Assembly (NCBI RefSeq): GCF_013266755.1
Contig: NZ_JABRWJ010000003.1
Coordinates: 372,001-436,000, forward strand
Direction: 5' to 3'
Origin: Pseudaquabacterium terrae
GTDB taxonomy: Bacteria; Pseudomonadota; Gammaproteobacteria; Burkholderiales; Burkholderiaceae_C
DNA length: 64,000 nt
A program made the translations under genes and the position numbers. Below, in pieces: positions 1 through 64,000 of the stretch. Under the pieces are notes generated by a model that did not search any database, had not been told where the DNA came from, and saw nothing but the letters and a program-made list of their open reading frames with translations. The number at the start of each line of letters is the position of its first letter. The stretch's first letter is position 1.

Positions 1-52
1 GGATGGCGCGCTGCACGGCGGCGAGCGCATCGAGAATCATCGGGGTGTTCAA
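1..52 (-). CDS. 5' end of an unidentified gene downstream of the glycerol importer operon
   Basis: Only the first 17 codons are in the window (TTG start at 52; the peptide begins MNTPMILDALAAVQRAI). An AAGGAG ribosome-binding site sits 5 nt before the TTG, which favours it over the ATG at 40. It lies 24 nt after the preceding gene on the same strand and so belongs to the same operon. The leading helix resembles the start of DhaL (Dak2-domain) proteins, which would complement the DhaK encoded at 7349-8332, but 17 residues are too few to decide. Confidence 0.5.
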   Translation of the reverse strand, partial: MNTPMILDALAAVQRAI

Positions 53-76
53 GATTTCTCCTTGTCTTGGGGGGAG

Positions 77-316
77 TCATGCGTGAGCGGCGTGCTCGGT
101 GCAGCGGACCGGCTGCACGTCCGGCAGCGTGAACTCGCGTCCGCGGACGGCGCGGGCGTAGAGATAGTTGTTGCGGGCGCGCTCGCTGAGCGAATCCATG
201 TCGACGCGGCCTGCCGCGTCGCACGGGAAGACATAGGCGCGCCCGGGTTGAAACAGCGAGCGGAAACAGAGCTCGAAGTGCCGCGGAGCATCGAGCAGCG
301 CGTACGAGTCGTTCAT
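77..316 (-). CDS. small conserved hypothetical protein in the glycerol importer operon
   Basis: A 79-residue protein with no signal peptide or membrane segment. The ATG at 316 has a good AAGGAGA ribosome-binding site 6 nt upstream. It contains the run ARNNYLYARAVRGREF, a pattern I associate with small uncharacterised proteins common in Burkholderiales; no function is known to me. It starts 25 nt after the second ATPase gene and precedes the gene cut by the left edge, so it is probably co-transcribed with the transporter. There are two cysteines (near residues 17 and 73) but no metal-binding pattern. Real coding is likely from its position and codon pattern. Confidence 0.7.
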   Translation of the reverse strand: MNDSYALLDAPRHFELCFRSLFQPGRAYVFPCDAAGRVDMDSLSERARNNYLYARAVRGREFTLPDVQPVRCTEHAAHA

Positions 317-341
317 GTCGGTCTCCTTGGCAAACGAGCGT

Positions 342-1361
342 TCAGCGCGACGCAGCGAGGCGCTGCCCCGCTCCGTCGAAGAACATGCAGCGCTCGGGCG
401 GGAAGGTCATCTGCACCCGCGCGCCCGGCACCAGGGCCTGGTCGAGCATCGAGCGGGCACGCACCTCGACGCCGGAGCGCTCGGCGACGATCAGGTGCTT
501 GACCAGCGAGCATTCGATGACCGCATAGGCCTGCGAACCGTCGCCGTCGGGCGACAGCTCCACGTCCTCGGGCCGGATCGCAACGTGCTTCGCATGCGGG
601 ACGACGCTGCCGGCGAACCACGCTGCCGGCAGCACGTTGATCGCCGGCGAGCCCAGCCGCTGCGCCACTTCCAGCGACTGCGGCTGGTCGTAGATCTCGA
701 GCGGCGTGCCGACCTGGGCGATGCGGCCATGTTCGAGGATCGCGATGCGATCGGCCAGCGTCGTCGCCTCGACCTGGTCGTGCGTGACGTAGACCACCGT
801 CGCGCCGCTCGCGCGCTGCAGGCGCTTGAGCTCGACGCGCAGTTCCTCGCGCAGCCCGGCGTCCAGCGACGACAGCGGCTCGTCCATCAGGTACACGCGT
901 GGCTCGCGCACCAGCGCGCGGCCGATCGCCACGCGCTGCATCTCGCCGCCGGACAGCGCGGTCGACTTGCGCTGCAGCTTGCTCTCGATGTGCAGCACCG
1001 CGGCAACGCGCTCGACACGGCGGCGGATCTCCGCCTCGTCCATCCGGCGCATCGGCGCGCGCAGCGGGAAGGCCATGTTGTCGTACACGCTCAGGTGCGG
1101 GTACAGCGAGTACTGCTGGAAGACGAAGGCGCAGTCGCGCTGCGCGGGCGGCGCGGCCGTCAGGTCGGCACCATTCATGCGCAGCTGGCCGGCATCCGGC
1201 GTCTCGAGGCCGGCGATCAGCCGCAGCGTCGTCGTCTTGCCGGCGCCGCTGGGGCCCAGCAGCACGAAGAACTCGCCGTCGGCGATGTCCAGGCGCATGT
1301 CGTCGACGGCGGTGATGTCGCCGAAGCGCTTGGTGATGCCTTGAAGGGAAATGCTAGCCAT
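342..1361 (-). CDS. glpT: ABC transporter ATP-binding protein, glycerol-type importer (GlpT-like)
   Basis: A 339-residue nucleotide-binding subunit of the MalK/UgpC class, one of two in this operon, expected to pair with the other ATPase (1354-2460) and drive uptake through the two permeases. Walker A (GPSGAGKT) lies near residues 37-44, the signature motif is a normal LSGGE, Walker B reads MDEPLSSLD, and a C-terminal TOBE-like regulatory domain follows from about residue 235. The ATG at 1361 overlaps the end of the upstream ATPase gene by 8 nt, showing translational coupling. Two different ATPases in one importer is typical of the rhizobial GlpSTPQV glycerol system, which supports the assignment; which of the two is S or T is uncertain. 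Confidence 0.85.
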   Translation of the reverse strand: MASISLQGITKRFGDITAVDDMRLDIADGEFFVLLGPSGAGKTTTLRLIAGLETPDAGQLRMNGADLTAAPPAQRDCAFVFQQYSLYPHLSVYDNMAFPLRAPMRRMDEAEIRRRVERVAAVLHIESKLQRKSTALSGGEMQRVAIGRALVREPRVYLMDEPLSSLDAGLREELRVELKRLQRASGATVVYVTHDQVEATTLADRIAILEHGRIAQVGTPLEIYDQPQSLEVAQRLGSPAINVLPAAWFAGSVVPHAKHVAIRPEDVELSPDGDGSQAYAVIECSLVKHLIVAERSGVEVRARSMLDQALVPGARVQMTFPPERCMFFDGAGQRLAASR

Positions 1362-2460
1362 GGCGCATGCTCGGTCGGTGGGCGGTGGTGGTGGCACTGG
1401 GCAGCAGGCGCTCGGTGACGGCGTCGAAGAGCACCAGCCGCGAGGTGTCGAAGGCCAGGCCGACGCGCTCTCCCTCGACCGGCCGCGTGTGCTTGTCGAC
1501 CAGCGCCTTCAACGTGCCGGCTTCGGTCTTCAGCTCGGCGATCCAGTGCGAGCCGAAGTACTCGATCCGCTCGACATGGCCGCCCAGGCCCTCGCCGCTC
1601 GGCACCAGGCGCACGTGCTCGGGCCGCACGCCGAGCAGCGCGCGATCGGCATCGCCCTGCAGCGCGGGCACGTCGACCAGGCGGCCGTCGACCTGCACCT
1701 GCGAGTCGCCGCCGGCCACCGTGCCGCGCACCTGCAGCAGGTTCATCGGCGGGCGGCCGATGAAGCGGGCGACGAAGACGCACGACGGGAAGTTGTAGAT
1801 GCCGTGCGGATCGTCGGCCTGCAGGATCTCGCCGTTGTTCATCACGACGATGTGGTCGGCCAGCGCCATCGCCTCGTTCTGGTCGTGCGTGACGAAGACG
1901 GTGGTGGTCTTCAGGCGCTCGTGCAGCTTGCGCAGCTCGACGCACATCAGCTCGCGGAACTCGGCGTCCAGCGTGCCCAGCGGCTCGTCCATCAGGAAGG
2001 CCTTGGGCTCGCGCACGATCGCCCGGCCGAGCGCCACGCGCTGGCGGTCGCCACCGGCCAGGCCGCCGACGCGCGACCCCAGCAGGTGCTCGATGCGCAG
2101 GATGCCGGCGACCTCGTTGATGCGGCGATCGATCTCGGCGCGCGGCACGCCTTCGTTGCGCAGCGGGAATTCCAGGTTGTCGCGCACGCCCATGTGCGGG
2201 TACAGCGCGAACAGCTGGAACACCATCGCGATGTCGCGCTCGCGCGGGCGCCGATAGGTGACGTCACTGCCGTCCAAGGTGATCGTCCCGCCGGTCGGGA
2301 ACTCGAGCCCGGCGATCATGCGCAAGGTCGTCGTCTTGCCGCAGCCCGAGGGGCCCAGCAGAACGACGAACTTGCCGTCTTCGAGCACCAGCGAGGAGTT
2401 CTTAACCGCGGTGAAGTCGGCGAAGCGCTTCTGCAGGTTCTGGATTCGGATTTCAGCCAT
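1354..2460 (-). CDS. glpS: ABC transporter ATP-binding protein, glycerol-type importer (GlpS-like)
   Basis: A 368-residue ATPase subunit. Walker A is GPSGCGKT near residues 35-42; the Q-loop, Walker B (MDEPLGTLD) and H-loop (VTHDQ) are present; the C-terminal third is a TOBE-type domain. The signature motif is unusual, LAGGDRQR in place of LSGGQ, while the partner ATPase keeps a canonical one; this suggests asymmetric ATP sites in the heterodimer. It begins 7 nt after the DUF2160 gene and overlaps the next ATPase gene. Assignment to the glycerol system rests on the operon as a whole, especially the DUF2160 protein. Confidence 0.85.
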   Translation of the reverse strand: MAEIRIQNLQKRFADFTAVKNSSLVLEDGKFVVLLGPSGCGKTTTLRMIAGLEFPTGGTITLDGSDVTYRRPRERDIAMVFQLFALYPHMGVRDNLEFPLRNEGVPRAEIDRRINEVAGILRIEHLLGSRVGGLAGGDRQRVALGRAIVREPKAFLMDEPLGTLDAEFRELMCVELRKLHERLKTTTVFVTHDQNEAMALADHIVVMNNGEILQADDPHGIYNFPSCVFVARFIGRPPMNLLQVRGTVAGGDSQVQVDGRLVDVPALQGDADRALLGVRPEHVRLVPSGEGLGGHVERIEYFGSHWIAELKTEAGTLKALVDKHTRPVEGERVGLAFDTSRLVLFDAVTERLLPSATTTAHRPSMRHG

Positions 2461-2467
2461 GGTCAGC

Positions 2468-2665
2468 TCAGGTCTGTGGCAACTTGCCGGCGATGGTGTA
2501 GCCGATCACGCCGGCCAGCAGCACGGTGAAGCCGTAGCTGTAGACGTCGATCGACCAGGGTTGCATCAGCATCACCAGGCCCAGGCCGATCAGCCCGCCG
2601 GAACCGTGCTCCCACGGCGCGCGGCGCAGCCAGCGCGGCGTGGCGCGTTTGGAGGTACTGCTCAT
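2468..2665 (-). CDS. glpU: DUF2160 small membrane protein of the glycerol ABC importer (GlpU-like)
   Basis: A 65-residue protein with two predicted membrane segments (about residues 22-38 and 42-58) separated by a short polar turn. DUF2160 proteins of this size occur next to glycerol ABC importers (GlpU in rhizobia), where their role is not clear. The ATG at 2665 overlaps the stop of the upstream permease by 4 nt (ATGA), so the two are translationally coupled. This gene is the best single marker that the operon is a glycerol-type importer rather than another carbohydrate transporter. Confidence 0.85.
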   Translation of the reverse strand: MSSTSKRATPRWLRRAPWEHGSGGLIGLGLVMLMQPWSIDVYSYGFTVLLAGVIGYTIAGKLPQT

Positions 2666-3609
2666 TTGCGGATCGCTCCGAAGGTCACGCCACGCAGCAG
2701 GTGCTTGCGCAGCAGCACGGTGAAGAAGAGCACCGGCAGCAGGAACAGCGTGGTGCCGGCCGCCATCGCGGGCCAGTCCAGGCCACCCTCGCCGATGATG
2801 GTGGGGATGAACGGCGGCGAGGTCTGCGCTGTGCCGCTGGTCAGGAGCAGCGCGAACGCGTACTCGTTCCAGGCGAAGATCAGGCAGAAGATCGCGGTGG
2901 TGGCGATGCCCGTGGCCGCCTGCGGCAGCACGACCCGCAGGAAGGCCTGCCAGCGCGTGTAGCCGTCGACCATCGCAGCTTCCTCGTACTCGCGCGGAAT
3001 CTCGTCCATGAAGCCCTGCAGCAGCCACACCGAGAGCGAGAGATTCACCACCGTGTACATCAGGATCAGGCCGAGGTGCGTGTCGCTGAGGCCGATGGTG
3101 CGGAACATCAGGTAGACCGGAATGGCGATCGCGATCGGCGGCATCATCCGGGTCGAGAGGATGAAGAACAGCAAGTCGTCCTTGCCCGGCACCCGAAAGC
3201 GCGAGAAGGCATAGGCCGCGAGCGTGCCCAGCACCACCGACAGCAGCGTCGAGCCGAAGCCGATCAACAGCGAGTTGCTGTAGCGGTCGATGAAGCGCGA
3301 GGGGCCGGCGAGGATCATCTGCTGCTCGCGCACCAGGCTCTCGTACCAGGTCGCGGGCGGCGGCAGTGCCGCCATCTCCTCGGCCCCGACGCGCGAACGC
3401 GTCGTGAACAGGTTGACGTAGCCGATCAGCGACTGCTCGGCGACGAGCTTCGGCGGGTAGGCGATCGCGTCATTCGGGGTGCGAAAGCCGGTCATGAAGA
3501 TCCACACCAGCGGGATCAGCGAGACGACCGCGTAGGTGATCACGACGATGCCGGCGAACCACTTGGAACCCGCGCTCGGCTCGAGCGGGCTGTGAGGGAC
3601 GGCTTTCAT
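2662..3609 (-). CDS. glpQ: ABC transporter permease, glycerol-type importer (GlpQ-like)
   Basis: A 315-residue inner-membrane permease of the MalG type with six predicted membrane helices. The cytoplasmic EAA loop that contacts the ATPases is visible as EEAAMVDGYTRWQAF near residues 205-220. A long periplasmic loop with an RSRVGAEEMAALPPP stretch follows the first helix. The start codon overlaps the stop of the partner permease (ATGA at 3606-3609) and its own stop overlaps the DUF2160 start. It should form the membrane channel with the protein encoded at 3606-4547. Confidence 0.85.
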   Translation of the reverse strand: MKAVPHSPLEPSAGSKWFAGIVVITYAVVSLIPLVWIFMTGFRTPNDAIAYPPKLVAEQSLIGYVNLFTTRSRVGAEEMAALPPPATWYESLVREQQMILAGPSRFIDRYSNSLLIGFGSTLLSVVLGTLAAYAFSRFRVPGKDDLLFFILSTRMMPPIAIAIPVYLMFRTIGLSDTHLGLILMYTVVNLSLSVWLLQGFMDEIPREYEEAAMVDGYTRWQAFLRVVLPQAATGIATTAIFCLIFAWNEYAFALLLTSGTAQTSPPFIPTIIGEGGLDWPAMAAGTTLFLLPVLFFTVLLRKHLLRGVTFGAIRK

Positions 3610-4547
3610 CGCTGCTTCACCTTATTGAGGAAGTTCACCGCGACCATCGACAGACCGTAGATCGACACGAACATGATGATGGCGAGCGCCGAGGCGTAGC
3701 CGGTACGCCACTTCTCGAAGGCCTCGCGCTTGAGCTTGATCGAGGCCAGCTCGGTCACCGAGCCGGGGCCGCCGTTGGTCAGCTGGTCCACCAGGTCGAA
3801 CATCTTGAAGTTCTCGATGACGCGGAACAGCAGCGCCAGGATGATGAAGGGCATCACCATCGGCAGCGTGATGCGCCAGAAGGTTGTCCATGCCGAGGCG
3901 CGGTCGATTTCAGCGGCCTCGTAGAGATACGGCGGGATCGAGCGCAGGCCAGCCAGCAGCAGCAGCATCACGTAGGGCGTCCACATCCAGGTGTCCACCA
4001 GCACGATGGCCCAAGGCGAGAGCTGCGTGTCACCCAGCATCGTGAAGGCGCCGGGCCCGCCGAAGAAGTTGACGATGTAGTTGAAGATGCCGTACTGCGG
4101 CTCGAAGAAGAACTTCCAGAAGGTACCGACCACCGCCGGCGCAAGCATCATCGGCAGCAGGATCGCGGTGCTCCAGAAGCTGTGCGAACGGAACTTGCGG
4201 TTGAGCAGCAACGCGAGGGCGAAGCCGAGCAGCAGCTGCAGCAGGATCGACCAAACCAGGAAGTGCGCCGTGGCGCGCATGTTCTCCCAGATGGCTTCAT
4301 CGTTGAGGACGCGCTGGTAGTTGGCGATGCCCAGCCACACAGTGTCAGCGTTGGGCCGGTTGGCGCGGTAGCCGGTGAACGAGAGGTAGATCGTCCACAG
4401 CAACGGGAATATGTTGAAGGCCAGCAGCAGCAGGATGGTCGGGCCGATGAAAAGCCAAGCCATGGCGCGGTCGGAGAGACCGTGCGTCGAGAGGAGTCGG
4501 GATTGCTTGGCGAGCAAGGGTGCGGGCCCAGTCTGAACGTAACTCAT
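3606..4547 (-). CDS. glpP: ABC transporter permease, glycerol-type importer (GlpP-like)
   Basis: A 313-residue inner-membrane permease of the MalF/UgpA type with six predicted helices; the first (about residues 30-50) follows a short cytoplasmic leader. The EAA loop reads YEAAEIDRASAWTTFWRI near residues 210-227. The chosen ATG at 4547 begins MSYVQTG; longer in-frame extensions run into the spacer after the binding-protein gene and are unlikely. It overlaps the next permease by 4 nt and lies 64 nt after the substrate-binding protein gene, in the usual order for this importer class. Confidence 0.85.
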   Translation of the reverse strand: MSYVQTGPAPLLAKQSRLLSTHGLSDRAMAWLFIGPTILLLLAFNIFPLLWTIYLSFTGYRANRPNADTVWLGIANYQRVLNDEAIWENMRATAHFLVWSILLQLLLGFALALLLNRKFRSHSFWSTAILLPMMLAPAVVGTFWKFFFEPQYGIFNYIVNFFGGPGAFTMLGDTQLSPWAIVLVDTWMWTPYVMLLLLAGLRSIPPYLYEAAEIDRASAWTTFWRITLPMVMPFIILALLFRVIENFKMFDLVDQLTNGGPGSVTELASIKLKREAFEKWRTGYASALAIIMFVSIYGLSMVAVNFLNKVKQR

Positions 4548-4611
4548 AACAGCTTTCAAGCTTGGGTGACCATGCCGGCTTGGCGCCAGGCACGGCCACC
4601 CGGTGGGTCTG

Positions 4612-5946
4612 TTACTTGATCTTGCCGTCTTCCTTGAAGATCTGGACCCAGTCCTTCTCGAGCGCGTCGAGTGCGGCCTGCGGCGTGCCCTTGCCGGCGA
4701 CGACGTAGTCGTGCACACGGTTCTGCATCGCCAGCAGCAGCTGCGCGTACGACGGATCAGCCGGGAAGTCCTTCACCATCTTCATGGAGTCCTGGAACAC
4801 TGGGGCGTACGAAGTGCTCTTCGCAAAGCCCGGCTGGTTCAGGATCGAGTTCAGGCAAGTGAAGCCGCCGCCCTTCCACCACCCCTCTTGGATGGCCGGT
4901 TGCGCGAACCACTTCATGTACTCGAGCGCCATCTCCTGCTTGTCGGAGTACTTGACGACCGAGATGCCCTGGCCGCCGAGTTGCGCGTGGCTCACGGTGC
5001 CCTTGGGGATCGCGAAGAAGCCCGTCTTCTCGCCGCCGACTTGCGGGTCCTTCGAGATGCCGGGGAAGAAGGCGATGAAGTTCATCTGCATCGCGACCTG
5101 ACCCGACCGGTACGAGTCGAGGTTCTCGCCCATGTAGGCGTTCGAGTGCCCCGGAGGCGTGACGGTGTCGTACAGTTCCTTGTAGACCTGCAGCCCCTTG
5201 ACGGCGCCGGGGCCGTTGATGAAGCCCTTCAGGTCATACGCCTTCTTGGGGTTCATGTAATCCATGCCGTAGGCGTACATGGTGTTCGCCACGCCCATCG
5301 TGATGCCTTCAGAGCCGCGCTCGGTGTAGAGCGCCGCGCCGTAGACCTTCTTGCCGTCGATCGTGCGGTTCTGGAAGAACTGACCCACTTCCTTGAACTC
5401 GTCCCAGGTCTTCGGCGGGGCCAGGTCACGGCCATACTTCTGCTTGAACTCGGCCTTCAGCTCGGGCCGGCCGAACCAGTCCTTGCGGTAGGTGAACGCC
5501 ACTGCGTCGCCCATTGCCGGCAGCGCGTAGTAGTTCTTCGTGCCCTTCGGCCAGGTCGAGTAGCCCTCGACGGTGGCCGGCGCGAAGTCGCTCATCTTGA
5601 TGGCGTTCTTGTCGAAGAACTCGTTCAGCTTGACGTAGTGGCCTTCGGTGGCCGCCGAGCCGATCCACTGGCTGTCGCCGATCAGCAGATCGCACAGCTT
5701 GCCCTTGGAGTTCAGCTCGTTGAGCATGCGTTGCGCGAAGTTCGGCCAGGGCACGAACTCGTACTTCATTGCAATGCCGGTCTTGGCCGTGAAGTCCTTC
5801 GACAACTCGACCAGCGCATTGGCCGGGTCCCAGGCCGCCCAGCACAGCGTCAACTGCTTCTGCTGTGCCTGCGCGCCGCTACACATCAGCGCAGCCGTCG
5901 CGAACGCGCTCGCGGCGATGGCCAGCTTGCTCTTGTTGAAGCTCAT
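4612..5946 (-). CDS. glpV: periplasmic substrate-binding protein, glycerol-type ABC importer (GlpV-like)
   Basis: A 444-residue secreted protein with a clear Sec signal peptide (cleavage likely after AQA near residue 27), then a family 1 extracellular solute-binding fold. It captures the substrate in the periplasm and delivers it to the two permeases. The ATG at 5946 has an AGGAGA ribosome-binding site 7 nt upstream; an ATG 21 nt further upstream is less well placed. It is the first gene of a minus-strand operon of at least eight genes and faces the LacI-type regulator at 6270. The ligand is inferred to be glycerol or a related small polyol from the DUF2160 gene and the nearby DhaK. Confidence 0.85.
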   Translation of the reverse strand: MSFNKSKLAIAASAFATAALMCSGAQAQQKQLTLCWAAWDPANALVELSKDFTAKTGIAMKYEFVPWPNFAQRMLNELNSKGKLCDLLIGDSQWIGSAATEGHYVKLNEFFDKNAIKMSDFAPATVEGYSTWPKGTKNYYALPAMGDAVAFTYRKDWFGRPELKAEFKQKYGRDLAPPKTWDEFKEVGQFFQNRTIDGKKVYGAALYTERGSEGITMGVANTMYAYGMDYMNPKKAYDLKGFINGPGAVKGLQVYKELYDTVTPPGHSNAYMGENLDSYRSGQVAMQMNFIAFFPGISKDPQVGGEKTGFFAIPKGTVSHAQLGGQGISVVKYSDKQEMALEYMKWFAQPAIQEGWWKGGGFTCLNSILNQPGFAKSTSYAPVFQDSMKMVKDFPADPSYAQLLLAMQNRVHDYVVAGKGTPQAALDALEKDWVQIFKEDGKIK

Positions 5947-6094
5947 CCTCGGTCTCCTGTTCGACATGACATCGCGGCCATTGGCCGCGGGTTGGTGCAT
6001 CGGGCTTCGGCCGGCGGCCGGCCCCGGGCTTAAGGACCCCGCTCGGCACACGCCGGGCAGCGACCTTGTAGCCAAGTGTAGGAACATCAATTAA

Positions 6095-6123
6095 TAAATC
6101 ACTCAATGAAAACCCTAAAGCAA
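6095..6123 (-). promoter_or_regulatory. possible sigma70-like promoter of the glycerol importer operon
   Basis: The 323-nt gap between the binding-protein gene and the LacI-type regulator contains an AT-rich island. Read on the minus strand it offers TTGCTT (6118-6123) and GATTTA (6095-6100) separated by 17 nt, about 150 nt before the start codon. A small dyad, ATCA-TTCG-TGAT at 6123-6134, adjoins it and could be an operator. The rest of the gap shows nothing else I can name. The elements are weak matches. Confidence 0.3.
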
Positions 6124-6269
6124 TCATTCGTGATGTGAAATCCTCACGCGCGAGCGCCGCCAGCCGCCGAAGGCCCCCACGCCGCCAGGGGCAGCAACGC
6201 TTGGCCCTGCTGCGCGATTCGGCGACACTGCGATCGATTTAGTTCTTGGCTGCTGAGTGGCCACATCAC

Positions 6270-7304
6270 ATGACGAACTCAGTCACCATCACCAAGATCG
6301 CCGAGACGGCCGGCGTCAGCACGGCCACGGTCGACCGGGTGCTGAACAACCGCCCCGGCGTCAACCCGACCACGGTGCGCAAGGTGCGCGAGGCCATGGC
6401 GAACCTCGGCGGCGGTGCGCCGATCCGAGGGCGCCCGCGCTCGACGTCGAACTACCGCTTCGCCTTCGTGCTGCCGGCGGCGCGTCTGGGCTTCTTCGAC
6501 CTGGTCGACCGCGTCGTCGCGCAGACGGCGGGCGAGTTCCGCCACCAGCACATCACCGAGGTCACGCACCGGCTGCCGGCGGCCGACGGCATGGTCTTCG
6601 CGGCCGAGCTCGCGAAACTGTCGGACCTGGACGGCGTGGCGCTGCTGGCGCCCGACGTGCCGGCGGTGAAGCTGGCGATCAACGAGCTGGTGCGTGCCGG
6701 CGTGCACGTGGTGACGCTGTTCTCCGACGTGCCCGGCTCGCTGCGCGAAACCGCGATCGGCGCCGACAGCCGCGCTGCAGGTCGCACAGCAGGCCTGCTG
6801 CTCGGCCGCTCGCTGCCGCGCAATCAGCCGGCGCTGTGCGCGTTGCTGTCCCCGGCCACGCGCTACGCCGCCGAGATCGACCGCCGCATCGGCTTCCAGC
6901 AGGTGCTCGAAGAACGCTTCCCGAAGGCGCGCGTGCTGCGCCTGTTCGAGCTGCCCGAGTCCGAGGACGAGGCCTATGAGTACGCGCGCAGCGTGCTCAC
7001 GCCCGAGGCCACCGAGGGCCGCATCGACGCGCTGTACAACGTCGGCCCCTGCAGCTTCGGCGTCGCACGCGCGCTCACCGAGCACGGCTACACCCACGAC
7101 CTGATGTTCGTCGCGCACGACCTGCTCGAAGTGCACCGCTCGATGCTGCTGTCGGGGGCTTTGAGCTACCTGCTGCACCAGGACGTGCAGTACGCGGTGA
7201 CGGCCGCTACCCGCGTGCTGCGGGCGCTGTGCGATGGCGTGCGCGGCGCGCTGGCGATCAACAACCCGCGCGTGGAGATCCTGACCGCGGAAAACTTGGC
7301 GTGA
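6270..7304 (+). CDS. LacI-family transcriptional regulator
   Basis: A 344-residue regulator. The N-terminal LacI helix-turn-helix is plain (ITKIAETAGVSTATVDRVLN, residues about 5-25, followed by NRPGVNPTTVRKV), and the rest is a periplasmic-binding-protein-like effector domain. The ATG at 6270 is preferred to a TTG at 6246. It is divergent from the importer operon and 44 nt upstream of dhaK, so it is the obvious candidate to control both in response to the imported polyol or a metabolite. Characterised glycerol importers of this type are usually described with DeoR-type GlpR regulators, so a LacI-type one is notable. Confidence 0.85.
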   Translation: MTNSVTITKIAETAGVSTATVDRVLNNRPGVNPTTVRKVREAMANLGGGAPIRGRPRSTSNYRFAFVLPAARLGFFDLVDRVVAQTAGEFRHQHITEVTHRLPAADGMVFAAELAKLSDLDGVALLAPDVPAVKLAINELVRAGVHVVTLFSDVPGSLRETAIGADSRAAGRTAGLLLGRSLPRNQPALCALLSPATRYAAEIDRRIGFQQVLEERFPKARVLRLFELPESEDEAYEYARSVLTPEATEGRIDALYNVGPCSFGVARALTEHGYTHDLMFVAHDLLEVHRSMLLSGALSYLLHQDVQYAVTAATRVLRALCDGVRGALAINNPRVEILTAENLA

Positions 7305-7348
7305 CGCGACGGCCGCGGCAGCTCACAATGCCCCGAAAGAGGGCCGCT

Positions 7349-8332
7349 ATGAAGAAGTTCCTCAATTCGTCCGACGACCTGGTGGCCGACAGCGTGGCCG
7401 GCCTGGTGATGGCGCACGAAGAGCTGCTGGCGCTGAACGAATCGCCGCTGTTCGTCTGCCGCCGCACGCCCAAGAAGAAGCGCGTCGCGCTGATCTCCGG
7501 CGGCGGCTCGGGCCACGAGCCGCTGCACACCGGCTACGTCGGTCCCGGCATGCTCGATGCGGCCTGCCCCGGCGAGGTGTTCACCGCACCGACGCCCGAC
7601 CAGATCGTCGCCGCCGCGAAGCGCGTCGACGCCGGCCAGGGCGTGCTGATGATCGTCAAGAACTACGCGGGCGACTGCGCGAGCTTCCAGGTCGCGACCG
7701 ACATGCTGGACGTCGACTGCGCCACCGTGCTCGTCAACGACGACGTGGCCGTCGACAGCTCCACCCGCACCCCCGGGCGGCGCGGCGTGGCCGGCACGCT
7801 GGTGGTCGAGAAGATGCTCGGCGCCGCCGCCGAAGCCGGCGCCGACCTCTACGAATGCAAGGCGCTCGGCGCGCGCGTGAACAGCAACACCGCGTCGATG
7901 GGCGTCGCGCTGACCAGCTGCATCGTGCCCGAGGCCGCCGCACCGACCTTCGAGATCGGCCCGTCGGAGATCGAGGTCGGCGTCGGCATCCATGGGGAAC
8001 CGGGCCGCTACCGCCGCTCGCTGCTGCCGGCCGACGACATCGTCACGCTGCTGCTCGAGCCGATCCTGAAGGACCTGGCGCTGGCCACCGGCCGGGAGGT
8101 GTTGCTGCACGTCAACGGCTTCGGCGGCACGCCGCTGATCGAGCTGCACCTGCTGAACAAAGTAGCCACCCAGCGGCTGCGCGAGCACGGCCTGGTGATC
8201 AGGCGTTGGCTGGTCGGCAACCACACCAGCTCGCTCGAGATGGCCGGCGCGTCGCTGACCCTGACCGCGCTCGACGACGAGCTGCTCGGGCTGTGGGACG
8301 CGCCGGTGCTCACGCCGTCTCTGCGCTGGTGA
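7349..8332 (+). CDS. dhaK: dihydroxyacetone kinase, DhaK substrate-binding subunit
   Basis: A 327-residue Dak1-domain protein that binds dihydroxyacetone (or a related ketose) covalently through a histidine while DhaL supplies the nucleotide. The key residues can be seen: His56 in GGGSGHEP, Asp109 in YAGDC and the hemiaminal-forming His215 in GIHGEPG, matching His56, Asp109 and His218 of the E. coli protein. The ATG at 7349 follows a GAAAGAGGG ribosome-binding site; an in-frame ATG at 7328 is possible. No dhaL or dhaM follows: the next gene is a convergent chemoreceptor whose end overlaps this one by 23 nt. The missing partner may be the gene cut at position 52. Confidence 0.9.
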   Translation: MKKFLNSSDDLVADSVAGLVMAHEELLALNESPLFVCRRTPKKKRVALISGGGSGHEPLHTGYVGPGMLDAACPGEVFTAPTPDQIVAAAKRVDAGQGVLMIVKNYAGDCASFQVATDMLDVDCATVLVNDDVAVDSSTRTPGRRGVAGTLVVEKMLGAAAEAGADLYECKALGARVNSNTASMGVALTSCIVPEAAAPTFEIGPSEIEVGVGIHGEPGRYRRSLLPADDIVTLLLEPILKDLALATGREVLLHVNGFGGTPLIELHLLNKVATQRLREHGLVIRRWLVGNHTSSLEMAGASLTLTALDDELLGLWDAPVLTPSLRW

Positions 8333-10289
8333 CGCACTCATCCGCCTGCGTCTCGAGACGGAACTGCGAGATCGATGCCACCAGCGCCGCCGCCTGCGCC
8401 TTCATGCTCTCCGCCGCGGCGGCCGACTGCTCGACCAGCGCCGCGTTCTGCTGCGTCATGCGGTCCAGCGTGGCCACCGAATCGTTGATGTGACCGAGGC
8501 CATCGGACTGCTCGCGCGTGCTGGCGGTGATTTCGCCTAACGTCGTATTGACGCGGCGCACGCCGGCCAGGATCTCCTGCACGCGCTCGCTGGCCGCATC
8601 GGCCAGCCGCGAGCCGCCCTGCACTTCCTCGACGCTGCCGCCGATCAGCTGCTTGATCTCCTTGGCCGCCGCCGCCGAGCGCTGAGCGAGGCTGCGCACT
8701 TCGGCCGCCACCACCGCGAAGCCGCGGCCGCTGTCGCCGGCGCGCGCCGCCTCCACCGCGGCATTCAACGCCAGGATGTTGGTCTGGAAGGCGATCGTGT
8801 CGATGGCCCCGGTGATCTCGGCGATGCGCTTGCTGCTGGCGCAGATGCCGGCCATCTTCTGCACCACGTCGCGCATCGCCGCGCCGCCGCGTTCGGCGGC
8901 GGCCGAAGCGCTGCAGGCCAGCGCGTCGGCCGAACGCGTCGCGTCCGCGGTCTGGCGCACGTTGCCGTGCACCTGCTCCATCGCCGAGGTGGTCTGCTGC
9001 AGGCGGGCCGCGGTCTCCTCGGTGCGCCGGCTCAGGTCCTGGTTGCCGCAGGCGATCTCGGCCGAGGCGAGCGAGATCGCATCCGCCGATGAACGCACCG
9101 CGCCCAGCATCTCGATGAAGCGCTGCCGCAGGCGCTCGACGCCGCTCATCATGTGGCCGATCTCATCGGCACGACCCGTGGGGACCGGGCGCGACAGGTC
9201 GCCGTCGGCCACCTGCTGCAGCGACTGCGTCAGCGACTGCAGCGGCTTGGCGACCCAGCGCCGGATCAGCAGGAACTGGCCGGCGCACAAGGCCAGCGCA
9301 GCCACTGCGAACATCGCGAGGAAGGGGGCCAGCGTGGCCCATTGCTGCTGCATCGCCTCGCGGCTGGAGACCTCGCCCACCACCAGCCAGCCGGTACCCG
9401 CGCTCGGCCGGCTGACGGCGAAACGGTCGCTCGCGCCGGGCCGCAGCACCGCGCGAACGTCGCTCAGCTCGCTGCCCGCCTTCGCGGCGCGCAAGGCACC
9501 CAGCAGCTCGGGCGCAGCGCCGGAAACCTCGGCCAGTGTGCGGCCGCGCAGCGCCGGCGGCAGCATCAGCGTCGCCTGCTTCGCATCGCCGCCGCGCGGG
9601 TCCAGGACGTAGACGCCGCCCGAGTCGAAGAAGCGCGCGCCGGCGACCATCTGCTCGAGCGAACGGTCGAACTCGCTCAGGTCGAAGGCGACGAACAAGG
9701 CGCCGACCACCTGGCCCTGCAGATCGCGCACCGGCTGCAGCCGGGTGATGAACGAGCGCCCGTACAGGCTGGCGCGGCCGACGTAATGCTTCCCGCCGAG
9801 CAGCGCCGCGTGCGCCGGATGGCCCGCATCCACCGGCATGCCGATCGCGCGCTCGCCCTTGTCGTTTTTCAACGACGTGCTGATGGCGACGAAGCCTGCG
9901 CCCTTCTTCATCAGCACCGCCGCGGCGCCGCCGGTGAACTCGGTGAACTTGTCGCAGGGGTTGTGGTACTCGTTCAGCGCGATGCCCAGCTGCGTCAGGC
10001 GGCCGTTGGCCTCGTCGAGCGTGAAGTTCTTGCCGAACTGGTCGCCGAAGACCTTGAAGAAGCGCTCGACCAGCAGCTTGGCCGTCTGGTCGTAGGCGTC
10101 CATCGCCTGGGCGACGGCCTCCACCTTCGCATCGACCCACGACACGGTGCGCTCCTGCGCGCGCTTGCTGAGCATCACCGTCATCACGGCACAGATGCCG
10201 GCCAGCACGACCAGCAGGAAGGCCCCGCCGATCAGCGTGATGCGACGCGCGACGCTGGCGCGCGGAGGGTCGATGGAGGGGGTCTGCAT
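8310..10289 (-). CDS. methyl-accepting chemotaxis protein with periplasmic Cache-type sensor domain
   Basis: A 659-residue transmembrane chemoreceptor. In order: a first membrane helix (about residues 18-40), a large periplasmic Cache-type ligand-binding region (to about 325), a second helix, a HAMP domain containing KPLQSLTQSLQQVADGD, and a cytoplasmic signalling coiled coil whose conserved hairpin tip reads IAFQTNILALNAAVEAARAG. It would signal through CheA/CheW to bias swimming; the ligand is unknown. The ATG at 10289 has GGAGACA just upstream and is preferred to a start 24 nt earlier. Its 3' end overlaps dhaK tail to tail. Confidence 0.9.
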   Translation of the reverse strand: MQTPSIDPPRASVARRITLIGGAFLLVVLAGICAVMTVMLSKRAQERTVSWVDAKVEAVAQAMDAYDQTAKLLVERFFKVFGDQFGKNFTLDEANGRLTQLGIALNEYHNPCDKFTEFTGGAAAVLMKKGAGFVAISTSLKNDKGERAIGMPVDAGHPAHAALLGGKHYVGRASLYGRSFITRLQPVRDLQGQVVGALFVAFDLSEFDRSLEQMVAGARFFDSGGVYVLDPRGGDAKQATLMLPPALRGRTLAEVSGAAPELLGALRAAKAGSELSDVRAVLRPGASDRFAVSRPSAGTGWLVVGEVSSREAMQQQWATLAPFLAMFAVAALALCAGQFLLIRRWVAKPLQSLTQSLQQVADGDLSRPVPTGRADEIGHMMSGVERLRQRFIEMLGAVRSSADAISLASAEIACGNQDLSRRTEETAARLQQTTSAMEQVHGNVRQTADATRSADALACSASAAAERGGAAMRDVVQKMAGICASSKRIAEITGAIDTIAFQTNILALNAAVEAARAGDSGRGFAVVAAEVRSLAQRSAAAAKEIKQLIGGSVEEVQGGSRLADAASERVQEILAGVRRVNTTLGEITASTREQSDGLGHINDSVATLDRMTQQNAALVEQSAAAAESMKAQAAALVASISQFRLETQADECVTSAETA

Positions 10290-10346
10290 GAGCTGTCTCC
10301 TGTTGGCTTGCACCCACGGTATCGGTCTGATGTGAATTTTCTTTAG

Positions 10347-10375
10347 TTGATCGTTTTAGATTGATTTATTATGTG
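10347..10375 (+). promoter_or_regulatory. possible promoter of the porin gene
   Basis: In the 181-nt AT-rich gap between the divergent chemoreceptor and porin genes, TTGATC (10347-10352) and TATGTG (10370-10375) are separated by 17 nt, about 95 nt before the porin ATG. Both hexamers are imperfect. The same stretch must also hold the chemoreceptor promoter on the other strand, which I could not identify. Confidence 0.3.
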
Positions 10376-10470
10376 TCAGTCGCTGTAACGCATTGAGCCT
10401 GAAAGCTGCGTTCGACCGTCGAAGTCGGCGACTGCAACATGTAATTCCATCAATCGGAGACTCATTTCCT

Positions 10471-11436
10471 ATGAAAACGTATGTGGTAGCGGGGTTGGCC
10501 GCGCTGGCTTGTTCGGCGGGCGCCTGGGCCCAGTCGTCGGTCACCGCCTTCGGCTTCATCGAGGCGCAGGTGGGTCGCCAGACCCAGGACGCGCCGGGCA
10601 CGAAGCTGTTCGACATGGGCGGCAGCCGCCTCGGCTTCAAAGGCGATGAAGACCTCGGCGACGGCCTGAAGGCCTCGTTCTATCTGGAGCACCGGCTGAA
10701 TCCGGACGACGGCACCAGCGGCGGCGGCGCCACGTTCTGGAAGGGCGGCTCGTGGGTCGGCCTGAGCGGCCCGGCGATGGGCTCGATCAAGCTCGGCCGC
10801 TGGTGGTCGCAGGCCTTCCTGAAGTCGCAGTTCGCGTCCGACCCGTTCGGCATGGGCACGCTGGGCGAAGGCACCTACGGCACGGTCGGCTGCGGCCCGG
10901 CCTTCCGCGGCGGCTGCCTCGGCGCCTTCTGGGTCAACAACTCGGTGAGCTACGAGAACTCGTTCGGCGGCTTCAGCTTCGGCGGCCAGGTGTCGGTCGA
11001 GCCCGTGGGCTCGGGCGACAAGAAGCGCCCGGCCAACGTCGGCGTCAGTTATGGCGCCGGGCCGGTGTACATCGGCGCGGGCCACGAGGTCTCCAACGAC
11101 GGCGACAAGGACTCGCGCTGGAGCTCCTTCGCGGCCACCTATGACCTGGAGGCGGTCAAGCTCTACCTCGGCTACGGCACGGGCCAGGATGCGGCCAAGG
11201 TCAAGCGCAAGAACGTGATCGCCGGCTTCACCATCCCGCTCGGCGTGAGCCAGATCATCGGCTCGATCGACCTGCAGGACCAGGGTGGCGTGCGCGTCGA
11301 ACAGCTGCTGTCGCTGGGCTACAAGTACCACCTGTCCAAGCGCACCAACGTCTTTGCCGTGGTCGCCAACGACAACAAGGCGCCGGCCGGCACCAACAAG
11401 ACGGGCTACGCGCTCGGCATGTTCCACGCCTTCTGA
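10471..11436 (+). CDS. outer-membrane general porin (Porin_4 type)
   Basis: A 321-residue outer-membrane porin with a Sec signal peptide (MKTYVVAGLAALACSAGAWA, cleavage before QSS). The mature protein has the usual start for betaproteobacterial trimeric porins (SSVTAFGFIEAQV), the loop motif SRLGFKGDEDLGDGLKA, and a C-terminal phenylalanine (GMFHAF) for recognition by the BAM complex. It is slightly shorter than the common 330-390 residues but shows no break. The ATG at 10471 has GGAGA 10 nt upstream. It forms a passive pore for small hydrophilic solutes. A stem-loop follows the stop codon directly. Confidence 0.9.
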   Translation: MKTYVVAGLAALACSAGAWAQSSVTAFGFIEAQVGRQTQDAPGTKLFDMGGSRLGFKGDEDLGDGLKASFYLEHRLNPDDGTSGGGATFWKGGSWVGLSGPAMGSIKLGRWWSQAFLKSQFASDPFGMGTLGEGTYGTVGCGPAFRGGCLGAFWVNNSVSYENSFGGFSFGGQVSVEPVGSGDKKRPANVGVSYGAGPVYIGAGHEVSNDGDKDSRWSSFAATYDLEAVKLYLGYGTGQDAAKVKRKNVIAGFTIPLGVSQIIGSIDLQDQGGVRVEQLLSLGYKYHLSKRTNVFAVVANDNKAPAGTNKTGYALGMFHAF

Positions 11437-11446
11437 CTTTCCGGAC

Positions 11447-11481
11447 GTGATGCTGCCGCTTGAGCGAGCCGGCAGCATCAC
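11447..11481. terminator. stem-loop after the porin gene
   Basis: A perfect 12-bp inverted repeat, GTGATGCTGCCG (11447-11458) and CGGCAGCATCAC (11470-11481), with an 11-nt loop, starts 10 nt after the porin stop. There is no T-run after it, so it may protect the mRNA 3' end or work with another factor rather than act as a classical intrinsic terminator. Confidence 0.55.
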
Positions 11482-11618
11482 CCGACGCGGCGGCTCAGGG
11501 CGGCCGCGTCGGCTTGGCGCCGCGCACGGGAACGCGCGGCGCGCTTTTGCAGCTCGAGCCGCTTCGAATCACGGATGCGTTGACGCCGCGCCTGAACTGC
11601 AGGCATCATTCGCGCCCC

Positions 11619-11690
11619 ATGCGTCCGCAACCGATCGCCATCACCATTACCACCACGACCGCGCAGCGGGACGTGGCGGTGGGCATCTAG
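11619..11690 (+). CDS. threonine/isoleucine-rich attenuator leader peptide (thrL-like)
   Basis: A 23-codon reading frame (ATG 11619, TAG 11688) whose product starts MRPQP, carries I-A-ITITTTT in the middle, and ends DVAVGI. Nine consecutive codons (11634-11660) hold five threonines and three isoleucines. It lies 93 nt upstream of a homoserine dehydrogenase gene and is followed by a rho-independent terminator, the arrangement of the enteric thrL leader. Ribosome stalling at the threonine/isoleucine codons when charged tRNA is scarce would allow read-through into hom. The ribosome-binding site is weak. The composition, position and RNA folding together make chance unlikely. Confidence 0.8.
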   Translation: MRPQPIAITITTTTAQRDVAVGI

Positions 11691-11750
11691 CAAGACAGAC
11701 GCTTTACACCCCCAGGCCCCGCCAGCGATGGACGGGGCCTTGTTGTTTCT
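11650..11750 (+). promoter_or_regulatory. transcription attenuator upstream of hom, with alternative RNA hairpins
   Basis: Four pairing regions can be drawn by eye. Region 1, CCACCACG (11650-11657, threonine codons), pairs with region 2 (11672-11682, CGTGG and TGG around a 3-nt bulge) as a pause hairpin. TGGCGG in region 2 (11674-11679) can instead pair with CCGCCA in region 3 (11719-11724) as an antiterminator. Region 3 also forms the 5' side of the terminator with region 4, CGGGGCCT (11733-11740). A ribosome stalled on the threonine codons leaves region 2 free; one that reaches the stop codon covers it. This is inferred from base pairing, without folding energies. Confidence 0.7.
11714..11750 (+). 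terminator. rho-independent terminator of the hom attenuator
   Basis: The stem AGGCCCCG (11714-11721) with CGGGGCCT (11733-11740) is perfect over 8 bp, with an 11-nt loop, and runs into the T-rich tract TGTTGTTTCT. It ends 33 nt before the hom start codon and 60 nt after the leader stop codon, so it must be bypassed for hom to be transcribed from an upstream promoter. Confidence 0.8.
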
Positions 11751-11783
11751 CCGTTCCGCCGCCGGCTCACAACGGAGAAACCC

Positions 11784-13127
11784 ATGCCCCCTTCCCACGT
11801 TCCCGGCGCGCCGTCCCCGGCGCGACCACCGATGCGCGTCGGCCTGCTCGGCAGCGGCGTCGTCGGCTCCGGCACCTGCCGCGTGCTCGAACGCAACCGC
11901 GCGCTGATCCGCGCACGCGCCGGCCGCGACATCACGCTGACGATGCTGGCCGCGCGCAACCTGCCGCGCGCGCGGCAGCTGGTCGGACCCGAGGTGGAGG
12001 TCGTCGACGATGCGATGCGCGTGGTGCGGCATCCGTTGATCGACGTCGTGGTCGAGGTGATCGGCGGCTGCACGGTCGCGCGTGAGCTGGTTCTGCAGGC
12101 GATCGCGCACGGCAAGCACGTGGTCACCGCCAACAAGGCGCTGCTGGCACTGCACGGCGACGAGATCTTCGCGGCCGCACGCGCCCAGGGCGTGATGGTC
12201 GCCTTCGAGGGCGCGGTGGCGGTCAGCATCCCGATCGTCAAGGCGCTGCGCGAGGGGCTGACGGCCAACCGCATCGAGTGGGTCGCCGGCATCGTCAACG
12301 GCACCAGCAACTACATCCTGACCGAGATGCGCGACAAGGGCGTGGCCTTCGCGGCCGCGCTGGCCGAAGCGCAACGGCTGGGCTATGCCGAAGCCGACCC
12401 GCGCTTCGACGTCGAGGGCATCGACGCCGGCCACAAGCTCGCGCTGCTGGCGAGCATGGCCTTCGGCATGCCGCTGCGCTTCGACGCGATGCACATCGAG
12501 GGCATCGGCGCGCTGCAGGCGGCCGACTTCCGGCATGCCGAGCAGCTGGGCTACCGCATCAAGCTGCTCGGCGTGGCGCGGCGCCAGGCCGCGGGCATCG
12601 AGCTGCGCGTGCATCCGGCGCTGGTGCCCGCCCGCTCGTTGATGGCCGGCGTCGACGGCTCGATGAACGCGGTGATGGTCAAGGGCGACGCCGCCGGGCT
12701 GACGATGTACTACGGCGCCGGCGCGGGCTCGGAGCAGACCGCGTCGGCCGTCATCGCCGACCTGGTCGACGTGGCGCGGCTGGCCGATGCCGAGCCCGCG
12801 CAGCGCGCGCCGGCACTGGCGTTCCCGCCGGAAGCGCAATCGGCTTGGGCCGTGCTGCCGCTGGCCGAGCTGGTGACGCGGCACTACTTGCGCGTGCCGG
12901 TGTGCGATGGCGATGCCGTGCTCGACGACGTGCTGGACGTGCTGGCGCGCCACGGCATCACGATCGATACGCATCGCGATGCGATCAGCGGCGCCGGCGG
13001 CCGCGAGCTGCTGTTCGTGACGCAGGACGCGCAGGAGGCCACGATGTGCGCGGCCATCACCGCATTGCAGGCGCTGCGCTGCGTGCGCGCAGCGGCCGTG
13101 CGCCTTCGAGTCGAGATGCTGGCGTAG
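11784..13127 (+). CDS. hom: homoserine dehydrogenase
   Basis: A 447-residue NAD(P)-dependent oxidoreductase reducing aspartate semialdehyde to homoserine, the branch point to threonine, isoleucine and methionine. A proline-rich leader of about 16 residues precedes the nucleotide-binding GLLGSGVVGSG motif. The catalytic domain carries TANKALLA and GIVNGTSNYILTEM, with the substrate-binding region FDVEGIDAGHKLALL, and a C-terminal ACT-type regulatory domain begins near residue 370. The ATG at 11784 has GGAGAA 4 nt upstream. No thrB, thrC or aspartokinase gene follows, so this is a stand-alone copy; a second hom linked to thrC may exist elsewhere. Its attenuator points to control by threonine/isoleucine supply. 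Confidence 0.92.
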   Translation: MPPSHVPGAPSPARPPMRVGLLGSGVVGSGTCRVLERNRALIRARAGRDITLTMLAARNLPRARQLVGPEVEVVDDAMRVVRHPLIDVVVEVIGGCTVARELVLQAIAHGKHVVTANKALLALHGDEIFAAARAQGVMVAFEGAVAVSIPIVKALREGLTANRIEWVAGIVNGTSNYILTEMRDKGVAFAAALAEAQRLGYAEADPRFDVEGIDAGHKLALLASMAFGMPLRFDAMHIEGIGALQAADFRHAEQLGYRIKLLGVARRQAAGIELRVHPALVPARSLMAGVDGSMNAVMVKGDAAGLTMYYGAGAGSEQTASAVIADLVDVARLADAEPAQRAPALAFPPEAQSAWAVLPLAELVTRHYLRVPVCDGDAVLDDVLDVLARHGITIDTHRDAISGAGGRELLFVTQDAQEATMCAAITALQALRCVRAAAVRLRVEMLA

Positions 13128-13154
13128 CTCGCACCACCGCAGCCGCAGCGGCGC

Positions 13155-13172
13155 GCACGACATATCGTGCCG
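13155..13172. promoter_or_regulatory. palindromic site upstream of the HAD-M20 gene pair
   Basis: In the 157-nt gap after hom, GCACGA and TCGTGC form a perfect dyad around CATA (13155-13170). The 12-mer CATATCGTGCCG (13161-13172) occurs again at 49959-49970, in front of the class III aminotransferase gene, at a similar distance (about 115-120 nt) from the start codon. It may be a shared operator. Confidence 0.4.
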
Positions 13173-13284
13173 CCGCAGCGCGCACAACAGGATGGCGTGC
13201 CGTGCGGGCACGCCGATTCGGTGCCCGCGCGCGCCGCCACCCACCTAAGCTTTCGGGCATTCCGAACCCCTTCGCGAGCCCGCC

Positions 13285-13983
13285 ATGCCCCTGCAGCAAT
13301 TCAAGGTCCTCACCTTCGACGTCGTCGGCACCTTGATCGACTTCGAGCGCGGCATGCTCGACTACCTGCGCCGCGCAGTGCCGGGCAGCGACGTCAGCGA
13401 CGACAGGTTCCTCGCCGCCTACCGCCAGGCGCGCAAGCGCCGCGACACCATCGCCTACCCCGACGACCTGGAGCCGGTGTGGCACCTGATCGCGCCGCAG
13501 CTCGGCCTGCCCGACAGCATGGCGCTGGCGCGCGGCTTTCGCGACTCGGTGGCCGAATGGCCGGCGTTCCCCGATTCGGCAGCCGCGCTGAAGCGCCTGC
13601 GCGCTCGCTTCAAGCTGGTGACGATGACCAATGCGCAGTCGTGGGCGCTGAAGCACTTCTCGCGCACGCTGGGCGACCCGTTCGACCTCGAGCTCAGCTG
13701 CGACGACGCGCTGTGTGAGAAGCCCGACCCGCGTTACTTTGCTTATGCGCGCGGCCGCTACGAAGGCGCCTGGGGCTTCCGGCAGGCCGACAACCTGCAC
13801 GTGGCGCAGAGCCAGTACCACGACATCGGCGTGTCGAAGCGGCTGGGCATCGGCACCTGCTGGATCGAGCGCCGCCATGGGCTGAAGGACTCCGGCGGCA
13901 CGATCGAGTCCGAGCACACGACGCCGGACTACCACTTCCACACGCTGGCCCAGCTGGCCGACGCCGTCGACGCGGGCCGGTGA
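13285..13983 (+). CDS. HAD-superfamily hydrolase, haloacid dehalogenase type II-like
   Basis: A 232-residue cytosolic HAD enzyme. Motif I is FDVVGTLID with the probable nucleophile Asp12; the motif III lysine lies in CEKPDPRYF; a helical cap domain fills residues about 20-100. Type II haloacid dehalogenases have this architecture and hydrolyse 2-haloacids, but many relatives act on phosphorylated or unknown substrates, so the reaction is open. Its stop codon overlaps the start of the M20 amidohydrolase gene by one base (TGATG), so the two form an operon. A second, diverged member of the family is encoded at 52207-52872. Confidence 0.82.
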   Translation: MPLQQFKVLTFDVVGTLIDFERGMLDYLRRAVPGSDVSDDRFLAAYRQARKRRDTIAYPDDLEPVWHLIAPQLGLPDSMALARGFRDSVAEWPAFPDSAAALKRLRARFKLVTMTNAQSWALKHFSRTLGDPFDLELSCDDALCEKPDPRYFAYARGRYEGAWGFRQADNLHVAQSQYHDIGVSKRLGIGTCWIERRHGLKDSGGTIESEHTTPDYHFHTLAQLADAVDAGR

Positions 13984-15182
13984 TGCCGACGGCCCCCAGC
14001 GAGGTCGACGACCTCGTGCCGGCGCTGGTCGCGCTGCGGCGTGACCTGCACGCCCATCCCGAGCTCGCGTTCCAGGAACGGCGCACCGCCGGCATCGTCG
14101 CCGGCGCGCTGCGCCTGCTCGGCCTGGAGGTGCACGAGGGCCTGGCCGACACCGGCGTGGTCGGCACGCTGCGCATCGGCCACGGCACGCGCAGCGTCGG
14201 CCTGCGCGCGGACATGGATGCGCTGCCGATGGTCGAGCTCGGCCGCAGCGCCCATGCCAGCCGCCATGCCGGCGCGCACCACGGCTGCGGCCACGACGGC
14301 CACACGGCGATGCTGCTCGGTGCCGCGCGCCACTTGGCCCGCACGCGAAGCTTCGACGGCACCGTGCACTTCATCTTCCAGCCCGCCGAGGAGGGCCAGG
14401 GCGGCGGCCGACGCATGGTCGAGCAGGGCCTGTTCGAGCGCTTTGCGTGCGACGCGGTCTACGCGCTGCACAACTGGCCCGACCTGCCGCTGGGCCAGGC
14501 GCAGACGCGGCCCGGGCCGATCATGGCCGCGGCCGACCGCTTCGACATCGTGCTGCGCGGCCGCGGCGGCCATGCCGCGCAGCCGCAGCACACGCCGGAC
14601 GCGATCCTCGCCGCGGGCCAGCTGGTCACCGCGCTGAACACCATCGTCGCGCGCCGCATCGACCCCAACGATGCGGCGGTGCTGTCGGTCACGCGCATCG
14701 AAGGCGGCCACAGCCACAACGTGCTGCCGGCCGAGGTGACGATCACCGGCACCGTGCGCAGCTTCGACCCCGCCGTGCAGGACCGCATCGAAGCCGCGCT
14801 GCGCGACACCGTGGCCGGCGTGGCGCTGGCCAGCGGCACCACGGCGGACGTGAGCTATACGCGTTATTACCCGGCGACGATCAACAGCGCGCCCGAAGCC
14901 GCGCTGGCGCTGGCGGCGGCCCAAGCGGTGGGCTTGGACGCCGCGGTCGCACCGCGCCCCGCCTTCACGTCGGAAGACTTTTCCTTCCTGCTGCGCGAGC
15001 GCCCCGGCGCCTACTTGTGGCTGGGCCAGGGCCGCACCGACCCGGGGCCCGACGGCGAACGCCCGCTGCACCACCCCTGCTACGACTTCAACGACGACGC
15101 GCTGCCGCTGGGCGTGCGCTGGTTCTGCGAAGTGGCCGAACGCGCGCTGGCGCCCCCTTCGGTGGTCGTCGGGCCGGCCTGA
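13983..15182 (+). CDS. M20 family amidohydrolase (hippurate hydrolase/aminoacylase-like)
   Basis: A 399-residue metal-dependent amidohydrolase expected to cleave an N-acyl amino acid or similar amide in the cytosol. Metal-binding motifs are present: GLRADMDALPM, GCGHDGHTAML and the catalytic glutamates in QPAEEGQGGGRRM, then the dimerisation (lid) domain from about residue 185 with RGRGGHAAQPQHTPD, and the late histidine in LHHPCYDFND. The ATG at 13983 overlaps the preceding stop codon; a GTG one codon earlier is possible. Pairing with a HAD enzyme under one promoter suggests a small degradation unit, substrate unknown. Confidence 0.88.
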   Translation: MPTAPSEVDDLVPALVALRRDLHAHPELAFQERRTAGIVAGALRLLGLEVHEGLADTGVVGTLRIGHGTRSVGLRADMDALPMVELGRSAHASRHAGAHHGCGHDGHTAMLLGAARHLARTRSFDGTVHFIFQPAEEGQGGGRRMVEQGLFERFACDAVYALHNWPDLPLGQAQTRPGPIMAAADRFDIVLRGRGGHAAQPQHTPDAILAAGQLVTALNTIVARRIDPNDAAVLSVTRIEGGHSHNVLPAEVTITGTVRSFDPAVQDRIEAALRDTVAGVALASGTTADVSYTRYYPATINSAPEAALALAAAQAVGLDAAVAPRPAFTSEDFSFLLRERPGAYLWLGQGRTDPGPDGERPLHHPCYDFNDDALPLGVRWFCEVAERALAPPSVVVGPA

Positions 15183-15288
15183 GCGGCCGCGCCCTTCACC
15201 GGCTGGCATCGAGGCGCGATACTCCGGCGCGCGACATGGCCTGCCCACCCCCCGCGTGTGTGCCGGCCCACGCGGGGAGAAACAGCGA

Positions 15289-18200
15289 GTGACTGTCGGG
15301 AACGACGATTTCCGCCAATGGCTCGAGGCGCTCGGCCTCGGCAAGTACGCCGGCACCTTCGCCGACAACGATGTCGGCTTCGATGCGCTGCGCCTGCTCA
15401 CCGACGCCGACCTGAAGGAGCTCGGCCTGTCGCTGGGCCACCGGCGCATCCTGCAGGGCGCCGTCGAGCAGCTGCAGCAGCGCATCGCCGGGCGCACACG
15501 CGCCGCGCCTGCCGTGCCGGGCCACGGCGAGCGGCGCCAGATCACGGTGATGTTCTGCGACCTGGTCGGCTCCTCCGAGCTGTCGGTGCGCTTCGATCCC
15601 GAGGATCTGCGCAGCCTGATCCACGCCTACTACTCCTCGTGCTGCCGGATCATCGAGCAATCCGGCGGCTTCATCGCGCGCATCATCGGCGACGGCATCC
15701 TGGCCTACTTCGGCTACCCCGCGGCGCGCGAAGACGCGGCGGAATGCGCGATCCGCGCCGGCCTGCACATCATCGAGTCGGTCAATCGCCAGGGCCCCGA
15801 CGGGGGCGACCGCATCGATGTGCGCATCGGGCTGGCGACCGGCGTGTCGGTCATCAGCGACATGGTCGGCATCGGCTTCTCCGAGCTGCATGCGGTGATG
15901 GGCCAGACGCCGAACCTGGCGTCGCGCATCCAGTCGCTGGTCGAACCCGGCACGGTCGGCATCGCCGACGAGACGCGCCGGCTCGCCGGCGGCTTCTTTG
16001 TCTATGCCGACCACGGCTCGCATCCCGTCAAGGGCTTCAACCAGCCGGTGCAGGTGTGGCGCGTCGTCGGAGAATCGCGCCTGGGTGCGCGCTTCGATGC
16101 GCAGCACACGGCGCACGTCGACTGCATCGGCCGCGACGCTCACCTGGGCACGCTGCAGGATGCCTGGGCGCGCGCGCAGCAGGGCAGTTGCCGCATCGTC
16201 ACGCTGGTGGGCGAGGCCGGCATCGGCAAGTCGCGCCTGCTGCGCACGGCGAGCGAGCGCTTCGTGCCCGCGCCGGGCCTGACCGTCGTCATGCAGTGCG
16301 CGCCCAGCCAGGCGACCACGCCGCTGCATCCGCTGGTCGACTGGCTGCGCCGCGACATCGGCGTCACCCCCGTCGGCGCAGCGGAAGACCGCGCCCGGCT
16401 CGAGGCCTGGCTGGGCGGCGCCGCCACGCCGCCGGACCTGTTCCTGCTGGCCGAATTCCTGTCGGTGCCGCTGCCCGCGGGCGTAACACCGGCTGCGCTG
16501 CCGCCGGATCGCAAGCGCCAGCTGATGCGCGAAATCGTGCTGCGCCACTTCGAACGCCATTGCGAAGCTGCGCCCGCGCTGCTGATGGTCGAGGACGCGC
16601 ACTGGATGGACGGTGCGACCCGGGAGTTCCTCACGGCCCTCTTCGACCGCATGCGCGATCGCCCGCTGATGGCGATGGTCACCTCGCGCCCCGGCCATCC
16701 GCGCCATTGGGTCGATGGCACGCGGGGCAGCGAGCTGACGCTCGATCCACTGCCCCGGGCCGATGCCGAACAGCTGATCTGGACCGCCTGCCGCGGCCGC
16801 CGGCTGCCGCTCGAAGTGGTCGACCAGATCCTCGCCAAGACCGACGGCGTGCCCTTGTTCATCGAGGAGCTGACCGCCACGATCGTCGAGTCCGGGCTGC
16901 TGCGCGAGGAAGGCAATGCGCTGGTGATGGACGGCCCGCTGCCGGCGCTGGACATTCCGTCGACGCTGCGCGACAGCCTGATGGCGCGGCTCGACCGCCT
17001 GAGCGACATCAAGGACGTGGCGCGCATCGCCAGCGCACTGGGGCGCGAGTTCACGTTCTCGCTGCTGGCCCAGGTCAGCGAGAAGCCCACGCACCAGCTG
17101 ATCGCGGCGCTCGACCGCCTGGTCGAGGCCCAACTGCTGTTCCAGCGCGGCGTGCCGCCGGACGCGGAATACGTCTTCAAGCACGCGCTGGTGCAGCAGG
17201 CGGCCTACGACAGCCAGCTGCGCAGCGCCCGCCATGCGCTGCACGCACGCATCGTCCGGGCCATCGAGACCAAGCAACCCGAGATCGCGCGCCACGAGCC
17301 GGGCTTGATGGCCCACCACTGCGAGCTGGCCGGCATGACCGACCGCGAGGTCGACTACCTGTATGCGGCGGGCCTGGCCTCGACGCGGATCGTCGCGATC
17401 CCCGAAGCGCTGTCGTACTTCTCGCGCGCCGATGCCGCCCTGGCGCGGCTCGAGCCGAGCACGCGCAACGCCCGGCGCAACATCGACGTCATCCTGGGCA
17501 TGATGGAAGTCGGCCGCTTCGCGATCCTGCCCAGCCGCCTGCGGGCCTTGAGCGAGCGTGCCCGCAACCTGTCGCGCATGGATGGTGTGACCTGCGACGC
17601 GACGATGACGGCCGCCATCCTGTTCCAGGACGCGCGCGCAAAGCTCTATTCGAGCCAGTACGCCCAGGCCCGCAGCATCTTCCAGGAAATACGCCAATTG
17701 GGCATCGGCCACGACTCCCGGCCGATCGAGCGCAAGCCGGCGTCGGCCTTCAGCATGGACCTGTGCTGCCAGGGCCTGTTCAACGAGACGCTGGAATTCA
17801 TCAACCACACCAACATCGGCTACTACAAGGAGTCCGGCAGCTTCATCGACTACATCTCCGGCCTCGGCTGGATCGCCTACGCGAGCTGCCAGACCGGCGC
17901 GGTGGACGACGGCCTGCGCTTCGGGCAGCTGTCGGTGCACGAGGCGGAACAGGTGCAGTCGCAGATCTACCTCGCCGGCGCCTACATCTGGCGCAGCCAC
18001 GCGCTGATGGCCGCGCGCCGGCTCGACGACGCGGTGTCCGACGCCCGGCAGTGCGTCAGCTTGAGCACGGCCCACGCGGTGCCCTATCTCGGCTGGCACG
18101 GTCTGGTGTTCCTCGCGCTGTGCCAGTGCCGCAGCGGTGAGCTCGACGCGGCGGCGCAGTCGCTGCTGCAGGCGCGCGCGATGCTGTCGCAGGTGGAGGA

Positions 18201-18648
18201 CGGCCAGTGGTCGCTGCTCGACTACCTGCCGGCCATCGAGGCCGAGATCGCGTGCTTCAGCGGCGACCATGCGCGGGCAATGCAATCGGCCGACGAAGCG
18301 ATTGCCGTGGCCGGGCCGATCGGCGGCCATTTCGCCGAAGCCATTGCGTGGCGCGCGAAAGCCGTCAGCTGCATTCGCTCGGGTGGCGATCCGGACCAGG
18401 CGCAGGCTTTCTTCGACCGTGCGATGCGCTGGCACGAACGCGGTGACGCCCACGCCGAGCGCACGTATTCGGCGCTGGTGTGGGCGCATTCACTGCAATT
18501 GGCTGGCCACGAGGAACGCGCGCGGCATTGGGCGAATGAAGCCCAGGCGTGGGCCGACCGCCACGGATTCGACCTGCAGCGGTGCGAGCACGGCGCAGCG
18601 GCGCTGCTTCAGACGCCCCACTTCGGCAAGGACGTCTCGCTCTTCTGA
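15289..18648 (+). CDS. SAM domain - class III nucleotide cyclase - AAA ATPase - TPR signalling protein
   Basis: A 1119-residue cytosolic multidomain protein. Residues about 5-60 form a SAM domain (FRQWLEALGLGKYA); about 80-250 a class III cyclase with both metal aspartates, Asp91 in FCDLVGSS and Asp135 in IGDGILAYFG, plus MGQTPNLASRIQ; from about 300 an AAA-type module with Walker A GEAGIGKS (residues 308-315) and a Walker-B-like LLMVEDAHWMD; from about 650 a long helical TPR-like region. It probably makes cAMP under control of the ATPase/TPR part. The GTG at 15289 has GGGGAGA 8 nt upstream and is preferred to a GTG at 15256. Its 3' end overlaps the convergent patatin-like gene by 40 nt. Confidence 0.85.
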   Translation: MTVGNDDFRQWLEALGLGKYAGTFADNDVGFDALRLLTDADLKELGLSLGHRRILQGAVEQLQQRIAGRTRAAPAVPGHGERRQITVMFCDLVGSSELSVRFDPEDLRSLIHAYYSSCCRIIEQSGGFIARIIGDGILAYFGYPAAREDAAECAIRAGLHIIESVNRQGPDGGDRIDVRIGLATGVSVISDMVGIGFSELHAVMGQTPNLASRIQSLVEPGTVGIADETRRLAGGFFVYADHGSHPVKGFNQPVQVWRVVGESRLGARFDAQHTAHVDCIGRDAHLGTLQDAWARAQQGSCRIVTLVGEAGIGKSRLLRTASERFVPAPGLTVVMQCAPSQATTPLHPLVDWLRRDIGVTPVGAAEDRARLEAWLGGAATPPDLFLLAEFLSVPLPAGVTPAALPPDRKRQLMREIVLRHFERHCEAAPALLMVEDAHWMDGATREFLTALFDRMRDRPLMAMVTSRPGHPRHWVDGTRGSELTLDPLPRADAEQLIWTACRGRRLPLEVVDQILAKTDGVPLFIEELTATIVESGLLREEGNALVMDGPLPALDIPSTLRDSLMARLDRLSDIKDVARIASALGREFTFSLLAQVSEKPTHQLIAALDRLVEAQLLFQRGVPPDAEYVFKHALVQQAAYDSQLRSARHALHARIVRAIETKQPEIARHEPGLMAHHCELAGMTDREVDYLYAAGLASTRIVAIPEALSYFSRADAALARLEPSTRNARRNIDVILGMMEVGRFAILPSRLRALSERARNLSRMDGVTCDATMTAAILFQDARAKLYSSQYAQARSIFQEIRQLGIGHDSRPIERKPASAFSMDLCCQGLFNETLEFINHTNIGYYKESGSFIDYISGLGWIAYASCQTGAVDDGLRFGQLSVHEAEQVQSQIYLAGAYIWRSHALMAARRLDDAVSDARQCVSLSTAHAVPYLGWHGLVFLALCQCRSGELDAAAQSLLQARAMLSQVEDGQWSLLDYLPAIEAEIACFSGDHARAMQSADEAIAVAGPIGGHFAEAIAWRAKAVSCIRSGGDPDQAQAFFDRAMRWHERGDAHAERTYSALVWAHSLQLAGHEERARHWANEAQAWADRHGFDLQRCEHGAAALLQTPHFGKDVSLF

Positions 18649-19919
18649 AGTTCCCTCTGGCGGTCCAGCAGCTTGTGCACCGCCTTGCGGCCTTCAGCAA
18701 AGCCGATTTCCAGGTTCTCGTGATCCCAGCGGTAGTCGATCTTCGTCTCCGGCTCCAGCGGGATCTCGACAACGCGGGGAATGCGGCCGACGCTCTTGCG
18801 CAGGTGGCTCTTGAAGAGATCGATGTCGTTCTCGCCGACCTCGGCGGCGAACTGCTGGCACAGGTTGCCCAGGCTGTCGTGCAGGTTCTTCTGCAGGCGC
18901 AGCTGCCGGTAATCGACGATGCGGCAGACCCAGATCTCGTCGAGGTCGGGATGGTCCTCGACGAGATTGCGAAAGCTCACCGTGTCGACGAGCGCACCTT
19001 CGCTGTAATGGCGGTTGTCGTCGTTGGGAATCTGCACCGTCTGCTCGACGTAGGGCAGCGCCGAGCAGGCACACAGGCTCGGGCGCGTGATCGGCAGGTA
19101 GTTTCGGGGTGTCCTGCGAATCTTGTCGCCCCGGTAGTCCAACCACTTGTTGTTGAACAACTGCAGTTCGCCGGTGATGCCCGCATCGGTATCGGCGAGC
19201 CGCCACGCGTTGTGATAGATCTCCGGCATCGTTCTGCGCTCGCGCTCGATCGGGCCGTGGTAGTTCCCAGCCAGTGCTTCCAGTTCCTGGCGGCTCATCC
19301 GGTCCTGGTCCTTGACGTCGATCAGGTCGAGCGCGCCGATGCGGATTCCGTCGAGGAAGGTGCTGTCCTTGTAGTAGATGTTGCTGAGGCCGTTGACGCC
19401 CGAGAGGTAGGCGAGCGAGGTCATGAACCGGCTCATCGGGTTCACCGCCAGGATGTTGTTGAGCACGTGCGCATTGACGTCGCCCTCGCGCCACCACATC
19501 TCGGGCGTCGTCAGGAAGCGCGCCCAACCGGCCGCCGCATCGGGCAGGTCGTTGCGGAAATTGAACACATCCCAGTAGGTCTTCGGGCTCAGGGCATGGT
19601 TCATCCACGCGCTGGCATGGGCGTTCAGATTGGGCGCGAAGGCCTTGTTGACCGGAAAGCCGGAGTAGGAATCGGTGTCGCGAAAGGCGTGGGTCTTGAA
19701 GAAATCGTAGGTGCGCGCCGCCTTGTCGTCCTGCGTCAACTGGTTGTAGTAGACGCCGACCCAGGCACCGATGCACGACAGGGACCACACGTCGAAGCTC
19801 AGGCGATAGTCTTCCAGCGCGCTCAGCACGCCGATGTGGAAGCCGGCCGCGGGGCCTCCGCCGGCCAGGGCAATGGCGCGCTTCTTCGGGCGCTCGTTGT
19901 TCGTCGTTGCGTCGGCCAT
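18609..19919 (-). CDS. patatin-like protein with altered catalytic motifs
   Basis: A 436-residue protein with the patatin oxyanion-hole motif near the N-terminus (ALAGGGPAAG, residues about 17-26). The lipase elbow, normally GxSxG, reads LSCIGAWVG, and the aspartate of the usual DGG/A motif is replaced by glutamate in SEGALVD. It could still be a lipid hydrolase with a divergent dyad, or a non-catalytic relative. There is no signal peptide. The ATG at 19919 has a strong AAGGAG ribosome-binding site. It is divergent from the unknown gene at 20023 and convergent with the cyclase gene. Confidence 0.75.
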   Translation of the reverse strand: MADATTNNERPKKRAIALAGGGPAAGFHIGVLSALEDYRLSFDVWSLSCIGAWVGVYYNQLTQDDKAARTYDFFKTHAFRDTDSYSGFPVNKAFAPNLNAHASAWMNHALSPKTYWDVFNFRNDLPDAAAGWARFLTTPEMWWREGDVNAHVLNNILAVNPMSRFMTSLAYLSGVNGLSNIYYKDSTFLDGIRIGALDLIDVKDQDRMSRQELEALAGNYHGPIERERRTMPEIYHNAWRLADTDAGITGELQLFNNKWLDYRGDKIRRTPRNYLPITRPSLCACSALPYVEQTVQIPNDDNRHYSEGALVDTVSFRNLVEDHPDLDEIWVCRIVDYRQLRLQKNLHDSLGNLCQQFAAEVGENDIDLFKSHLRKSVGRIPRVVEIPLEPETKIDYRWDHENLEIGFAEGRKAVHKLLDRQRELQKSETSLPKWGV

Positions 19920-20022
19920 TCACATCTCCTTCGCTTGATGGATCCTGTTGATGGCGATCGGGCGCGGCCAGTGTATGGTCGCCGCCTGGCGCAGGCATCC
20001 ACCATGTTCAGGAGGCGAGGCC

Positions 20023-20634
20023 ATGGAATTGATCGACGACTGGGGCGGCAGGAAGCGCATCGCGGCAGATCCCGGGCAGAAACCGGCTTCTTCCCATCCC
20101 CCTTCCGTTCCGGCAGACGATGTCGCAGCAGCCATTCGCGAGCGGCTGGAGGGATTCGAGCCGCGCATCCTCAGCGTGCATTGCTACGAAGACGTGCGCC
20201 ACGCGTGGGTGCAGGTCGTGTTCAAGGACATGATCCACCCCGGGGTGGCGCTCGACGTCGGCGCCAGGCTGGCCCTGGCGGTGGGCGGCGAGCAACACGT
20301 CTATCTCAACAGCCTGCGGCCGAAGGCGGTGTATTTCCTGCTCGACATGACGCCCGGGTTCGATCCGCCGCCCGAATTCCAGGCCACCCGCTACGGGGCC
20401 CCCCTGGCCGAGATCCGCGCATGCTGGCGCACCGCGATCGCGAGCGCAACGACCACCAGCGCAGCCGCGACGGCGAAGGTGACCCGCAAGCCGGCGGCCA
20501 CCGCCGCGGGCGGCGCCGTCGTGACGTCGGCCGTCGCCGCGGCGAGCGCGAACACCGCACCCATTGCGGAGGCACCTGCGAGGAGCCCGAGATTGCGCGC
20601 CAGGTTGAGCAGGCCGGACACGACGCCGCGCTGA
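20023..20634 (+). CDS. protein of unknown function, 3' end antisense to an MFS gene
   Basis: A 203-residue reading frame beginning at ATG 20023 with a good AGGAGG ribosome-binding site. The first about 120 residues look like a folded soluble domain (IRERLEGFEPRILSVHCYED and a proline-rich FDPPPEF stretch); I do not recognise a family. The last 80 or so residues are rich in Ala, Thr and Arg and lie entirely antisense to the C-terminal end of the MFS transporter gene, a 244-nt convergent overlap. The tail may be translated simply because stop codons are rare at this GC content. It is divergent from the patatin-like gene and might share its promoter region. Confidence 0.55.
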   Translation: MELIDDWGGRKRIAADPGQKPASSHPPSVPADDVAAAIRERLEGFEPRILSVHCYEDVRHAWVQVVFKDMIHPGVALDVGARLALAVGGEQHVYLNSLRPKAVYFLLDMTPGFDPPPEFQATRYGAPLAEIRACWRTAIASATTTSAAATAKVTRKPAATAAGGAVVTSAVAAASANTAPIAEAPARSPRLRARLSRPDTTPR

Positions 20635-21671
20635 TCCGGGCCGACATCCGCCATCACTGCCGTGTTGTTGGCCGCCTGGAACAGCGCATAACCGGCGGTC
20701 AGCACGACCAGCGGGCCGACGTAGCCGGCGATGCCGAGCGTCGCCGGCATCGCCGAGAGCGCGACGCAACCCAGCGCCAGCGCGACCAGTCCGACCCACG
20801 TCATGCGCGGCGTGCCGAACCGGTCCGTGCACCGACCGGCGGGCACGCCGGCCAGCGCCGACACCAGCGGACCGATCGACATGACCAGCCCGACCATCGC
20901 TGCGTCGAGCCCCAGTGCCCGCGACAGATAAAACGGGCCGACCACCAGCGTCGCCATCATCACCGCCGACACGAGCGCGCTCATCGCCAGGCCGCCATTG
21001 CGCACCGGATCGCGGAACATCGCCCATGGGATCGAAGGGGATGCCGCGCTCGCCTCGGCGCGCGCGACCGGCAGATGGCGACGCGCGAGCACAAAGCCCA
21101 GGATGCCCAGCGGAACGTTGACCAGGAAGAGCGCCCGCCAGCCGAATCCGGCGATCAGAAAGCCGCCGAGCGATGGACCGAGCGCGGTGCCGAGCGCAGA
21201 CATCGTGCCCAGCAGCCCCATCGCACGACCGCTGCGCGTCTTCGGAACCGTCTCGCCGACCAGCGCCATGCTGAGGGACAGCAGGATGGCCGCGCCGAGG
21301 CCCTGCGCCGCGCGAGCGGCCACCAGCAGCCCGAGCGTCGGTGCGATGCCGCACAGCACCGAAGCGGCGGTGAACAGCACGATGCCGGCGAGCAACAGCC
21401 GGCGCCGGCCGAGCAGGTCACCGAGCCGTCCGACGACGACGATCGACGTCGTGACAGCGAGCAGATAGGCGATCACGACCGACTGGACTTGCGAGAACGA
21501 GGCATCGAACGCCTGCGCCAGGGTCGGCAGGCCGACATGGGCGATGCTGGTGCCGAGCGAGGACAGGCCCATCGTCAGCGACAGGCTCGCCAGCGCCCAG
21601 CGAATGGACGGGGTGCCCGCACGTCCCACGAGGAGGTCAACAGGGCGTTCGGCAATGAGGAATTTCGACAT
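20391..21671 (-). CDS. MFS transporter, DHA2/EmrB-QacA type drug exporter
   Basis: A 426-residue inner-membrane proton-driven exporter with at least 12 predicted helices. Motif A is visible as GRLGDLLGRRRLLL after the second helix, and motif C-like ALGPSLGGFLIAGFGWRALFLVN marks an exporter of the QacA/EmrB group, here shorter than the usual 14-helix members (about 500 residues). Substrates are likely toxic or hydrophobic compounds. It is divergent from the LysR-type regulator at 21777, and the 105-nt gap holds a long inverted repeat, so LysR control is probable. Its 3' end overlaps the unknown gene at 20023. Confidence 0.85.
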   Translation of the reverse strand: MSKFLIAERPVDLLVGRAGTPSIRWALASLSLTMGLSSLGTSIAHVGLPTLAQAFDASFSQVQSVVIAYLLAVTTSIVVVGRLGDLLGRRRLLLAGIVLFTAASVLCGIAPTLGLLVAARAAQGLGAAILLSLSMALVGETVPKTRSGRAMGLLGTMSALGTALGPSLGGFLIAGFGWRALFLVNVPLGILGFVLARRHLPVARAEASAASPSIPWAMFRDPVRNGGLAMSALVSAVMMATLVVGPFYLSRALGLDAAMVGLVMSIGPLVSALAGVPAGRCTDRFGTPRMTWVGLVALALGCVALSAMPATLGIAGYVGPLVVLTAGYALFQAANNTAVMADVGPDQRGVVSGLLNLARNLGLLAGASAMGAVFALAAATADVTTAPPAAVAAGLRVTFAVAAALVVVALAIAVRQHARISARGAP

Positions 21672-21694
21672 GACCGGCAGCGTAGCGGCGGGCC

Positions 21695-21750
21695 TGACAT
21701 GGCGGAAGGCGCGTCATCTGCACTTCATTCGTGCGCCTGGCGCCATGTCA
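21695..21750. promoter_or_regulatory. long dyad between divergent MFS and LysR genes, probable operator
   Basis: Arms of 18 nt (21695-21712 and 21733-21750) match at 16 of 18 positions: TGACATGGCG pairs with CGCCATGTCA, and AGGCGC with GCGCCT further in. The centre (21722-21723) is almost exactly midway between the two start codons (21671 and 21777). This is where a LysR-type protein would bind to control both itself and the exporter. Confidence 0.6.
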
Positions 21751-21776
21751 CGCCCAATCGGTGCTACGGTCGGCGC

Positions 21777-22691
21777 ATGGCGACGCCCGATCTCAACCTG
21801 CTGATCACGCTGGATGTGCTGCTCGCCGAAGGCAGCGTGGCGGCTGCAGCGCGGCGGCTGCGGCTGAGCCCGTCGGCGATGAGCCGCGCATTGGCGCGAC
21901 TGCGCGAGACAACGGGCGATCCACTGCTGGTGCGCGCCGGGCGCGGTCTCGTTCCTACGCCACGGGCGCTCGAGCTGCGCGAGCGCGTGAGCCAGCTCGT
22001 GCAGGACGCTGAGGCGGTGCTGCGCCCGGCCCGGAAGCTCAAGCTGAAGCAGCTGGTGCGCACCTTCACGCTGCGCACCAGCGAAGGCTTCGTCGAGAAC
22101 TTCGGTCCGGACCTGATTGCGCGCGTCGGCCACGAAGCGCCTGGTGTGCGGCTGCGCTTCGTGCAGAAGACCGACAAGGACAGCGCCGCGCTGCGCGACG
22201 GCACGGTCGACCTCGAGACCGGCGTCATCGGCAGGACGACCGGGCCGGAGGTGCGCACGCAGGCCTTGTTCCGCGACCGTTTCATCGCGGTCGTGCGCAT
22301 CGGCCATCCGCTGAGCGAGGGCGAGGTCACGCCCGCGCGTTATGCCGCGGCCCGGCACATCGGCGTCTCGCGGCGCGGCCTCGACAAGGGGCCGATCGAC
22401 GAGGCGCTGAGTCCGCTCGGGCTGGAGCGCAAGATCGTCGCGATCGTCGATGGCTTTTCAACCGCGCTGGCGCTGGCCCGGGCCACCGACCTGGTCGCCA
22501 GCGTTCCCGAACGGCACACCGGCAACCGGCGCGCCGGCATGCACAGTTTTGCGCTGCCCTTCGCGACGCCGGAGGTCACGGTGTCGCTGCTCTGGCATCC
22601 GCGGCTGGATGCCGACCTGGCGCATCGCTGGCTGCGCGGCCTCGTTCGGCAGGCCTGCACGCCGGTCGAGGCCGCTCTGTTACGGCGATAA
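21777..22691 (+). CDS. LysR-family transcriptional regulator
   Basis: A 304-residue regulator: winged helix-turn-helix at residues about 5-60 (LLAEGSVAAAARRLRLSPSAMSRALARLRE), a linker helix, then a periplasmic-binding-protein-like effector domain. The ATG at 21777 begins MATPDLNLLITL, the normal N-terminus for the family. It is divergent from the DHA2-type exporter gene with a long dyad between them, so it very likely regulates that exporter in response to a compound the pump removes. Effector unknown. Confidence 0.9.
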   Translation: MATPDLNLLITLDVLLAEGSVAAAARRLRLSPSAMSRALARLRETTGDPLLVRAGRGLVPTPRALELRERVSQLVQDAEAVLRPARKLKLKQLVRTFTLRTSEGFVENFGPDLIARVGHEAPGVRLRFVQKTDKDSAALRDGTVDLETGVIGRTTGPEVRTQALFRDRFIAVVRIGHPLSEGEVTPARYAAARHIGVSRRGLDKGPIDEALSPLGLERKIVAIVDGFSTALALARATDLVASVPERHTGNRRAGMHSFALPFATPEVTVSLLWHPRLDADLAHRWLRGLVRQACTPVEAALLRR

Positions 22692-22732
22692 CAATCGGCT
22701 GCAGGTCGCCAGCAGCCGGCCGCGCACTTGCG

Positions 22733-23710
22733 TCAGCAACCCGCCGTGCACTTGCCCGCGGCGTCGAACTCCATCGTCTTGCCCGACAGCGGCACGTGCA
22801 CCGCCGCCTTGGTGGCCTTGATGAAGGTTTCGGTCTTGCTGCCTGGGCGCACCTTGCCGCCCGCGGTGGCGACCTCGTTCGCGTGGGAGGCGATCACCGA
22901 CTCCGGCTTCACGAGCTGGTTGATCACGTAGGCGGCCTCGGTCGGACCCGTCGTGAACCCGTCGCCGATGTTCATCACGGCGAGCTTCGCGTGGTAGTGG
23001 TTGCGCACGACCAGCTCCTGGTCGGCCGTGATGCCGGTATCACCCGAGAGGTAGGCCACCAGGCCGTTGCTGAAGCGCAGCACATAGCCGGTCGCCAGCC
23101 CGACATCGCCGGCGACGCCCGCCTCCTTCATCGCCTTGCCGACCTCGCCGCCGATGTAGTCCGGATCCAGGCCGTTGCTGTGCAGCGCCGCCACCGTCGC
23201 GATGCGCACGCCGCCGATGGTCACGCTGCCACCGAAGCGCGCCAGCACCGAGTCGGCGGGATCGCCGCCGTTCGCCTTGAGCTTGGCTGCGAAGAAGGCC
23301 GGCATCTCGCTGCCGGTGACGATCTTCGACTTCTTCGCCAGCGCGATGTTGACGGCGCTGGAATTCGGCATCGCCGACACCGAGGTGTCGGGCTGTGCGC
23401 AACTGCCCGCGTTCGGCGCCTTGTTGTGCACGTTGCCGAGGTGGTCGCCGTGCATGTGGCTGACCAGGATGATGTCGATCTTGCCCAGCCGCGGATCGGC
23501 CGGGCCGGCGACGGTGCGCCCCGGATCGTAGAGCACGCGCGTGCCGTTCGGGTCTTCGAAGACCAGGGCCCGGTCCTGCGGACAGAACTCGCCGTCGATG
23601 CCGCCCAGCGGCGTCACCTTCACGGTCTGGGCCAGGACAGGCAGGGCCAGCGCGGCACCGGCGACGCCTAAGGCGACAAACCTCGCGGCGAACCAGGCAG
23701 AACGATTCAT
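22733..23710 (-). CDS. secreted metallo-beta-lactamase-fold hydrolase
   Basis: A 325-residue exported protein: Sec signal peptide (cleavage after LAQ near residue 28), then an MBL fold with the zinc motif SHMHGDHLG near residues 84-92, a later SGDTG metal ligand and a histidine in ASHANEV. It resembles UlaG-like or secreted metal-dependent hydrolases rather than class B beta-lactamases. Four cysteines in the mature part could form disulfides in the periplasm. It is convergent with the LysR gene (41-nt gap) and divergent from the methyltransferase at 23829; no operon partner helps with its role. Confidence 0.8.
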   Translation of the reverse strand: MNRSAWFAARFVALGVAGAALALPVLAQTVKVTPLGGIDGEFCPQDRALVFEDPNGTRVLYDPGRTVAGPADPRLGKIDIILVSHMHGDHLGNVHNKAPNAGSCAQPDTSVSAMPNSSAVNIALAKKSKIVTGSEMPAFFAAKLKANGGDPADSVLARFGGSVTIGGVRIATVAALHSNGLDPDYIGGEVGKAMKEAGVAGDVGLATGYVLRFSNGLVAYLSGDTGITADQELVVRNHYHAKLAVMNIGDGFTTGPTEAAYVINQLVKPESVIASHANEVATAGGKVRPGSKTETFIKATKAAVHVPLSGKTMEFDAAGKCTAGC

Positions 23711-23828
23711 GACAGCTCCAGCGGTGTGCGGCGGAGGGCCAAGCTACACCGCTGCGCCGTCACTGGCAACGGGGGATGCTCGGAGCCGACCGTACACTGC
23801 GATCGAAATCTGGTTCGAATAGCACAGC

Positions 23829-24494
23829 ATGAGCCTGACGCCCGAGGATCTGCATCGAATCGCAGCGCGCACGCTGGCGCACTACGATCAGCACGCCCAG
23901 GCGTTCTGGGAAGGCACGCGCGATCACGACGTCAGCCAGAACATCGACGCCTTGCTGTCGCACATCAGCGTGCCGGCGCCCTTCGACGTGCTGGATCTCG
24001 GTTGCGGCCCCGGACGTGACCTCATGACGTTCAAGGCGCTCGGCCATCGGGCGATCGGCGTCGAGGGCTCGCCCCGATTGGCGGCAATGGCGCGCGCGCA
24101 CAGCGGCTGCCCCGTGCTCGAGCAAGACCTTCTCGCGTTGGATCTACCCGCCGGCCAGTTCGACGGAATATTCGCGAACGCCGTGTTGTTCCACGTACCC
24201 AGCCAGGAACTGCCGCGGGTCCTCGGCGAATTGCACCAGGCGCTCAAGCCGGGTGGTGTGCTGTTCACGTCGAACCCCCGGGGCAATGGTGAAGAAGGCT
24301 GGACCGGAGATCGCTACGGCGCCTTCCACGATTGGCCCACCTGGCACGGCCACCTCAGCGCGGCGGGATTCGTGGAACTGACCCATTTCTATCGCCCGAC
24401 GAATGCGCCGATCGAGCAGCAGCCCTGGCTGGCCAGCGTGTGGCGCAAGCCAGGCGTCACCAAGGACCACGATGCGCGATCTCGACACGCTTGA
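23829..24494 (+). CDS. class I SAM-dependent methyltransferase
   Basis: A 221-residue soluble methyltransferase. Motif I is VLDLGCGPGRDL near residues 54-65, the acidic residue that binds the SAM ribose is in GVEGSPR, and a YXFHVP-like VLFHVP stretch follows motif II; FTSNPRGNGEEGW lies after motif III. The substrate is unknown. It is the first gene of a plus-strand run of small accessory genes that ends at 29300. Its 3' end overlaps the next gene by 23 nt. Confidence 0.85.
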   Translation: MSLTPEDLHRIAARTLAHYDQHAQAFWEGTRDHDVSQNIDALLSHISVPAPFDVLDLGCGPGRDLMTFKALGHRAIGVEGSPRLAAMARAHSGCPVLEQDLLALDLPAGQFDGIFANAVLFHVPSQELPRVLGELHQALKPGGVLFTSNPRGNGEEGWTGDRYGAFHDWPTWHGHLSAAGFVELTHFYRPTNAPIEQQPWLASVWRKPGVTKDHDARSRHA

Positions 24495-24987
24495 ACACGC
24501 GGGTACTGGCGCTTCCCGTCGGCGCCTGCGAGCCATTGCTGCGCTCCTGGTTGCATGCGCATCGGTTTGCTCTGCGCAGGATACGGTCCGATCCGGACCG
24601 CTCTTCGATGAGCTTGCCCGCATGGACAAGGAACTGTTCGAGGCAGCCTTCGTGACCTGCGACATCAGCAAGTTCCGAGCGCTCTTCACAGACGACGCAG
24701 AGTTCTATCACGACCGCACCGGCGCAGCCGTTGGCGAAGCGGCTCGGACAATGAAGTCATGTCCCCGCGACAACGGCGTTACTCGTACCTTGGTACCCGC
24801 AAGCCTCGAGGTCTACCCGATGCAGGGCTACGGCGCCATACAGATCGGCCGGCACGTCTTTGCGCGCAAGGGAGAGACCGGCTCGGAAGTCGCCAAGTTC
24901 GTACACCTCTGGAAGCGTGAGAACGGCGTCTGGCGGCTTGCCAGGGTTCTGAGTTTCGATCACCGCCCATCATCACAGTCTCAATAG
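24472..24987 (+). CDS. secreted NTF2-like/DUF4440 family protein
   Basis: A 171-residue protein with a basic N-terminus and hydrophobic segment (AIAALLVACASVCSAQ) that looks like a Sec signal peptide, then an NTF2-like cone fold of the DUF4440 type (FRALFTDDAEFYHDRTG and WKRENGVWRLARVLSFDH). Such domains act as small enzymes, binding domains or immunity proteins; no specific function can be given. The ATG at 24472 lies inside the end of the methyltransferase gene, so the two are probably co-translated. A start further upstream would remove the signal-like segment from the N-terminus. Confidence 0.7.
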   Translation: MRDLDTLEHAGTGASRRRLRAIAALLVACASVCSAQDTVRSGPLFDELARMDKELFEAAFVTCDISKFRALFTDDAEFYHDRTGAAVGEAARTMKSCPRDNGVTRTLVPASLEVYPMQGYGAIQIGRHVFARKGETGSEVAKFVHLWKRENGVWRLARVLSFDHRPSSQSQ

Positions 24988-25009
24988 GAATGAACTGAGG
25001 AGCCCAAAA

Positions 25010-25402
25010 GTGATACACGGAAGCTGTCTCTGCGGTGCCGTGCAGCTCGAGATCCAGGAGCCACTCGAGCACTCCCCAGAAGCCTGTCACTGTTCGCAGT
25101 GCAGAAAGCACACTGGCAACTTCTGGACTGGTATCAACGTACGACGAACTGCTCTTCAAGTGCGGGGCGCAGAGTCAGTCCGGTGGTACCAATCGTCCGA
25201 GAAAATTCAGCGCGGTTCCTGCTCGATCTGCGGCTCGACCTTGTTCTGGAATCCGACCATCGAGGACTACAAGTGGACTGCCGTTGCGATGGGATGCATC
25301 GACACGCCACTGAACTTGAAGATTTCGAAGCACACCTTTGTCGACGACAAGGGCGGCTACTACGAGATTGCCGATGATGCGCCTCAAAGTCAGGGGTTCT
25401 GA
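25010..25402 (+). CDS. GFA family zinc protein
   Basis: A 130-residue member of the glutathione-dependent formaldehyde-activating (GFA/CENP-V) family. The conserved cysteines are visible: GSCLCGAV at the N-terminus, CHCSQCRKH in the middle and CSICGS later, together binding two zinc ions. Most members have no proven reaction, so formaldehyde chemistry should not be assumed. The GTG at 25010 has GAGGAG 7 nt upstream. A second, diverged member is encoded at 28860-29300 in the same gene run. Confidence 0.85.
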   Translation: MIHGSCLCGAVQLEIQEPLEHSPEACHCSQCRKHTGNFWTGINVRRTALQVRGAESVRWYQSSEKIQRGSCSICGSTLFWNPTIEDYKWTAVAMGCIDTPLNLKISKHTFVDDKGGYYEIADDAPQSQGF

Positions 25403-25421
25403 GCAGGAGCACAGGCCCCCC

Positions 25422-25760
25422 ATGCTCCGGAAGCTCGTGCGTTTCGTGCTGTTCGCTGCGCTCGCGCTGTTCGGTCTGGTGGCGGCTCTCCTGGCCTACC
25501 TGGCGTATGCCGAGCACCAGGCCAAGGAACATGCCCGCGCCTTCTGCGACTCGGTCAAGGTCGGTGACGACCCGCTCGGCGTCGTTGTTCGCGCCACACG
25601 CAGCGAAGCGCTCCGCTCTTCACTCACCTGGCGACCGGCGGATGGCAATACGAAGACATTGGAAGTACTCTTCGCCGGCGGGATTCCATTGTCGGCCCAT
25701 GGGTGCAGGATCCAGGCGTCGGAGCAGGTCATGAGCGCCGCGTACTTTCACACCCGTTGA
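25422..25760 (+). CDS. small single-pass membrane protein, unknown function
   Basis: A 112-residue protein with one strong membrane helix near the N-terminus (about residues 9-29, FVLFAALALFGLVAALLAYL) followed by a soluble domain with two cysteines (FCDSVKVGDD and GCRIQAS) that would lie in the periplasm. I do not recognise the family. The ATG at 25422 follows AGGAGC at 12 nt. It comes 19 nt after the first GFA gene. The translated product reads like a real protein: hydrophobic anchor, no low-complexity bias. Confidence 0.6.
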   Translation: MLRKLVRFVLFAALALFGLVAALLAYLAYAEHQAKEHARAFCDSVKVGDDPLGVVVRATRSEALRSSLTWRPADGNTKTLEVLFAGGIPLSAHGCRIQASEQVMSAAYFHTR

Positions 25761-25807
25761 GTCAGACGTTGCCCGAGTCGCCGTGAGCCACAGCCTCGTC
25801 ACTCCCG

Positions 25808-25981
25808 ATGGATCTCGCTGAGCGGGTCCGCAACATGCAGCAAAAAGCTCTCCACACTGTCTGCTGGGTTCCGACCTGGAGCCGAAATGGCCTCGGGCTC
25901 GAGCACTTCAGGGCGACGCTGCCGGTCGATGAAGAGGGCTTCGTTACCGACTATCCAGAGCTGTTCCGCCGGGTCAGCTGA
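25808..25981 (+). CDS. possible small gene or gene remnant
   Basis: A 57-codon frame in the 238-nt gap between the membrane protein and the GNAT gene, starting MDLAERVRNMQQ and containing CWVPTWSRNGLGLEHFRA. The composition is protein-like, but there is no convincing ribosome-binding site and the product is short. The GLEHFR stretch recalls the N-terminus of glycolipid-binding-domain proteins, so this may be the remains of a longer gene. No other feature was seen in this gap. Confidence 0.3.
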   Translation: MDLAERVRNMQQKALHTVCWVPTWSRNGLGLEHFRATLPVDEEGFVTDYPELFRRVS

Positions 25982-25998
25982 CACAAGCAGGTGAAGAG

Positions 25999-26505
25999 AT
26001 GCACGTCGCCCGCCTCACCGCCGCCGATGCCCCGGAATACCGGCGCCTGATGCTTCACGCCTACGAACAAGCCGCGGATTCGTTCACGTCAACGGCCGAG
26101 GAACGCGCAGCGGAGCCCGAATCGTGGTGGGCCGATCGCATCGCTGCTCCCGACGGGAAGGGTGTCGCCTTCGGGGCCTTTCACGAAGGCAAACTCGTCG
26201 GCACGGTTGCCGTCGAGTTCTCGAAGAAGCCCAAAACTCTGCACAAGGCGCAGTTGATCGGCATGTTCGTGGTCGACGAGGTCCGTGGTCTGGGAGCCGG
26301 AAAGGCGCTGGTGCAAGCCGCCATCGAACACGCCCGGTCGCGCCCGGAAGTCGCCGTCATGACGCTGACGGTCACCGAAGGCAACGAGCCCGCCGTCAAC
26401 TTGTACGCCTCCTGTGGCTTCGAGGCCTTCGGTACAGAACCCATGGCGATGCTGACGCCATCCGGGTTCAAGTCCAAGGTTCACATGTGGCGCAAGCTTG
26501 TTTAG
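25999..26505 (+). CDS. GNAT family N-acetyltransferase
   Basis: A 168-residue single-domain GNAT acetyltransferase. The acetyl-CoA pyrophosphate loop is seen as VRGLGAGKALV near residues 95-105 (the Q/RxxGxG/A motif), preceded by the beta-strand IGMFVVDE and followed by NEPAVNLYASCGFEAFGTE, typical of the family. The acceptor is unknown; related proteins acetylate antibiotics, amines or protein N-termini. The ATG at 25999 has GTGAAGAG just upstream. It is followed after 3 nt by the GrpB gene. Confidence 0.85.
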   Translation: MHVARLTAADAPEYRRLMLHAYEQAADSFTSTAEERAAEPESWWADRIAAPDGKGVAFGAFHEGKLVGTVAVEFSKKPKTLHKAQLIGMFVVDEVRGLGAGKALVQAAIEHARSRPEVAVMTLTVTEGNEPAVNLYASCGFEAFGTEPMAMLTPSGFKSKVHMWRKLV

Positions 26506-26508
26506 CCC

Positions 26509-27009
26509 GTGACTGCTCCGGTTGAAGTCGTCCCCTACTGCCCCGAGTGGCCCGCTCGGTTCGAGGCCGAGAAGCGAGTGCTTCAGTCTGCCCTGTCGCC
26601 CTGGCTCGTCGGTGAAATTCAGCACGTCGGCAGCACGGCGGTGGTCGGCCTTCCGGCGAAGCCGGTCATCGACATCATGGCGCCCGTCGCTTCGCTTCCC
26701 GAGTCGGCGGCAGCCATCGCTGCTGCCGCCTTGGCGGGCTATGTGCATCACCCCTATCGAGCGGAGGTCATGCATTGGTTCTGCAAGCCGTCGCCGCACT
26801 TCAGAACGCATCATCTCCACCTCGTGCCTGTTGGAAGCCAGCAGTGGCTCGAGTGCCTGGCATTCCGCGACGCGCTTCGCGCCAATCAGGCACTGCGCGA
26901 CGAATACGCTCGCCTCAAGCTGCGCCTGGCAGCGCAGTTTCCCCATGATCGGGAGGCCTACACGCAGGCCAAGGCGCCGTTCATGCAGCGCGTGCTGTCC
27001 AATGCCTGA
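26509..27009 (+). CDS. GrpB family protein
   Basis: A 166-residue GrpB/UPF0157 protein, a branch of the nucleotidyltransferase superfamily. The characteristic motifs are present: VEVVPYCPEWPARFEAEK at the start, IQHVGSTAVVGLPAKPVIDIM with the GSTA/PxxDI core, and HHLHLVPVGS later. Its biochemical role is not established; related proteins sometimes carry out CoA biosynthesis-linked or nucleotidyl transfer steps. The GTG at 26509 lies 3 nt after the GNAT stop, so it is translated from the same message. Confidence 0.85.
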   Translation: MTAPVEVVPYCPEWPARFEAEKRVLQSALSPWLVGEIQHVGSTAVVGLPAKPVIDIMAPVASLPESAAAIAAAALAGYVHHPYRAEVMHWFCKPSPHFRTHHLHLVPVGSQQWLECLAFRDALRANQALRDEYARLKLRLAAQFPHDREAYTQAKAPFMQRVLSNA

Positions 27010-27026
27010 TTCAGGAGGGATGCCGG

Positions 27027-27428
27027 TTGACCAAGCTGCTGCGCTTCACGGGGGCAGTCGACCAAGACCCGACGGTCGCACGCTGGCTCGACGAGCGGCC
27101 GGGCGAGCTGGGTTCGATCGCTCGCGCGTGGTTCGCGAAGATGCGGCGCTGCGGCACCGACGTTCGAGAGCTCTTTCATGATGGCTGCCCCGTTGCCTGC
27201 GTCAATGACGCACCGTTCGGGTACGTCAACGCCTTCAGTGCCCATGTCAATGTCGGCTTCTTCCAGGGCGCCACGCTGCCGGACCCGGCCGGCCTGTTGC
27301 AGGGCACCGGCAAGTTCATGCGCCATGTGAAGATCAGGCCCGGCCTGGCCATCGACACCTCGGCTCTGGAGGCGCTGATCCAGGCCGCCTACGTGGACAT
27401 CGGCGTCAGGTTGCAGAGCGGCCAATGA
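27027..27428 (+). CDS. DUF1801 domain protein
   Basis: A 133-residue soluble protein of the DUF1801 type: the C-terminal half reads PFGYVNAFSAHVNVGFFQGA and GKFMRHVKI, matching the small alpha/beta fold of this family, for which no biochemical function is established. The start is taken as the TTG at 27027, which has AGGAGGGA 7 nt upstream; the nearby ATG at 27020 is out of frame. It sits between the GrpB and VOC genes in the same-strand run. Confidence 0.75.
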   Translation: MTKLLRFTGAVDQDPTVARWLDERPGELGSIARAWFAKMRRCGTDVRELFHDGCPVACVNDAPFGYVNAFSAHVNVGFFQGATLPDPAGLLQGTGKFMRHVKIRPGLAIDTSALEALIQAAYVDIGVRLQSGQ

Positions 27429-27462
27429 GGCCCGGCCGCACGGTCGCCACAGGAGACTTTTC

Positions 27463-27852
27463 ATGGATCCGAAGCTCCCCATCCGGGGGATCGACTACAC
27501 AGTCATCTTCGCGCGCCAGATGGACCGGATGCGCGAGTTCTACGGCACCACGCTGGGGTTCCCTCTGCACCGGGAGCTGAGCCCGCGCTGGATCGAGTTC
27601 CGCGTCGGCGCCAACCTGCTGGCGCTGAGCGAACCGGGTGGCCGCTTCGACGACCCGGCGCCGCCTGTCGGAACCCTCTCCCTGCAGCTGGCCTTCCGCG
27701 TTGCGCCGAGCGAGGTCGCCAGTTGCGCCGCTGTCCTGGCAGAACGCGGCGTCAACATCGTTTCCGGCCCGACGGACCAGACCTGGGGCCATCGCACGCT
27801 GTTCTTTCGGGACCCGGATGGCAACGTCCTGGAAATCTATGCGGAGATCTAG
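27463..27852 (+). CDS. VOC family protein (glyoxalase/dioxygenase fold)
   Basis: A 129-residue vicinal-oxygen-chelate protein with two beta-alpha-beta-beta-beta modules: DYTVIFARQMDRMREFYGTTLGF in the first and GHRTLFFRDPDGNVLEIYAEI in the second, the latter carrying the conserved glutamate metal ligand. VOC proteins include glyoxalase I, dioxygenases and antibiotic-resistance proteins; the histidine ligand expected in the first strand is not obvious, so metal binding and activity are uncertain. The ATG at 27463 follows AGGAGACTTTTC. It overlaps the next gene by 14 nt. Confidence 0.82.
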   Translation: MDPKLPIRGIDYTVIFARQMDRMREFYGTTLGFPLHRELSPRWIEFRVGANLLALSEPGGRFDDPAPPVGTLSLQLAFRVAPSEVASCAAVLAERGVNIVSGPTDQTWGHRTLFFRDPDGNVLEIYAEI

Positions 27853-28531
27853 CCTGCTGATAACCCGCTGGGCGATGGCTGCGGCCGGGTTCATCCTCGC
27901 CCCGCTCGCGGGCGCGGCTTCGTTTCCGTGCGACATGGCGAAGCAAGCCATCGAGAAGACCATCTGCAGTTCGTCCGAGACGTCGGATCTGGACGAGTAC
28001 CTGGGCAGGTATTACGCAGCGGCACGCGGTGTCTTTCGGCACGCCGAAGCGTGCCTCGTCAGTGACCAGCGAGCGTGGCTGCGCACGGTGCGCGATGCGT
28101 GCAAGGACACGGCATGCCTGAAGCGCACCTACCTGGATCGCCTTGCCGTGTTGCACGCCATCCAGCCCGGCGCGACGAGCCTGCGCAATGTCGACCTTCC
28201 GAAGGTGCCACCGCTCGTGTGGATCGTCCCACCGGCGAGCGACCAGGTCGCGGCACCGAGAAATCGGGCCACCACACCGCTCGTCGCCAGCGGCAGGATC
28301 GTCGACGAGATCGCTTCGGGCGACGGCATCGTGCTGAAGTCGAATGCCGGCGAGAAGGTCCTGATCGTTCCTTCGATGTTCCTGGAGCAATCGACGACGG
28401 ATGCGCTGACCGTATTGGGTCGTCTTCCCAACGCGACCTACGAGGTTCGCGGCCGTACCGAAACGCAGGCTCAACCGGTCAAGGCCTTTGCCACGGGTCA
28501 ATGCGCGTTCGTGTACCGCACTGCGCCGTGA
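27839..28531 (+). CDS. secreted LprI-like (DUF1311) protein
   Basis: A 230-residue exported protein. A signal peptide ending near residue 25 (LAPLAGAASFP) precedes a lysozyme-inhibitor LprI-like N-terminal domain with the cysteine pattern CDMAKQAIEKTIC and CKDTACLKRTYLDRL, which forms disulfides in the periplasm. The second half (from about residue 105) is a beta-rich domain of unknown family ending in CAFVYRTAP. LprI domains in mycobacteria inhibit lysozyme; whether this one does is unknown. The ATG at 27839 lies within the end of the VOC gene. Confidence 0.7.
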   Translation: MRRSSLLITRWAMAAAGFILAPLAGAASFPCDMAKQAIEKTICSSSETSDLDEYLGRYYAAARGVFRHAEACLVSDQRAWLRTVRDACKDTACLKRTYLDRLAVLHAIQPGATSLRNVDLPKVPPLVWIVPPASDQVAAPRNRATTPLVASGRIVDEIASGDGIVLKSNAGEKVLIVPSMFLEQSTTDALTVLGRLPNATYEVRGRTETQAQPVKAFATGQCAFVYRTAP

Positions 28532-28551
28532 CACCAAGAGGAGGCTCACCC

Positions 28552-28857
28552 ATGACAGATGCGCGCAGCAGACCGGTGGCCAGGCCGACACGGCGAAGCG
28601 TTCGCTGGACGTCGTTCGTTGCGGCCCAGGGCCGAAGCGACAAGGTGCGCGGGCTCGAAGAGGAAGGCAACCCCTTGCACCGCGTGCGCGTCGAGCACAA
28701 CCGCGACACCTTACTCGTCCACATCTCGGACGAGGACGGCCAGGGTTGGACGACGGTGGCGATCGACAGGTCTTCGAGGGAGTGGTCTATCGCTCAACGC
28801 AAGCGACAGCGAGACGCCGCCGAGTTCGCGTACTCCCGGCTCTATGAGAAGGTGTGA
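28552..28857 (+). CDS. small basic protein, unknown function
   Basis: A 101-residue soluble protein, basic at the N-terminus (RSRPVARPTRRSVRW) and with a middle part predicted to be beta-rich (RVRVEHNRDTLLVHISDEDGQGWTTVAID). I do not recognise the family. The ATG at 28552 has a strong AGAGGAGG ribosome-binding site. Its stop codon overlaps a possible GTG start of the downstream GFA gene (GTGA) and the preferred ATG is only 2 nt further, so the two are translated together. Confidence 0.6.
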   Translation: MTDARSRPVARPTRRSVRWTSFVAAQGRSDKVRGLEEEGNPLHRVRVEHNRDTLLVHISDEDGQGWTTVAIDRSSREWSIAQRKRQRDAAEFAYSRLYEKV

Positions 28858-28859
28858 AC

Positions 28860-29300
28860 ATGATTCGAGGCAGTTGCCTTTGTGGCGGCGTCAGGTTCGA
28901 AATTGCCGATGCCAGCGGGCCATTCGAGCTGTGCCATTGCAGCCGTTGCCGCAAGGCCACCGGGTCGGCGTTCCTGCCGGGTTTGCGGGTCCAACGAGCG
29001 CATGTCGCGTTCGTTCAGGGCCTCGATCTCATCACCACCTACGAGGCGCCGATCCTCGAAGGTCCGCCCGCCTACAAGGCGTGCTTCTGCAGCCGGTGCG
29101 GTTCGCCGGTTCCCGATCCGGATCCGAACGCGTCGTCCATCGATGTGGCCGCCGGCGTCCTCGATGACGATCCCGGTCTCCGGCCCGAGCGGCACATCTT
29201 TGTCGAATGCAAGGCGCCCTGGTCGTTCATCGAAGATGGGCTGCCTCAGCTCGACAGGGCGGCCATCGGAAGCCTTCGCCAGGCTCAGCGGCGCCCTTGA
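28860..29300 (+). CDS. GFA family zinc protein (second copy)
   Basis: A 146-residue GFA/CENP-V-fold protein: GSCLCGGV, CHCSRCRKATGS and CFCSRCGSPVPDPDP carry the zinc-binding cysteines. It shares the fold and motif spacing of the protein at 25010-25402 but is clearly diverged, so this is not a recent duplication. The ATG at 28860 gives MIRGSCLCGG, parallel to MIHGSCLCGA in the other copy; a GTG at 28854 is an alternative. It is the last gene of the plus-strand accessory run and faces the convergent sugar operon. Confidence 0.85.
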   Translation: MIRGSCLCGGVRFEIADASGPFELCHCSRCRKATGSAFLPGLRVQRAHVAFVQGLDLITTYEAPILEGPPAYKACFCSRCGSPVPDPDPNASSIDVAAGVLDDDPGLRPERHIFVECKAPWSFIEDGLPQLDRAAIGSLRQAQRRP

Positions 29301-29318
29301 GCCGGGCGCGCCGCGCGA

Positions 29319-30479
29319 TCACGCCATCGGCGTCCACTTGCGCTCGCTGGCGGCGGACGCCACCGTCCGCTCGATGAAGCGCACGCCGCGCGCGCCATCC
29401 TCGATGCGCGGATAGTCCGCCACGAGCGGATCCGACGCGGTGCCGGCCAGCCGCGCGTCGATGTCGGCTGCGATGCCGAGGTAGATGTTCGCGAAGGCCT
29501 CGATGAAACCTTCCGGGTGACCGGCCGGCAGCCGGCAGGCGCGGCGGGCCGCTTCGCTCAGGCCCGGCGAGCCGCGGCTGAAGAGCTTCCGCGGGCCATC
29601 GATCGGCGCGTGCACCAGCGTGTTCGGTTCCTCCTGCCGCCAGTCGAGCATGCCGGTACTGCCGAAGACCCGCAGCCGGATGTCGTTCTCGCAGCCGGCC
29701 TCGATCTGCGAAGCGAGCAGCACGCCGCGCGCGCCGCCGCGAAAGCGCAGCAGCAGGCTGGCGTCGTCGTCGAGTCGGCGGCCCGGGATGAAGGCATGCA
29801 GGTCGGCGCAGAGGCTTTCGATCTGCAGCCCGGTGACGGTGGCCACGAGGTTCTCGGCATGCGAGCCGATGTCGCCGATGGCCCCCGCCACGCCGCTGCG
29901 CGCCGGGTCGGTGCGCCACGCGGCCTGCTTGTTGGCGCCCTGCTCCAGCCGCGTCGCCAGCCAGCCCTGGTGGTATTCGACGATCACCTTGCGGATCTCG
30001 CCGATGGCACCGGCCTTCACCATCTCGCGCGCCTGGCGCACCATCGGATAGCCGCTGTAGTTGTAGGTGACGCCGAACACCGTGCCGCGCTGCGCGACCG
30101 CGCGCACCAGCTGATCGGCCTGCGCGCTGGTGTGCACCAGCGGCTTGTCGCACACCACGTGGAAGCCGGCCTCGACGAAGGCCTTGGCCACCTCGTAGTG
30201 CACGTCGTTGGGCGTGACGATGACGACGACATCGACGCGTTCTTCGGCAGATAGCGACAGCTCATGCGCCAGCAGCGCCTGCCACGACCCGTGGTTGCGT
30301 TGATCGCGCAGCCCCAGATCGCGGCCCGACGCCAGCGCCTTCTCCGGCTGCGACGACAGCGCACCGGCCACCAGCTCGATGCGGCCGTCGAGCGCCATCG
30401 CGTGGCGATGGATGCGGCCGATGAACGCATCGCGCCCGCCGCCGACCATCGCACAGCGCAGCTTGCGCGGCACCGTCAT
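29319..30479 (-). CDS. Gfo/Idh/MocA family NAD(P)-dependent dehydrogenase
   Basis: A 386-residue oxidoreductase with an N-terminal Rossmann fold ([16 protein letters not shown]) and the family signature [15 protein letters not shown] near residues 112-126, where the lysine-proline pair is catalytic, followed by a beta-sheet substrate domain with [14 protein letters not shown] supplying the conserved histidine. Such enzymes oxidise or reduce sugars and inositols at a ring hydroxyl. The start codon overlaps the stop of the isomerase gene (ATGA at 30476-30479). As last gene of the sugar operon it probably acts on the imported compound. Confidence 0.88.
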
Positions 30480-31498
30480 CCGGCCATCCCCGACTGCTTC
30501 GACTTGTCGAACGCGGCATCGAACGCACCCGCCGCGGCCGGAAAGTCCAGCCGCCGGCAGAACGCGGCGCTTTCGGTCGCGCCATGCACGCGGTCCATGC
30601 GGCTGTCTTCCCATTCGACGCTCAGCGGCCCGGCATACCCCACGTCGTTGAGCGCGACGATCAGCGACTCGAAGTCGACCATGCCGCGGCCGACGCTGCG
30701 GAAGTCCCAGTTCCGCCGCGCATCGCCGAACGCGGTGTGGCCGCCGAACACGCCCACCGTGCCGTCGCCCTTGTTCCACCACACGTCCTTCATGTGCGCA
30801 TTGAAGATGCGCGCGCCGAAGCTGCGGATGAAGCGGATGTAGTCGACGCCCTGGTACGCGAGGTGGCTGGGGTCGAAGTTGAAGCCGAAGCGCGGGTGGT
30901 GCTGCAGCGCATCGAGCGCGCGCTGCGCCGAGGCGATGTCGAAGGCGATCTCGGTCGGGTGCACCTCGAGCGCGAAGTTGATGCCCTGCCCGTCGAAAAC
31001 GTCGAGGATCGGCCGCCAGCGCTTCGCGAAGTCGGCGAAACCGCGGTCGATGTAGTCCTGCGAGGTCGGCGGGAACGCGTACACCGCATGCCAGATCGGC
31101 GAGCCGGTGAAGCCGGTGACCGTCTTCACGCCAAAGTGAGCGGCCGCGCGCGCGGTGTCCTGCATCTCGCGCGCGGCGCGCTGGCGCACGCCTTCGGGGT
31201 CGCCGTCGCCCCACACGTGGGCGGGCACGATGGCTTTGTGACGCTCATCGATCGGGTCGCACACCGCCTGGCCGACCAGGTGGTTGGCGATGGCAAAACA
31301 CTGCAGGCCGGCGTCCTGCAGCAGCGCGCGCTTGTCGGCCACGTAGCGCGGCGAGTCGAGGGCTGCCTGCACGTCGAAATGATCGCCCCAGCAGGCCAGC
31401 TCCAGGCCGTCGTAGCCCATGCGTTTGGCCAGCGCCGCCAGCTGCTCCAGCGGCAGGTCGGCCCACTGGCCGGTGAACAAGGTGACGGGGCGGGCCAT
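30476..31498 (-). CDS. sugar phosphate isomerase/epimerase (TIM barrel, AP endonuclease 2-like)
   Basis: A 340-residue TIM-barrel protein of the xylose-isomerase-like superfamily (IolE/IolH/IolI relatives). Metal-ligand positions are recognisable in the barrel: [35 protein letters not shown] and [11 protein letters not shown]. Members isomerise, epimerise or dehydrate sugars and inositols. It is coupled to the dehydrogenase gene by a 4-nt overlap and starts 16 nt after the binding-protein gene, so the pair should convert the imported sugar. Substrate unknown. Confidence 0.87.
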
Positions 31499-31513
31499 GT
31501 CAGCGCCTCCTTT

Positions 31514-32479
31514 CTAGAACGGCGAATCGGGGAAGTAGAAGTCCTTGGCGTTTTCCTTCGTGATCAGCACCGACGGAATGATGGTGTTGGGCGGCAGCTT
31601 CTCGCCCTTGATGCGCGCCTCGGCGGTGAGCTTGATCGCGTCGTACATGAACTTCGGCGAGTACGACACGTTGGCCTGGATCAGCGGGTTGTTGCCGTCC
31701 ATCAGCGTCTTGACCATCTGCTTCATGCCGGCGCCGCCGAACACGATCTTGATGTCCTTGCGCTTGGCCTGCTCGATCGCCTTCAGCACGCCGACCGCCA
31801 TGTCGTCGTCGGCGGCCCACACGGCATCGATCTGCTTGAAGCGCGTCAGGTAGTCCTGCATCACCTTGAACGCATCGTCGCGGTTCCAGTTGCCGGGCTT
31901 GGCGTCGAGCAGCTTGATGTCGGGGTGCTTCTTCATCACCGCGTTGAACGCGTCCATGCGCTCGTTGTCGATCGTCGTCGGAATGCCGCGCAGCGCCACG
32001 ATGTTGCCCTTGCCGTTCATCGCCTTCGCCAGGTACTCGGCGGGGATGCGGCCGAAAGCCGTGTTGTCGCCGGACACGTAGGCGTCCTGCGCACTGGTGT
32101 CGGTGAGGCCGCGGTCGACCACCGTCACGTAGACGCCCTTGGCCTTGGCCTGCGCCACCGGCTTGGTCAGGGCAGCCGACTCGAACGGAAAGATCACCAG
32201 CGTATTGATCTTGGTGGCCGTCAACAGGTCCTGCAATTGGTTGGCCTGCTCGGGCGCGCCACTGGCCGTCTTCACAGTCACCTTCAGGCCCGGATGCGCC
32301 TTCTCCAGGTCCTTCTTGGCCTGGTTGGCCCAGAACACGATGCCGGCGGTGAAGCTGTGGGTCGCCGCGGGAATCGCGACGCCCAGGTTGACCTTGTCGG
32401 CCTGCGCAAACACGCCGAACGCGGCGAGAGTGCCGGCGGCCGCGACGGCCACTGTCAGCAGGCGGGAGCGGATGTTCAT
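31514..32479 (-). CDS. periplasmic sugar-binding protein of an ABC importer (RbsB-like)
   Basis: A 321-residue secreted binding protein: signal peptide of about 25 residues (ending FGVFAQA), then a type I periplasmic-binding fold of the ribose/galactose/inositol group (LGVAIPAATHSFTAGIVFWANQAKKD, and AVWAADDDMAVGVLKAIEQA). It delivers the sugar to the permease encoded next to it. The ATG at 32479 has GGAGGCATC upstream. Aspartate/asparagine residues in VVDRGLTDT and RGIPTTIDNERM line the expected ligand cleft, but the sugar cannot be named from them. Confidence 0.88.
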   Translation of the reverse strand: MNIRSRLLTVAVAAAGTLAAFGVFAQADKVNLGVAIPAATHSFTAGIVFWANQAKKDLEKAHPGLKVTVKTASGAPEQANQLQDLLTATKINTLVIFPFESAALTKPVAQAKAKGVYVTVVDRGLTDTSAQDAYVSGDNTAFGRIPAEYLAKAMNGKGNIVALRGIPTTIDNERMDAFNAVMKKHPDIKLLDAKPGNWNRDDAFKVMQDYLTRFKQIDAVWAADDDMAVGVLKAIEQAKRKDIKIVFGGAGMKQMVKTLMDGNNPLIQANVSYSPKFMYDAIKLTAEARIKGEKLPPNTIIPSVLITKENAKDFYFPDSPF

Positions 32480-32517
32480 GGCGATGCCTCCGTTGTGGTG
32501 GTGGGTGAGAGAAACGT

Positions 32518-33534
32518 TCAAGGCCGCCGCCGCTGCGTGAACGCGACGACGATGATCACCAGCCCTTGAACTGCTGCATTGAGGTACACGCTGATGATGT
32601 TGGTGAGATTCAGGATGTTGCTGATGACCGAGAGCAGCACCGCGCCGATCACCGTGCCGGCGATGCTGCCCGCGCCGCCGCGCAAGGCCGTGCCGCCGAC
32701 GATGACCGCGGCAATGGCCTCCAGCTCCCACAGCAGCCCGGTGGTGGGTGATGCGGAGCCGAGCCGCGGCACGTAGAGCAGCGTGGCCATGCCCACGCAG
32801 ATGCCGAGCAGCATGTAGGTCCAGACCTTGACGTGGTCGACGTTCACCGCCGCATAGCGTGCCACCTGCTCGTTCGATCCGATCGCCTGCACATAACGCC
32901 CGAAGGCCGTGCGGTTGAGGATCACGCCGCCGGCGATGGCCACCACCGCGAACACCCACACCGGAATCGGCACGCCGAGCAGGCTGGCGTAGTAGACGGG
33001 GCTGTAGACATCGGCCAGCGCGTTGTCCAGCGTGATCGCGCCGCCGTCGGCAAAGTAGGTCAGGCACGCGCGAAAGATGCCCAGCGTGCCCAGCGTGACG
33101 ATGAACGGCTCGATGCGCCCGCGCGTGATCAGCAGCCCGTGCGCCAGGCCGAAGGCGGCCCCGAGCAGCAGCGCGAACACCATGCCGGCCGCGACGATCG
33201 CCACCGGCGCCCAGCCCCGCGGCGCCAGCGCATTCATCAGCAGGATCACGCAGCCGGCGATCAGCGCCGCCATCGAGCCCACCGACAGATCGATGCCGCC
33301 CGAGATGATGACGAAGCACATGCCCACCGCGATGATGCCGATGAAGGCGGTGCGGGTCAGCACGTTCATCGCGTTGTCCAGCGACGCGAACTCGCTGTTG
33401 AGCAGCGTGCCGGCGATGCACAGCAGCACCAGGCCCAGCACCGGTCCGAAGCCGTGCAGCCGCTCCCAGGACCGGCCAGCCCAGCCGCTGGCCGTGCCCG
33501 CCGCAGCGCCGGATTCAGTGCGTGCCGGTTGCAT
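32518..33534 (-). CDS. ABC sugar importer permease (RbsC-like)
   Basis: A 338-residue inner-membrane permease of the ribose/xylose/inositol class with about ten predicted helices and the conserved [12 protein letters not shown] and [22 protein letters not shown] segments, the latter contacting the ATPase. Such permeases work as homodimers with one double-domain ATPase. It overlaps the ATPase gene by 20 nt and is 38 nt before the binding-protein gene. The first about 25 residues are a soluble Ala/Gly-rich leader. Confidence 0.9.
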
Positions 33535-35005
33535 GAGCGATCAAGGCCTCTTCGGTCAGCTGGTCGGCCGCCAGCGTGGTCTGCAGTCGGCCGTTGCGCA
33601 TCACCGCCACGCGGTGGCACAGGCCGATCAACTCCATCAGCTCCGACGAGATGACGACCACGCTGCAGCCATCGGCCGCCAGCTTGTGGATCAGGAAGTA
33701 GATGTCGCGCTTGGCGCCGACATCGACGCCGCGCGTCGGCTCATCGAGCACCACCACGCGCGGCTGCGGCTGCAGCACCTTGGCCAGCGCAAGCTTCTGC
33801 TGGTTGCCGCCCGACAGCGACGACGCGCGCAAGCTCAGCGAACCGGTGCGGATGCCGAACTCCGCCACCGCCGCCTTCAGCGCCGCGCGCTCGGCACCGC
33901 GCCGCAGCCAGGGCCGTGCATAGCGCGCGAGGTCCATCAGCGTCAGGTTCTCGGTCATGCCGAAGGCGATGTGCAGGCCCTTGCCCTTGCGGTCTTCGCT
34001 CAGGTAGGTGAGCCCGTGCCGCGCCGCGTCACGCGGGCTGCCGATGTGCACTGCGCGGCCAGCAATCCCCACACGTTCGGCACGATGCGGCCGCAGGCCG
34101 AGCAGGCCTTCGAACAGCTCGGTGCGGCCGGCACCGACCAGGCCGGCGAAGCCGAGGATCTCGCCGGCACGCACCTCGAAGCTGACGTCCTCGGCCCAGC
34201 CGGGCACGGTCAGGTGCTGCACCTCGAGCAGCGGAGCGCTATCAGCCAAGACGATCGACCGCTTCGGCGGAAACAGGTCCGACAGCTCGCGCCCGACCAT
34301 CAGATTCGCCATCTGCTGGCGCGACAGCTTGGCCGTCGCATCCCGCGCCACGAAACGCCCGTCGCGCATCACGATCACCTCGTCGGTGATGCGCTCCACC
34401 TCGTCGAGCTTGTGCGAGATGTAGACGATGGTCACGCCGCTGCTTTTCAGCTGCGCCATCAGCTGGAACAGGCGCTCGGTCTCGCCCGGCGTCAGCGTCG
34501 CGGTGGGCTCGTCCATGATCAGCAGGCGCGCCTTGCGCGCCAGCGCCTTCGCGATCTCGACCAGCTGCTTCTCGGCGACGATCAGCTGGCGGACCTTGGT
34601 GTCCGGGTCGACATCGAGACCCACCTGGCGCAGCACGACCGCGGCGCCTTCGCGCATCGCCGCATCGTCGAGCAGCCAGCCCCTCTTCTTCTCGTGGCCG
34701 AGAAAGATGTTCTGCGCGACCGTCAGGTCCTCGGCAAGGTTGAACTCCTGGTGGATCAAGACGATGCCCTCGGCCTCGGCGGCGCGCGAGCCGCTGAAGT
34801 GGACGGGGCGGCCATCGATGTGCAATTCGCCACCGCTCGGCATTTCATAGCCGGCGGCGATCTTCATCAGCGTGGACTTTCCCGCGCCGTTTTCCCCGAG
34901 CAATCCGTAAATGCGCCCTGGCTGCAGCGCAAAGCTGACGCCATGGAGCACCTGCACCGGCCCGAAGGCCTTGGCGACATCGTGGAACGAGAGCGCGATG
35001 GTCAC
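33515..35005 (-). CDS. ABC sugar importer ATP-binding protein, two fused ATPase domains (RbsA/MglA-like)
   Basis: A 496-residue protein with two nucleotide-binding domains. The first has a full Walker A (GENGAGKST, about residues 37-45), an unusual signature region around [21 protein letters not shown], and Walker [13 protein letters not shown]; the second has the degenerate P-loop GLVGAGRTE usual for this family, LSGGNQQK and [14 protein letters not shown]. It energises uptake by the permease. It overlaps the ROK regulator gene by 4 nt (ATGA) and the permease gene by 20 nt, so it is the second gene of a tightly packed operon. Confidence 0.92.
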
Positions 35006-36204
35006 TTCGCCCCCTCGACCAATTTCAAACTCTCCTGCATCGCCAGCACCGCAGCGCCGATCAGCCCGGCGCGCTCACCGAGCGGCGTGTACTGGATCTC
35101 CAGATGGCGCGTCGACAGCGCCAGCGAGCGGTGATAAACGCTCTGCCGCACTGCCGCCAGGAACAATGGCCCGATGCGCTGGATGCCGCCGCCGATGAAC
35201 ACGTGCGACGGGTTGTAGAAGTTCACCACCGACGCCAGCATCTGGCCGATCAGCGCGCCCGCGCGCTGGACGATCGCATTGGCCGCCACGTCGCCGGCCC
35301 GGCTGGCCTGCGCCACGTCCTGCAGCTTCAGCACGCCGCGCTCGGTGAGCATCTGCTTGAGCAGCGCGCTCTGGCCGGCCAACGCGGCGGCAGTGGCCTC
35401 GCGCGCGATGGCCGGCCCCGCGGCCATCACCTCGACGCAGCCCAGGTTGCCGCAATGGCAGCGCGGGCCTGCCGGGTCGACGCAGATGTGGCCCACGTCA
35501 CCGGCCGAGCCGTTGGCGCCGCGGTACACCTGGCCGTGGCAGACGATGCCGCAGCCGATGCCGGTGCCGACCTTGATGACCAGAAAGTTCTGCAGCCCGC
35601 GCTGCATGCGCCACAGCTCGCCGAGCGCCATCACGTTGACATCGTTGTCGACGAACACCGGCGCGCTGAAATCGGCGCGCAGATCGTCGCGGATCGAGTA
35701 CGCGTCCCACTCCGGCATCAGCGGCGGGTTGACCAGCTGGCCGGACTCGAAGTCCACCGGCCCGGGCACGCCGATGCCGATGGCGATCACGTCACGCGGC
35801 TTCGCGCCGCACTGCTTCAGCAGCTCGCGCATCAGCGCGCGCACCCGCGACAGCACGATCGCCGGCCCGTCGCGCACGTCGGCCGGCTCGCTGTGGTGGG
35901 CCAGCAGCTCGAGGTCGGGGGCCAGCACGCCCACCTCGAGGCCGGTGGCGCCCAGCGCCACGCCGAGCAGCACGCCGAGGCCGCGGCTCAGGCGCAGCGT
36001 GCCGGCGCGGCGGCCGCCGGTGGCCACCTGCTCGCCGGTGGGTTCGAGGACCCCCTGCTCCAGCATGCCGGCCACCGCCGCGTTGGCACGGCTCTTCGAG
36101 AACGACGAGCCGGTCGCCAAGGCTTCCCGCGAGATGCTGCTCGACCAGAAGACGTGGTCGAGCAGGGTGATCTCACTGGCGGAGAGGTCGTTCCAGCGGG
36201 GCAT
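35002..36204 (-). CDS. ROK family transcriptional regulator
   Basis: A 400-residue ROK protein with an N-terminal winged helix-turn-helix (SEITLLDHVFWSSSISREALA to about residue 75), then a sugar-kinase-like domain with the ATP-motif-like IGIGVPGPVD, the EIGH-like AGDVGHICVD and the zinc motif CHCGNLGCVEVMA. In the kinase-like core DNDVNVMALGE keeps the expected acidic residues. It is the first gene of the sugar operon and presumably its repressor, responding to the imported sugar; a perfect palindrome 90 nt upstream is the likely site. Related to NagC, Mlc and XylR. Confidence 0.9.
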   Translation of the reverse strand: MPRWNDLSASEITLLDHVFWSSSISREALATGSSFSKSRANAAVAGMLEQGVLEPTGEQVATGGRRAGTLRLSRGLGVLLGVALGATGLEVGVLAPDLELLAHHSEPADVRDGPAIVLSRVRALMRELLKQCGAKPRDVIAIGIGVPGPVDFESGQLVNPPLMPEWDAYSIRDDLRADFSAPVFVDNDVNVMALGELWRMQRGLQNFLVIKVGTGIGCGIVCHGQVYRGANGSAGDVGHICVDPAGPRCHCGNLGCVEVMAAGPAIAREATAAALAGQSALLKQMLTERGVLKLQDVAQASRAGDVAANAIVQRAGALIGQMLASVVNFYNPSHVFIGGGIQRIGPLFLAAVRQSVYHRSLALSTRHLEIQYTPLGERAGLIGAAVLAMQESLKLVEGAK

Positions 36205-36293
36205 GGGTCTCCTTGCGCCTGCAGCCGCTGCTTGGGCCGGAAGGCTGCGGGAGACGGATGGTAGGAGGCCGACTTAGGCCTGACAAGCTCAAA

Positions 36294-36316
36294 GTTAGAC
36301 CTGCGCCAGGTCTAAC
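36294..36316. promoter_or_regulatory. perfect palindrome upstream of the ROK-led sugar operon, probable operator
   Basis: GTTAGACCTG (36294-36303) and CAGGTCTAAC (36307-36316) form a perfect 10-bp dyad around CGC. A related half-site, TTAGGCCTG, lies just downstream on the operon side (36284-36292). The site is 90 nt before the ROK start codon. The rest of the 270-nt gap up to the lipase gene shows no further gene or clear signal. Confidence 0.65.
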
Positions 36317-36474
36317 AAACGGGGTTCATCAACGGCGATGGGTGTGGCGCCGCTGCGGCCACGGTCCAAGCGCACCGGGTCCCACCGGATGAAACGTGCG
36401 GAGACCCCGACCGTGTGCCTGACGATGCGGTTCCAACTTGCGCGCGACTGCGAGAACGGGCGAACGGCGTGTCT

Positions 36475-37557
36475 TCACTGCCGTGCGAAGAAGTCGAGCA
36501 CGTGCTTGAGTGCCACGGTCCGGTACTTGTCGTGCTCGATGAAGAGTTCGTGCTTGGCGCCTCTCAGTGAAATGGGCTTCTGGGGTTCGGCGTCGTCCCC
36601 ATGACAAGGGTTCCTCGCCTGCTTCAGCACCTCGCAGAATTTGTCTTGCGCTTCCGGCAGCACGGCCTCGTCAGTCGGCGATCGCACGATCATCACGGGC
36701 TCCGTGATGGCGCCAGCATCGGCCAACATCGCCGATGAGGCGCGGCAGGCCTCGGCGAGCCACTTGCGGGTCGGGCCACCCAAGCGATGTTCGCCGACGC
36801 CATCGACGAGCAGTGCCTTGAACCGCGCCGGCGACGTCGTGAAGATGTTCTCCGGGCTGTCGTACGCGGTGGGCGGGTTGGAGGGCGGCCCCTCGCCGAG
36901 CACGTATTGCTCGCTTCGCAGCCAGGCAGTTGCCCTCATGAATGGGCAAATCAAGCCCACCGGCAGCATCCCGGTGTTTGGCGCCAGCATCGGAGACGAG
37001 AAGGCTGCGGCATTGACCGTACCCGGATACTTCTCGAGAAAACGAATGCCGATTCCACCTCCCATCGAATGACCGAGCAGGAAGAGCTTGGTGCGCTCTG
37101 TCTGTTCCTTCTTGACGACCTTCTCCAAGAAGCGATTGAGGTCGTCGACGTACTGATCGAAATTCTCGACGTGGCCTCGCGGCCGCAGATCGGGCGGCCC
37201 CGAGACGCCTTGGCCCCGATGGTCGTGAATGTAGACGGAATAGCCTTGCCGCCAGAGATCGTGGATGAGTTCCTTGTACTTCCCGTAGTGCTCGGTCCTT
37301 CCGCTCGAAATGACCACAACGGGCCCCGGTCGGCCTTGAACGGCCTTGACGTAGTGGATCGCGGGCTGGTCCTCGGTTTCGAGCTTGCCGGCCGAAGGAA
37401 GCACGGACTTCGACCAGAATGCCTCCACCTCGCCGAATCGGGTTGCGAAGTCTTCGTCGGAGATCAAGCCATAGGGATCAGCGGCCGAGCTCCCGATGCT
37501 CACAAGACCGCCTATCAATAGGCCTCGGAACAGCGTCAATTGCGCGCGCATCTTCAT
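36475..37557 (-). CDS. exported alpha/beta hydrolase (monoacylglycerol lipase/lysophospholipase-like)
   Basis: A 360-residue hydrolase with a probable signal peptide or anchor (RGLLIGGLVSIGSSA, residues about 10-25). The catalytic serine is in LGHSMGGGIGIRF (GxSxG); the acid and histidine are likely in VRSPTDEAVLP and GAKHELFIEHD. HDHRGQGVSG matches the oxyanion-region motif of PldB/monoglyceride lipases. The ATG at 37557 has AGGGGG upstream. Unlike its neighbours it uses more A/T-ending codons, which hints at separate acquisition. It stands alone between the ROK promoter region and the cytochrome gene. Confidence 0.82.
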   Translation of the reverse strand: MKMRAQLTLFRGLLIGGLVSIGSSAADPYGLISDEDFATRFGEVEAFWSKSVLPSAGKLETEDQPAIHYVKAVQGRPGPVVVISSGRTEHYGKYKELIHDLWRQGYSVYIHDHRGQGVSGPPDLRPRGHVENFDQYVDDLNRFLEKVVKKEQTERTKLFLLGHSMGGGIGIRFLEKYPGTVNAAAFSSPMLAPNTGMLPVGLICPFMRATAWLRSEQYVLGEGPPSNPPTAYDSPENIFTTSPARFKALLVDGVGEHRLGGPTRKWLAEACRASSAMLADAGAITEPVMIVRSPTDEAVLPEAQDKFCEVLKQARNPCHGDDAEPQKPISLRGAKHELFIEHDKYRTVALKHVLDFFARQ

Positions 37558-37767
37558 GCGACCCCCTGCTCTGCAGTTTGCCGAGTTCTCCGAGTCTGGT
37601 GGATTTCCCCGCCGGCGCATCCTTAGAATTCATGATGCCGGCTGTCGCCGAGGCAAATCACCCGACCGCGGAGATGTCGGGCCATTGAACTCGCCGCCGT
37701 CGCCGAGGGCTTCAACGCCCAGCCGTCGCAAGGCGCCTCGTTCACCGCCGGCACCTCTGTCCTTGAG

Positions 37768-38961
37768 TCACAGCGACTTCAGATACTGCGCCAGGTCTGC
37801 GATCTCCTGCGCCGTCAGACCGAGGGCGCGCTTGCTGTTGTAGTCCGCGCCCACGTCTTCCAGCGTGGCAGCCGACCCGTCGTGGAAATACGGCGCGTGC
37901 TGCCACACACCCTTGAGCGGCGACGTCCGGTACATCTTGCTGGCAGAACGCGCCGCATAACTCGGCGTCTCGGGTTCCGCCATCGAGTCACCCAGCGTGT
38001 GCAGCCGCGCGCTCGCATCGGTGAACAGTGCGCCGGTATGGCAGCTCACGCACTGCCCCTTGCCTTCGAACACCAGCTTGCCGCGCAGCGCGGCGGCGGT
38101 GTCGAAGCTGCCCGCCGGCGCGGCCGGTGCGGCGATCGAGAGCTGATAGGCCTGCAGCGCCGGCAGCTTGTCGCTGACGAGGTCGACCGTGCCGTTGGTG
38201 ACGCTGAGCGGCAGGCGCGTGTCGGCGAAGCTGCCGAGGCCGCCCATCTGCGTCACCGCGACATAGCGGTTCCAGTAGGCGAGGTCGTTGCCGTCACCGG
38301 TGAAGGTGCTCTTGTGGACGCCGGCCAGGCCGTAGGCCGGCGGAATCACCACCGGCTTGTTCAGCCCATCGATGTTGTGGCGCGGGTCGTACTTGCCGCG
38401 GCCCCAGCTGTTGAACACCGCCTTCTGGGCTGCGCTCAAGGCCGGTGACAACGCAATGATCGCGCCGGCGTTCAGGTCGCGATTCGGCCATCCGTCCAGC
38501 CGCTTGCCGATGCCGGGCGCGAACGAGTTGTCGACCGTCGAGTGGCATAGCGCGCAGGTGATGCCCAGCCGCCTGAGCTTGTCGACGCCGTTCTCCGTCT
38601 CGACGCTGCCCTTGAGCCCGATCACGGCGTCGAGCTTCAGCAACGCGAGCGTCGTGGCGGGGCTCTTCAGGTCGACCGTGCCGCCAGCGATGCCGTCCTT
38701 GACCGATTGCGGCAGCGCGTCGGCATCGACCTTCAGACCCACCGACAAGGCCGTTGTCGGGTCGACGGCCGTGGCGACGACCTCGTGCATGCGCAGCGTG
38801 TCGGTCCACTTCGCCTCGTCGCCGAAAGTCTCGAAGCGGAAGATGCGCTTACCCTCGGCGACCAGGCGCTCATCGCGCGCCGCGGTGTCATCGTCATCGT
38901 TGCCGCCGCATCCGCCCAGCAGGGCGAACGCTCCCATCACGGCCCATCCGGTTCGGGTCAT
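37768..38961 (-). CDS. di-haem c-type cytochrome lipoprotein (cytochrome c peroxidase/MauG-like)
   Basis: A 397-residue exported protein. The N-terminus is a lipoprotein signal (ALLGGCGGNDDDD, lipidated cysteine near residue 17) followed by a flexible acidic linker. Two haem-c motifs are visible, CALCH near residue 135 and CVSCH near residue 300, and the C-terminal TSPLKGVWQHAPYFHDGSAATLEDV is the signature of bacterial di-haem peroxidases and MauG. It may reduce peroxide or take part in electron transfer at the membrane surface. The ATG at 38961 has GGAGC upstream. The 210-nt gap downstream holds nothing I recognise. Confidence 0.85.
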   Translation of the reverse strand: MTRTGWAVMGAFALLGGCGGNDDDDTAARDERLVAEGKRIFRFETFGDEAKWTDTLRMHEVVATAVDPTTALSVGLKVDADALPQSVKDGIAGGTVDLKSPATTLALLKLDAVIGLKGSVETENGVDKLRRLGITCALCHSTVDNSFAPGIGKRLDGWPNRDLNAGAIIALSPALSAAQKAVFNSWGRGKYDPRHNIDGLNKPVVIPPAYGLAGVHKSTFTGDGNDLAYWNRYVAVTQMGGLGSFADTRLPLSVTNGTVDLVSDKLPALQAYQLSIAAPAAPAGSFDTAAALRGKLVFEGKGQCVSCHTGALFTDASARLHTLGDSMAEPETPSYAARSASKMYRTSPLKGVWQHAPYFHDGSAATLEDVGADYNSKRALGLTAQEIADLAQYLKSL

Positions 38962-39060
38962 CGCGCGCTCCTGTTTGCCGTTATGCGCGCTTAGATGGGG
39001 TGAGGAGCCTCGGCATTCCGACCCGTTCACCGAGTCGGGTATCCCAGTTGCGCGAAACGA

Positions 39061-40077
39061 TCAGGCGGCGGCAGCGTTCTCCACGAACTGCAGCTCGAGA
39101 TGCTCGGGCGCGAGCGCGTGCAGAAAGCCTGCCACATCGAACGCCTCGCCGAGCGCCATGGCCCCCATGCGGTCGAACGACGACTGCCGCATGCGCTCGG
39201 CCGCCTCGATGACCAGCGGAGCCGACACGGCATAGATGTCCCGCCCGCGCGCTGCGGCGCGTCGCACGTGCGCGCCCTCGCGCACCTGCACGACCATCTC
39301 GAAGCGCTGCGCCGATCGCCCCTGCTCGTCGCTGGCCAGCGGAGCGGGTGTCGACACATCGCGGATCTCTTCGAGCGACGATGACGCGAGCAGCGAACGC
39401 AGCGCCCGCACGCGCAGGTGGCGGCCGATCGTGATGACCTCGCTGAACGGCAGTTCGACCATCTGCTGCACGCCATGCGGCGCGTCGAAGGTCCACTCGC
39501 TGCGCCGGGCCGGCAACGGCATCGTGATCAGCCGGCCGTCCTCGATCACCTGCCGGGGCACCTGATTGCGCTCGCCGGTCTTGCGCGTTCCGGCGGTCGG
39601 CCACCAATGGTCGAGCGCGACGGCCACCGTCACGTCGGCCGCGGCTGCGTCACGCACCAGCGTGCTGGCCAGCAGGTCGGCCAGGCCGCCGTAGAAGCCG
39701 GCCGCAGGGATCACCGCCACGCCGGCCGCGCGTGCGGCGGCGTCCAGCTCATCGAAGCAGGCCAACGCGCTGGCCTGCTCTGCCGTGACGTCGATGTAGC
39801 CGCAGCCGGCGCGGATTGCGGCCCGGGCGACGGGCAAGGCCGTGTCGAGAAACGGACCGGCGCAATTGATGACGACGCTGCATCCGGCGAATGCGCGCTG
39901 CAGGGCCGCCGCATCGTCGATCGCGGCCGTTCGCCGCTCGACCTCCACCGGCAACGACGCCGCATCCCGCCCCACCGCGATCACCGGCAGGCCGCGGCGT
40001 CGCGCTTCCTGCACCACGAAGCGCCCGGTGTGCCCGCCGGCACCGTACACCGCGATCGATCCATTCCGATTCATCAT
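39061..40077 (-). CDS. saccharopine dehydrogenase-like NAD(P)-binding protein
   Basis: A 338-residue oxidoreductase-like protein with an N-terminal Rossmann fold (IAVYGAGGHTGRFVVQEARRR) and the saccharopine-dehydrogenase-type stretch VVINCAGPFLDTALPVARAA ... YIDVTAEQ; the substrate half is not conserved enough to name a reaction (relatives include trans-acting enoyl reductases). I take the ATG at 40077, 9 nt after GGAG; an ATG at 40086 would touch the GGAG directly. It is divergent from a TetR regulator with a long dyad between them, so it is very likely that regulator's target. Confidence 0.8.
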   Translation of the reverse strand: MMNRNGSIAVYGAGGHTGRFVVQEARRRGLPVIAVGRDAASLPVEVERRTAAIDDAAALQRAFAGCSVVINCAGPFLDTALPVARAAIRAGCGYIDVTAEQASALACFDELDAAARAAGVAVIPAAGFYGGLADLLASTLVRDAAAADVTVAVALDHWWPTAGTRKTGERNQVPRQVIEDGRLITMPLPARRSEWTFDAPHGVQQMVELPFSEVITIGRHLRVRALRSLLASSSLEEIRDVSTPAPLASDEQGRSAQRFEMVVQVREGAHVRRAAARGRDIYAVSAPLVIEAAERMRQSSFDRMGAMALGEAFDVAGFLHALAPEHLELQFVENAAAA

Positions 40078-40100
40078 CTGGTTCATCTCCAATTGAACGA

Positions 40101-40142
40101 TACAGACCTGTCTGTTCTTGCAAGAATACAGAACGGTCTGTA
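40101..40142. promoter_or_regulatory. TetR-type operator between divergent genes
   Basis: TACAGACC (40101-40108) and GGTCTGTA (40135-40142) form an outer inverted repeat; inside it lie TCTGT/ACAGA half-sites and the perfect palindrome TTCTTGCAAGAA (40115-40126), with centres one base apart. TACAGAC-type repeats are common TetR/AcrR binding sites. The site spans the space between the dehydrogenase-like gene (start 40077) and the TetR gene (start 40153), so it can control both. Confidence 0.7.
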
Positions 40143-40152
40143 CCGTGTCAAC

Positions 40153-40785
40153 ATGGATCACCGATCTCATCGACCCGCGGCCAAGGCCGCGGCGCGCCAA
40201 GCCGCCGCCAGCACGACCACAGAAGCCCAGGACGTGCGCGCGCGCATCCTGGAGACCGCATCGAACCTGTTCTACGCCCAGGGCGTGCGCGCGGTCGGCG
40301 TCGATCTGGTCGTCGACCGCGCCGGCGTCGCCAAGACCAGCCTGTACCGCCACTTCCGCACCAAGGACGAGCTGATCGTCGCGTTCCTGGAGCGCGAGGA
40401 GGCCGACTTCTGGTCGACGTGGGACGAGGTCGCGGCGAAGCACGCCGCCAACGCCGCGAAGGAGCTGGACGCCCACATGCGCTGGATCGGCGAGCGCCTG
40501 GCGCGATCGAACTACCGCGGCTGCCCGCAGATCAATGCCGCGGCGGAATTCCCCGAGCCGGACCACCCGTCGCGGCTGGTCGCGCGAGCCCACATGCACG
40601 AGCTGCGTGCGCGGCTGGCGTCGATCGCACAGCGCATCGGCGTGTCGCGGCCCGACACGGTGGGCGCGCAGCTGGCCGTGCTGGTCAACGGTGCCTTCGT
40701 CAGCGCCGAGCTGCTGGCGCCGGAAGAAGCCGTCGCCGTCTTGCTGGCATCGGCGCGGGCGCTGATCGAGGCCGCGCGCAAGTGA
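40153..40785 (+). CDS. TetR/AcrR family transcriptional regulator
   Basis: A 210-residue regulator. After a basic, Ala-rich leader of about 27 residues comes the TetR helix-turn-helix (ILETASNLFYAQGVRAVGVD, VDRAGVAKTSLYRHFRTKDEL), then a helical ligand-binding domain containing NYRGCPQINAAAEFPEPDHP, seen in many betaproteobacterial members. The ATG at 40153 begins MDHRSHRP. It is divergent from the saccharopine-dehydrogenase-like gene and probably represses it and itself from the dyad at 40101-40142. Ligand unknown. Confidence 0.9.
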   Translation: MDHRSHRPAAKAAARQAAASTTTEAQDVRARILETASNLFYAQGVRAVGVDLVVDRAGVAKTSLYRHFRTKDELIVAFLEREEADFWSTWDEVAAKHAANAAKELDAHMRWIGERLARSNYRGCPQINAAAEFPEPDHPSRLVARAHMHELRARLASIAQRIGVSRPDTVGAQLAVLVNGAFVSAELLAPEEAVAVLLASARALIEAARK

Positions 40786-40802
40786 CGCGCCGATGACGCC
40801 GC

Positions 40803-41270
40803 TCAGGCGTCGTCGTCGTGCTCCTCGATCAAGCGCCGCGGGCCGGCGCCGTGTTCGGCCAGCTCATCATGCGGATTGCGCAGCCCGCAACGACGCAGCG
40901 ACAGGCAGCCGCAGCCGATGCAATCGGTGAGCTGGTCGCGCAGCGACTGCAGCTGGGCGATGCGTTGATCGAGCTCGGCGCGCCAGCCGCTGGACAGGGC
41001 GCGCCAGTCGGCCAGCGTCGGTGACCGGCCCTCGGGCAGGCGCGACAGGGCCTCGCGGATGGTCTCCAGCGGCATGCCCACGCGCTGCGCGATGCGGATC
41101 ACCGCCAGCTGGCGCAGCGCGTCGCGCCGGTAGCGGCGCTGGTTGCCGGCGCTGCGCGTGCTGCGGATCAGGCCCTTGGCTTCGTAGTAATGCAGCGTGG
41201 ATACCGCCACGCCGCTGCGTTCGGCGATCTCGCCCACACTGAGCATCTGTCCACTCTTCGCCACGTCCAT
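40803..41270 (-). CDS. soxR: redox-sensitive MerR-family activator SoxR
   Basis: A 155-residue MerR-family protein: helix-turn-helix at residues about 10-35 ([24 protein letters not shown]), coiled coil, then the [2Fe-2S] motif [12 protein letters not shown] (C-x2-C-x-C-x5-C), which identifies SoxR. Oxidation of the cluster by redox-cycling compounds turns on transcription at a sox box. There is no soxS here; as in pseudomonads, the target is a transporter gene directly opposite, with a near-perfect sox box in between. The C-terminal tail is acidic (EEHDDDA). Confidence 0.93.
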
Positions 41271-41287
41271 CGGCCGGCCCCCCTTGA

Positions 41288-41305
41288 CCTCAACTTAACT
41301 TGAGG
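41288..41305. promoter_or_regulatory. sox box (SoxR operator)
   Basis: CCTCAACTTAACTTGAGG differs at one position from the consensus site of the E. coli soxS promoter (CCTCAAGTTAACTTGAGG). The flanking A and T extend the dyad arms to 7 nt (41287-41306). TTGACC at 41284-41289 could be the -35 element of the exporter promoter, which would put the dyad in the long spacer expected for MerR-family activation; the -10 element is poor. Confidence 0.85.
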
Positions 41306-41341
41306 TTGCAAGCTTCGCGGCAGTTCTTTCCAAGGTCAAGC

Positions 41342-42799
41342 ATGAGCTCCATCGAACCGGTCCTTCCGCGCCCCGTCCCCGGCATCCTGAGCCCCCCCTT
41401 CCGGGCCATGACGATCGGCATGCTGGCGCTGATCTCGCTGCTCGCGTTCGAACAGCTGGCGGTGGCCACGGTGATGCCGGTCGTCGCCACCGCGCTCGGG
41501 GATGCGTCGCTGTATGCAGCAGCGTTCGGCGTGGCGCTGGCTGCCGGCATCGTCGGCATGGTGCTGGCCGGTCGCTGGAGCGACCGTGCCGGCCCGGCAC
41601 CCGCGCTGTGGGCCGGCATCGCGGCCTTCGTGCTGGGTCTGGCCGCGGCAGGCACGGCGCCGACGATGCCGGCGCTGGTGCTGGGGCGCGCCTTGCAGGG
41701 CATGGGCGGCGGGCTGATGGGGGTGGCGCTGTACGTGGTGGTGGGCCAGCACTACCCCAGCGCGCTGCATGCGCGCATCTTCGCGGCCTTCGCGGCGGCC
41801 TGGGTGCTGCCGGCGATCGTCGGGCCGGCGCTGGCGGGGCTGATGGAGCGGCATTTCGGCTGGCGCTGGGTGTTCCTGGCGGCCGCGCTGCTGGCGCTGC
41901 CCTCGGCCGCGATGGTGTGGCGCGGCTTGGTGGCAGGTGCCCGCCCTGCCCCGGCCAGGCCGCAGGACGTGCAGGAACCTCGCGCCGGCCTGGGGCCCGC
42001 GGCGCTGGCCGCCGTCAGCGCCGGCCTGCTGTACGCCGGCGGCCAGTCAGCGGCGGGTCATGCGGCGGTGGTGGCCGCCGCGCTGGTGGGCTTGGCGCTG
42101 TCCGCACCGCGCCTGTTGCCGCACGGCACCTTCACCGCACGCCACGGCCTGCCGGCGGTGATCGGCTTGCGCGGGCTGGCCGCGGCCGCCTTCGTCACCG
42201 CCGAGGTCTTCATTCCGCTGATGCTGACGCGTGAACGCGGCCTGACCCCTGTGCAGGCCGGTCTGGTGCTGACGATCGGCGCGCTCGGCTGGAGCGCCGG
42301 TTCCTGGCTCCAGGGTCGCAGCACCCGCCCGCGCAGCGATGCGGCCTGCGTGCGCCTGCTGCGCATGGGCCTGGGCTCCATCACGCTGGGCGTGGCGGCG
42401 GTCACGCTGGTGCTGCTGCCGGCGGTGCCGCTGGCGGTGGCCGTCGTCGGCTGGGCGATCACGGGCCTGGGGATGGGGCTGGTCTTTCCGACGCTGTCGG
42501 TATTGATGCTGCGCCTGGCGCCGGGCGCGAAACAGGGCGCGGCCTCGTCTGCGCTGCAGCTCAGCGATTCGCTGGTCTCGGCCGTCGGGCTGGCGCTGGC
42601 GGGCCTGCTGCTGGCGGCGCTGCAGCAGCAAACGCCGACCGGCGCTTTCGTCGCCGGCTTCGCGGTGGCAGCCGGGCTGTCAGCGCTGGGGCTCGCCGTG
42701 GCGGGGCGGGCCCGCGCAGGACGGCCGGCGGTGGGCGCTGCTACGATCTGCGATTCTCCCGAATCGATGCTGGATGCCCATCAATCCCCCCCTGCCTGA
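41342..42799 (+). CDS. MFS exporter, SoxR-controlled
   Basis: A 485-residue multi-pass exporter with about 14 predicted helices. Motif-A-like GRWSDRAGPAPALWAG follows the second helix and GRALQGMGGGLMGVALYVVV the next; the family is DHA2-like drug exporters. The ATG at 41342 begins 37 nt after the sox box, so SoxR most likely activates it in response to redox-active compounds such as phenazines or quinones, which would then be pumped out. Its 3' end overlaps the next gene by 26 nt. Confidence 0.87.
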   Translation: MSSIEPVLPRPVPGILSPPFRAMTIGMLALISLLAFEQLAVATVMPVVATALGDASLYAAAFGVALAAGIVGMVLAGRWSDRAGPAPALWAGIAAFVLGLAAAGTAPTMPALVLGRALQGMGGGLMGVALYVVVGQHYPSALHARIFAAFAAAWVLPAIVGPALAGLMERHFGWRWVFLAAALLALPSAAMVWRGLVAGARPAPARPQDVQEPRAGLGPAALAAVSAGLLYAGGQSAAGHAAVVAAALVGLALSAPRLLPHGTFTARHGLPAVIGLRGLAAAAFVTAEVFIPLMLTRERGLTPVQAGLVLTIGALGWSAGSWLQGRSTRPRSDAACVRLLRMGLGSITLGVAAVTLVLLPAVPLAVAVVGWAITGLGMGLVFPTLSVLMLRLAPGAKQGAASSALQLSDSLVSAVGLALAGLLLAALQQQTPTGAFVAGFAVAAGLSALGLAVAGRARAGRPAVGAATICDSPESMLDAHQSPPA

Positions 42800-43376
42800 A
42801 TTGGCGGACGCACCGCCGAGCTCCAAAGCGGACGTCCCGGCATCACCCAGTCCTGAATGGCTGCGCGCCGAAGCCCTGTTCACAGCGCCTGCCCAAGCTC
42901 CGGCGCATCGGATGGCCGGACAGGGCGGCCCGGTCATCGTCATTCGCAAGCGCCGCCAGGCCGAGCCCCAGCGCGAGGGACCCACGACCGAGGCCGACGC
43001 AGCGACGCCTGACGGCGTGCGCGTGACCAAGGTCCACCGGGTTGCGCGAGCTGATCTCGAAGCCGCCGGTGTCGCTCCCAACAGCGGTGCCGAGACGGAT
43101 GTCGTCGGGCTGCGCGAGACGCCCCGCCCGGCTCCCGTGCGAACGCGCCGCTCCCGTCCCGAGCGGCGGCCGAGCGCGGTGGTCCTGGTGCCCGTGGCTC
43201 CCCTGCCCGTTCCCGCGCGTCTCGAGCCCGTGCCCGCGGCGCCGAAGCCCGGCTTTCGCGAACGTTGGGCAAGCATCGATGCCCGGATGCGTCAACTCGA
43301 GCGTGTGCTCGACGACATCGAGAAGGCAAGAGCGCTGCGCCTCGGTCTCGAGGCCGCGCTCGAAGCGCAAGGCTAG
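42774..43376 (+). CDS. proline/arginine-rich protein of unknown function
   Basis: A 200-residue protein: a long, probably disordered Pro/Ala/Arg-rich stretch (residues 1-155, with VIVIRKRRQAEPQ near 55-67) and a C-terminal helix of about 40 residues (SIDARMRQLERVLDDIEKARALR) likely to form a coiled coil. I do not recognise a family. The ATG at 42774 is inside the end of the MFS gene, which suggests coupled translation, and the 3' end overlaps the convergent fapA-like gene by 4 nt. Coding is plausible but not certain at this GC content. Confidence 0.5.
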   Translation: MPINPPLPELADAPPSSKADVPASPSPEWLRAEALFTAPAQAPAHRMAGQGGPVIVIRKRRQAEPQREGPTTEADAATPDGVRVTKVHRVARADLEAAGVAPNSGAETDVVGLRETPRPAPVRTRRSRPERRPSAVVLVPVAPLPVPARLEPVPAAPKPGFRERWASIDARMRQLERVLDDIEKARALRLGLEAALEAQG

Positions 43377-44812
43377 CCTTCGGCGAGCCGGTAGACGCCG
43401 CCGCCGCGCTCGTCCTCGATCTCGCTGAGCTGGTCGCCGATGCGCACCTTGGTGCCGCCGTACACCTTCTGGCCGACGATGCAGGCCGCGCCGTCGGCCA
43501 ACTTCAGCTGGGTCTTGAACACCTCGTGCGCGGCGTTGGCCTCGGCCGTTTCCTGCGCCAGGCTGGCGGCCGTGCGCTCGGCCTTCTGCCGCAGCTCCGG
43601 CGGGATGCGTTGCGGCTGCGCGCGTGCGTAATCGAGCAGCCGTGTGACATCGGCCTGCTCCTTCGCCAACTGCTGCAGCCGCGCCCGCACCGCTTCGATC
43701 TTCTGCATCAATGCCGGGTTGACGCCGACCTCGACCAGCGTGCGCACGCCGGCGGCCGAGCCGAGCAGCGCCGCCTGCACCAGCAGCGTGGCCTGCGTGC
43801 GGCCGCCGATGATCTGGCCCTTGCTGCCATCGGCGGGACCGACCAGCACCTTGTTGATCGCGCTCAGCAGGCTTTGCCGGCTGGCCTCCAGCACGAAGAT
43901 GCAGCCTCCCGCCTCGATCGATGCGTTCTCGGCGAACCGGGTGTGCACGCTGCCGCCGCTGACGATGCGCGCCGTGTCGACGTGCGCCGCCACCGCTTCG
44001 CTCCACTCGCCGTGGCCGATGATGCCGCCCTTGATCGTGATGTCGCCGTCGGCCCGGATCTCGGCCGCTTCGACCACGCCGCCGACGGTCACGTCACCGG
44101 CGGCATGGATCTTCATGCCGGCCTTGACGTCGCCGAGCACGTTCACCGAGCCTTCGAACTCGATGTGGCCGGTGGACATGTCGACCGCCGCCAGCGTCAG
44201 CGTGGGCTCGACGACCACGCCATGCGTCACCAGCACCGGCTGGCCGGTGATGCTGGCCACCAGCAGCCCGGGCTCGCGCGCATCGACCGCCGCGCCGGCG
44301 AGCACCGGCGCGAACGGCGTGTCCTGGCCCGGCACCGGCGGCAGCGCACGGCCGAGCACGTCGATGCCCGCGACGCCCGCGGTCGCCGGGGTGCGCCGCA
44401 TCAACGCGGTTCCGGGACGCACGCTGAAGAAGATGCCGAGGTCGCGAAAGTCGGCGGTGCCGTGCTCGTCGAGCTTCGGCGCGCGACTCTTGGCGTCGGG
44501 AATCAGCAGCTGGAACGACGCGTCGCGCCCGTTCACCGCCGCCCGGCCGGCGGCCACCAGCAAGGCGTCGGCGCGCCCGGCAGCAACGGCGGCGTCGATC
44601 TCGCCGGTCAGGATGCCCTGCACGACGCCGGCAGCGACCAGCGCATCGAGCAGCTGCGCGCGCGTGACCGGCGGACCCGACTCGGCGGCGTCGAAAGTCA
44701 GTCGCGCGCTCAGCCCGTCGGGCGCGATCGCAACGGCGATCGCCGGCCCGGCCGGCATGGTCGATGCAGGGTCGCTCGGCGGCTGATCGGTCGTTACTGC
44801 TGAATCCGTCAT
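43373..44812 (-). CDS. FapA family (DUF342) protein
   Basis: A 479-residue cytosolic protein of the FapA/DUF342 family. An N-terminal domain (about 1-175) with KLDEHGTADFRDLGIFF precedes a right-handed beta-helix seen as repeats of hydrophobic-Gly-Asp patterns (INVLGDVKAG-like VNVLGDVKAGMKIHAAGD, IRADGDITIKGGIIG), then a C-terminal coiled coil (about 370-430). Members bind polymers or membranes and in vibrios localise by quorum/glucose signals; the function here is unknown. It lies 150 nt downstream of the amine-oxidase operon on the same strand. Confidence 0.8.
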   Translation of the reverse strand: MTDSAVTTDQPPSDPASTMPAGPAIAVAIAPDGLSARLTFDAAESGPPVTRAQLLDALVAAGVVQGILTGEIDAAVAAGRADALLVAAGRAAVNGRDASFQLLIPDAKSRAPKLDEHGTADFRDLGIFFSVRPGTALMRRTPATAGVAGIDVLGRALPPVPGQDTPFAPVLAGAAVDAREPGLLVASITGQPVLVTHGVVVEPTLTLAAVDMSTGHIEFEGSVNVLGDVKAGMKIHAAGDVTVGGVVEAAEIRADGDITIKGGIIGHGEWSEAVAAHVDTARIVSGGSVHTRFAENASIEAGGCIFVLEASRQSLLSAINKVLVGPADGSKGQIIGGRTQATLLVQAALLGSAAGVRTLVEVGVNPALMQKIEAVRARLQQLAKEQADVTRLLDYARAQPQRIPPELRQKAERTAASLAQETAEANAAHEVFKTQLKLADGAACIVGQKVYGGTKVRIGDQLSEIEDERGGGVYRLAEG

Positions 44813-44885
44813 GCTCGTGCGGACCCGGCCTGCAGGAGAGGCCCTCGATCCTGCGCGGATGATGCCTGATCGAAGCGCGCGCGTT

Positions 44886-44900
44886 AGCCTTTGTAAGGCT
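44886..44900. terminator. short stem-loop downstream of the oxidase operon
   Basis: AGCCTT and AAGGCT form a perfect 6-bp stem with a TGT loop, 66 nt after the end of the minus-strand oxidase operon and before the FapA-type gene. There is no T-run on either side, so termination is only a possibility. Confidence 0.3.
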
Positions 44901-44965
44901 GCGGTCAGGTGCAGGATGCGCGCATTCGAGCACGCTTCGCGCCATTGCGACGCGCCTTGCTGGGC

Positions 44966-46114
44966 TCAGGCCGCCACCGGACTCCGCGCAAAGCGTTCGA
45001 TCGAGAACGATTCGATCGGCGTCGCACTGCGCCCGGTGGCGATCGATTCGGCCATCGCTTCGCCCACGCCCAGGCTGATCGCGAAGCCTTCGCCGTTGAA
45101 GCCGAACGCATAGTGCAGCCCGGGCGTCTTCGCGCTCGGGCCGATCACCGGCTGGCCGTCGCCGGTGTAGCCCTCGATGCCGCTCCAGACGCGGATCAGC
45201 TGCACGTGCTCGAAGGCCGGCACGAAGCGGCGCAGCTCGCGCAGCTGGCGCAGCGTGTTGTCAGGGCGCACGGCGGCGCGCACGGTCTCGGTCGACGCCG
45301 GGCCCTTGAGGCCGCCGCCGAAGACGATGTTGCCGCGCTTGATCTGGCGGAAGTACAGGCCCTCGTGCTCGATCGGTGTCGAGATGCCGATCGACGGGCC
45401 GATGGCATAGGGCAGCGGTTCGGTCACGCCCATCTGCGGGCCGCGCGCGTCCATCGGCACCGGCTCGCCGAACTGCGCCGCGAGCCGGTTCGACCAGGCG
45501 CCGCAGGCGACCAGCAATTGCGCGGCGCGCCAGCGGCGGCCGTCGGCGGCGTGGGCGAGAAAATCGGCGCCGTCGCGCTCGACTTTCAGCACCTCGGCAT
45601 GCTCGACGATGTCGGCGCCGGCGCGCTGCGCGGCGCGGGCGAAGGCCGGGCCGGCCAGGCGCGGGTTGGCGTGGCCGTCGTGTGGCGACAGCGAACCGGC
45701 GATGACGCCGGGCGCGAAGATGCCCCAGCGGCGGCGCAGCTGCTCGGCGTTGAAGAGCTCGAGCTCGAGGCCGAGCGGACGCACGTCGCGCACGTGCTGC
45801 TCCAGCTTCGCGGCCTGCGCTTCGGTGTAGCAGACGCGCAAATGGCCGTAGGGCACGAACTCCAGGTCCTCGCCTAGCAGCTCATTGACGCGGCCCCAGA
45901 CGGCGCGGGCGCGGTTGGCCAGCGGCATCTGGCTCAGCTCGCGGCCCTGGCGGCGCACGTTGCCGAAATTGGTGCCGCTGGCCTGGCGGCCGACCAGCTC
46001 GCGCTCCAGCAGCGTGACCGACAGGCCGTGCATGCGGCGCAGAAAGAATGCGGTGGTGGTGCCCATCAGGCCGCCGCCGAGGATCAGCACGTCGCTGCGC
46101 TGAATGGCCGTCAT
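44966..46114 (-). CDS. FAD-dependent amine/opine-type oxidase subunit (HcnC/OoxB/D-hydroxyproline dehydrogenase beta-like)
   Basis: A 382-residue DAO-fold flavoprotein: the FAD-binding motif VLILGGGLMGTTTAFFL at the N-terminus, then VACGAWSNRL and the C-terminal FAD motif GYTGDGQPVIG ... HYAFGFNGEGFAISLGVGEAMAE. It is the catalytic subunit of a heterotrimeric membrane-linked dehydrogenase that oxidises a secondary amine or amino acid (octopine/nopaline, D-hydroxyproline, glycine in HCN synthase). Its start overlaps the stop of the larger subunit gene (ATGA at 46111-46114). The substrate is not known. Confidence 0.85.
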   Translation of the reverse strand: MTAIQRSDVLILGGGLMGTTTAFFLRRMHGLSVTLLERELVGRQASGTNFGNVRRQGRELSQMPLANRARAVWGRVNELLGEDLEFVPYGHLRVCYTEAQAAKLEQHVRDVRPLGLELELFNAEQLRRRWGIFAPGVIAGSLSPHDGHANPRLAGPAFARAAQRAGADIVEHAEVLKVERDGADFLAHAADGRRWRAAQLLVACGAWSNRLAAQFGEPVPMDARGPQMGVTEPLPYAIGPSIGISTPIEHEGLYFRQIKRGNIVFGGGLKGPASTETVRAAVRPDNTLRQLRELRRFVPAFEHVQLIRVWSGIEGYTGDGQPVIGPSAKTPGLHYAFGFNGEGFAISLGVGEAMAESIATGRSATPIESFSIERFARSPVAA

Positions 46115-47511
46115 GCCTGTACCTCGCGCGTACTCATCATCAGCGGCTTGACCGGCGCCTGCGAGCGCAGCCGGCCGACCGATTCGATCGGCACACCCGC
46201 GCAGGCGGCGACGATCTCGGCGCCGGCATGCGCGCAATAGCGGCCCTGGCAGCGGCCCATGCCGACGCGGCTGAAGGCCTTGGCGCGGTTCAGCTCGCGC
46301 GAGCCGAGGTCGGTGACGCAGCGGCGCAGCTCGCCGGCGTTGATGGATTCACAGCGGCAGACCACCGTGTCGTCGGGCAGCGCCGCGGCCTGGGCATGCG
46401 GCCAGGGGAAGGCTTGCGCCAGCCCGGCGCGAAAGCGGTCCATGCGGTCCAGCAACCGCCCCAAGCCTGTGGCTTCAGCGCGGTACAACGCCTCGCCGGC
46501 GGCATGGCCCTGGTCCGCCAATGCGGCCAGCGCGGCCAGCCGGCCGGCGGCTTCTGCTCCGTCGGCACCGAGGATGCGCGCGCCGTCGCCGGCCAGGTAG
46601 ACACCGTTCACGCTGCTGCGCCCATCGGCATCGATGCGCGGCAGCCATTGCCGGCTCAGCGGCTCGAAGTGAAAGTCGCAGCCGGCCAGGTCGGCCAATT
46701 GCGATTCGGCGCGCAGGTGCCAGCCGAGGCCCACGGCATCGCACTCGACGCGCTGCTCGCGGCCGGCCGCATCGCGCACGGTCACCGCTTCCACGCCGAC
46801 ACCTTCGCGGCCGTCGATGCGCAGCGGCGTCACGCCCTGCCGCAGCGTAACGCCGGCGCGGCGCAGGCTGCGCATCAGCGACAGGCCGCGCAAGGCCAGT
46901 GCCGGCCGCGCCAGCAGGCCGCGCAGCGCTGCCCACGGCTTCGAGGCGGGCGCCGTGTCGAACACAGCCGCCACCTCGGCGCCGGCCTGCACGTACTGCG
47001 AAGCCACCAGGTACAGCAGCGGCCCGCTGCCGAGAAAGACGACGCGCCGGCCGATCGCGCAGGCCTGCGCCTTCAGCGCGATCTGCGCTGCGCCCAGGCT
47101 GTAGCAGCCCGCACGCTGCCAGCCGGGCACCGGCAGCAGCCGGTCGGTCGCGCCGGCGCAGACGATGAGCGCGTCGAAGGGCACGGTGTGCGGTGCGTCG
47201 CCGCGCACCGTGTGCAACTCGCCGGGCGTGAGGTTCCAGGCCAGCGTGTCCGCGCGGTAGTCGATCTGCGCGCGCAGCGCGTCGAAATCGGCATGCAGTG
47301 CCGCGGCCTTCGTGGCCTCACTGCCGTAGAGCTTGGCGTAGGGGCGCTTGAAACCTTCCGGCTGGCGGCGGTAGATCTGGCCGCCGTCGCGCCGGCCTTC
47401 GTCGATCACGATCGGGCGCAGCCCGGCCTGGACCACGGCCTGCGCGGCGCGCACGCCCGCCGGCCCCGCGCCGACGATCACGACCCGGGGCGACGTGCTG
47501 ACTGCGGTCAT
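46111..47511 (-). CDS. FAD/[2Fe-2S] subunit of the three-part oxidase (HcnB/OoxA-like)
   Basis: A 466-residue protein with a pyridine-nucleotide-disulfide-reductase-like fold (VVIVGAGPAGVRAAQAVV at the start, VVFLGSGPLLYLVASQYV as second dinucleotide motif) and a C-terminal BFD-like [2Fe-2S] domain whose cysteines are visible in VVCRCESINAGE and GMGRCQGRYC. This is the electron-transfer subunit of HcnABC/OoxAB-type enzymes. It overlaps both neighbours by 4 nt (ATGA at 47508-47511 and 46111-46114), so the three subunits are made in step. Confidence 0.87.
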   Translation of the reverse strand: MTAVSTSPRVVIVGAGPAGVRAAQAVVQAGLRPIVIDEGRRDGGQIYRRQPEGFKRPYAKLYGSEATKAAALHADFDALRAQIDYRADTLAWNLTPGELHTVRGDAPHTVPFDALIVCAGATDRLLPVPGWQRAGCYSLGAAQIALKAQACAIGRRVVFLGSGPLLYLVASQYVQAGAEVAAVFDTAPASKPWAALRGLLARPALALRGLSLMRSLRRAGVTLRQGVTPLRIDGREGVGVEAVTVRDAAGREQRVECDAVGLGWHLRAESQLADLAGCDFHFEPLSRQWLPRIDADGRSSVNGVYLAGDGARILGADGAEAAGRLAALAALADQGHAAGEALYRAEATGLGRLLDRMDRFRAGLAQAFPWPHAQAAALPDDTVVCRCESINAGELRRCVTDLGSRELNRAKAFSRVGMGRCQGRYCAHAGAEIVAACAGVPIESVGRLRSQAPVKPLMMSTREVQA

Positions 47512-47861
47512 GGCGCGACCTCGAGCCGCTCGCGCAGATCCGGCGTCATCGGCCACTGCGTCGCGGGCGGCCGCGTGCGCACCGCCATGCCGGCCTCCAC
47601 CGGGGTCGAGCAGGCGCGCAGCCGCTCGCCGGTCTCGTTCCACACCCAGCAGTCCTGGCAGGCGCCCATCAGGCAGAAGCCGGCGCGCGGGCCGTCGCCG
47701 AACTCGCTGTCGCGCACGCGGCGGCCGTGGCTCAGCAGCGCGACGAGCAGCGTGTCGCCGGCCAGCGCGGTGGCGGCGATGCCGTCGATGCGCAGCGCGA
47801 CGCGGGGTCGGTCGGTCTCGGCCAGGCGCACGAAGCGCGGCATGGAATCGGCAGCTGGCAT
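47508..47861 (-). CDS. small [2Fe-2S] subunit of the three-part oxidase (HcnA-like)
   Basis: A 117-residue ferredoxin-like protein with a plant-type/xanthine-dehydrogenase-like [2Fe-2S] site: GFCLMGACQDCWV and a fourth cysteine in RACSTP. It corresponds to HcnA or the N-terminal part of some fused OoxA proteins and would pass electrons from the flavin subunits towards the respiratory chain. It lies 17 nt after the Lrp gene and overlaps the next subunit gene by 4 nt. Confidence 0.85.
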   Translation of the reverse strand: MPAADSMPRFVRLAETDRPRVALRIDGIAATALAGDTLLVALLSHGRRVRDSEFGDGPRAGFCLMGACQDCWVWNETGERLRACSTPVEAGMAVRTRPPATQWPMTPDLRERLEVAP

Positions 47862-47878
47862 GGGGCTAACGCATTAAG

Positions 47879-48373
47879 TCAACGTGGTTCGGGGAACAGC
47901 CGCTCGATCGGGAAGTGCGTCTTGATGAACGGCGACTTGATGACGATGTAGCTGAAGTACTTCTCGATGCCGATGTTGCGCTCGAGCAGGCCTTCGATCA
48001 CCTGCTGGTAGTGGTTCACGCCGCGCGTCAGGAAGCGCAGCAGGTAGTCGTAGCCGCCGCTGACGAGGTGGCATTCGAGGATCTCGTCGACCCCGCGGAT
48101 GGCGGTCTCGAAGCGGATGAAGTCTTCGCGGTGGTGGTCCGACAGCGTGACCTCGGTGAACACGGTCAGCGTGTCGCCCAGCTTCTCCAGCCGCAGGTGC
48201 GCGCCGTAGCCGCCGATGTAGCCCGCCTGCTCGAGCCGTTTGACCCGGATCAGGCAGGGGCTGGGCGACAGGCCCACCGCATCGGCCAGGTCGACGTTCG
48301 TCATGCGACCGTTCTTCTGCAGCTGCGCCAGGATGCGCAGATCGAGACGGTCGAACTTGAAGGCTTCGGTCAT
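47879..48373 (-). CDS. Lrp/AsnC family transcriptional regulator
   Basis: A 164-residue Lrp-type regulator: helix-turn-helix at residues about 8-55 (LDLRILAQLQKNGRMTNVDLADAVGLSPSPCLIRVKRLE) and a C-terminal RAM domain (ILECHLVSGGYDYLLRFLTRG) that binds amino acids. Its place between the aminotransferase and the oxidase genes suggests that it senses the amino acid handled by this locus and controls one or both arms. It may autoregulate, but no clear site was found in the 56-nt gap upstream. Confidence 0.9.
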   Translation of the reverse strand: MTEAFKFDRLDLRILAQLQKNGRMTNVDLADAVGLSPSPCLIRVKRLEQAGYIGGYGAHLRLEKLGDTLTVFTEVTLSDHHREDFIRFETAIRGVDEILECHLVSGGYDYLLRFLTRGVNHYQQVIEGLLERNIGIEKYFSYIVIKSPFIKTHFPIERLFPEPR

Positions 48374-48429
48374 GGCGGCGTTACGTTGATGTCGTGAAGC
48401 TCCGATTCTCCGGCGCGCCGGGCTCCGCG

Positions 48430-49839
48430 TCAGCCCGCCAGCGCGGCGCGCACGTCGCGCGCCTCGAGCACCTCGTCGAGCGTCTTGCGCAGGCGCAGGA
48501 ACACCTGGTCGAGCTCGGGCTCGGTGATGGTCAGGGCCGGCGCGAAGCCGAGGATGTGGTCGCCGAAGCTGCGGAACACCAGGCCGTTGCGATAGCCGAT
48601 GTTGAAGATGCGGTCGGCCAGGCCGAGCGAGGCATCGAAGCCGCGCTTGCTCGCCTTGTCGCTGACCAGCTCCAGCGCACCGAGCAGGCCGCGATGGCGG
48701 GCATCACCCACCAGCGGGTGCGCGCGCAGCGCTTCGAGCCCCTGCGCGAAACGCGGCGCCACCTGCTCGCCATGCGCGAGGATGCCGCCCTCTTCGTACA
48801 GCCGCAACACTTCCAGCGCCACCGCGGCGCCCACCGGGTGCGCCGAGTAGGTGGCACCGTGGCCGATGGCCGTGCCGGCCGGCGCGCCGTCGGCGATGCC
48901 GGCATAGACCTTCTCCGACAGCATCGTCGCGCCCAGCGGCACGTAGCCGGCGGTCAGGCCCTTGGCCAAGGTCATCAGGTCGGGCTCGACGCCTTCGGCG
49001 TCGCACGCGAACATCGGCCCGGTGCGGCCGAAGCCGGTGATGACCTCGTCGACGACGAACAGGATGTCGAGCTCACGCGCGGCATCGGCCATCGCCTTCA
49101 ACCAGCCCTTGGGCGGCACGATGACGCCGCCGGAGCCCTGGATCGGCTCGCAGAAGAAGGCCGCGACACGATCGGCGCCGAGCTCGGCCACCTTGGCGCG
49201 CAGCGCGGCGACCGAGGAGGCGATCAACGCCTGCGGATCATTCCCCTGCGCATGGCGGTACGCATACGGCGACTCGATGTAGTGCTGCGTCGGCAGCGGC
49301 AGGTCGAAGCCGCGGTGGAACACCGGCAGCGCCGTCAGCCCGGCGCCGGTGGACGACGAACCGTGATAACCGCGCTGCAGCGAGATGAAGTGCTTCTTCT
49401 GCGGCCGGCCGGTGTTGTTGTAGTACTGGACGATGAAGCGCACCGCTGCGTCGACCGAGTCGGATCCGCCCAACGTCAGATAGGCGCGTGTCAGCGAGGC
49501 GGGTGTGATTTCGACCAGTTTCGCCGCCAGGCGGATCGCCGGCTCGCTGGAGAAGTGGAAGTAGCCGGTGGCATACGGCAGCCGGCGCATCTGCTGGGCG
49601 GCGGCCTGCACCACACTCTCCTGCCCGTAGCCGACATTCACGCACCACAGGCCCGCGAAGGCGTCCAGCAGCTCGTGACCGCGGTCGTCGGTGAGCCAGA
49701 CGCCGCGGCCGGACGACAGCACAGCGGGGCCGCGCTCTTCGTGCAGGCGCCATGGCGCGACCGGGTGGACGAGGTGGGCGCGGTCCAGTGCCACCAGGGC
49801 ATCGTGGGCAGCAGCGTCGGGGCGGCGGGTGGTGGTCAT
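48430..49839 (-). CDS. class III (omega) aminotransferase
   Basis: A 469-residue PLP enzyme. The cofactor-binding features are clear: GGSDSVDAAVRF, HGSSSTGAGLTALP, the aspartate in FVVDEVITGFGRTG, and the Schiff-base lysine in DLMTLAKGLTAGYVPLGA. Class III members transfer amino groups from omega-amino acids, polyamines or beta-alanine to pyruvate or 2-oxoglutarate. It precedes the Lrp and oxidase genes; a 142-nt gap with a dyad upstream (49956-49970) suggests its own promoter. Product aldehyde could feed the dehydrogenase at 60647-62119. Confidence 0.9.
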   Translation of the reverse strand: MTTTRRPDAAAHDALVALDRAHLVHPVAPWRLHEERGPAVLSSGRGVWLTDDRGHELLDAFAGLWCVNVGYGQESVVQAAAQQMRRLPYATGYFHFSSEPAIRLAAKLVEITPASLTRAYLTLGGSDSVDAAVRFIVQYYNNTGRPQKKHFISLQRGYHGSSSTGAGLTALPVFHRGFDLPLPTQHYIESPYAYRHAQGNDPQALIASSVAALRAKVAELGADRVAAFFCEPIQGSGGVIVPPKGWLKAMADAARELDILFVVDEVITGFGRTGPMFACDAEGVEPDLMTLAKGLTAGYVPLGATMLSEKVYAGIADGAPAGTAIGHGATYSAHPVGAAVALEVLRLYEEGGILAHGEQVAPRFAQGLEALRAHPLVGDARHRGLLGALELVSDKASKRGFDASLGLADRIFNIGYRNGLVFRSFGDHILGFAPALTITEPELDQVFLRLRKTLDEVLEARDVRAALAG

Positions 49840-49955
49840 GGCGTAGGGGCTCGAGTGGGTCGTTCAGTGAGCCAAAGCTTAGGTCGCGACGTGTCCGGCG
49901 TGGTGCTGCATTGGGGGGCCGGCGCGGCGTGTTGCTGCGCATCGGCCCCAAGCTT

Positions 49956-49970
49956 CGGCATATCGTGCCG
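49956..49970. promoter_or_regulatory. dyad upstream of the aminotransferase gene, motif shared with 13161-13172
   Basis: CGGCA and TGCCG flank TATCG in the 142-nt gap before the aminotransferase. The 12-mer CATATCGTGCCG here (49959-49970) also occurs upstream of the HAD-M20 gene pair. It may be a regulator site, or the stem could serve as the end of the upstream reductase transcript, since it lies 12 nt after that stop codon. The rest of this gap shows nothing else. Confidence 0.4.
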
Positions 49971-49981
49971 AGCCGCGCGCT

Positions 49982-50911
49982 TCAGTAGCCGCGGGCGCGG
50001 TCGACCAGACCGATCAGCGGCTCGCCGGCGGCGAAACGGCGCAGGTTGTCGATCACCACCTCGGCCGCGCTCTCCGGCTGCGTCATGCTGGCGATGTGCG
50101 GCGTGATGCGCACGCGCGGGTGCTGCCACAGCGCATGAGCGACCGGCAGCGGCTCGGGCTCGGTGACGTCGAGCACGGCTTCGGCGAGCTGGCCGGTGTC
50201 GAGGGCGGCGAGCAGGTCGGCGGTCACGAGTTGCGCGCCGCGGCCGACGTGCACGAGCTGAGCACCCTTCGGCAGCTGGTTGAACAGGTCGATGTCGAGC
50301 AGGCCGCGCGTGGCATCGGTCAGCGGCAGCAGGCAGATCAGGATGTCGCAGCGGGCCAGGAATTCGTTCAGCTCGGCGGCGCCGGCGTAACAACGCACGC
50401 CGTCGACTTCGTGGCGCGATCGGCTCCAGCCGGCGCACTCGAAGCCGAACCCGGCCAGCGTTGTCAACACCGCCTGCCCCAGCGCGCCGAGCCCCAGCAC
50501 GCCGATGCGGCGCTCGCTCGCTGGCTTCACCGGCAGCGGCTGCCACTGGCCCTGCTGCTGCTGCCGGCGGTAGGCCGGCATGTCGCGGTGCAGGTCGAGC
50601 ACGGCGTGCGTGACGTACTCGACCATGCCGTGGGTGATGCCGGGCTCGACCATGCGCACGATGGGCAATGCCGGCGGCAGCGCGTCGAAGTGAAACTGGT
50701 CGACACCGGCGCCGGACGAGAACAGCAACTGCAGGTTCGGGAAGCGCATTCCCAGTTGATCCGGCGGCTCCCACGCGGCGAGGAAGCGGACCTCGGACGG
50801 GTCGCCGACGTCGGGCCAGATCCGGAAATCGAGGTCTGGCGCACGGCGCTTGAACACTTCGGCCCAACGGCGGCCGCGCACCGGGTCGGACTTGTAGAGA
50901 AAGGTGGCCAT
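49982..50911 (-). CDS. glyoxylate/hydroxypyruvate reductase A-like 2-hydroxyacid dehydrogenase
   Basis: A 309-residue NAD(P)H-dependent enzyme of the GhrA type. The dinucleotide motif is GVLGLGALGQAVL, the catalytic arginine is in HVGRGAQLV, and the glutamate and histidine are in DVTEPEPLP and TPHIASMTQ. It would reduce a 2-oxoacid such as glyoxylate, hydroxypyruvate or a related keto acid made by the amine-degrading enzymes. It follows the double-GNAT gene by 12 nt on the same strand and precedes the aminotransferase. Confidence 0.87.
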   Translation of the reverse strand: MATFLYKSDPVRGRRWAEVFKRRAPDLDFRIWPDVGDPSEVRFLAAWEPPDQLGMRFPNLQLLFSSGAGVDQFHFDALPPALPIVRMVEPGITHGMVEYVTHAVLDLHRDMPAYRRQQQQGQWQPLPVKPASERRIGVLGLGALGQAVLTTLAGFGFECAGWSRSRHEVDGVRCYAGAAELNEFLARCDILICLLPLTDATRGLLDIDLFNQLPKGAQLVHVGRGAQLVTADLLAALDTGQLAEAVLDVTEPEPLPVAHALWQHPRVRITPHIASMTQPESAAEVVIDNLRRFAAGEPLIGLVDRARGY

Positions 50912-50923
50912 CGTTGTTGAGTG

Positions 50924-51823
50924 TTATCCCATCGCCTGCGTGACGATCGCGAACAGGCGCGGCGCGCTGGCGGCCGACGCAGGCGCGGCCGGCACCGCAC
51001 CGGACAGTGGCGCGCGCTGCATCGTCACCGGCGCATCGACGCGCAGCAGGCCGAGGCTTTCCAGCCATTCGGCCAAGCCGGCGTCAGCATCGACATCGAT
51101 GCGCGTGAAGCGGCCGGCATTCAGCCCCGACAGGTGCGCGATCAGTGCACGCGCGCCGTCGGCATCCGGCGCGACGACCGGTCCGATCGCATGGCCGCGG
51201 CCGAAGCGGCGCAGCAGGCCGAAGCCGCGGGGCTGGTCGTCGTGGGTCAGCACGACGGCGGCGTCGGCATCGGCGATCAGCTCGTCGATCAGGGCATCCC
51301 GCGGCATGCCGCGCGCGGTCGCATCGAGGGCCTTCAGCGCCGGCAGATCACCGGCGCCCGCCGGGCGCAGCCGCCAGCCGCTGTCCAGCGCGACCAGCGG
51401 CGCCGGCAACGCAACGCCCTGGTGCTGGCGCAACTCTCCGATGCGCTGGAAGCCCAGGCGCTCATACAGGCCGCGGCCTTCGAGCGTCGCGTGCAGCAGC
51501 ACGCTGCAGCCGTCCAGGCCGTCGAGCAGCGCGCTCATCAGGCGATGGCCGATGCGGCGCCCCTGCGCTGCCGGCGCGACGACCACCAGCCCGATCGTCG
51601 CGTCCCGCGCACCCCAGCGAAAGCGCAGGCCGGTGCCCAGTGTCTCGCCATCGCGCTCGGCGACCAGCCCTTCGCCATGCCGAAAGACCTGCTCCCAGTC
51701 GGCCGGCCGATGCGGCCAGCGCAGAGCGTCGGTCAGCGCGTGCGCCGCGGCGAGGTCGGCGTCGGTCATCGGTCGCAGTTGCACGCCGTCGGCCACCGGC
51801 GGTTTCGAAATTCGTGCACCCAT
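50924..51823 (-). CDS. double-GNAT acetyltransferase-like protein
   Basis: A 299-residue protein made of two GNAT modules: an N-terminal one with VVVAPAAQGRRIGHRLMSALL (acetyl-CoA loop) followed by LYERLGFQRIGELRQHQG, and a C-terminal half-similar module containing GFGLLRRFGRGHAIGPVVAP. The substrate is unknown. It is the first gene of the minus arm of the catabolic locus. A close paralogue lies at 63211-64000, beyond the broken gene copies, so this gene appears to belong to the locus rather than being a passer-by. Confidence 0.82.
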   Translation of the reverse strand: MGARISKPPVADGVQLRPMTDADLAAAHALTDALRWPHRPADWEQVFRHGEGLVAERDGETLGTGLRFRWGARDATIGLVVVAPAAQGRRIGHRLMSALLDGLDGCSVLLHATLEGRGLYERLGFQRIGELRQHQGVALPAPLVALDSGWRLRPAGAGDLPALKALDATARGMPRDALIDELIADADAAVVLTHDDQPRGFGLLRRFGRGHAIGPVVAPDADGARALIAHLSGLNAGRFTRIDVDADAGLAEWLESLGLLRVDAPVTMQRAPLSGAVPAAPASAASAPRLFAIVTQAMG

Positions 51824-52206
51824 TGGGCGTGGTCTCCACAGGGTTGAGGGCGCCTATCTTGGTCTGAACGGCGCGCCCGCGCCAGCACGAATACGGCGCG
51901 GAACGCAATACGGCAGCATCGGCTGCGCAGGCCGTGCTGCGCGGCATTCGCTGCCGAGGCGCTCGTGTCCATGCACACAAATGCGGCAGCACCTTCATGA
52001 CATCGCCGGCCGGCAGCTGCAGAAGCGGGCGTCCGCACTTTCCCTAGGCATGCCGCACCACTTCCGCGCTCACCGCATGGCATGCCGCAAAGACCCCTGC
52101 AAACAACAGCTTCTCATCGGCGGGACGGCCAATACATCACATGCCCCCGGCCCGCCCATGCTGCAATGAAGCCGTCACGAAGAGCCACTCACACCAGCGA
52201 GACATC
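51824..52206. other. divergent control region of the two-armed catabolic locus
   Basis: This 383-nt gap separates the minus arm (from the double-GNAT gene) and the plus arm (from the HAD gene), so it should hold promoters for both. I see no gene. The palindrome-containing 10-mer GGCATGCCGC occurs twice as a direct repeat (52047-52056 and 52079-52088), 32 nt apart, roughly three helical turns, which could be a pair of regulator sites. No convincing -35/-10 pair was found on either strand. Confidence 0.4.
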
Positions 52207-52872
52207 ATGACCTTCCGCCCCAAATTCATCACCTTCGACTGCTACGGCACCCTGACCCGTTTTCGCATGGGCGACATCGCCCGCGAAATGTTCGCCGACC
52301 GCATCCCGGCCGAGCGCATGGAGCAGTTCATCGCAGACTTCTCGGCCTACCGCTTCGACGAGGTGTTGGGCGCCTGGCAGCCGTACGAGGTGGTGCTGAA
52401 GAACGCCATTCGCCGCCTGTGCCGCAAATGGAAGCTGCAGTACATCGACGCCGAGGCGCAGCAGTACTACGACGCCGTGCCCACGTGGGGCCCGCATGCC
52501 GATGTGCCGGCCGGCCTGGCGAAGATCGCCAACGAGATCCCGCTGGTGATCCTGTCCAACGCGTCGGACGACCAGATCCACAGCAACGTGGCCAAGCTGG
52601 GCGCGCCGTTCCATCGGGTGTATACCGCGCAGATGGCACAGGCCTACAAGCCGCGCCTGCAGGCCTTCGAGTACATGTTCGACTCGCTGGGCTGCAACCC
52701 CGAAGACGTGCTGCACGTCTCGTCCAGCCTGCGCTACGACCTGATGTCGGCGGATGACCTCGGCATCGTCAACAAGGTCTTCGTCAACCGCGGCCACGGC
52801 CCGGGCAACGCGGCCTACCGCTACACCGAGATCACCGACATCGGCGGCCTGCCGGGCGTCGTGGGTCTCTGA
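52207..52872 (+). CDS. HAD-superfamily hydrolase, haloacid dehalogenase type II-like (second copy)
   Basis: A 221-residue HAD protein: motif I FDCYGTLTRF with nucleophile Asp11, motif II serine in VILSNASDD, lysine in AYKPRLQAFEYMF, and motif IV-like SSLRYDLMSADDLG. It differs from the protein at 13285 in cap and length, so the two are not recent copies. As first gene of the plus arm it is followed after 31 nt by the PuuB-like oxidase gene; such HAD genes are found next to amine-oxidase and peptide-ABC genes, with unknown substrate. Confidence 0.82.
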   Translation: MTFRPKFITFDCYGTLTRFRMGDIAREMFADRIPAERMEQFIADFSAYRFDEVLGAWQPYEVVLKNAIRRLCRKWKLQYIDAEAQQYYDAVPTWGPHADVPAGLAKIANEIPLVILSNASDDQIHSNVAKLGAPFHRVYTAQMAQAYKPRLQAFEYMFDSLGCNPEDVLHVSSSLRYDLMSADDLGIVNKVFVNRGHGPGNAAYRYTEITDIGGLPGVVGL

Positions 52873-52903
52873 CGCTTTCTCTTCCATTCACGACCGCCCC
52901 GCG

Positions 52904-54196
52904 ATGAAACTCGACGCCTACTGGACTGACAGCGCCCCGGCCTTCCGGCCCAAGGGCCGCGAACTGCCGTCCCAGGTGGATGTGGCCATCGTCGGCGGCG
53001 GCTTCACCGGCCTGTCGGCCGCGCATGCGCTGGCGCAGCGCGGTGCGACGGTGGCGGTGCTGGAAGCGGGTGACCGCGTGGCCGCCGAAGCCTCGGGCCG
53101 CAACGGCGGCCACGTGAACAACGGCCTGGCGGTCGACTATGCCGAGGTGGCCGCCAAGTACGGCGCCGACCGCGCCACCGCCTGGTACCGCGCGTATGAC
53201 GACGCCGTCGACACCGTGGCACGGCTGGTGCGGGACGAGAAGATCGACTGCGACTTCAGCCGCACCGGCAAGCTCAAGCTCGCGACACGGCCGGCCGGCC
53301 TGGACGCGCTGCGCCGCAGCGCCGAGCGGCTGCAGCGCGATGGCGTCGACACCGACACCGAGATCCTCGATGCCGCCGCGGTGCGCGCCGAGGTGCAGAG
53401 CGACCGCTTCCACGGCGGCCTGCTCTACAAGCGCAGCGGCCAGATGCACATGGGCCGGTTTGCCTCGGGCCTGGCCGCAGCGGCCGAGCAGCGCGGCGCT
53501 CAGATCCACACCGGCACCTGCGTGCAGCGCGTCGAGCGCATCGGTGCCGGCCACGCGCACCGCCTGCACACCACGCACGGCCCCATCACCGCACAGCAGG
53601 TGCTGCTGGCCACCGGTGCCACGCGGCACGGCGGCTACGGCAGCTTCGGCTGGCTGCGCCGCCGCATCGTGCCGATCGGCAGCTTCATCGTCGTCACCGA
53701 GCCGCTCGGGCGCCGCCGCGCCGATGCGCTGCTGGCCGGCCGGCGCACCTACGTGACGGTGGCCAACATCCACCACTACTTCCGGCTCACGGCCGACCAT
53801 CGCCTGGTCTTCGGCGGGCGCGCGCGCTTTGCCATCTCCAGCCCGACGTCGGACGCCGCCAGCGGCGAGATCCTGCGCGCCGGCCTGGCCGAGACCTTCC
53901 CGCAGCTGGGCAAGGTGCGCCTCGACTACTGCTGGGGCGGCCTGGTCGACATGACGCAAGACCGCCTGCCGCACGCCGGCGAGCGCGAAGGCCTGTACTA
54001 CGCCATGGGCTACAGCGGCCACGGCACGCAGATGTCGGTGCACATGGGCCAGAAGATGGCCGCGGTGATGGCCGGCGATGCCGATGCGAATCCCTGGCGC
54101 GACCGCGCCTGGCCCGCCATTCCGGGCCATGTCGGCCCACCCTGGTTCCTGCCCGCGGTAGGTCTGTACTACCGCTTGAAAGACCGCTTGTCCTGA
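52904..54196 (+). CDS. FAD-dependent oxidase, gamma-glutamylputrescine oxidase-like (PuuB/DadA superfamily)
   Basis: A 430-residue DAO-fold flavoprotein. FAD-binding motif: VAIVGGGFTGLSAAHALAQRG near residues 27-47, then EASGRNGGHVNNG typical of PuuB-like oxidases, VLLATGATRHGGYG, and the C-terminal GLYYAMGYSGHGTQMSVHMGQKMA. It would oxidise an amine or N-substituted amino acid to an aldehyde or imine with release of hydrogen peroxide or via the respiratory chain. It lies directly upstream of the ABC binding-protein gene. Fragments of a diverged paralogue lie at 62752-63200. Confidence 0.87.
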   Translation: MKLDAYWTDSAPAFRPKGRELPSQVDVAIVGGGFTGLSAAHALAQRGATVAVLEAGDRVAAEASGRNGGHVNNGLAVDYAEVAAKYGADRATAWYRAYDDAVDTVARLVRDEKIDCDFSRTGKLKLATRPAGLDALRRSAERLQRDGVDTDTEILDAAAVRAEVQSDRFHGGLLYKRSGQMHMGRFASGLAAAAEQRGAQIHTGTCVQRVERIGAGHAHRLHTTHGPITAQQVLLATGATRHGGYGSFGWLRRRIVPIGSFIVVTEPLGRRRADALLAGRRTYVTVANIHHYFRLTADHRLVFGGRARFAISSPTSDAASGEILRAGLAETFPQLGKVRLDYCWGGLVDMTQDRLPHAGEREGLYYAMGYSGHGTQMSVHMGQKMAAVMAGDADANPWRDRAWPAIPGHVGPPWFLPAVGLYYRLKDRLS

Positions 54197-54264
54197 CTTA
54201 CAAAAGACGCGTCCAGCGCGTCATGCCCACCCGTCCGTCCTCGACCCTTCTCGGAGTCCGCACC

Positions 54265-55884
54265 ATGAGCAGCCATCGCCAACCTCTCGACAACCTCGTC
54301 GGTCCCCAGGAAAGCCAGCGCCTGCTGACGGCCCTGCAACGCGGGGCCACGCGGCGCGACATCCTGGGCCTGCTGATGGCCGGCGGCATGCAGGCCGGCC
54401 TGGCCGGCACGCTGGCGACGACGGCGCTGTCGGTGCAGGCGCAGACGCCCAAGCGCGGCGGCAAGCTGCGCGTGGCCGGCGCCACCGCGGCGGCCACCGA
54501 CACGCTGGACCCCGCCAAGTACTCGAACCAGACCGACTATTCGCGCGGCATGATGGTCTACAACGGCCTGTTCTCGCTGGACGGAACGCTGACGCCGCAG
54601 CCTGCGCTGGCCGAGAAGTCCGACACCAAGGACGCCAAGACCTGGGTCTTCACGCTCCGCAAGGGCGTCAGCTTCCACGACGGCAAGCCGCTGACGCCAG
54701 CCGACGTGGTGTTTTCGATCATGCGCCACAAGGACCCGGCCACGGCCTCGAAGGCCAAGGCCCTCGCCGACCAGATCGAGAGCGTGAAGGCCAGCGGCCC
54801 GAACGAGGTCACCATGGTGCTGACCTCGCCCAATGCCGACCTGCCGGTGATACTGGGCACCTTCCAGTTCCACATCGTCAAGGAAGGCACGACCGACTTC
54901 TCCGCCGGCATCGGCACCGGGCCGTACAAGATGAAGGAGTTCAAGCCCGGCGTGCGCTCGCTGGCCGTGCGCAATGACGGCTATTGGAAGACCGGCCGGC
55001 CGTACCTGGACGAGATCGAATTCGTCGGCATCGGCGACGAGGGCGCGCGCGTCAACGCGCTGCTGTCCGGTGGCATGGACCTCGTGGGCGTGGTGAACCC
55101 GCGCTCGGTGGCGCGCATCAAGGCCACGCCGGGCTATGCCATCTTCGAGACGCAATCGGGCCAGTATTCCGACCTGGTCATGCGCAAGGACATGGGTCCG
55201 GGCCAGAACGAGGATTTCATCCTGGCGATGAAGTACATGTTCGACCGCCAACAATTGAAGAAGACCGTGGCGCTGGACCACGCGGTGGTGGCCAACGACC
55301 AGCCGATCGATCCCACCAATCGCTTCTATTTCGCCGGCCTGCCGCAGCGGGCCTTCGACCTGGACAAGGCGAAATTCCACCTGCAGAAGTCGGGCGTGAC
55401 GGGCAAGGTGCCGGTGGTCGCTTCACCGGCGGCGACGTATTCGGTGGAAATCGCGCTGGTGCTGCAGCAGACCGCGCAGCGCATCGGCCTGGACCTGGAC
55501 GTCAAGCGCATGCCGGCCGACGGCTACTGGTCGAACCATTGGCTCAACAGCCCCGTCGGCTTCGGCAACGTGAACCCGCGGCCGAGTGCGGACACCATCC
55601 TCACGCAGTTCTTCAAGTCGGATGCGGCGTGGAACGAGTCGCGCTGGAAGAACCCGAAGTTCGACCAGCTGCTGGTGGCTGCGCGTGCCGAAACCGATCT
55701 GGCCAAGCGCAAGCAGATGTACGCCGACATGCAGACGATGATTCATCAGGAAGCCGGGATCGGCATTCCGCTGTTCCTGGCGAGCATCGATGGCCACAGC
55801 ACCAAGGTGAAGGGTCTGTCGCCGATTCCTCTGGGTGGGCTGATGGGCTATTCCTTCGCCGAGCACGTGTGGATGGAAGGTTGA
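54265..55884 (+). CDS. periplasmic substrate-binding protein, peptide/opine-type ABC importer
   Basis: A 539-residue family 5 solute-binding protein (DppA-like) with an unusually long leader: a polar segment with RRDILGLLMAGGMQAGLAG, where a twin-arginine-like RR precedes the hydrophobic stretch, so export may be by Tat. The mature domain shows KRGGKLRVA, DTLDPAKYSN and WVFTLRKGVSFHDGKPLTPADVVFSI, typical of the family. The ligand is unknown; its neighbours suggest an amine, opine or short peptide. A truncated relative is found at 62425-62751. Confidence 0.88.
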   Translation: MSSHRQPLDNLVGPQESQRLLTALQRGATRRDILGLLMAGGMQAGLAGTLATTALSVQAQTPKRGGKLRVAGATAAATDTLDPAKYSNQTDYSRGMMVYNGLFSLDGTLTPQPALAEKSDTKDAKTWVFTLRKGVSFHDGKPLTPADVVFSIMRHKDPATASKAKALADQIESVKASGPNEVTMVLTSPNADLPVILGTFQFHIVKEGTTDFSAGIGTGPYKMKEFKPGVRSLAVRNDGYWKTGRPYLDEIEFVGIGDEGARVNALLSGGMDLVGVVNPRSVARIKATPGYAIFETQSGQYSDLVMRKDMGPGQNEDFILAMKYMFDRQQLKKTVALDHAVVANDQPIDPTNRFYFAGLPQRAFDLDKAKFHLQKSGVTGKVPVVASPAATYSVEIALVLQQTAQRIGLDLDVKRMPADGYWSNHWLNSPVGFGNVNPRPSADTILTQFFKSDAAWNESRWKNPKFDQLLVAARAETDLAKRKQMYADMQTMIHQEAGIGIPLFLASIDGHSTKVKGLSPIPLGGLMGYSFAEHVWMEG

Positions 55885-55898
55885 AGAACTTGACCACC

Positions 55899-55990
55899 CC
55901 CCGAAGCGGCCTTCGGCCGCCTCCCCCCAAGGGGGGCGGCCCCGGCGGCCCGGCAAAGCCGGTTCCGCGGCGCCCGCTGGATGGGCGCCG
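55899..55990. repeat. GC-rich REP-like intergenic repeat with three hairpins
   Basis: Between the binding-protein and first permease genes lie three hairpins in a row: GCGGCC-TTC-GGCCGC (55906-55920), CCCCCC-AA-GGGGGG (55923-55936) and GGCGCCC-GCTGGAT-GGGCGCC (55969-55989). Elements starting AAGCGGCCTTCGGCCGC are scattered through many Comamonadaceae and related genomes. Here it may lower expression of the downstream permeases relative to the binding protein, or serve as an RNA processing site. Confidence 0.7.
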
Positions 55991-56023
55991 GCTGACGCGG
56001 CGCTGAAGATCGAGGACCACACC

Positions 56024-56980
56024 ATGAACACCATCATCCTGAAACTGCTGACCCAGCGAATCGCGATCGCACTGCTGTCGCTGCTCGCGGTCTCGGTCGT
56101 CGTGTTCGCGGTCACCGCGGTGCTGCCCGGCGATGCCGCGCAGGAGCAGTTGGGGCAGGACTCGACGCCTGAAGCGCTGGCCGCGCTGCGTGCCCAGATG
56201 GGCCTGGACGTGCCCGCACCGCAACGCTACCTGCGCTGGCTGGGCGGCCTGTTGCGGGGCGACATGGGCCAGTCGGCCACCACCCAGATGCCCGTGACAC
56301 AGCTGGTCGGCTCCCGGCTGCCCAATTCGCTGCTGCTCGCGGCCATCACCGCGCTGTTCTCGGTGCCCATCGCGCTGTCGGCCGGCATCGCCGCGGCGGT
56401 GTGGCGCGGATCGTGGTTCGATCGCGCGGCCTCCAGCGCGGCGGTGGCCGTGGTCTCGGTGCCCGAATTCCTGGTCGCCACGCTGATGGTGGTGGTGTTC
56501 GCGGTGCAGCTGCGCTGGCTGCCCGCGCTGTCCTACGTCAGCGACATCGAATCGATGGGCCAGGTGCTGCGTGCCTTCGCGATGCCGGTGCTCACGCTGT
56601 GCTGCGTGATCGTGGCGCAGATGATGCGCATGACCCGCGCCGCCGTGATCGACCAGCTGGAGGCGCCGTACATCGAGATGGTGCAGCTCAAGGGCGCCTC
56701 GCCGCTGCGCACCGTGCTGCTGCACGCGCTGCCGAATGCCGTGGGGCCGATCGCCAACGCGGTGGCGCTGAGCCTGTCGTACCTGCTGGGCGGCGTGATC
56801 ATCGTCGAGACCATCTTCAACTACCCCGGCATCGCCAAGCTGATGGTCGACGGCGTCACGCAGCGCGACATGCCGCTGGTGCAGGGCTGCGCGATGCTGT
56901 TCTGCGCCGGCTACCTGATCCTCGTCACGTTCGCGGATGTGTGCGGCATCGTCGCCAACCCGCGGCTGCGCCATCGCTAA
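56024..56980 (+). CDS. ABC importer permease (DppB-like)
   Basis: A 318-residue inner-membrane permease with six predicted helices, the first at residues about 10-32. The N-terminal domain continues with LPGDAAQEQLGQDSTPEALAALR, and the cytoplasmic EAA loop appears as EAPYIEMVQLKGASPLRTVLLHALPNA near residues 210-236. It pairs with the DppC-like protein that follows 3 nt later. It is separated from the binding-protein gene by the GC-rich repeat. Confidence 0.9.
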   Translation: MNTIILKLLTQRIAIALLSLLAVSVVVFAVTAVLPGDAAQEQLGQDSTPEALAALRAQMGLDVPAPQRYLRWLGGLLRGDMGQSATTQMPVTQLVGSRLPNSLLLAAITALFSVPIALSAGIAAAVWRGSWFDRAASSAAVAVVSVPEFLVATLMVVVFAVQLRWLPALSYVSDIESMGQVLRAFAMPVLTLCCVIVAQMMRMTRAAVIDQLEAPYIEMVQLKGASPLRTVLLHALPNAVGPIANAVALSLSYLLGGVIIVETIFNYPGIAKLMVDGVTQRDMPLVQGCAMLFCAGYLILVTFADVCGIVANPRLRHR

Positions 56981-56983
56981 CGG

Positions 56984-57865
56984 ATGAAACCCATGGCCAC
57001 GATTCCGATTCCCCTGTCTCCGCCCGGCCCGCTGACCGCACTGCGCGAGCGCCTGGCTGCCTTTGGTCCGTCCGGCCTCCTCGGCCTGGCGGTGGTGCTG
57101 TTCTGGGTGCTGGCGGCACTCGTCGGACCGGCGCTGCTGGCGCGCGGCGGTGCCGAGGGCGGCGGCGATGTCTTCGCCCCCATCAGCGCCATGCACTGGC
57201 TGGGCACCGATTACCTGGGCCGCGACATGCTGGCCCGCGTGATCGAAGGCGCGCGCTACACCGTGGGCGTCGCCTTCATCGCCACGCTGCTGGCCAGCGG
57301 CACCGGCATCACGCTGGCGCTGCTGGCGGCCGCCAGCAATCGCTGGATCGACGGCGGCCTGAGCCGCCTGCTGGACACGCTGACGGCGATCCCCAGCAAG
57401 ATGTTCGCGCTGCTGATGGTGGCGGGCTTCGGCTCGTCGGTGCCGATGCTCGTTCTGACTGCCGCGGTGATCTATGTTCCCGGCGCCTACCGCATGGCCC
57501 GCGCCCTGGCGGTGAACATCAACGCCATGGATTACGTGACCGTGGCCCGCACGCGCGGCGAGGGCACCTGGTACGTGATGCGGCGGGAGATCCTGCCCAA
57601 CATCGCCGGCCCGATGCTGGCCGACCTGGGGCTGCGCTTCGTCTACGCCGTGCTGCTGCTGGCTTCTCTGAGCTTCCTGGGCCTGGGCGTGCAGCCGCCG
57701 CAGGCGGACTGGGGTTCGCTGGTGCGCGAAAACATCGGCGCACTGGCCGAGGGTGGCGCATCCGTCATCGCGCCGGCACTGGCCATCGCGAGCCTGACGA
57801 TCGCGGTGAACCTGGTGATCGACAACCTGCCGGGCCGTGCGGCCCGCGAACGGGGGAACCGCTGA
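56984..57865 (+). CDS. ABC importer permease (DppC-like)
   Basis: A 293-residue inner-membrane permease of the DppC/OppC type with six predicted helices. The periplasmic segment HWLGTDYLGRDMLARVIEGAR is the family signature, and the EAA loop is MDYVTVARTRGEGTWYVMRREILPNIAG. The ATG at 56984 is chosen; an ATG 9 nt later is possible. Its stop overlaps the ATPase start by one base (TGATG at 57863-57867), so the transporter genes are translated in step. Confidence 0.9.
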   Translation: MKPMATIPIPLSPPGPLTALRERLAAFGPSGLLGLAVVLFWVLAALVGPALLARGGAEGGGDVFAPISAMHWLGTDYLGRDMLARVIEGARYTVGVAFIATLLASGTGITLALLAAASNRWIDGGLSRLLDTLTAIPSKMFALLMVAGFGSSVPMLVLTAAVIYVPGAYRMARALAVNINAMDYVTVARTRGEGTWYVMRREILPNIAGPMLADLGLRFVYAVLLLASLSFLGLGVQPPQADWGSLVRENIGALAEGGASVIAPALAIASLTIAVNLVIDNLPGRAARERGNR

Positions 57866-59505
57866 TGGGCAGCACCGTAACGGTCCAGGGCCTCTGCGTC
57901 ACCGCAGGCACGGCCACGCTGGTCGACAACCTCAACTTCACCATCCAGCCGGGCGAGGTCCTGGCGCTGATCGGTGAATCGGGCTCCGGCAAGACCACCA
58001 CCGCGCTGGCGCTGATGGGCCACGCGCGCCGCGGCTGCCGCATCTCCGAAGGCGTGATCCGCATCGGCGACGTGGACGTGCGCCAGCTGGCGCCCGGTCA
58101 GCTGCGCGCCTTGCGCGGCCGCACCGTGTCGTACATCGCGCAGAGCGCGGCGGCTTCCTTCAACCCCTCGCGCACGATCCTGGACCAGGTGGTGGAGCCT
58201 GCGCTGCTGCACGGCACGCTGCCGCGTGCGCAGGCTGAATTGAAGGCCATCGCGCTCTTCCGGGAACTGGCTCTGCCCGATCCGGAAACCATCGGCCAGC
58301 GTTACCCGCACCAGGTGTCCGGCGGCCAGCTGCAGCGGCTGATGGCTGCGATGGCGCTGATCACCGATCCCGAGCTGGTGATCCTGGACGAGCCGACCAC
58401 CGCGCTGGACGTGACCACGCAGATCGAGGTGCTGCGCGCCTTCCGCCGCGTGGTGCGCGAGCGGCAGGTAACGGCGGTGTACGTCAGCCACGACCTGGCC
58501 GTGGTGGCGCAGATGGCCGACCACATCCTGGTGCTGCGCGAAGGCCGCATGCAGGAGATGAACGGCACCGACCGCATCCTGGCGCAACCCTCGCACGAAT
58601 ACACCAAGAGCCTGCTGGCCGCGGCACGGCCGGTGACGCGCATCTCCGGCCGCGATGCCGCCGACGAAGCGCTGCTGCTCGAAGTGAGCGGCCTCAACGC
58701 GGGCTACGGTCCGGTCGACGCGAAGGGCCGGCCGCAAACCCTGATCCTCGAGGACATCGACCTCGTGCTCAGGCGTGGCCAGGCCATCGGCGTCATCGGC
58801 GAATCGGGCTCGGGCAAGACCACGCTGGCCCGCGCCATCGCCGGCCTGCTGGCCCCCAGCCACGGCAGCGTGCGCTTCGAGGGGCAACCGCTGGCCGGCA
58901 CGCTGCAGCAGCGCACGAAGGAGCAGCTGCGCCGCATCCAGATCGTGTTCCAGATGGCCGACACGGCGCTGAACCCCTCGCACACCATTCGCGACATCCT
59001 GGCGCGGCCGCTGCAGTTCTACAAGGGCCTGCGCGGCGCGCCGCTGCAGGCGCGCATCGACGAACTGCTGGACCTGGTCAAGCTGCCGCGCACGGTGGCC
59101 GACCGCCTGCCCGGCGGTCTGTCCGGCGGCCAGAAGCAGCGCGTGAACCTGGCGCGCGCGCTGGCGGCCGAGCCGGAGCTGATCCTGTGCGACGAGGTCA
59201 CCTCGGCACTGGACACGGTGGTCGGCGCCGCGGTGCTGGACCTGATCGCCGAGCTGCGGCGCGAGCTGGGCCTGTCCATCCTCTTCATCAGCCACGACCT
59301 GCACACCGTGCGCGCGGTGTGCGACGAGATCGTCGTGATGCAGCACGGCAAGAAGCTGGCGCAGGTGGCCCGTGCCGACTACGACCGCCGGCCGCAGCAT
59401 CCCTATTACGAACTGCTGGCGCGTTCGGTGCCCGAGCTGCGTCGCGGCTGGCTCGACGAGATCGACGCCGCGCGCCCCGCGCTGCATGCCGTACATGCCG
59501 CCTGA
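57865..59505 (+). CDS. ABC importer ATP-binding protein with two fused domains (DppD-DppF-like)
   Basis: A 546-residue protein joining the two ATPases of a peptide/opine-type importer in one chain. Each half has its own Walker A (GESGSGKTT, near residues 37 and 310), signature (VSGGQLQR; LSGGQKQR) and Walker B (VILDEPTTALD; LILCDEVTSALD). The second half has CDEV where DEP is usual, which is common in this group. It drives uptake through the DppB/DppC-like permeases. It precedes the two dehydrogenase genes by 18 nt. Confidence 0.92.
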   Translation: MGSTVTVQGLCVTAGTATLVDNLNFTIQPGEVLALIGESGSGKTTTALALMGHARRGCRISEGVIRIGDVDVRQLAPGQLRALRGRTVSYIAQSAAASFNPSRTILDQVVEPALLHGTLPRAQAELKAIALFRELALPDPETIGQRYPHQVSGGQLQRLMAAMALITDPELVILDEPTTALDVTTQIEVLRAFRRVVRERQVTAVYVSHDLAVVAQMADHILVLREGRMQEMNGTDRILAQPSHEYTKSLLAAARPVTRISGRDAADEALLLEVSGLNAGYGPVDAKGRPQTLILEDIDLVLRRGQAIGVIGESGSGKTTLARAIAGLLAPSHGSVRFEGQPLAGTLQQRTKEQLRRIQIVFQMADTALNPSHTIRDILARPLQFYKGLRGAPLQARIDELLDLVKLPRTVADRLPGGLSGGQKQRVNLARALAAEPELILCDEVTSALDTVVGAAVLDLIAELRRELGLSILFISHDLHTVRAVCDEIVVMQHGKKLAQVARADYDRRPQHPYYELLARSVPELRRGWLDEIDAARPALHAVHAA

Positions 59506-59523
59506 CACCGAACTGGAGCGTCC

Positions 59524-60615
59524 ATGACCACCCCCACCTACCGCATCGCCGCGATCGCCGGCGACGGCATCGGCCGCGAAGTGCTGCCTGAAGGCCTGCG
59601 CGTGCTCGAAGCCGCTGCCAAGCGCTTCGGCTTCACGCTCGAGGTCCGCCACATCGAATGGGCCAGCTGCGACTACTACCAGGCCCATGGCCAGATGATG
59701 CCGGACGACTGGAAGGCGCAGCTCGAAGGATTCGACGCGATCTACTTCGGCGCCGTCGGCTGGCCGGCCACGGTGCCGGACCACGTCTCGCTGTGGGGCT
59801 CGCTGCTGAAGTTCCGGCGCGAGTTCGACCAGTACGTGAACCTGCGCCCGGTGCGCCTCTTCGAAGGCGTGCCCTGCCCGCTGGCCGGCCGCAAGCCCGG
59901 CGACATCGACTACCTGGTGGTGCGTGAGAACACCGAGGGGGAGTACACCGCGCTGGGCGGCGTGATGTACGAAGGCACCGAGCGCGAGATCGTGATCCAG
60001 GAGTCGGTGTTCTCGCGCCATGGTGCCGACCGCGTGCTGAAGTTCGCCTTCGAGGCCGCCCGCGCGCGCCAGCGCAAGCACCTGACCGTGGCGACCAAGA
60101 GCAACGGCATCGCCATCAGCATGCCGTGGTGGGACGGCCGCGCCGACGCCGTCGGCCGCGACTATCCCGACGTCACCGTCGACAAGCAGCACATCGACAT
60201 CCTCAGCGCCCGCTTCGTGCTGCAGCCCACGCGCTTCGACGTCGTCGTGGCGAGCAACCTGTTCGGCGACATCCTGTCCGACCTGGGTCCGGCCACTGCC
60301 GGCACGATCGGCCTGGCGCCCTCCGCCAACCTGAACCCCGAGCGCAAATTTCCGTCGTTGTTCGAGCCCGTGCACGGCTCGGCACCGGACATCTACGGCA
60401 AGAACATCGCCAACCCGGTCGCGATGATCTGGTCGGGCGCGCTGATGCTGGACTTCCTGACGCAAGGCCAGGGCGCAGGACGCGCTGCGCACGACGCGAT
60501 CGTCAAGGCGATCGAGCGGGTGCTGGTCGAAGGCCCGCGCACGCCGGACCTGGGCGGCAAGGCGTCGACGACCGAGCTCGGCCAGGCCATTGCTGCGCTG
60601 GTTGCCGCCGGCTGA
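59524..60615 (+). CDS. tartrate/isopropylmalate dehydrogenase-family enzyme (TtuC/DmlA-like)
   Basis: A 363-residue beta-decarboxylating NAD-dependent dehydrogenase. Signatures: IAGDGIGREVLPEGLRVLE, VRENTEGEYTALGG and NLFGDILSDLGPATAGTIGLAPSAN, with the metal-binding aspartates in GDILSD. The pattern fits tartrate dehydrogenase or D-malate dehydrogenase rather than LeuB, and many such genes sit in opine or amine clusters with unknown true substrate. It follows the ABC ATPase gene by 18 nt and precedes the semialdehyde dehydrogenase. Confidence 0.87.
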   Translation: MTTPTYRIAAIAGDGIGREVLPEGLRVLEAAAKRFGFTLEVRHIEWASCDYYQAHGQMMPDDWKAQLEGFDAIYFGAVGWPATVPDHVSLWGSLLKFRREFDQYVNLRPVRLFEGVPCPLAGRKPGDIDYLVVRENTEGEYTALGGVMYEGTEREIVIQESVFSRHGADRVLKFAFEAARARQRKHLTVATKSNGIAISMPWWDGRADAVGRDYPDVTVDKQHIDILSARFVLQPTRFDVVVASNLFGDILSDLGPATAGTIGLAPSANLNPERKFPSLFEPVHGSAPDIYGKNIANPVAMIWSGALMLDFLTQGQGAGRAAHDAIVKAIERVLVEGPRTPDLGGKASTTELGQAIAALVAAG

Positions 60616-60646
60616 ACCCCTTTCAAGATCGAACGAGACCATTGCC

Positions 60647-62119
60647 ATGCCACTGACCCTGCAACGCGACGACCTGATGCCCGGGCGCAACCTGATCGGC
60701 GAATGGCGCGAAGCCGCTGAAGGACGCCGCTTCGACGTGACCGACCCGGCCACCGACACCGTGTTCGCCAGCGTGCCCGACAGCGGCGCCGCCGATGCGC
60801 ACGCCGCGGTCGATGCGGCGCACGCGGCATTTCCGGCCTGGCGCGCACTGCCCGCGAAGCAGCGCGCGCAGATCCTCAAGCGCTGGAACGCGCTGATGCT
60901 CGCGCACCAGGACGACCTCGGCAAGCTGATCTCGCGCGAGCAGGGCAAGCCGCTGGCCGAAGGCCGTGGCGAGGTCGCGTACGCTGCGAGTTATGTGGAA
61001 TGGTTCGCCGAGGAAGCCACGCGCGCCAATGGCGACGTGATTCCCGCGCCGGTCGCGGGCCGCCGCATGCTGGCGCTGAAGGAGCCGGTCGGCGTGGTCG
61101 CGGCGATCACGCCGTGGAATTTTCCGGCCGCGATGATCGCGCGCAAGATCGCGCCGGCGCTCGCGGTCGGCTGCACGGTGGTGTGCAAGCCCGCGGAAGA
61201 CACGCCGCTGACCTCGCTGGCGCTGGTGCGCCTGGCCGAAGAGGCCGGCGTGCCGGCGGGCGTGCTGAACATCGTCACCGCCTCGCGCGAGCGCACGCCC
61301 GAAGTCGTCGACCAGTGGCTCGACGATGCGCGTGTGCGCAAGATCACCTTCACCGGCTCGACGCCGGTCGGCAAGCACCTGGCGCGGCGCTCGGCCGATA
61401 CGTTGAAGAAGCTGTCACTCGAACTGGGCGGCAATGCGCCCTTCATCGTCTTCGACGATGCCGACCTCGACGCTGCCGTCGAGGGCCTGATGGTCGCCAA
61501 GTTCCGCAACGGCGGCCAGACCTGCGTCTGCCCGAACCGGGTCTTCGTGCAATCGGCCGTGCACGACCGCTTCGTCGACAAGCTCGCGGCCCGCATCGCG
61601 GCGCTGAAGGTCGGCCCGGCCAGCGCGGCCGATTCGCAGATCGGGCCGATGATCAATGCGCGCGCGGTCGACAAGATCCTGCACCACCTGCGCGATGCCG
61701 TCGAACGGGGTGCACGCATCGTCGTCGGCGGTGAACGGCTGGCGTCGCTGGGCCCGAACTACGTCGCGCCGACCCTGCTGGTCGGCGCCGATGCGACGAT
61801 GGCCTGCTCGTGCGAGGAGACCTTCGGTCCGGTGGTGCCGGTGACGCGCTTCGACAGCGAAGCCGAAGTCATCGCCGCAGCGAATGCCACGCCTTATGGT
61901 CTGGCGGCCTACTTCTATTCGAACGACATGCGCCGCGCCTGGCGCGTAACCGATGCGCTCGAATGCGGGCTCGTCGGCGTCAACGAAGGCGCGCTGGCCG
62001 CCGAAGCGGCGCCCTTCGGCGGCGTCAAGGAATCGGGTTACGGACGCGAAGGCTCGGTGCACGGCCTGGACGACTACCTGCATCTGAAATACGTCTGCCA
62101 GGGGCAACTGGGTCGGTGA
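60647..62119 (+). CDS. gabD: NAD(P)-dependent succinate-semialdehyde/aldehyde dehydrogenase (GabD-like)
   Basis: A 490-residue aldehyde dehydrogenase. The catalytic cysteine is Cys293 in GGQTCVCPNR, the general base glutamate lies in LELGGNAPFIVF, and ITPWNFPAAMIARK and FTGSTPVGKHL are the cofactor-binding motifs. GabD-like enzymes oxidise succinate or glutarate semialdehyde, and this one would take the aldehyde released by the oxidases or the aminotransferase. It is the last intact gene of the plus arm; 18 nt after it begin gene remnants. Confidence 0.85.
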   Translation: MPLTLQRDDLMPGRNLIGEWREAAEGRRFDVTDPATDTVFASVPDSGAADAHAAVDAAHAAFPAWRALPAKQRAQILKRWNALMLAHQDDLGKLISREQGKPLAEGRGEVAYAASYVEWFAEEATRANGDVIPAPVAGRRMLALKEPVGVVAAITPWNFPAAMIARKIAPALAVGCTVVCKPAEDTPLTSLALVRLAEEAGVPAGVLNIVTASRERTPEVVDQWLDDARVRKITFTGSTPVGKHLARRSADTLKKLSLELGGNAPFIVFDDADLDAAVEGLMVAKFRNGGQTCVCPNRVFVQSAVHDRFVDKLAARIAALKVGPASAADSQIGPMINARAVDKILHHLRDAVERGARIVVGGERLASLGPNYVAPTLLVGADATMACSCEETFGPVVPVTRFDSEAEVIAAANATPYGLAAYFYSNDMRRAWRVTDALECGLVGVNEGALAAEAAPFGGVKESGYGREGSVHGLDDYLHLKYVCQGQLGR

Positions 62120-62137
62120 ATCCGGCCGCGCAATCAA

Positions 62138-62428
62138 TCAGCCAATGCCATCGCGCGCGCGGCCACGACCGGGAAGGCGCGCGCAGACCCGCAAACTGCC
62201 GCTCAGCGCGCGCCTCTCGGCCTGGACGGTGCCGGGCATGGCATCGAGCCGCTCGAGCAGCTGGCGCGCTTCGGCGGCGAAACGCTCGCCTTCGGCCGTG
62301 AGGCGCAGGCGGTGGGAGCTGCGCACGGCCGGGTTGAAGCCCAGCTTGGCCTCCAGGTGCTTCAAGCGGGTCGACAGCGCCGACGGCGTCACCCGCAGCG
62401 ATCGCGCCGCGGCGCTCAGCGAGCTGGC
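62138..62428 (-). pseudogene. LysR-family regulator fragment
   Basis: Read on the minus strand, this holds the helix-turn-helix of a LysR protein (SSLSAAARSLRVTPSALSTR, then LKHLEAKLGF, and RLTAEGERFAAEARQLLERLD), beginning near family residue 15 and breaking off soon after SGSLRV, where the reading frame leaves the family. The N-terminal dozen residues are replaced by antisense of the adjoining binding-protein fragment, and the entire effector domain is missing. It must be non-functional. It was probably the regulator of a cassette related to the plus arm. Confidence 0.75.
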
Positions 62429-62751
62429 CATGCTGATGGCCGGTGGCATGCAGGCGGCGCTGGCCGGCGGCATCGCCGCCGCGGCCGCGAGCGCGCATGC
62501 GCAGACGCCGCGCAAGGGCGGGCGATTGCGCGTGGCAGGGGCTGCCGCCGCGGTCACCGACACGTTGGATCCGGCCAAGCAGTCCAACCACACTGACTAC
62601 ATCCGCGGCTTCATGTTCTACAACGGCCTGACCACCCTGGACGGCAGCCTCGTCCCCCAGCCGTCGCTGGCGGAGGAGTTCAGCACCAACGACGCCAAGA
62701 CGTGGGTCTTCAAGCTGCGCAAGGGCGTCAGCTTCCACGACGGCAAGCCGC
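62425..62751 (+). pseudogene. fragment of a peptide-type ABC substrate-binding protein
   Basis: About 109 codons matching residues 37-145 of the intact binding protein at 54265-55884: MLMAGGMQAALAG, RKGGRLRVAGAAAA, DTLDPAKQSNHTDY and KTWVFKLRKGVSFHDGKP correspond segment by segment. The signal region is cut at the LysR junction, and the reading frame ends abruptly after HDGKP, where the oxidase fragment begins. It is similar but clearly diverged from the intact gene, so the two copies are old. Confidence 0.8.
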
Positions 62752-63200
62752 CACCAGGACGGCGGCATCGCGATGCACGTGGGCAAGTTCGGTGTCGGGC
62801 TCGCGCACGCTGCGGTGCGCCACGGTGCACGCATTGCCGAACAGGCGCCGATGACACAGATGGACCGCCAATCCGATGGCAGCTTCCGCGTGACCAGTGC
62901 GCGCGGGACCATCGATGTCGCGGTCGTGCAACGCCTGCTGCCGCACCGCCGCAACTACGTCAACTCGAAGAACTTCGTCAACTATTTCCGCGTCACGCCT
63001 GACAACCGCCTGGTGTTCGGCGGACGCGCGCGTTTTGCAGTGTCGAATCCGCGCTCCGACGAAAAGAGCGGGCGCATCCTGCTCGCCTCGCTGGAAGAGT
63101 TCTTCCCCGAGCTGCGCGGCGTGCGCATCGACTACTGCTGGGGCGGGATGGTCGACATGACCGCGGACCGCCTGGCTGCATTGACCCACGACAGCCGAGC
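62752..63200 (+). pseudogene. fragment of a PuuB-like FAD-dependent oxidase
   Basis: In the frame of HQDGGIAMHVGKFGVGLAHA this matches the middle and C-terminal parts of the oxidase at 52904-54196 (QMHMGRFASGLAAA region, VTPDNRLVFGGRARFAVSNP, IDYCWGGMVDMTADRL). An internal deletion joins ARGTIDVAVVQ straight to RLLPHRRNYVNSKNF, removing about 60 residues; both ends, including the FAD-binding N-terminus and the final FAD motif, are missing. It is fused out of frame to the preceding binding-protein fragment. Confidence 0.8.
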
Positions 63201-63210
63201 CGGGGGCCGC

Positions 63211-64000
63211 TCACCCCATCGACTGAGAGATCAGTGCCCAACCGCCGCTCGCCGCACCGCGCGGCGGCAGCTTGCCACGCACCATGGCGGTGACCCGTCC
63301 GACGCGCCGCAGACCCAGGCAGTCCAGCCACTCCGGCAAGCCGCTCTCCGCATCGACGTCGATGCGCAGGAACTGGCCGGCGTACAGGTTGCACCAGTGA
63401 CGGATCAGTGCGCGAGCAGACGCCACGTCCGGCGCGACCACCGGCCCGATCACGTGGCCGCGACCGAAGCGGCGCAGCACCGAGAAGCCCACCGCCTGGC
63501 CCTTGCGATCGAACACGACGGCCTGCTCGTCGACCAGCAGCTGGCGCAGCACCGACGGACGCGGCAGGCCGGCCGCCTTCACGTCGAGCGCTGCGAGCAC
63601 GTCGCCATCGCACCGGTCGGGCGGACGCAGGCGCTCGCCTTCGGCCAGCAACGGCCCGGGCGTCTTCAGGGCGATGCCCTGGTGTTGGCGGATCTCGCCG
63701 ACGCTGCAAAAACCCAGCCGCGCGTACAGCGCCCGACCTTCCGCAGTCGCGTACAGCAGGACATGGCGGCGCCCGGCGTCCTGCAGCAGCGCGCTCATCA
63801 GGCGCCCGCCGATGCCCTGGCCCTGCAAGGCCGGCGAGACGATGACGAGGCCGAGCGAGGCTCGGTCAGTGCCCCACAACCAGCGCAGCGCGGTACCGAC
63901 GACCGCGCCGTCACGCTCGGCGACGACACCGGCGCCGTGTGCGAGCGCGAACCGCCAGTCCTCCAGGCGATGCGGCCACTGCTGCTGGACCGACAACGCC
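63211..64000 (-). CDS. double-GNAT acetyltransferase-like protein (partial, cut by window end)
   Basis: A paralogue of the protein at 50924-51823, shown here from about residue 35 of the family onward; the 5' end lies beyond position 64000, and the TTG at 63996 is only an internal codon. The acetyl-CoA loop VIVSPALQGQGIGGRLMSALL, then LYARLGFCSVGEIRQHQG, and the second module (GFSVLRRFGRGHVIGPVVAP) match the paralogue closely, and the stop codon is in the same place (SQSMG against TQAMG). No frameshift is visible, so it may still be functional. Confidence 0.82.
   Translation of the reverse strand, partial: ALSVQQQWPHRLEDWRFALAHGAGVVAERDGAVVGTALRWLWGTDRASLGLVIVSPALQGQGIGGRLMSALLQDAGRRHVLLYATAEGRALYARLGFCSVGEIRQHQGIALKTPGPLLAEGERLRPPDRCDGDVLAALDVKAAGLPRPSVLRQLLVDEQAVVFDRKGQAVGFSVLRRFGRGHVIGPVVAPDVASARALIRHWCNLYAGQFLRIDVDAESGLPEWLDCLGLRRVGRVTAMVRGKLPPRGAASGGWALISQSMG

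Follow-up and report, generated by a model that had tools for sequence, protein, structure and literature searches.

The locus examined here raises the question of how a second homoserine dehydrogenase gene (hom) of Pseudaquabacterium terrae is controlled. It lies in a 64-kb window, the whole stretch of DNA analysed, and a sequence-only reading had placed a threonine/isoleucine attenuator in front of the gene. We conclude, with a probability of about 0.84, that a ribosome-mediated threonine(/isoleucine) attenuator drives this second hom gene, that its leader ORF is probably leaderless, and that the Shine–Dalgarno (SD) sequence of the read-through RNA may be masked by a further hairpin, 5:6. 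The features of the region are listed in Table 1.

Table 1. Features of the hom upstream region; positions are those of the 64-kb window.
Feature	Position	Strand	Details
Sigma70-like promoter	11580–11609	+	−35 TTGACG 11580–11585, 18-nt spacer, −10 CATCAT 11604–11609
Leader ORF MRPQPIAITITTTTAQRDVAVGI	11619–11690	+	23 codons, TAG stop 11688–11690
Pause hairpin 1:2 (folding)	11653–11676	+	arms 11653–11662 / 11666–11676
Antiterminator 2:3	11666–11722	+	11666–11683 with 11706–11722; fold of 11664–11729, −26.7 kcal/mol
Terminator 3:4 and T-rich tract	11714–11748	+	arms 11714–11724 / 11729–11740, −21.8 kcal/mol, bulged A 11732
Putative SD-masking hairpin 5:6	11745–11781	+	arms 11745–11755 / 11771–11781; SD GGAG 11774–11777
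Proposed anti-sequestor 4:5	11730–11756	+	candidate pairing of GGACGGGG 11730–11737 with CTCCGTTC 11749–11756
hom paralog	11784–13127	+	homoserine dehydrogenase, 447 aa; PRK06349 E 1e-154; no Pfam ACT match at E ≤ 1

Leader ORF, promoter and alternative pairings

The leader ORF is flanked by a porin-like gene and hom. Its codons 6–14 read I-A-I-T-I-T-T-T-T, with Thr at five and Ile at three of the nine positions, and the 23-codon leader described in the sequence-only reading could be read directly from the sequence. Both strands of the window were scanned for short ORFs having at least six Thr/Ile per 10 residues together with a downstream hairpin-and-T site; the leader was the only such site in the 64 kb.

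The promoter of the window matches the consensus at 9 of 12 positions, and its −10 box ends 9 nt 5' of the leader ATG. The predicted transcript start is therefore likely to be the leader AUG itself or a position within about 4 nt of it. The same geometry was seen in 24 related Burkholderiales leaders (described below), in all of which the best promoter within 80 nt upstream ended 5–9 nt before the ATG (6 nt in 18 of them; ties were resolved in favour of the nearer promoter). Promoter scores of at least 9/12 were found for 21 of the 24 leaders versus 0.3% of 1011 control ATGs, namely other ATGs of the same loci, and SD-like sequences showed no excess before the ATGs of the 24 leaders. As the best promoter ends so close to the ATG in 24/24 leaders, the leader ORF is probably translated as a leaderless or near-leaderless mRNA. 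This promoter geometry was not seen by eye in the plasmid versions and the MITTITTAAT-type leaders described below.

Folding of the region yielded the overlapping pairings 1:2, 2:3, and 3:4, in agreement with the mutually exclusive pause, antiterminator, and terminator structures proposed earlier, with duplex energies of −18.4, −20.8, and −22.4 kcal/mol, respectively. The antiterminator 2:3 is the minimum free energy (MFE) structure of an RNA in which segment 1 is unavailable and the terminator still lacks its 3' arm. When segment 1 is hidden in the full RNA, the MFE structure still includes the terminator, and antitermination must therefore be kinetic. The T-rich terminator expected before hom was also found, although the tract that follows it (TTGTTGTTT, 11740–11748) is imperfect, with 7 T in 9 positions. 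When the 191-nt region was compared with 200 dinucleotide shuffles, the native sequence folded better than 199 of them (z −3.6).

The hom paralogs and their leaders

The gene behind the attenuator had been named as hom, and its match to PRK06349 bears this out. Two hom genes with the Pfam domain are present in the genome. The other one is located behind an aminotransferase-family gene and before thrC (TIGR00260, 246 bits, cut-off 167), and its upstream region has no Thr/Ile leader of this sort. This arrangement fits the earlier suggestion that the hom of the window is regulated apart from a housekeeping hom-thrC.

In a genus search of 21 genomes, a window-type hom (72% identical) was found in only one other genome, G143. 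Its leader is MRPPVRTLIAITTITTTAWCGPWW and its terminator is the same as that of the window, so the Thr/Ile codons and the terminator stem, the loss of which in close relatives had been named beforehand as evidence against an attenuator, are both kept in this one. On reading, the ORFs neighbouring the two paralogs differ. A manganese (yybP-ykoY) riboswitch match was also noted near the G143 paralog (L084 3873–4055).

Among the matches listed, six further genomes of the family have a second hom copy, each preceded by the leader MITTITTAAT or one near it. The use of one paralog as a query added two more of this type (7/200 genomes at E ≤ 1e-150, of which five had been identified before), and the leader of the G122 paralog is weaker (MITTMTAAAP). 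A Thr/Ile leader was thus present before 10/10 hom paralogs fetched among the matches listed, two of them of the window type and eight of the MITTITTAAT type. For the latter eight, segment 3 is paired with the terminator arm in the RNAalifold structure. None of 126 other hom loci, which include some genes fetched twice, had a short ORF with at least five Thr/Ile per nine residues. The leader score was run on the 134 hom loci having upstream sequence (five more had none); the L256 paralog carries a leader though its score is below 5. It should be noted that the MITTITTAAT-type leaders (L253–L258, L263, L266) also contain the conserved repeats GGCCACCTG / CAGGTGGCC / GCCACCTGG, followed by a terminator-like hairpin.

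In an unrooted tree of 43 Hom proteins, in which several paralogs are long-branched, a branch with a support of 100/98 separates the 10 paralogs from the 33 others. The Pfam ACT domain gave no match at E ≤ 1 in all five paralogs tested and was present in both other hom copies tested (E 1.6e-9 and 5.7e-12). Since the paralogs have no recognisable ACT domain but carry a threonine-sensing leader, these results suggest that leader control has replaced allosteric control in the hom paralogs.

The same leader before other genes

A blastn search with the leader gave matches in 34 of 399 Burkholderiales genomes at E ≤ 0.01. Six of these loci were read, all with the same architecture; the gene behind it encodes an isochorismatase-like hydrolase in five genomes and is a short thrS in the sixth. 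A covariance model built from eight leaders (R1) found further members in the order Burkholderiales. In one large-genome family, R1 matched 33 of 120 genomes at E ≤ 0.001, the downstream genes being a mixture of thrS, isochorismatase-like, one MFS-like, and DUF2917-like or GNAT-like genes; one protein of each kind was tested and the rest were named by reading. The DUF2917-like and GNAT-like genes, of which one each was tested, were excluded, their leaders not being rich in threonine. In the genome of P. terrae itself, R1 gave 15 matches at E ≤ 10, of which only that in the window is clearly real; the two that follow in rank (24.4 and 21.0 bits) resemble His-rich coding sequence. The order-wide matches of at most 36 bits that were read (L180–L199) did not resemble Thr attenuators either. 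Among 369 genomes across the class, with eight candidates scored per genome, R1 matched only the genome of the window at E ≤ 1e-5, which is weak evidence of absence.

The hydrolase subfamily was found in 7 of the 399 genomes of the order at E ≤ 1e-30, and the attenuator precedes all seven genes. The same kind of leader was found before the same gene in 10 of 11 loci fetched from gammaproteobacterial plasmids, namely megaplasmids of Pantoea, Duffyella, and Rahnella and one Pseudomonas plasmid. R1, which was built without these loci, matched all 10 leader-bearing ones (E 2e-10 to 4e-4). An Aeromonas homolog of the hydrolase (65% identical to the query) and the more distant homologs of Variovorax and Caballeronia have no leader, and R1 gave no match at these three loci. 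A DNA search of plasmids with the thrS leader yielded three records, all unannotated at the site. The element is therefore not unique to hom: the same switch stands before unrelated genes and looks like an undescribed, movable threonine sensor. Two of the controlled families, hom and thrS (one protein tested), fit threonine supply or tRNA-Thr charging, and for isochorismatase-like genes we know of no link to threonine.

Altogether, 24 Burkholderiales leaders were collected from positions before hom, thrS, and isochorismatase-like genes, and aligned. In the inner pause stem and the terminator taken together, 94.7% of 357 cells were paired (91.7% in the inner pause stem, 95.8% in the terminator). 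Two-sided changes were found in 5 of 15 pairs, 4 of them among the 11 terminator pairs; this count was matched by 14 of 500 shuffles. Neither any of the 500 shuffles nor any slid version matched the covariation score, whereas further pair types, one of the five covariation measures, were at the shuffle level (241/500). The six core column pairs of the antiterminator 2:3 were kept in 19–24 of the 24 homologs, while the outer 1:2 pairs as drawn were kept in just 7–18 on the MAFFT columns. RNAalifold independently recovered the pairs of the terminator and of the pause hairpin, with two-sided changes, the outer pause pairs appearing in neighbouring columns. As the aligned rows are mutually related and the shuffle control is lenient, the terminator covariation supports the attenuator but is not a proof of it.

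Several settings of the leader were recorded in passing. Apparently full-length thrS genes with a Thr-rich leader were seen at two loci (L218 and L220; R1 45 and 39 bits), and one genome (G629) has two R1 matches ~650 bp apart (L234 1541–1680 and 2196–2331). A TPP riboswitch match lies downstream of a Pantoea hydrolase gene (L286 1492–1611). In G638, a gene of the MFS family is located a few genes downstream of an attenuated short thrS (L296 567–1871 and 5963–7174), and in G564 the leader stands immediately before a related MFS-family gene (L297 6027–7280). Maybe, and this is speculation, the thrS and MFS-like settings represent resistance to, or export of, an inhibitor of threonyl-tRNA synthetase. 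A threonyl-tRNA synthetase homolog that confers resistance to obafluorin has been described (PMC9854587); to connect resistance of this type with the thrS and MFS-like genes found here is equally speculative. A further group of leader ORFs, whose ATG is immediately preceded by a TTGAC promoter, is rich in Ile, Ala, and Asn rather than Thr (L222, L225–L227, L229, L230, L232, L233, L237–L241, L244, L247, L248, L250). One downstream gene of this set was tested and encodes a DUF2917 protein, and several others look alike. This set is possibly another attenuator family.

Level of control, rival explanations and proposed mechanism

The hairpin 5:6, placed after the terminator, has an energy of −17.9 kcal/mol (z −3.3 versus mononucleotide shuffles). 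Its SD helix is 11 bp long in the window, a length equalled in 0/300 shuffles. Across 35 of the 37 attenuators (G629_iso and G417_thrS were dropped), the helix has a mean length of 7.9 bp versus 5.5 bp in shuffles, with p < 0.05 in 15 of the 35, window included. Meanwhile, the SD was masked in 19 of 22 leaders, which is barely above the 15.3 expected from SD-keeping shuffles; for this count, 23 of the 24 leaders were used (without G629_iso) and 22 were counted, no SD having been found in G417_thrS.

The terminator 3' arm (GGACGGGG, with its bulged A) can base-pair with the anti-SD arm (CTCCGTYC). Control might be mainly translational, with 3:4 being an inefficient terminator and masking by 5:6 being opposed by the anti-masking pairing 4:5, for which 2:3 would free segment 4. 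We consider this possible but rather doubtful. It is favoured by nine gammaproteobacterial plasmid versions, which keep the Thr leader, 3:4, and the complementarity of segments 4 and 5, yet have just 1–3 T in the 5–10 nt after 3:4. Without a U tract, 3:4 of the plasmid versions should not be an intrinsic terminator, and control there is likely translational. According to a script, segments 4 and 5 pair at 8/8 positions in 24 of the 37 attenuators and at 7/8 in eight more; it put segment 4 of G457 and segment 5 of G612 in the wrong place, and both attenuators are 8/8 in a separate pairing analysis. Two-sided changes of 4:5 occur in G270 (C-G to A-U) and in Duffyella (G-C to C-G, with segment 6, the SD arm, changed too), the bulged A of the terminator finds a partner in 4:5, and the SD helix exceeds that of shuffles in mean length. 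Against this stand the masked-SD count, the single mismatch in those eight attenuators, and the poor pairing in G298, G640, and G1081. Moreover, equilibrium folding of 36 of the 37 attenuators (G1081 was dropped) favours 4:5 in 13, the window not among them, and opens the SD by more than 0.2 in 10. In the window, 4:5 pairs at 8/8 positions, but 23% of shuffles pair as well, and its −9.2 kcal/mol is weaker than that of 5:6. Several thrS versions also have good U tracts. Dual or translational control is plausible on these sequence data. Because the masked-SD count speaks against SD masking and the helix length for it, we left our estimate of the broadest reading unchanged. According to this reading, which is tentative and has less than even odds, a movable six-segment threonine sensor (1:2, 3:4, and 5:6 versus 2:3 and 4:5) with a leaderless leader mRNA would control both transcription and translation in Burkholderiales, and only translation on gammaproteobacterial megaplasmids. 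A hom paralog with no ACT match, spare threonyl-tRNA synthetases, and an uncharacterised hydrolase would each have captured this sensor, perhaps in response to natural inhibitors of threonyl-tRNA synthetase.

The element could also be an ordinary thrL, i.e. a diverged leader of the gammaproteobacterial thr operon (Rfam RF00506) acquired together with hom. In thrL, a Thr/Ile-rich leader peptide and the 1:2/2:3/3:4 logic precede a homoserine dehydrogenase gene, and the element of the window resembles it in this logic and in its peptide. RF00506 matched three of the 22 other loci scanned at E ≤ 1 (29.4, 24.9, and 27.2 bits), the best being below the gathering score of 55 bits. However, RF00506 has no match to 11500–11850 at E ≤ 10, the genes controlled are different, and the window element has a probable leaderless start and an SD-covering hairpin after the terminator, which makes this origin improbable. 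It is very improbable that the Thr/Ile run arose by chance or reflects His-rich coding sequence read in the wrong frame, with the hairpin merely terminating the porin-like gene. His-rich coding in another frame does yield weak model matches, and a long spurious ORF overlaps the leader in another frame; nevertheless, the in-frame conservation with a terminator in G143 and before other genes elsewhere, the promoter located between the porin gene and the leader, and the singularity of the site in 64 kb all argue against it.

Among known systems, the his attenuator has six pairing segments, A–F, and is likewise a chain of alternately complementary segments; in the window element, the last hairpin covers the SD and the middle one is the terminator. 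T-boxes bind tRNA directly, whereas in the window element the translated leader should sense charging. The translational T-boxes of actinobacterial ileS are similar in being amino-acid shortage switches with sequestor and anti-sequestor hairpins (PMC1262725). In Sinorhizobium meliloti, the ATG of the trpL leader ORF forms the very 5' end of the leader RNA (PMC7298713), and a similar start is predicted here from the promoter. That system differs in being specific for Trp, alphaproteobacterial, and placed before other genes. No Rfam family, T-box models included, reached its gathering score anywhere in the window, and Thr_leader was not among the seven sub-threshold matches given by Rfam 15 over 11500–11850. 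Among open-licence PubMed Central papers, we found no title or abstract opening describing this element. Vitreschak and others (2004) reportedly treated proteobacterial attenuation, and a betaproteobacterial threonine attenuator could be mentioned there. Premature terminators were surveyed by Naville and Gautheret (PMC2965389), and the words threonine, thrS, and hom are absent from the main text of that survey. We regard the element as a genuine threonine(/isoleucine) attenuator whose family was not found in Rfam, a leaderless start being probable and the SD-masking layer possible.

Sequence and comparison establish the leader, the alternative pairings, the terminator covariation, the promoter position, the conservation with hom, and a further hom beside thrC; from these we infer ribosome stalling, termination, read-through, translational gating, and the physiological signal. 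The attenuator would work as follows. Transcription would begin at the leader AUG or no more than about 4 nt from it, and the 23-codon leader would be read as a (near-)leaderless mRNA. When charged tRNA-Thr is ample, the ribosome would get to the stop codon and cover segment 2; 3:4 would then form, transcription would mostly stop in the T-rich tract, and in the read-through RNA the SD of hom would be masked in 5:6. When charged tRNA-Thr (or tRNA-Ile) is scarce, the ribosome would stall on the Thr/Ile run and cover segment 1, so that 2:3 rather than 3:4 forms and hom is transcribed. The freed 3' arm of 3:4 may then pair with the anti-SD arm (4:5) and help to open the start of hom.

With these results, threonine attenuation is seen beyond the classical thr operon, in the form of a unit that stands before unrelated genes in beta- and gammaproteobacteria. 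The combination of leader-based control with a hom paralog in which ACT was not detected represents a testable evolutionary trade. Since the plasmid versions have no U tract, nature provides a single family within which transcriptional and translational attenuation can be compared. One subfamily of isochorismatase-like hydrolases has the sensor upstream almost without exception (7/7 Burkholderiales genomes and 10/11 gammaproteobacterial plasmid loci fetched); this is a clue to the function of these enzymes, and it points to threonine or tRNA-Thr charging.
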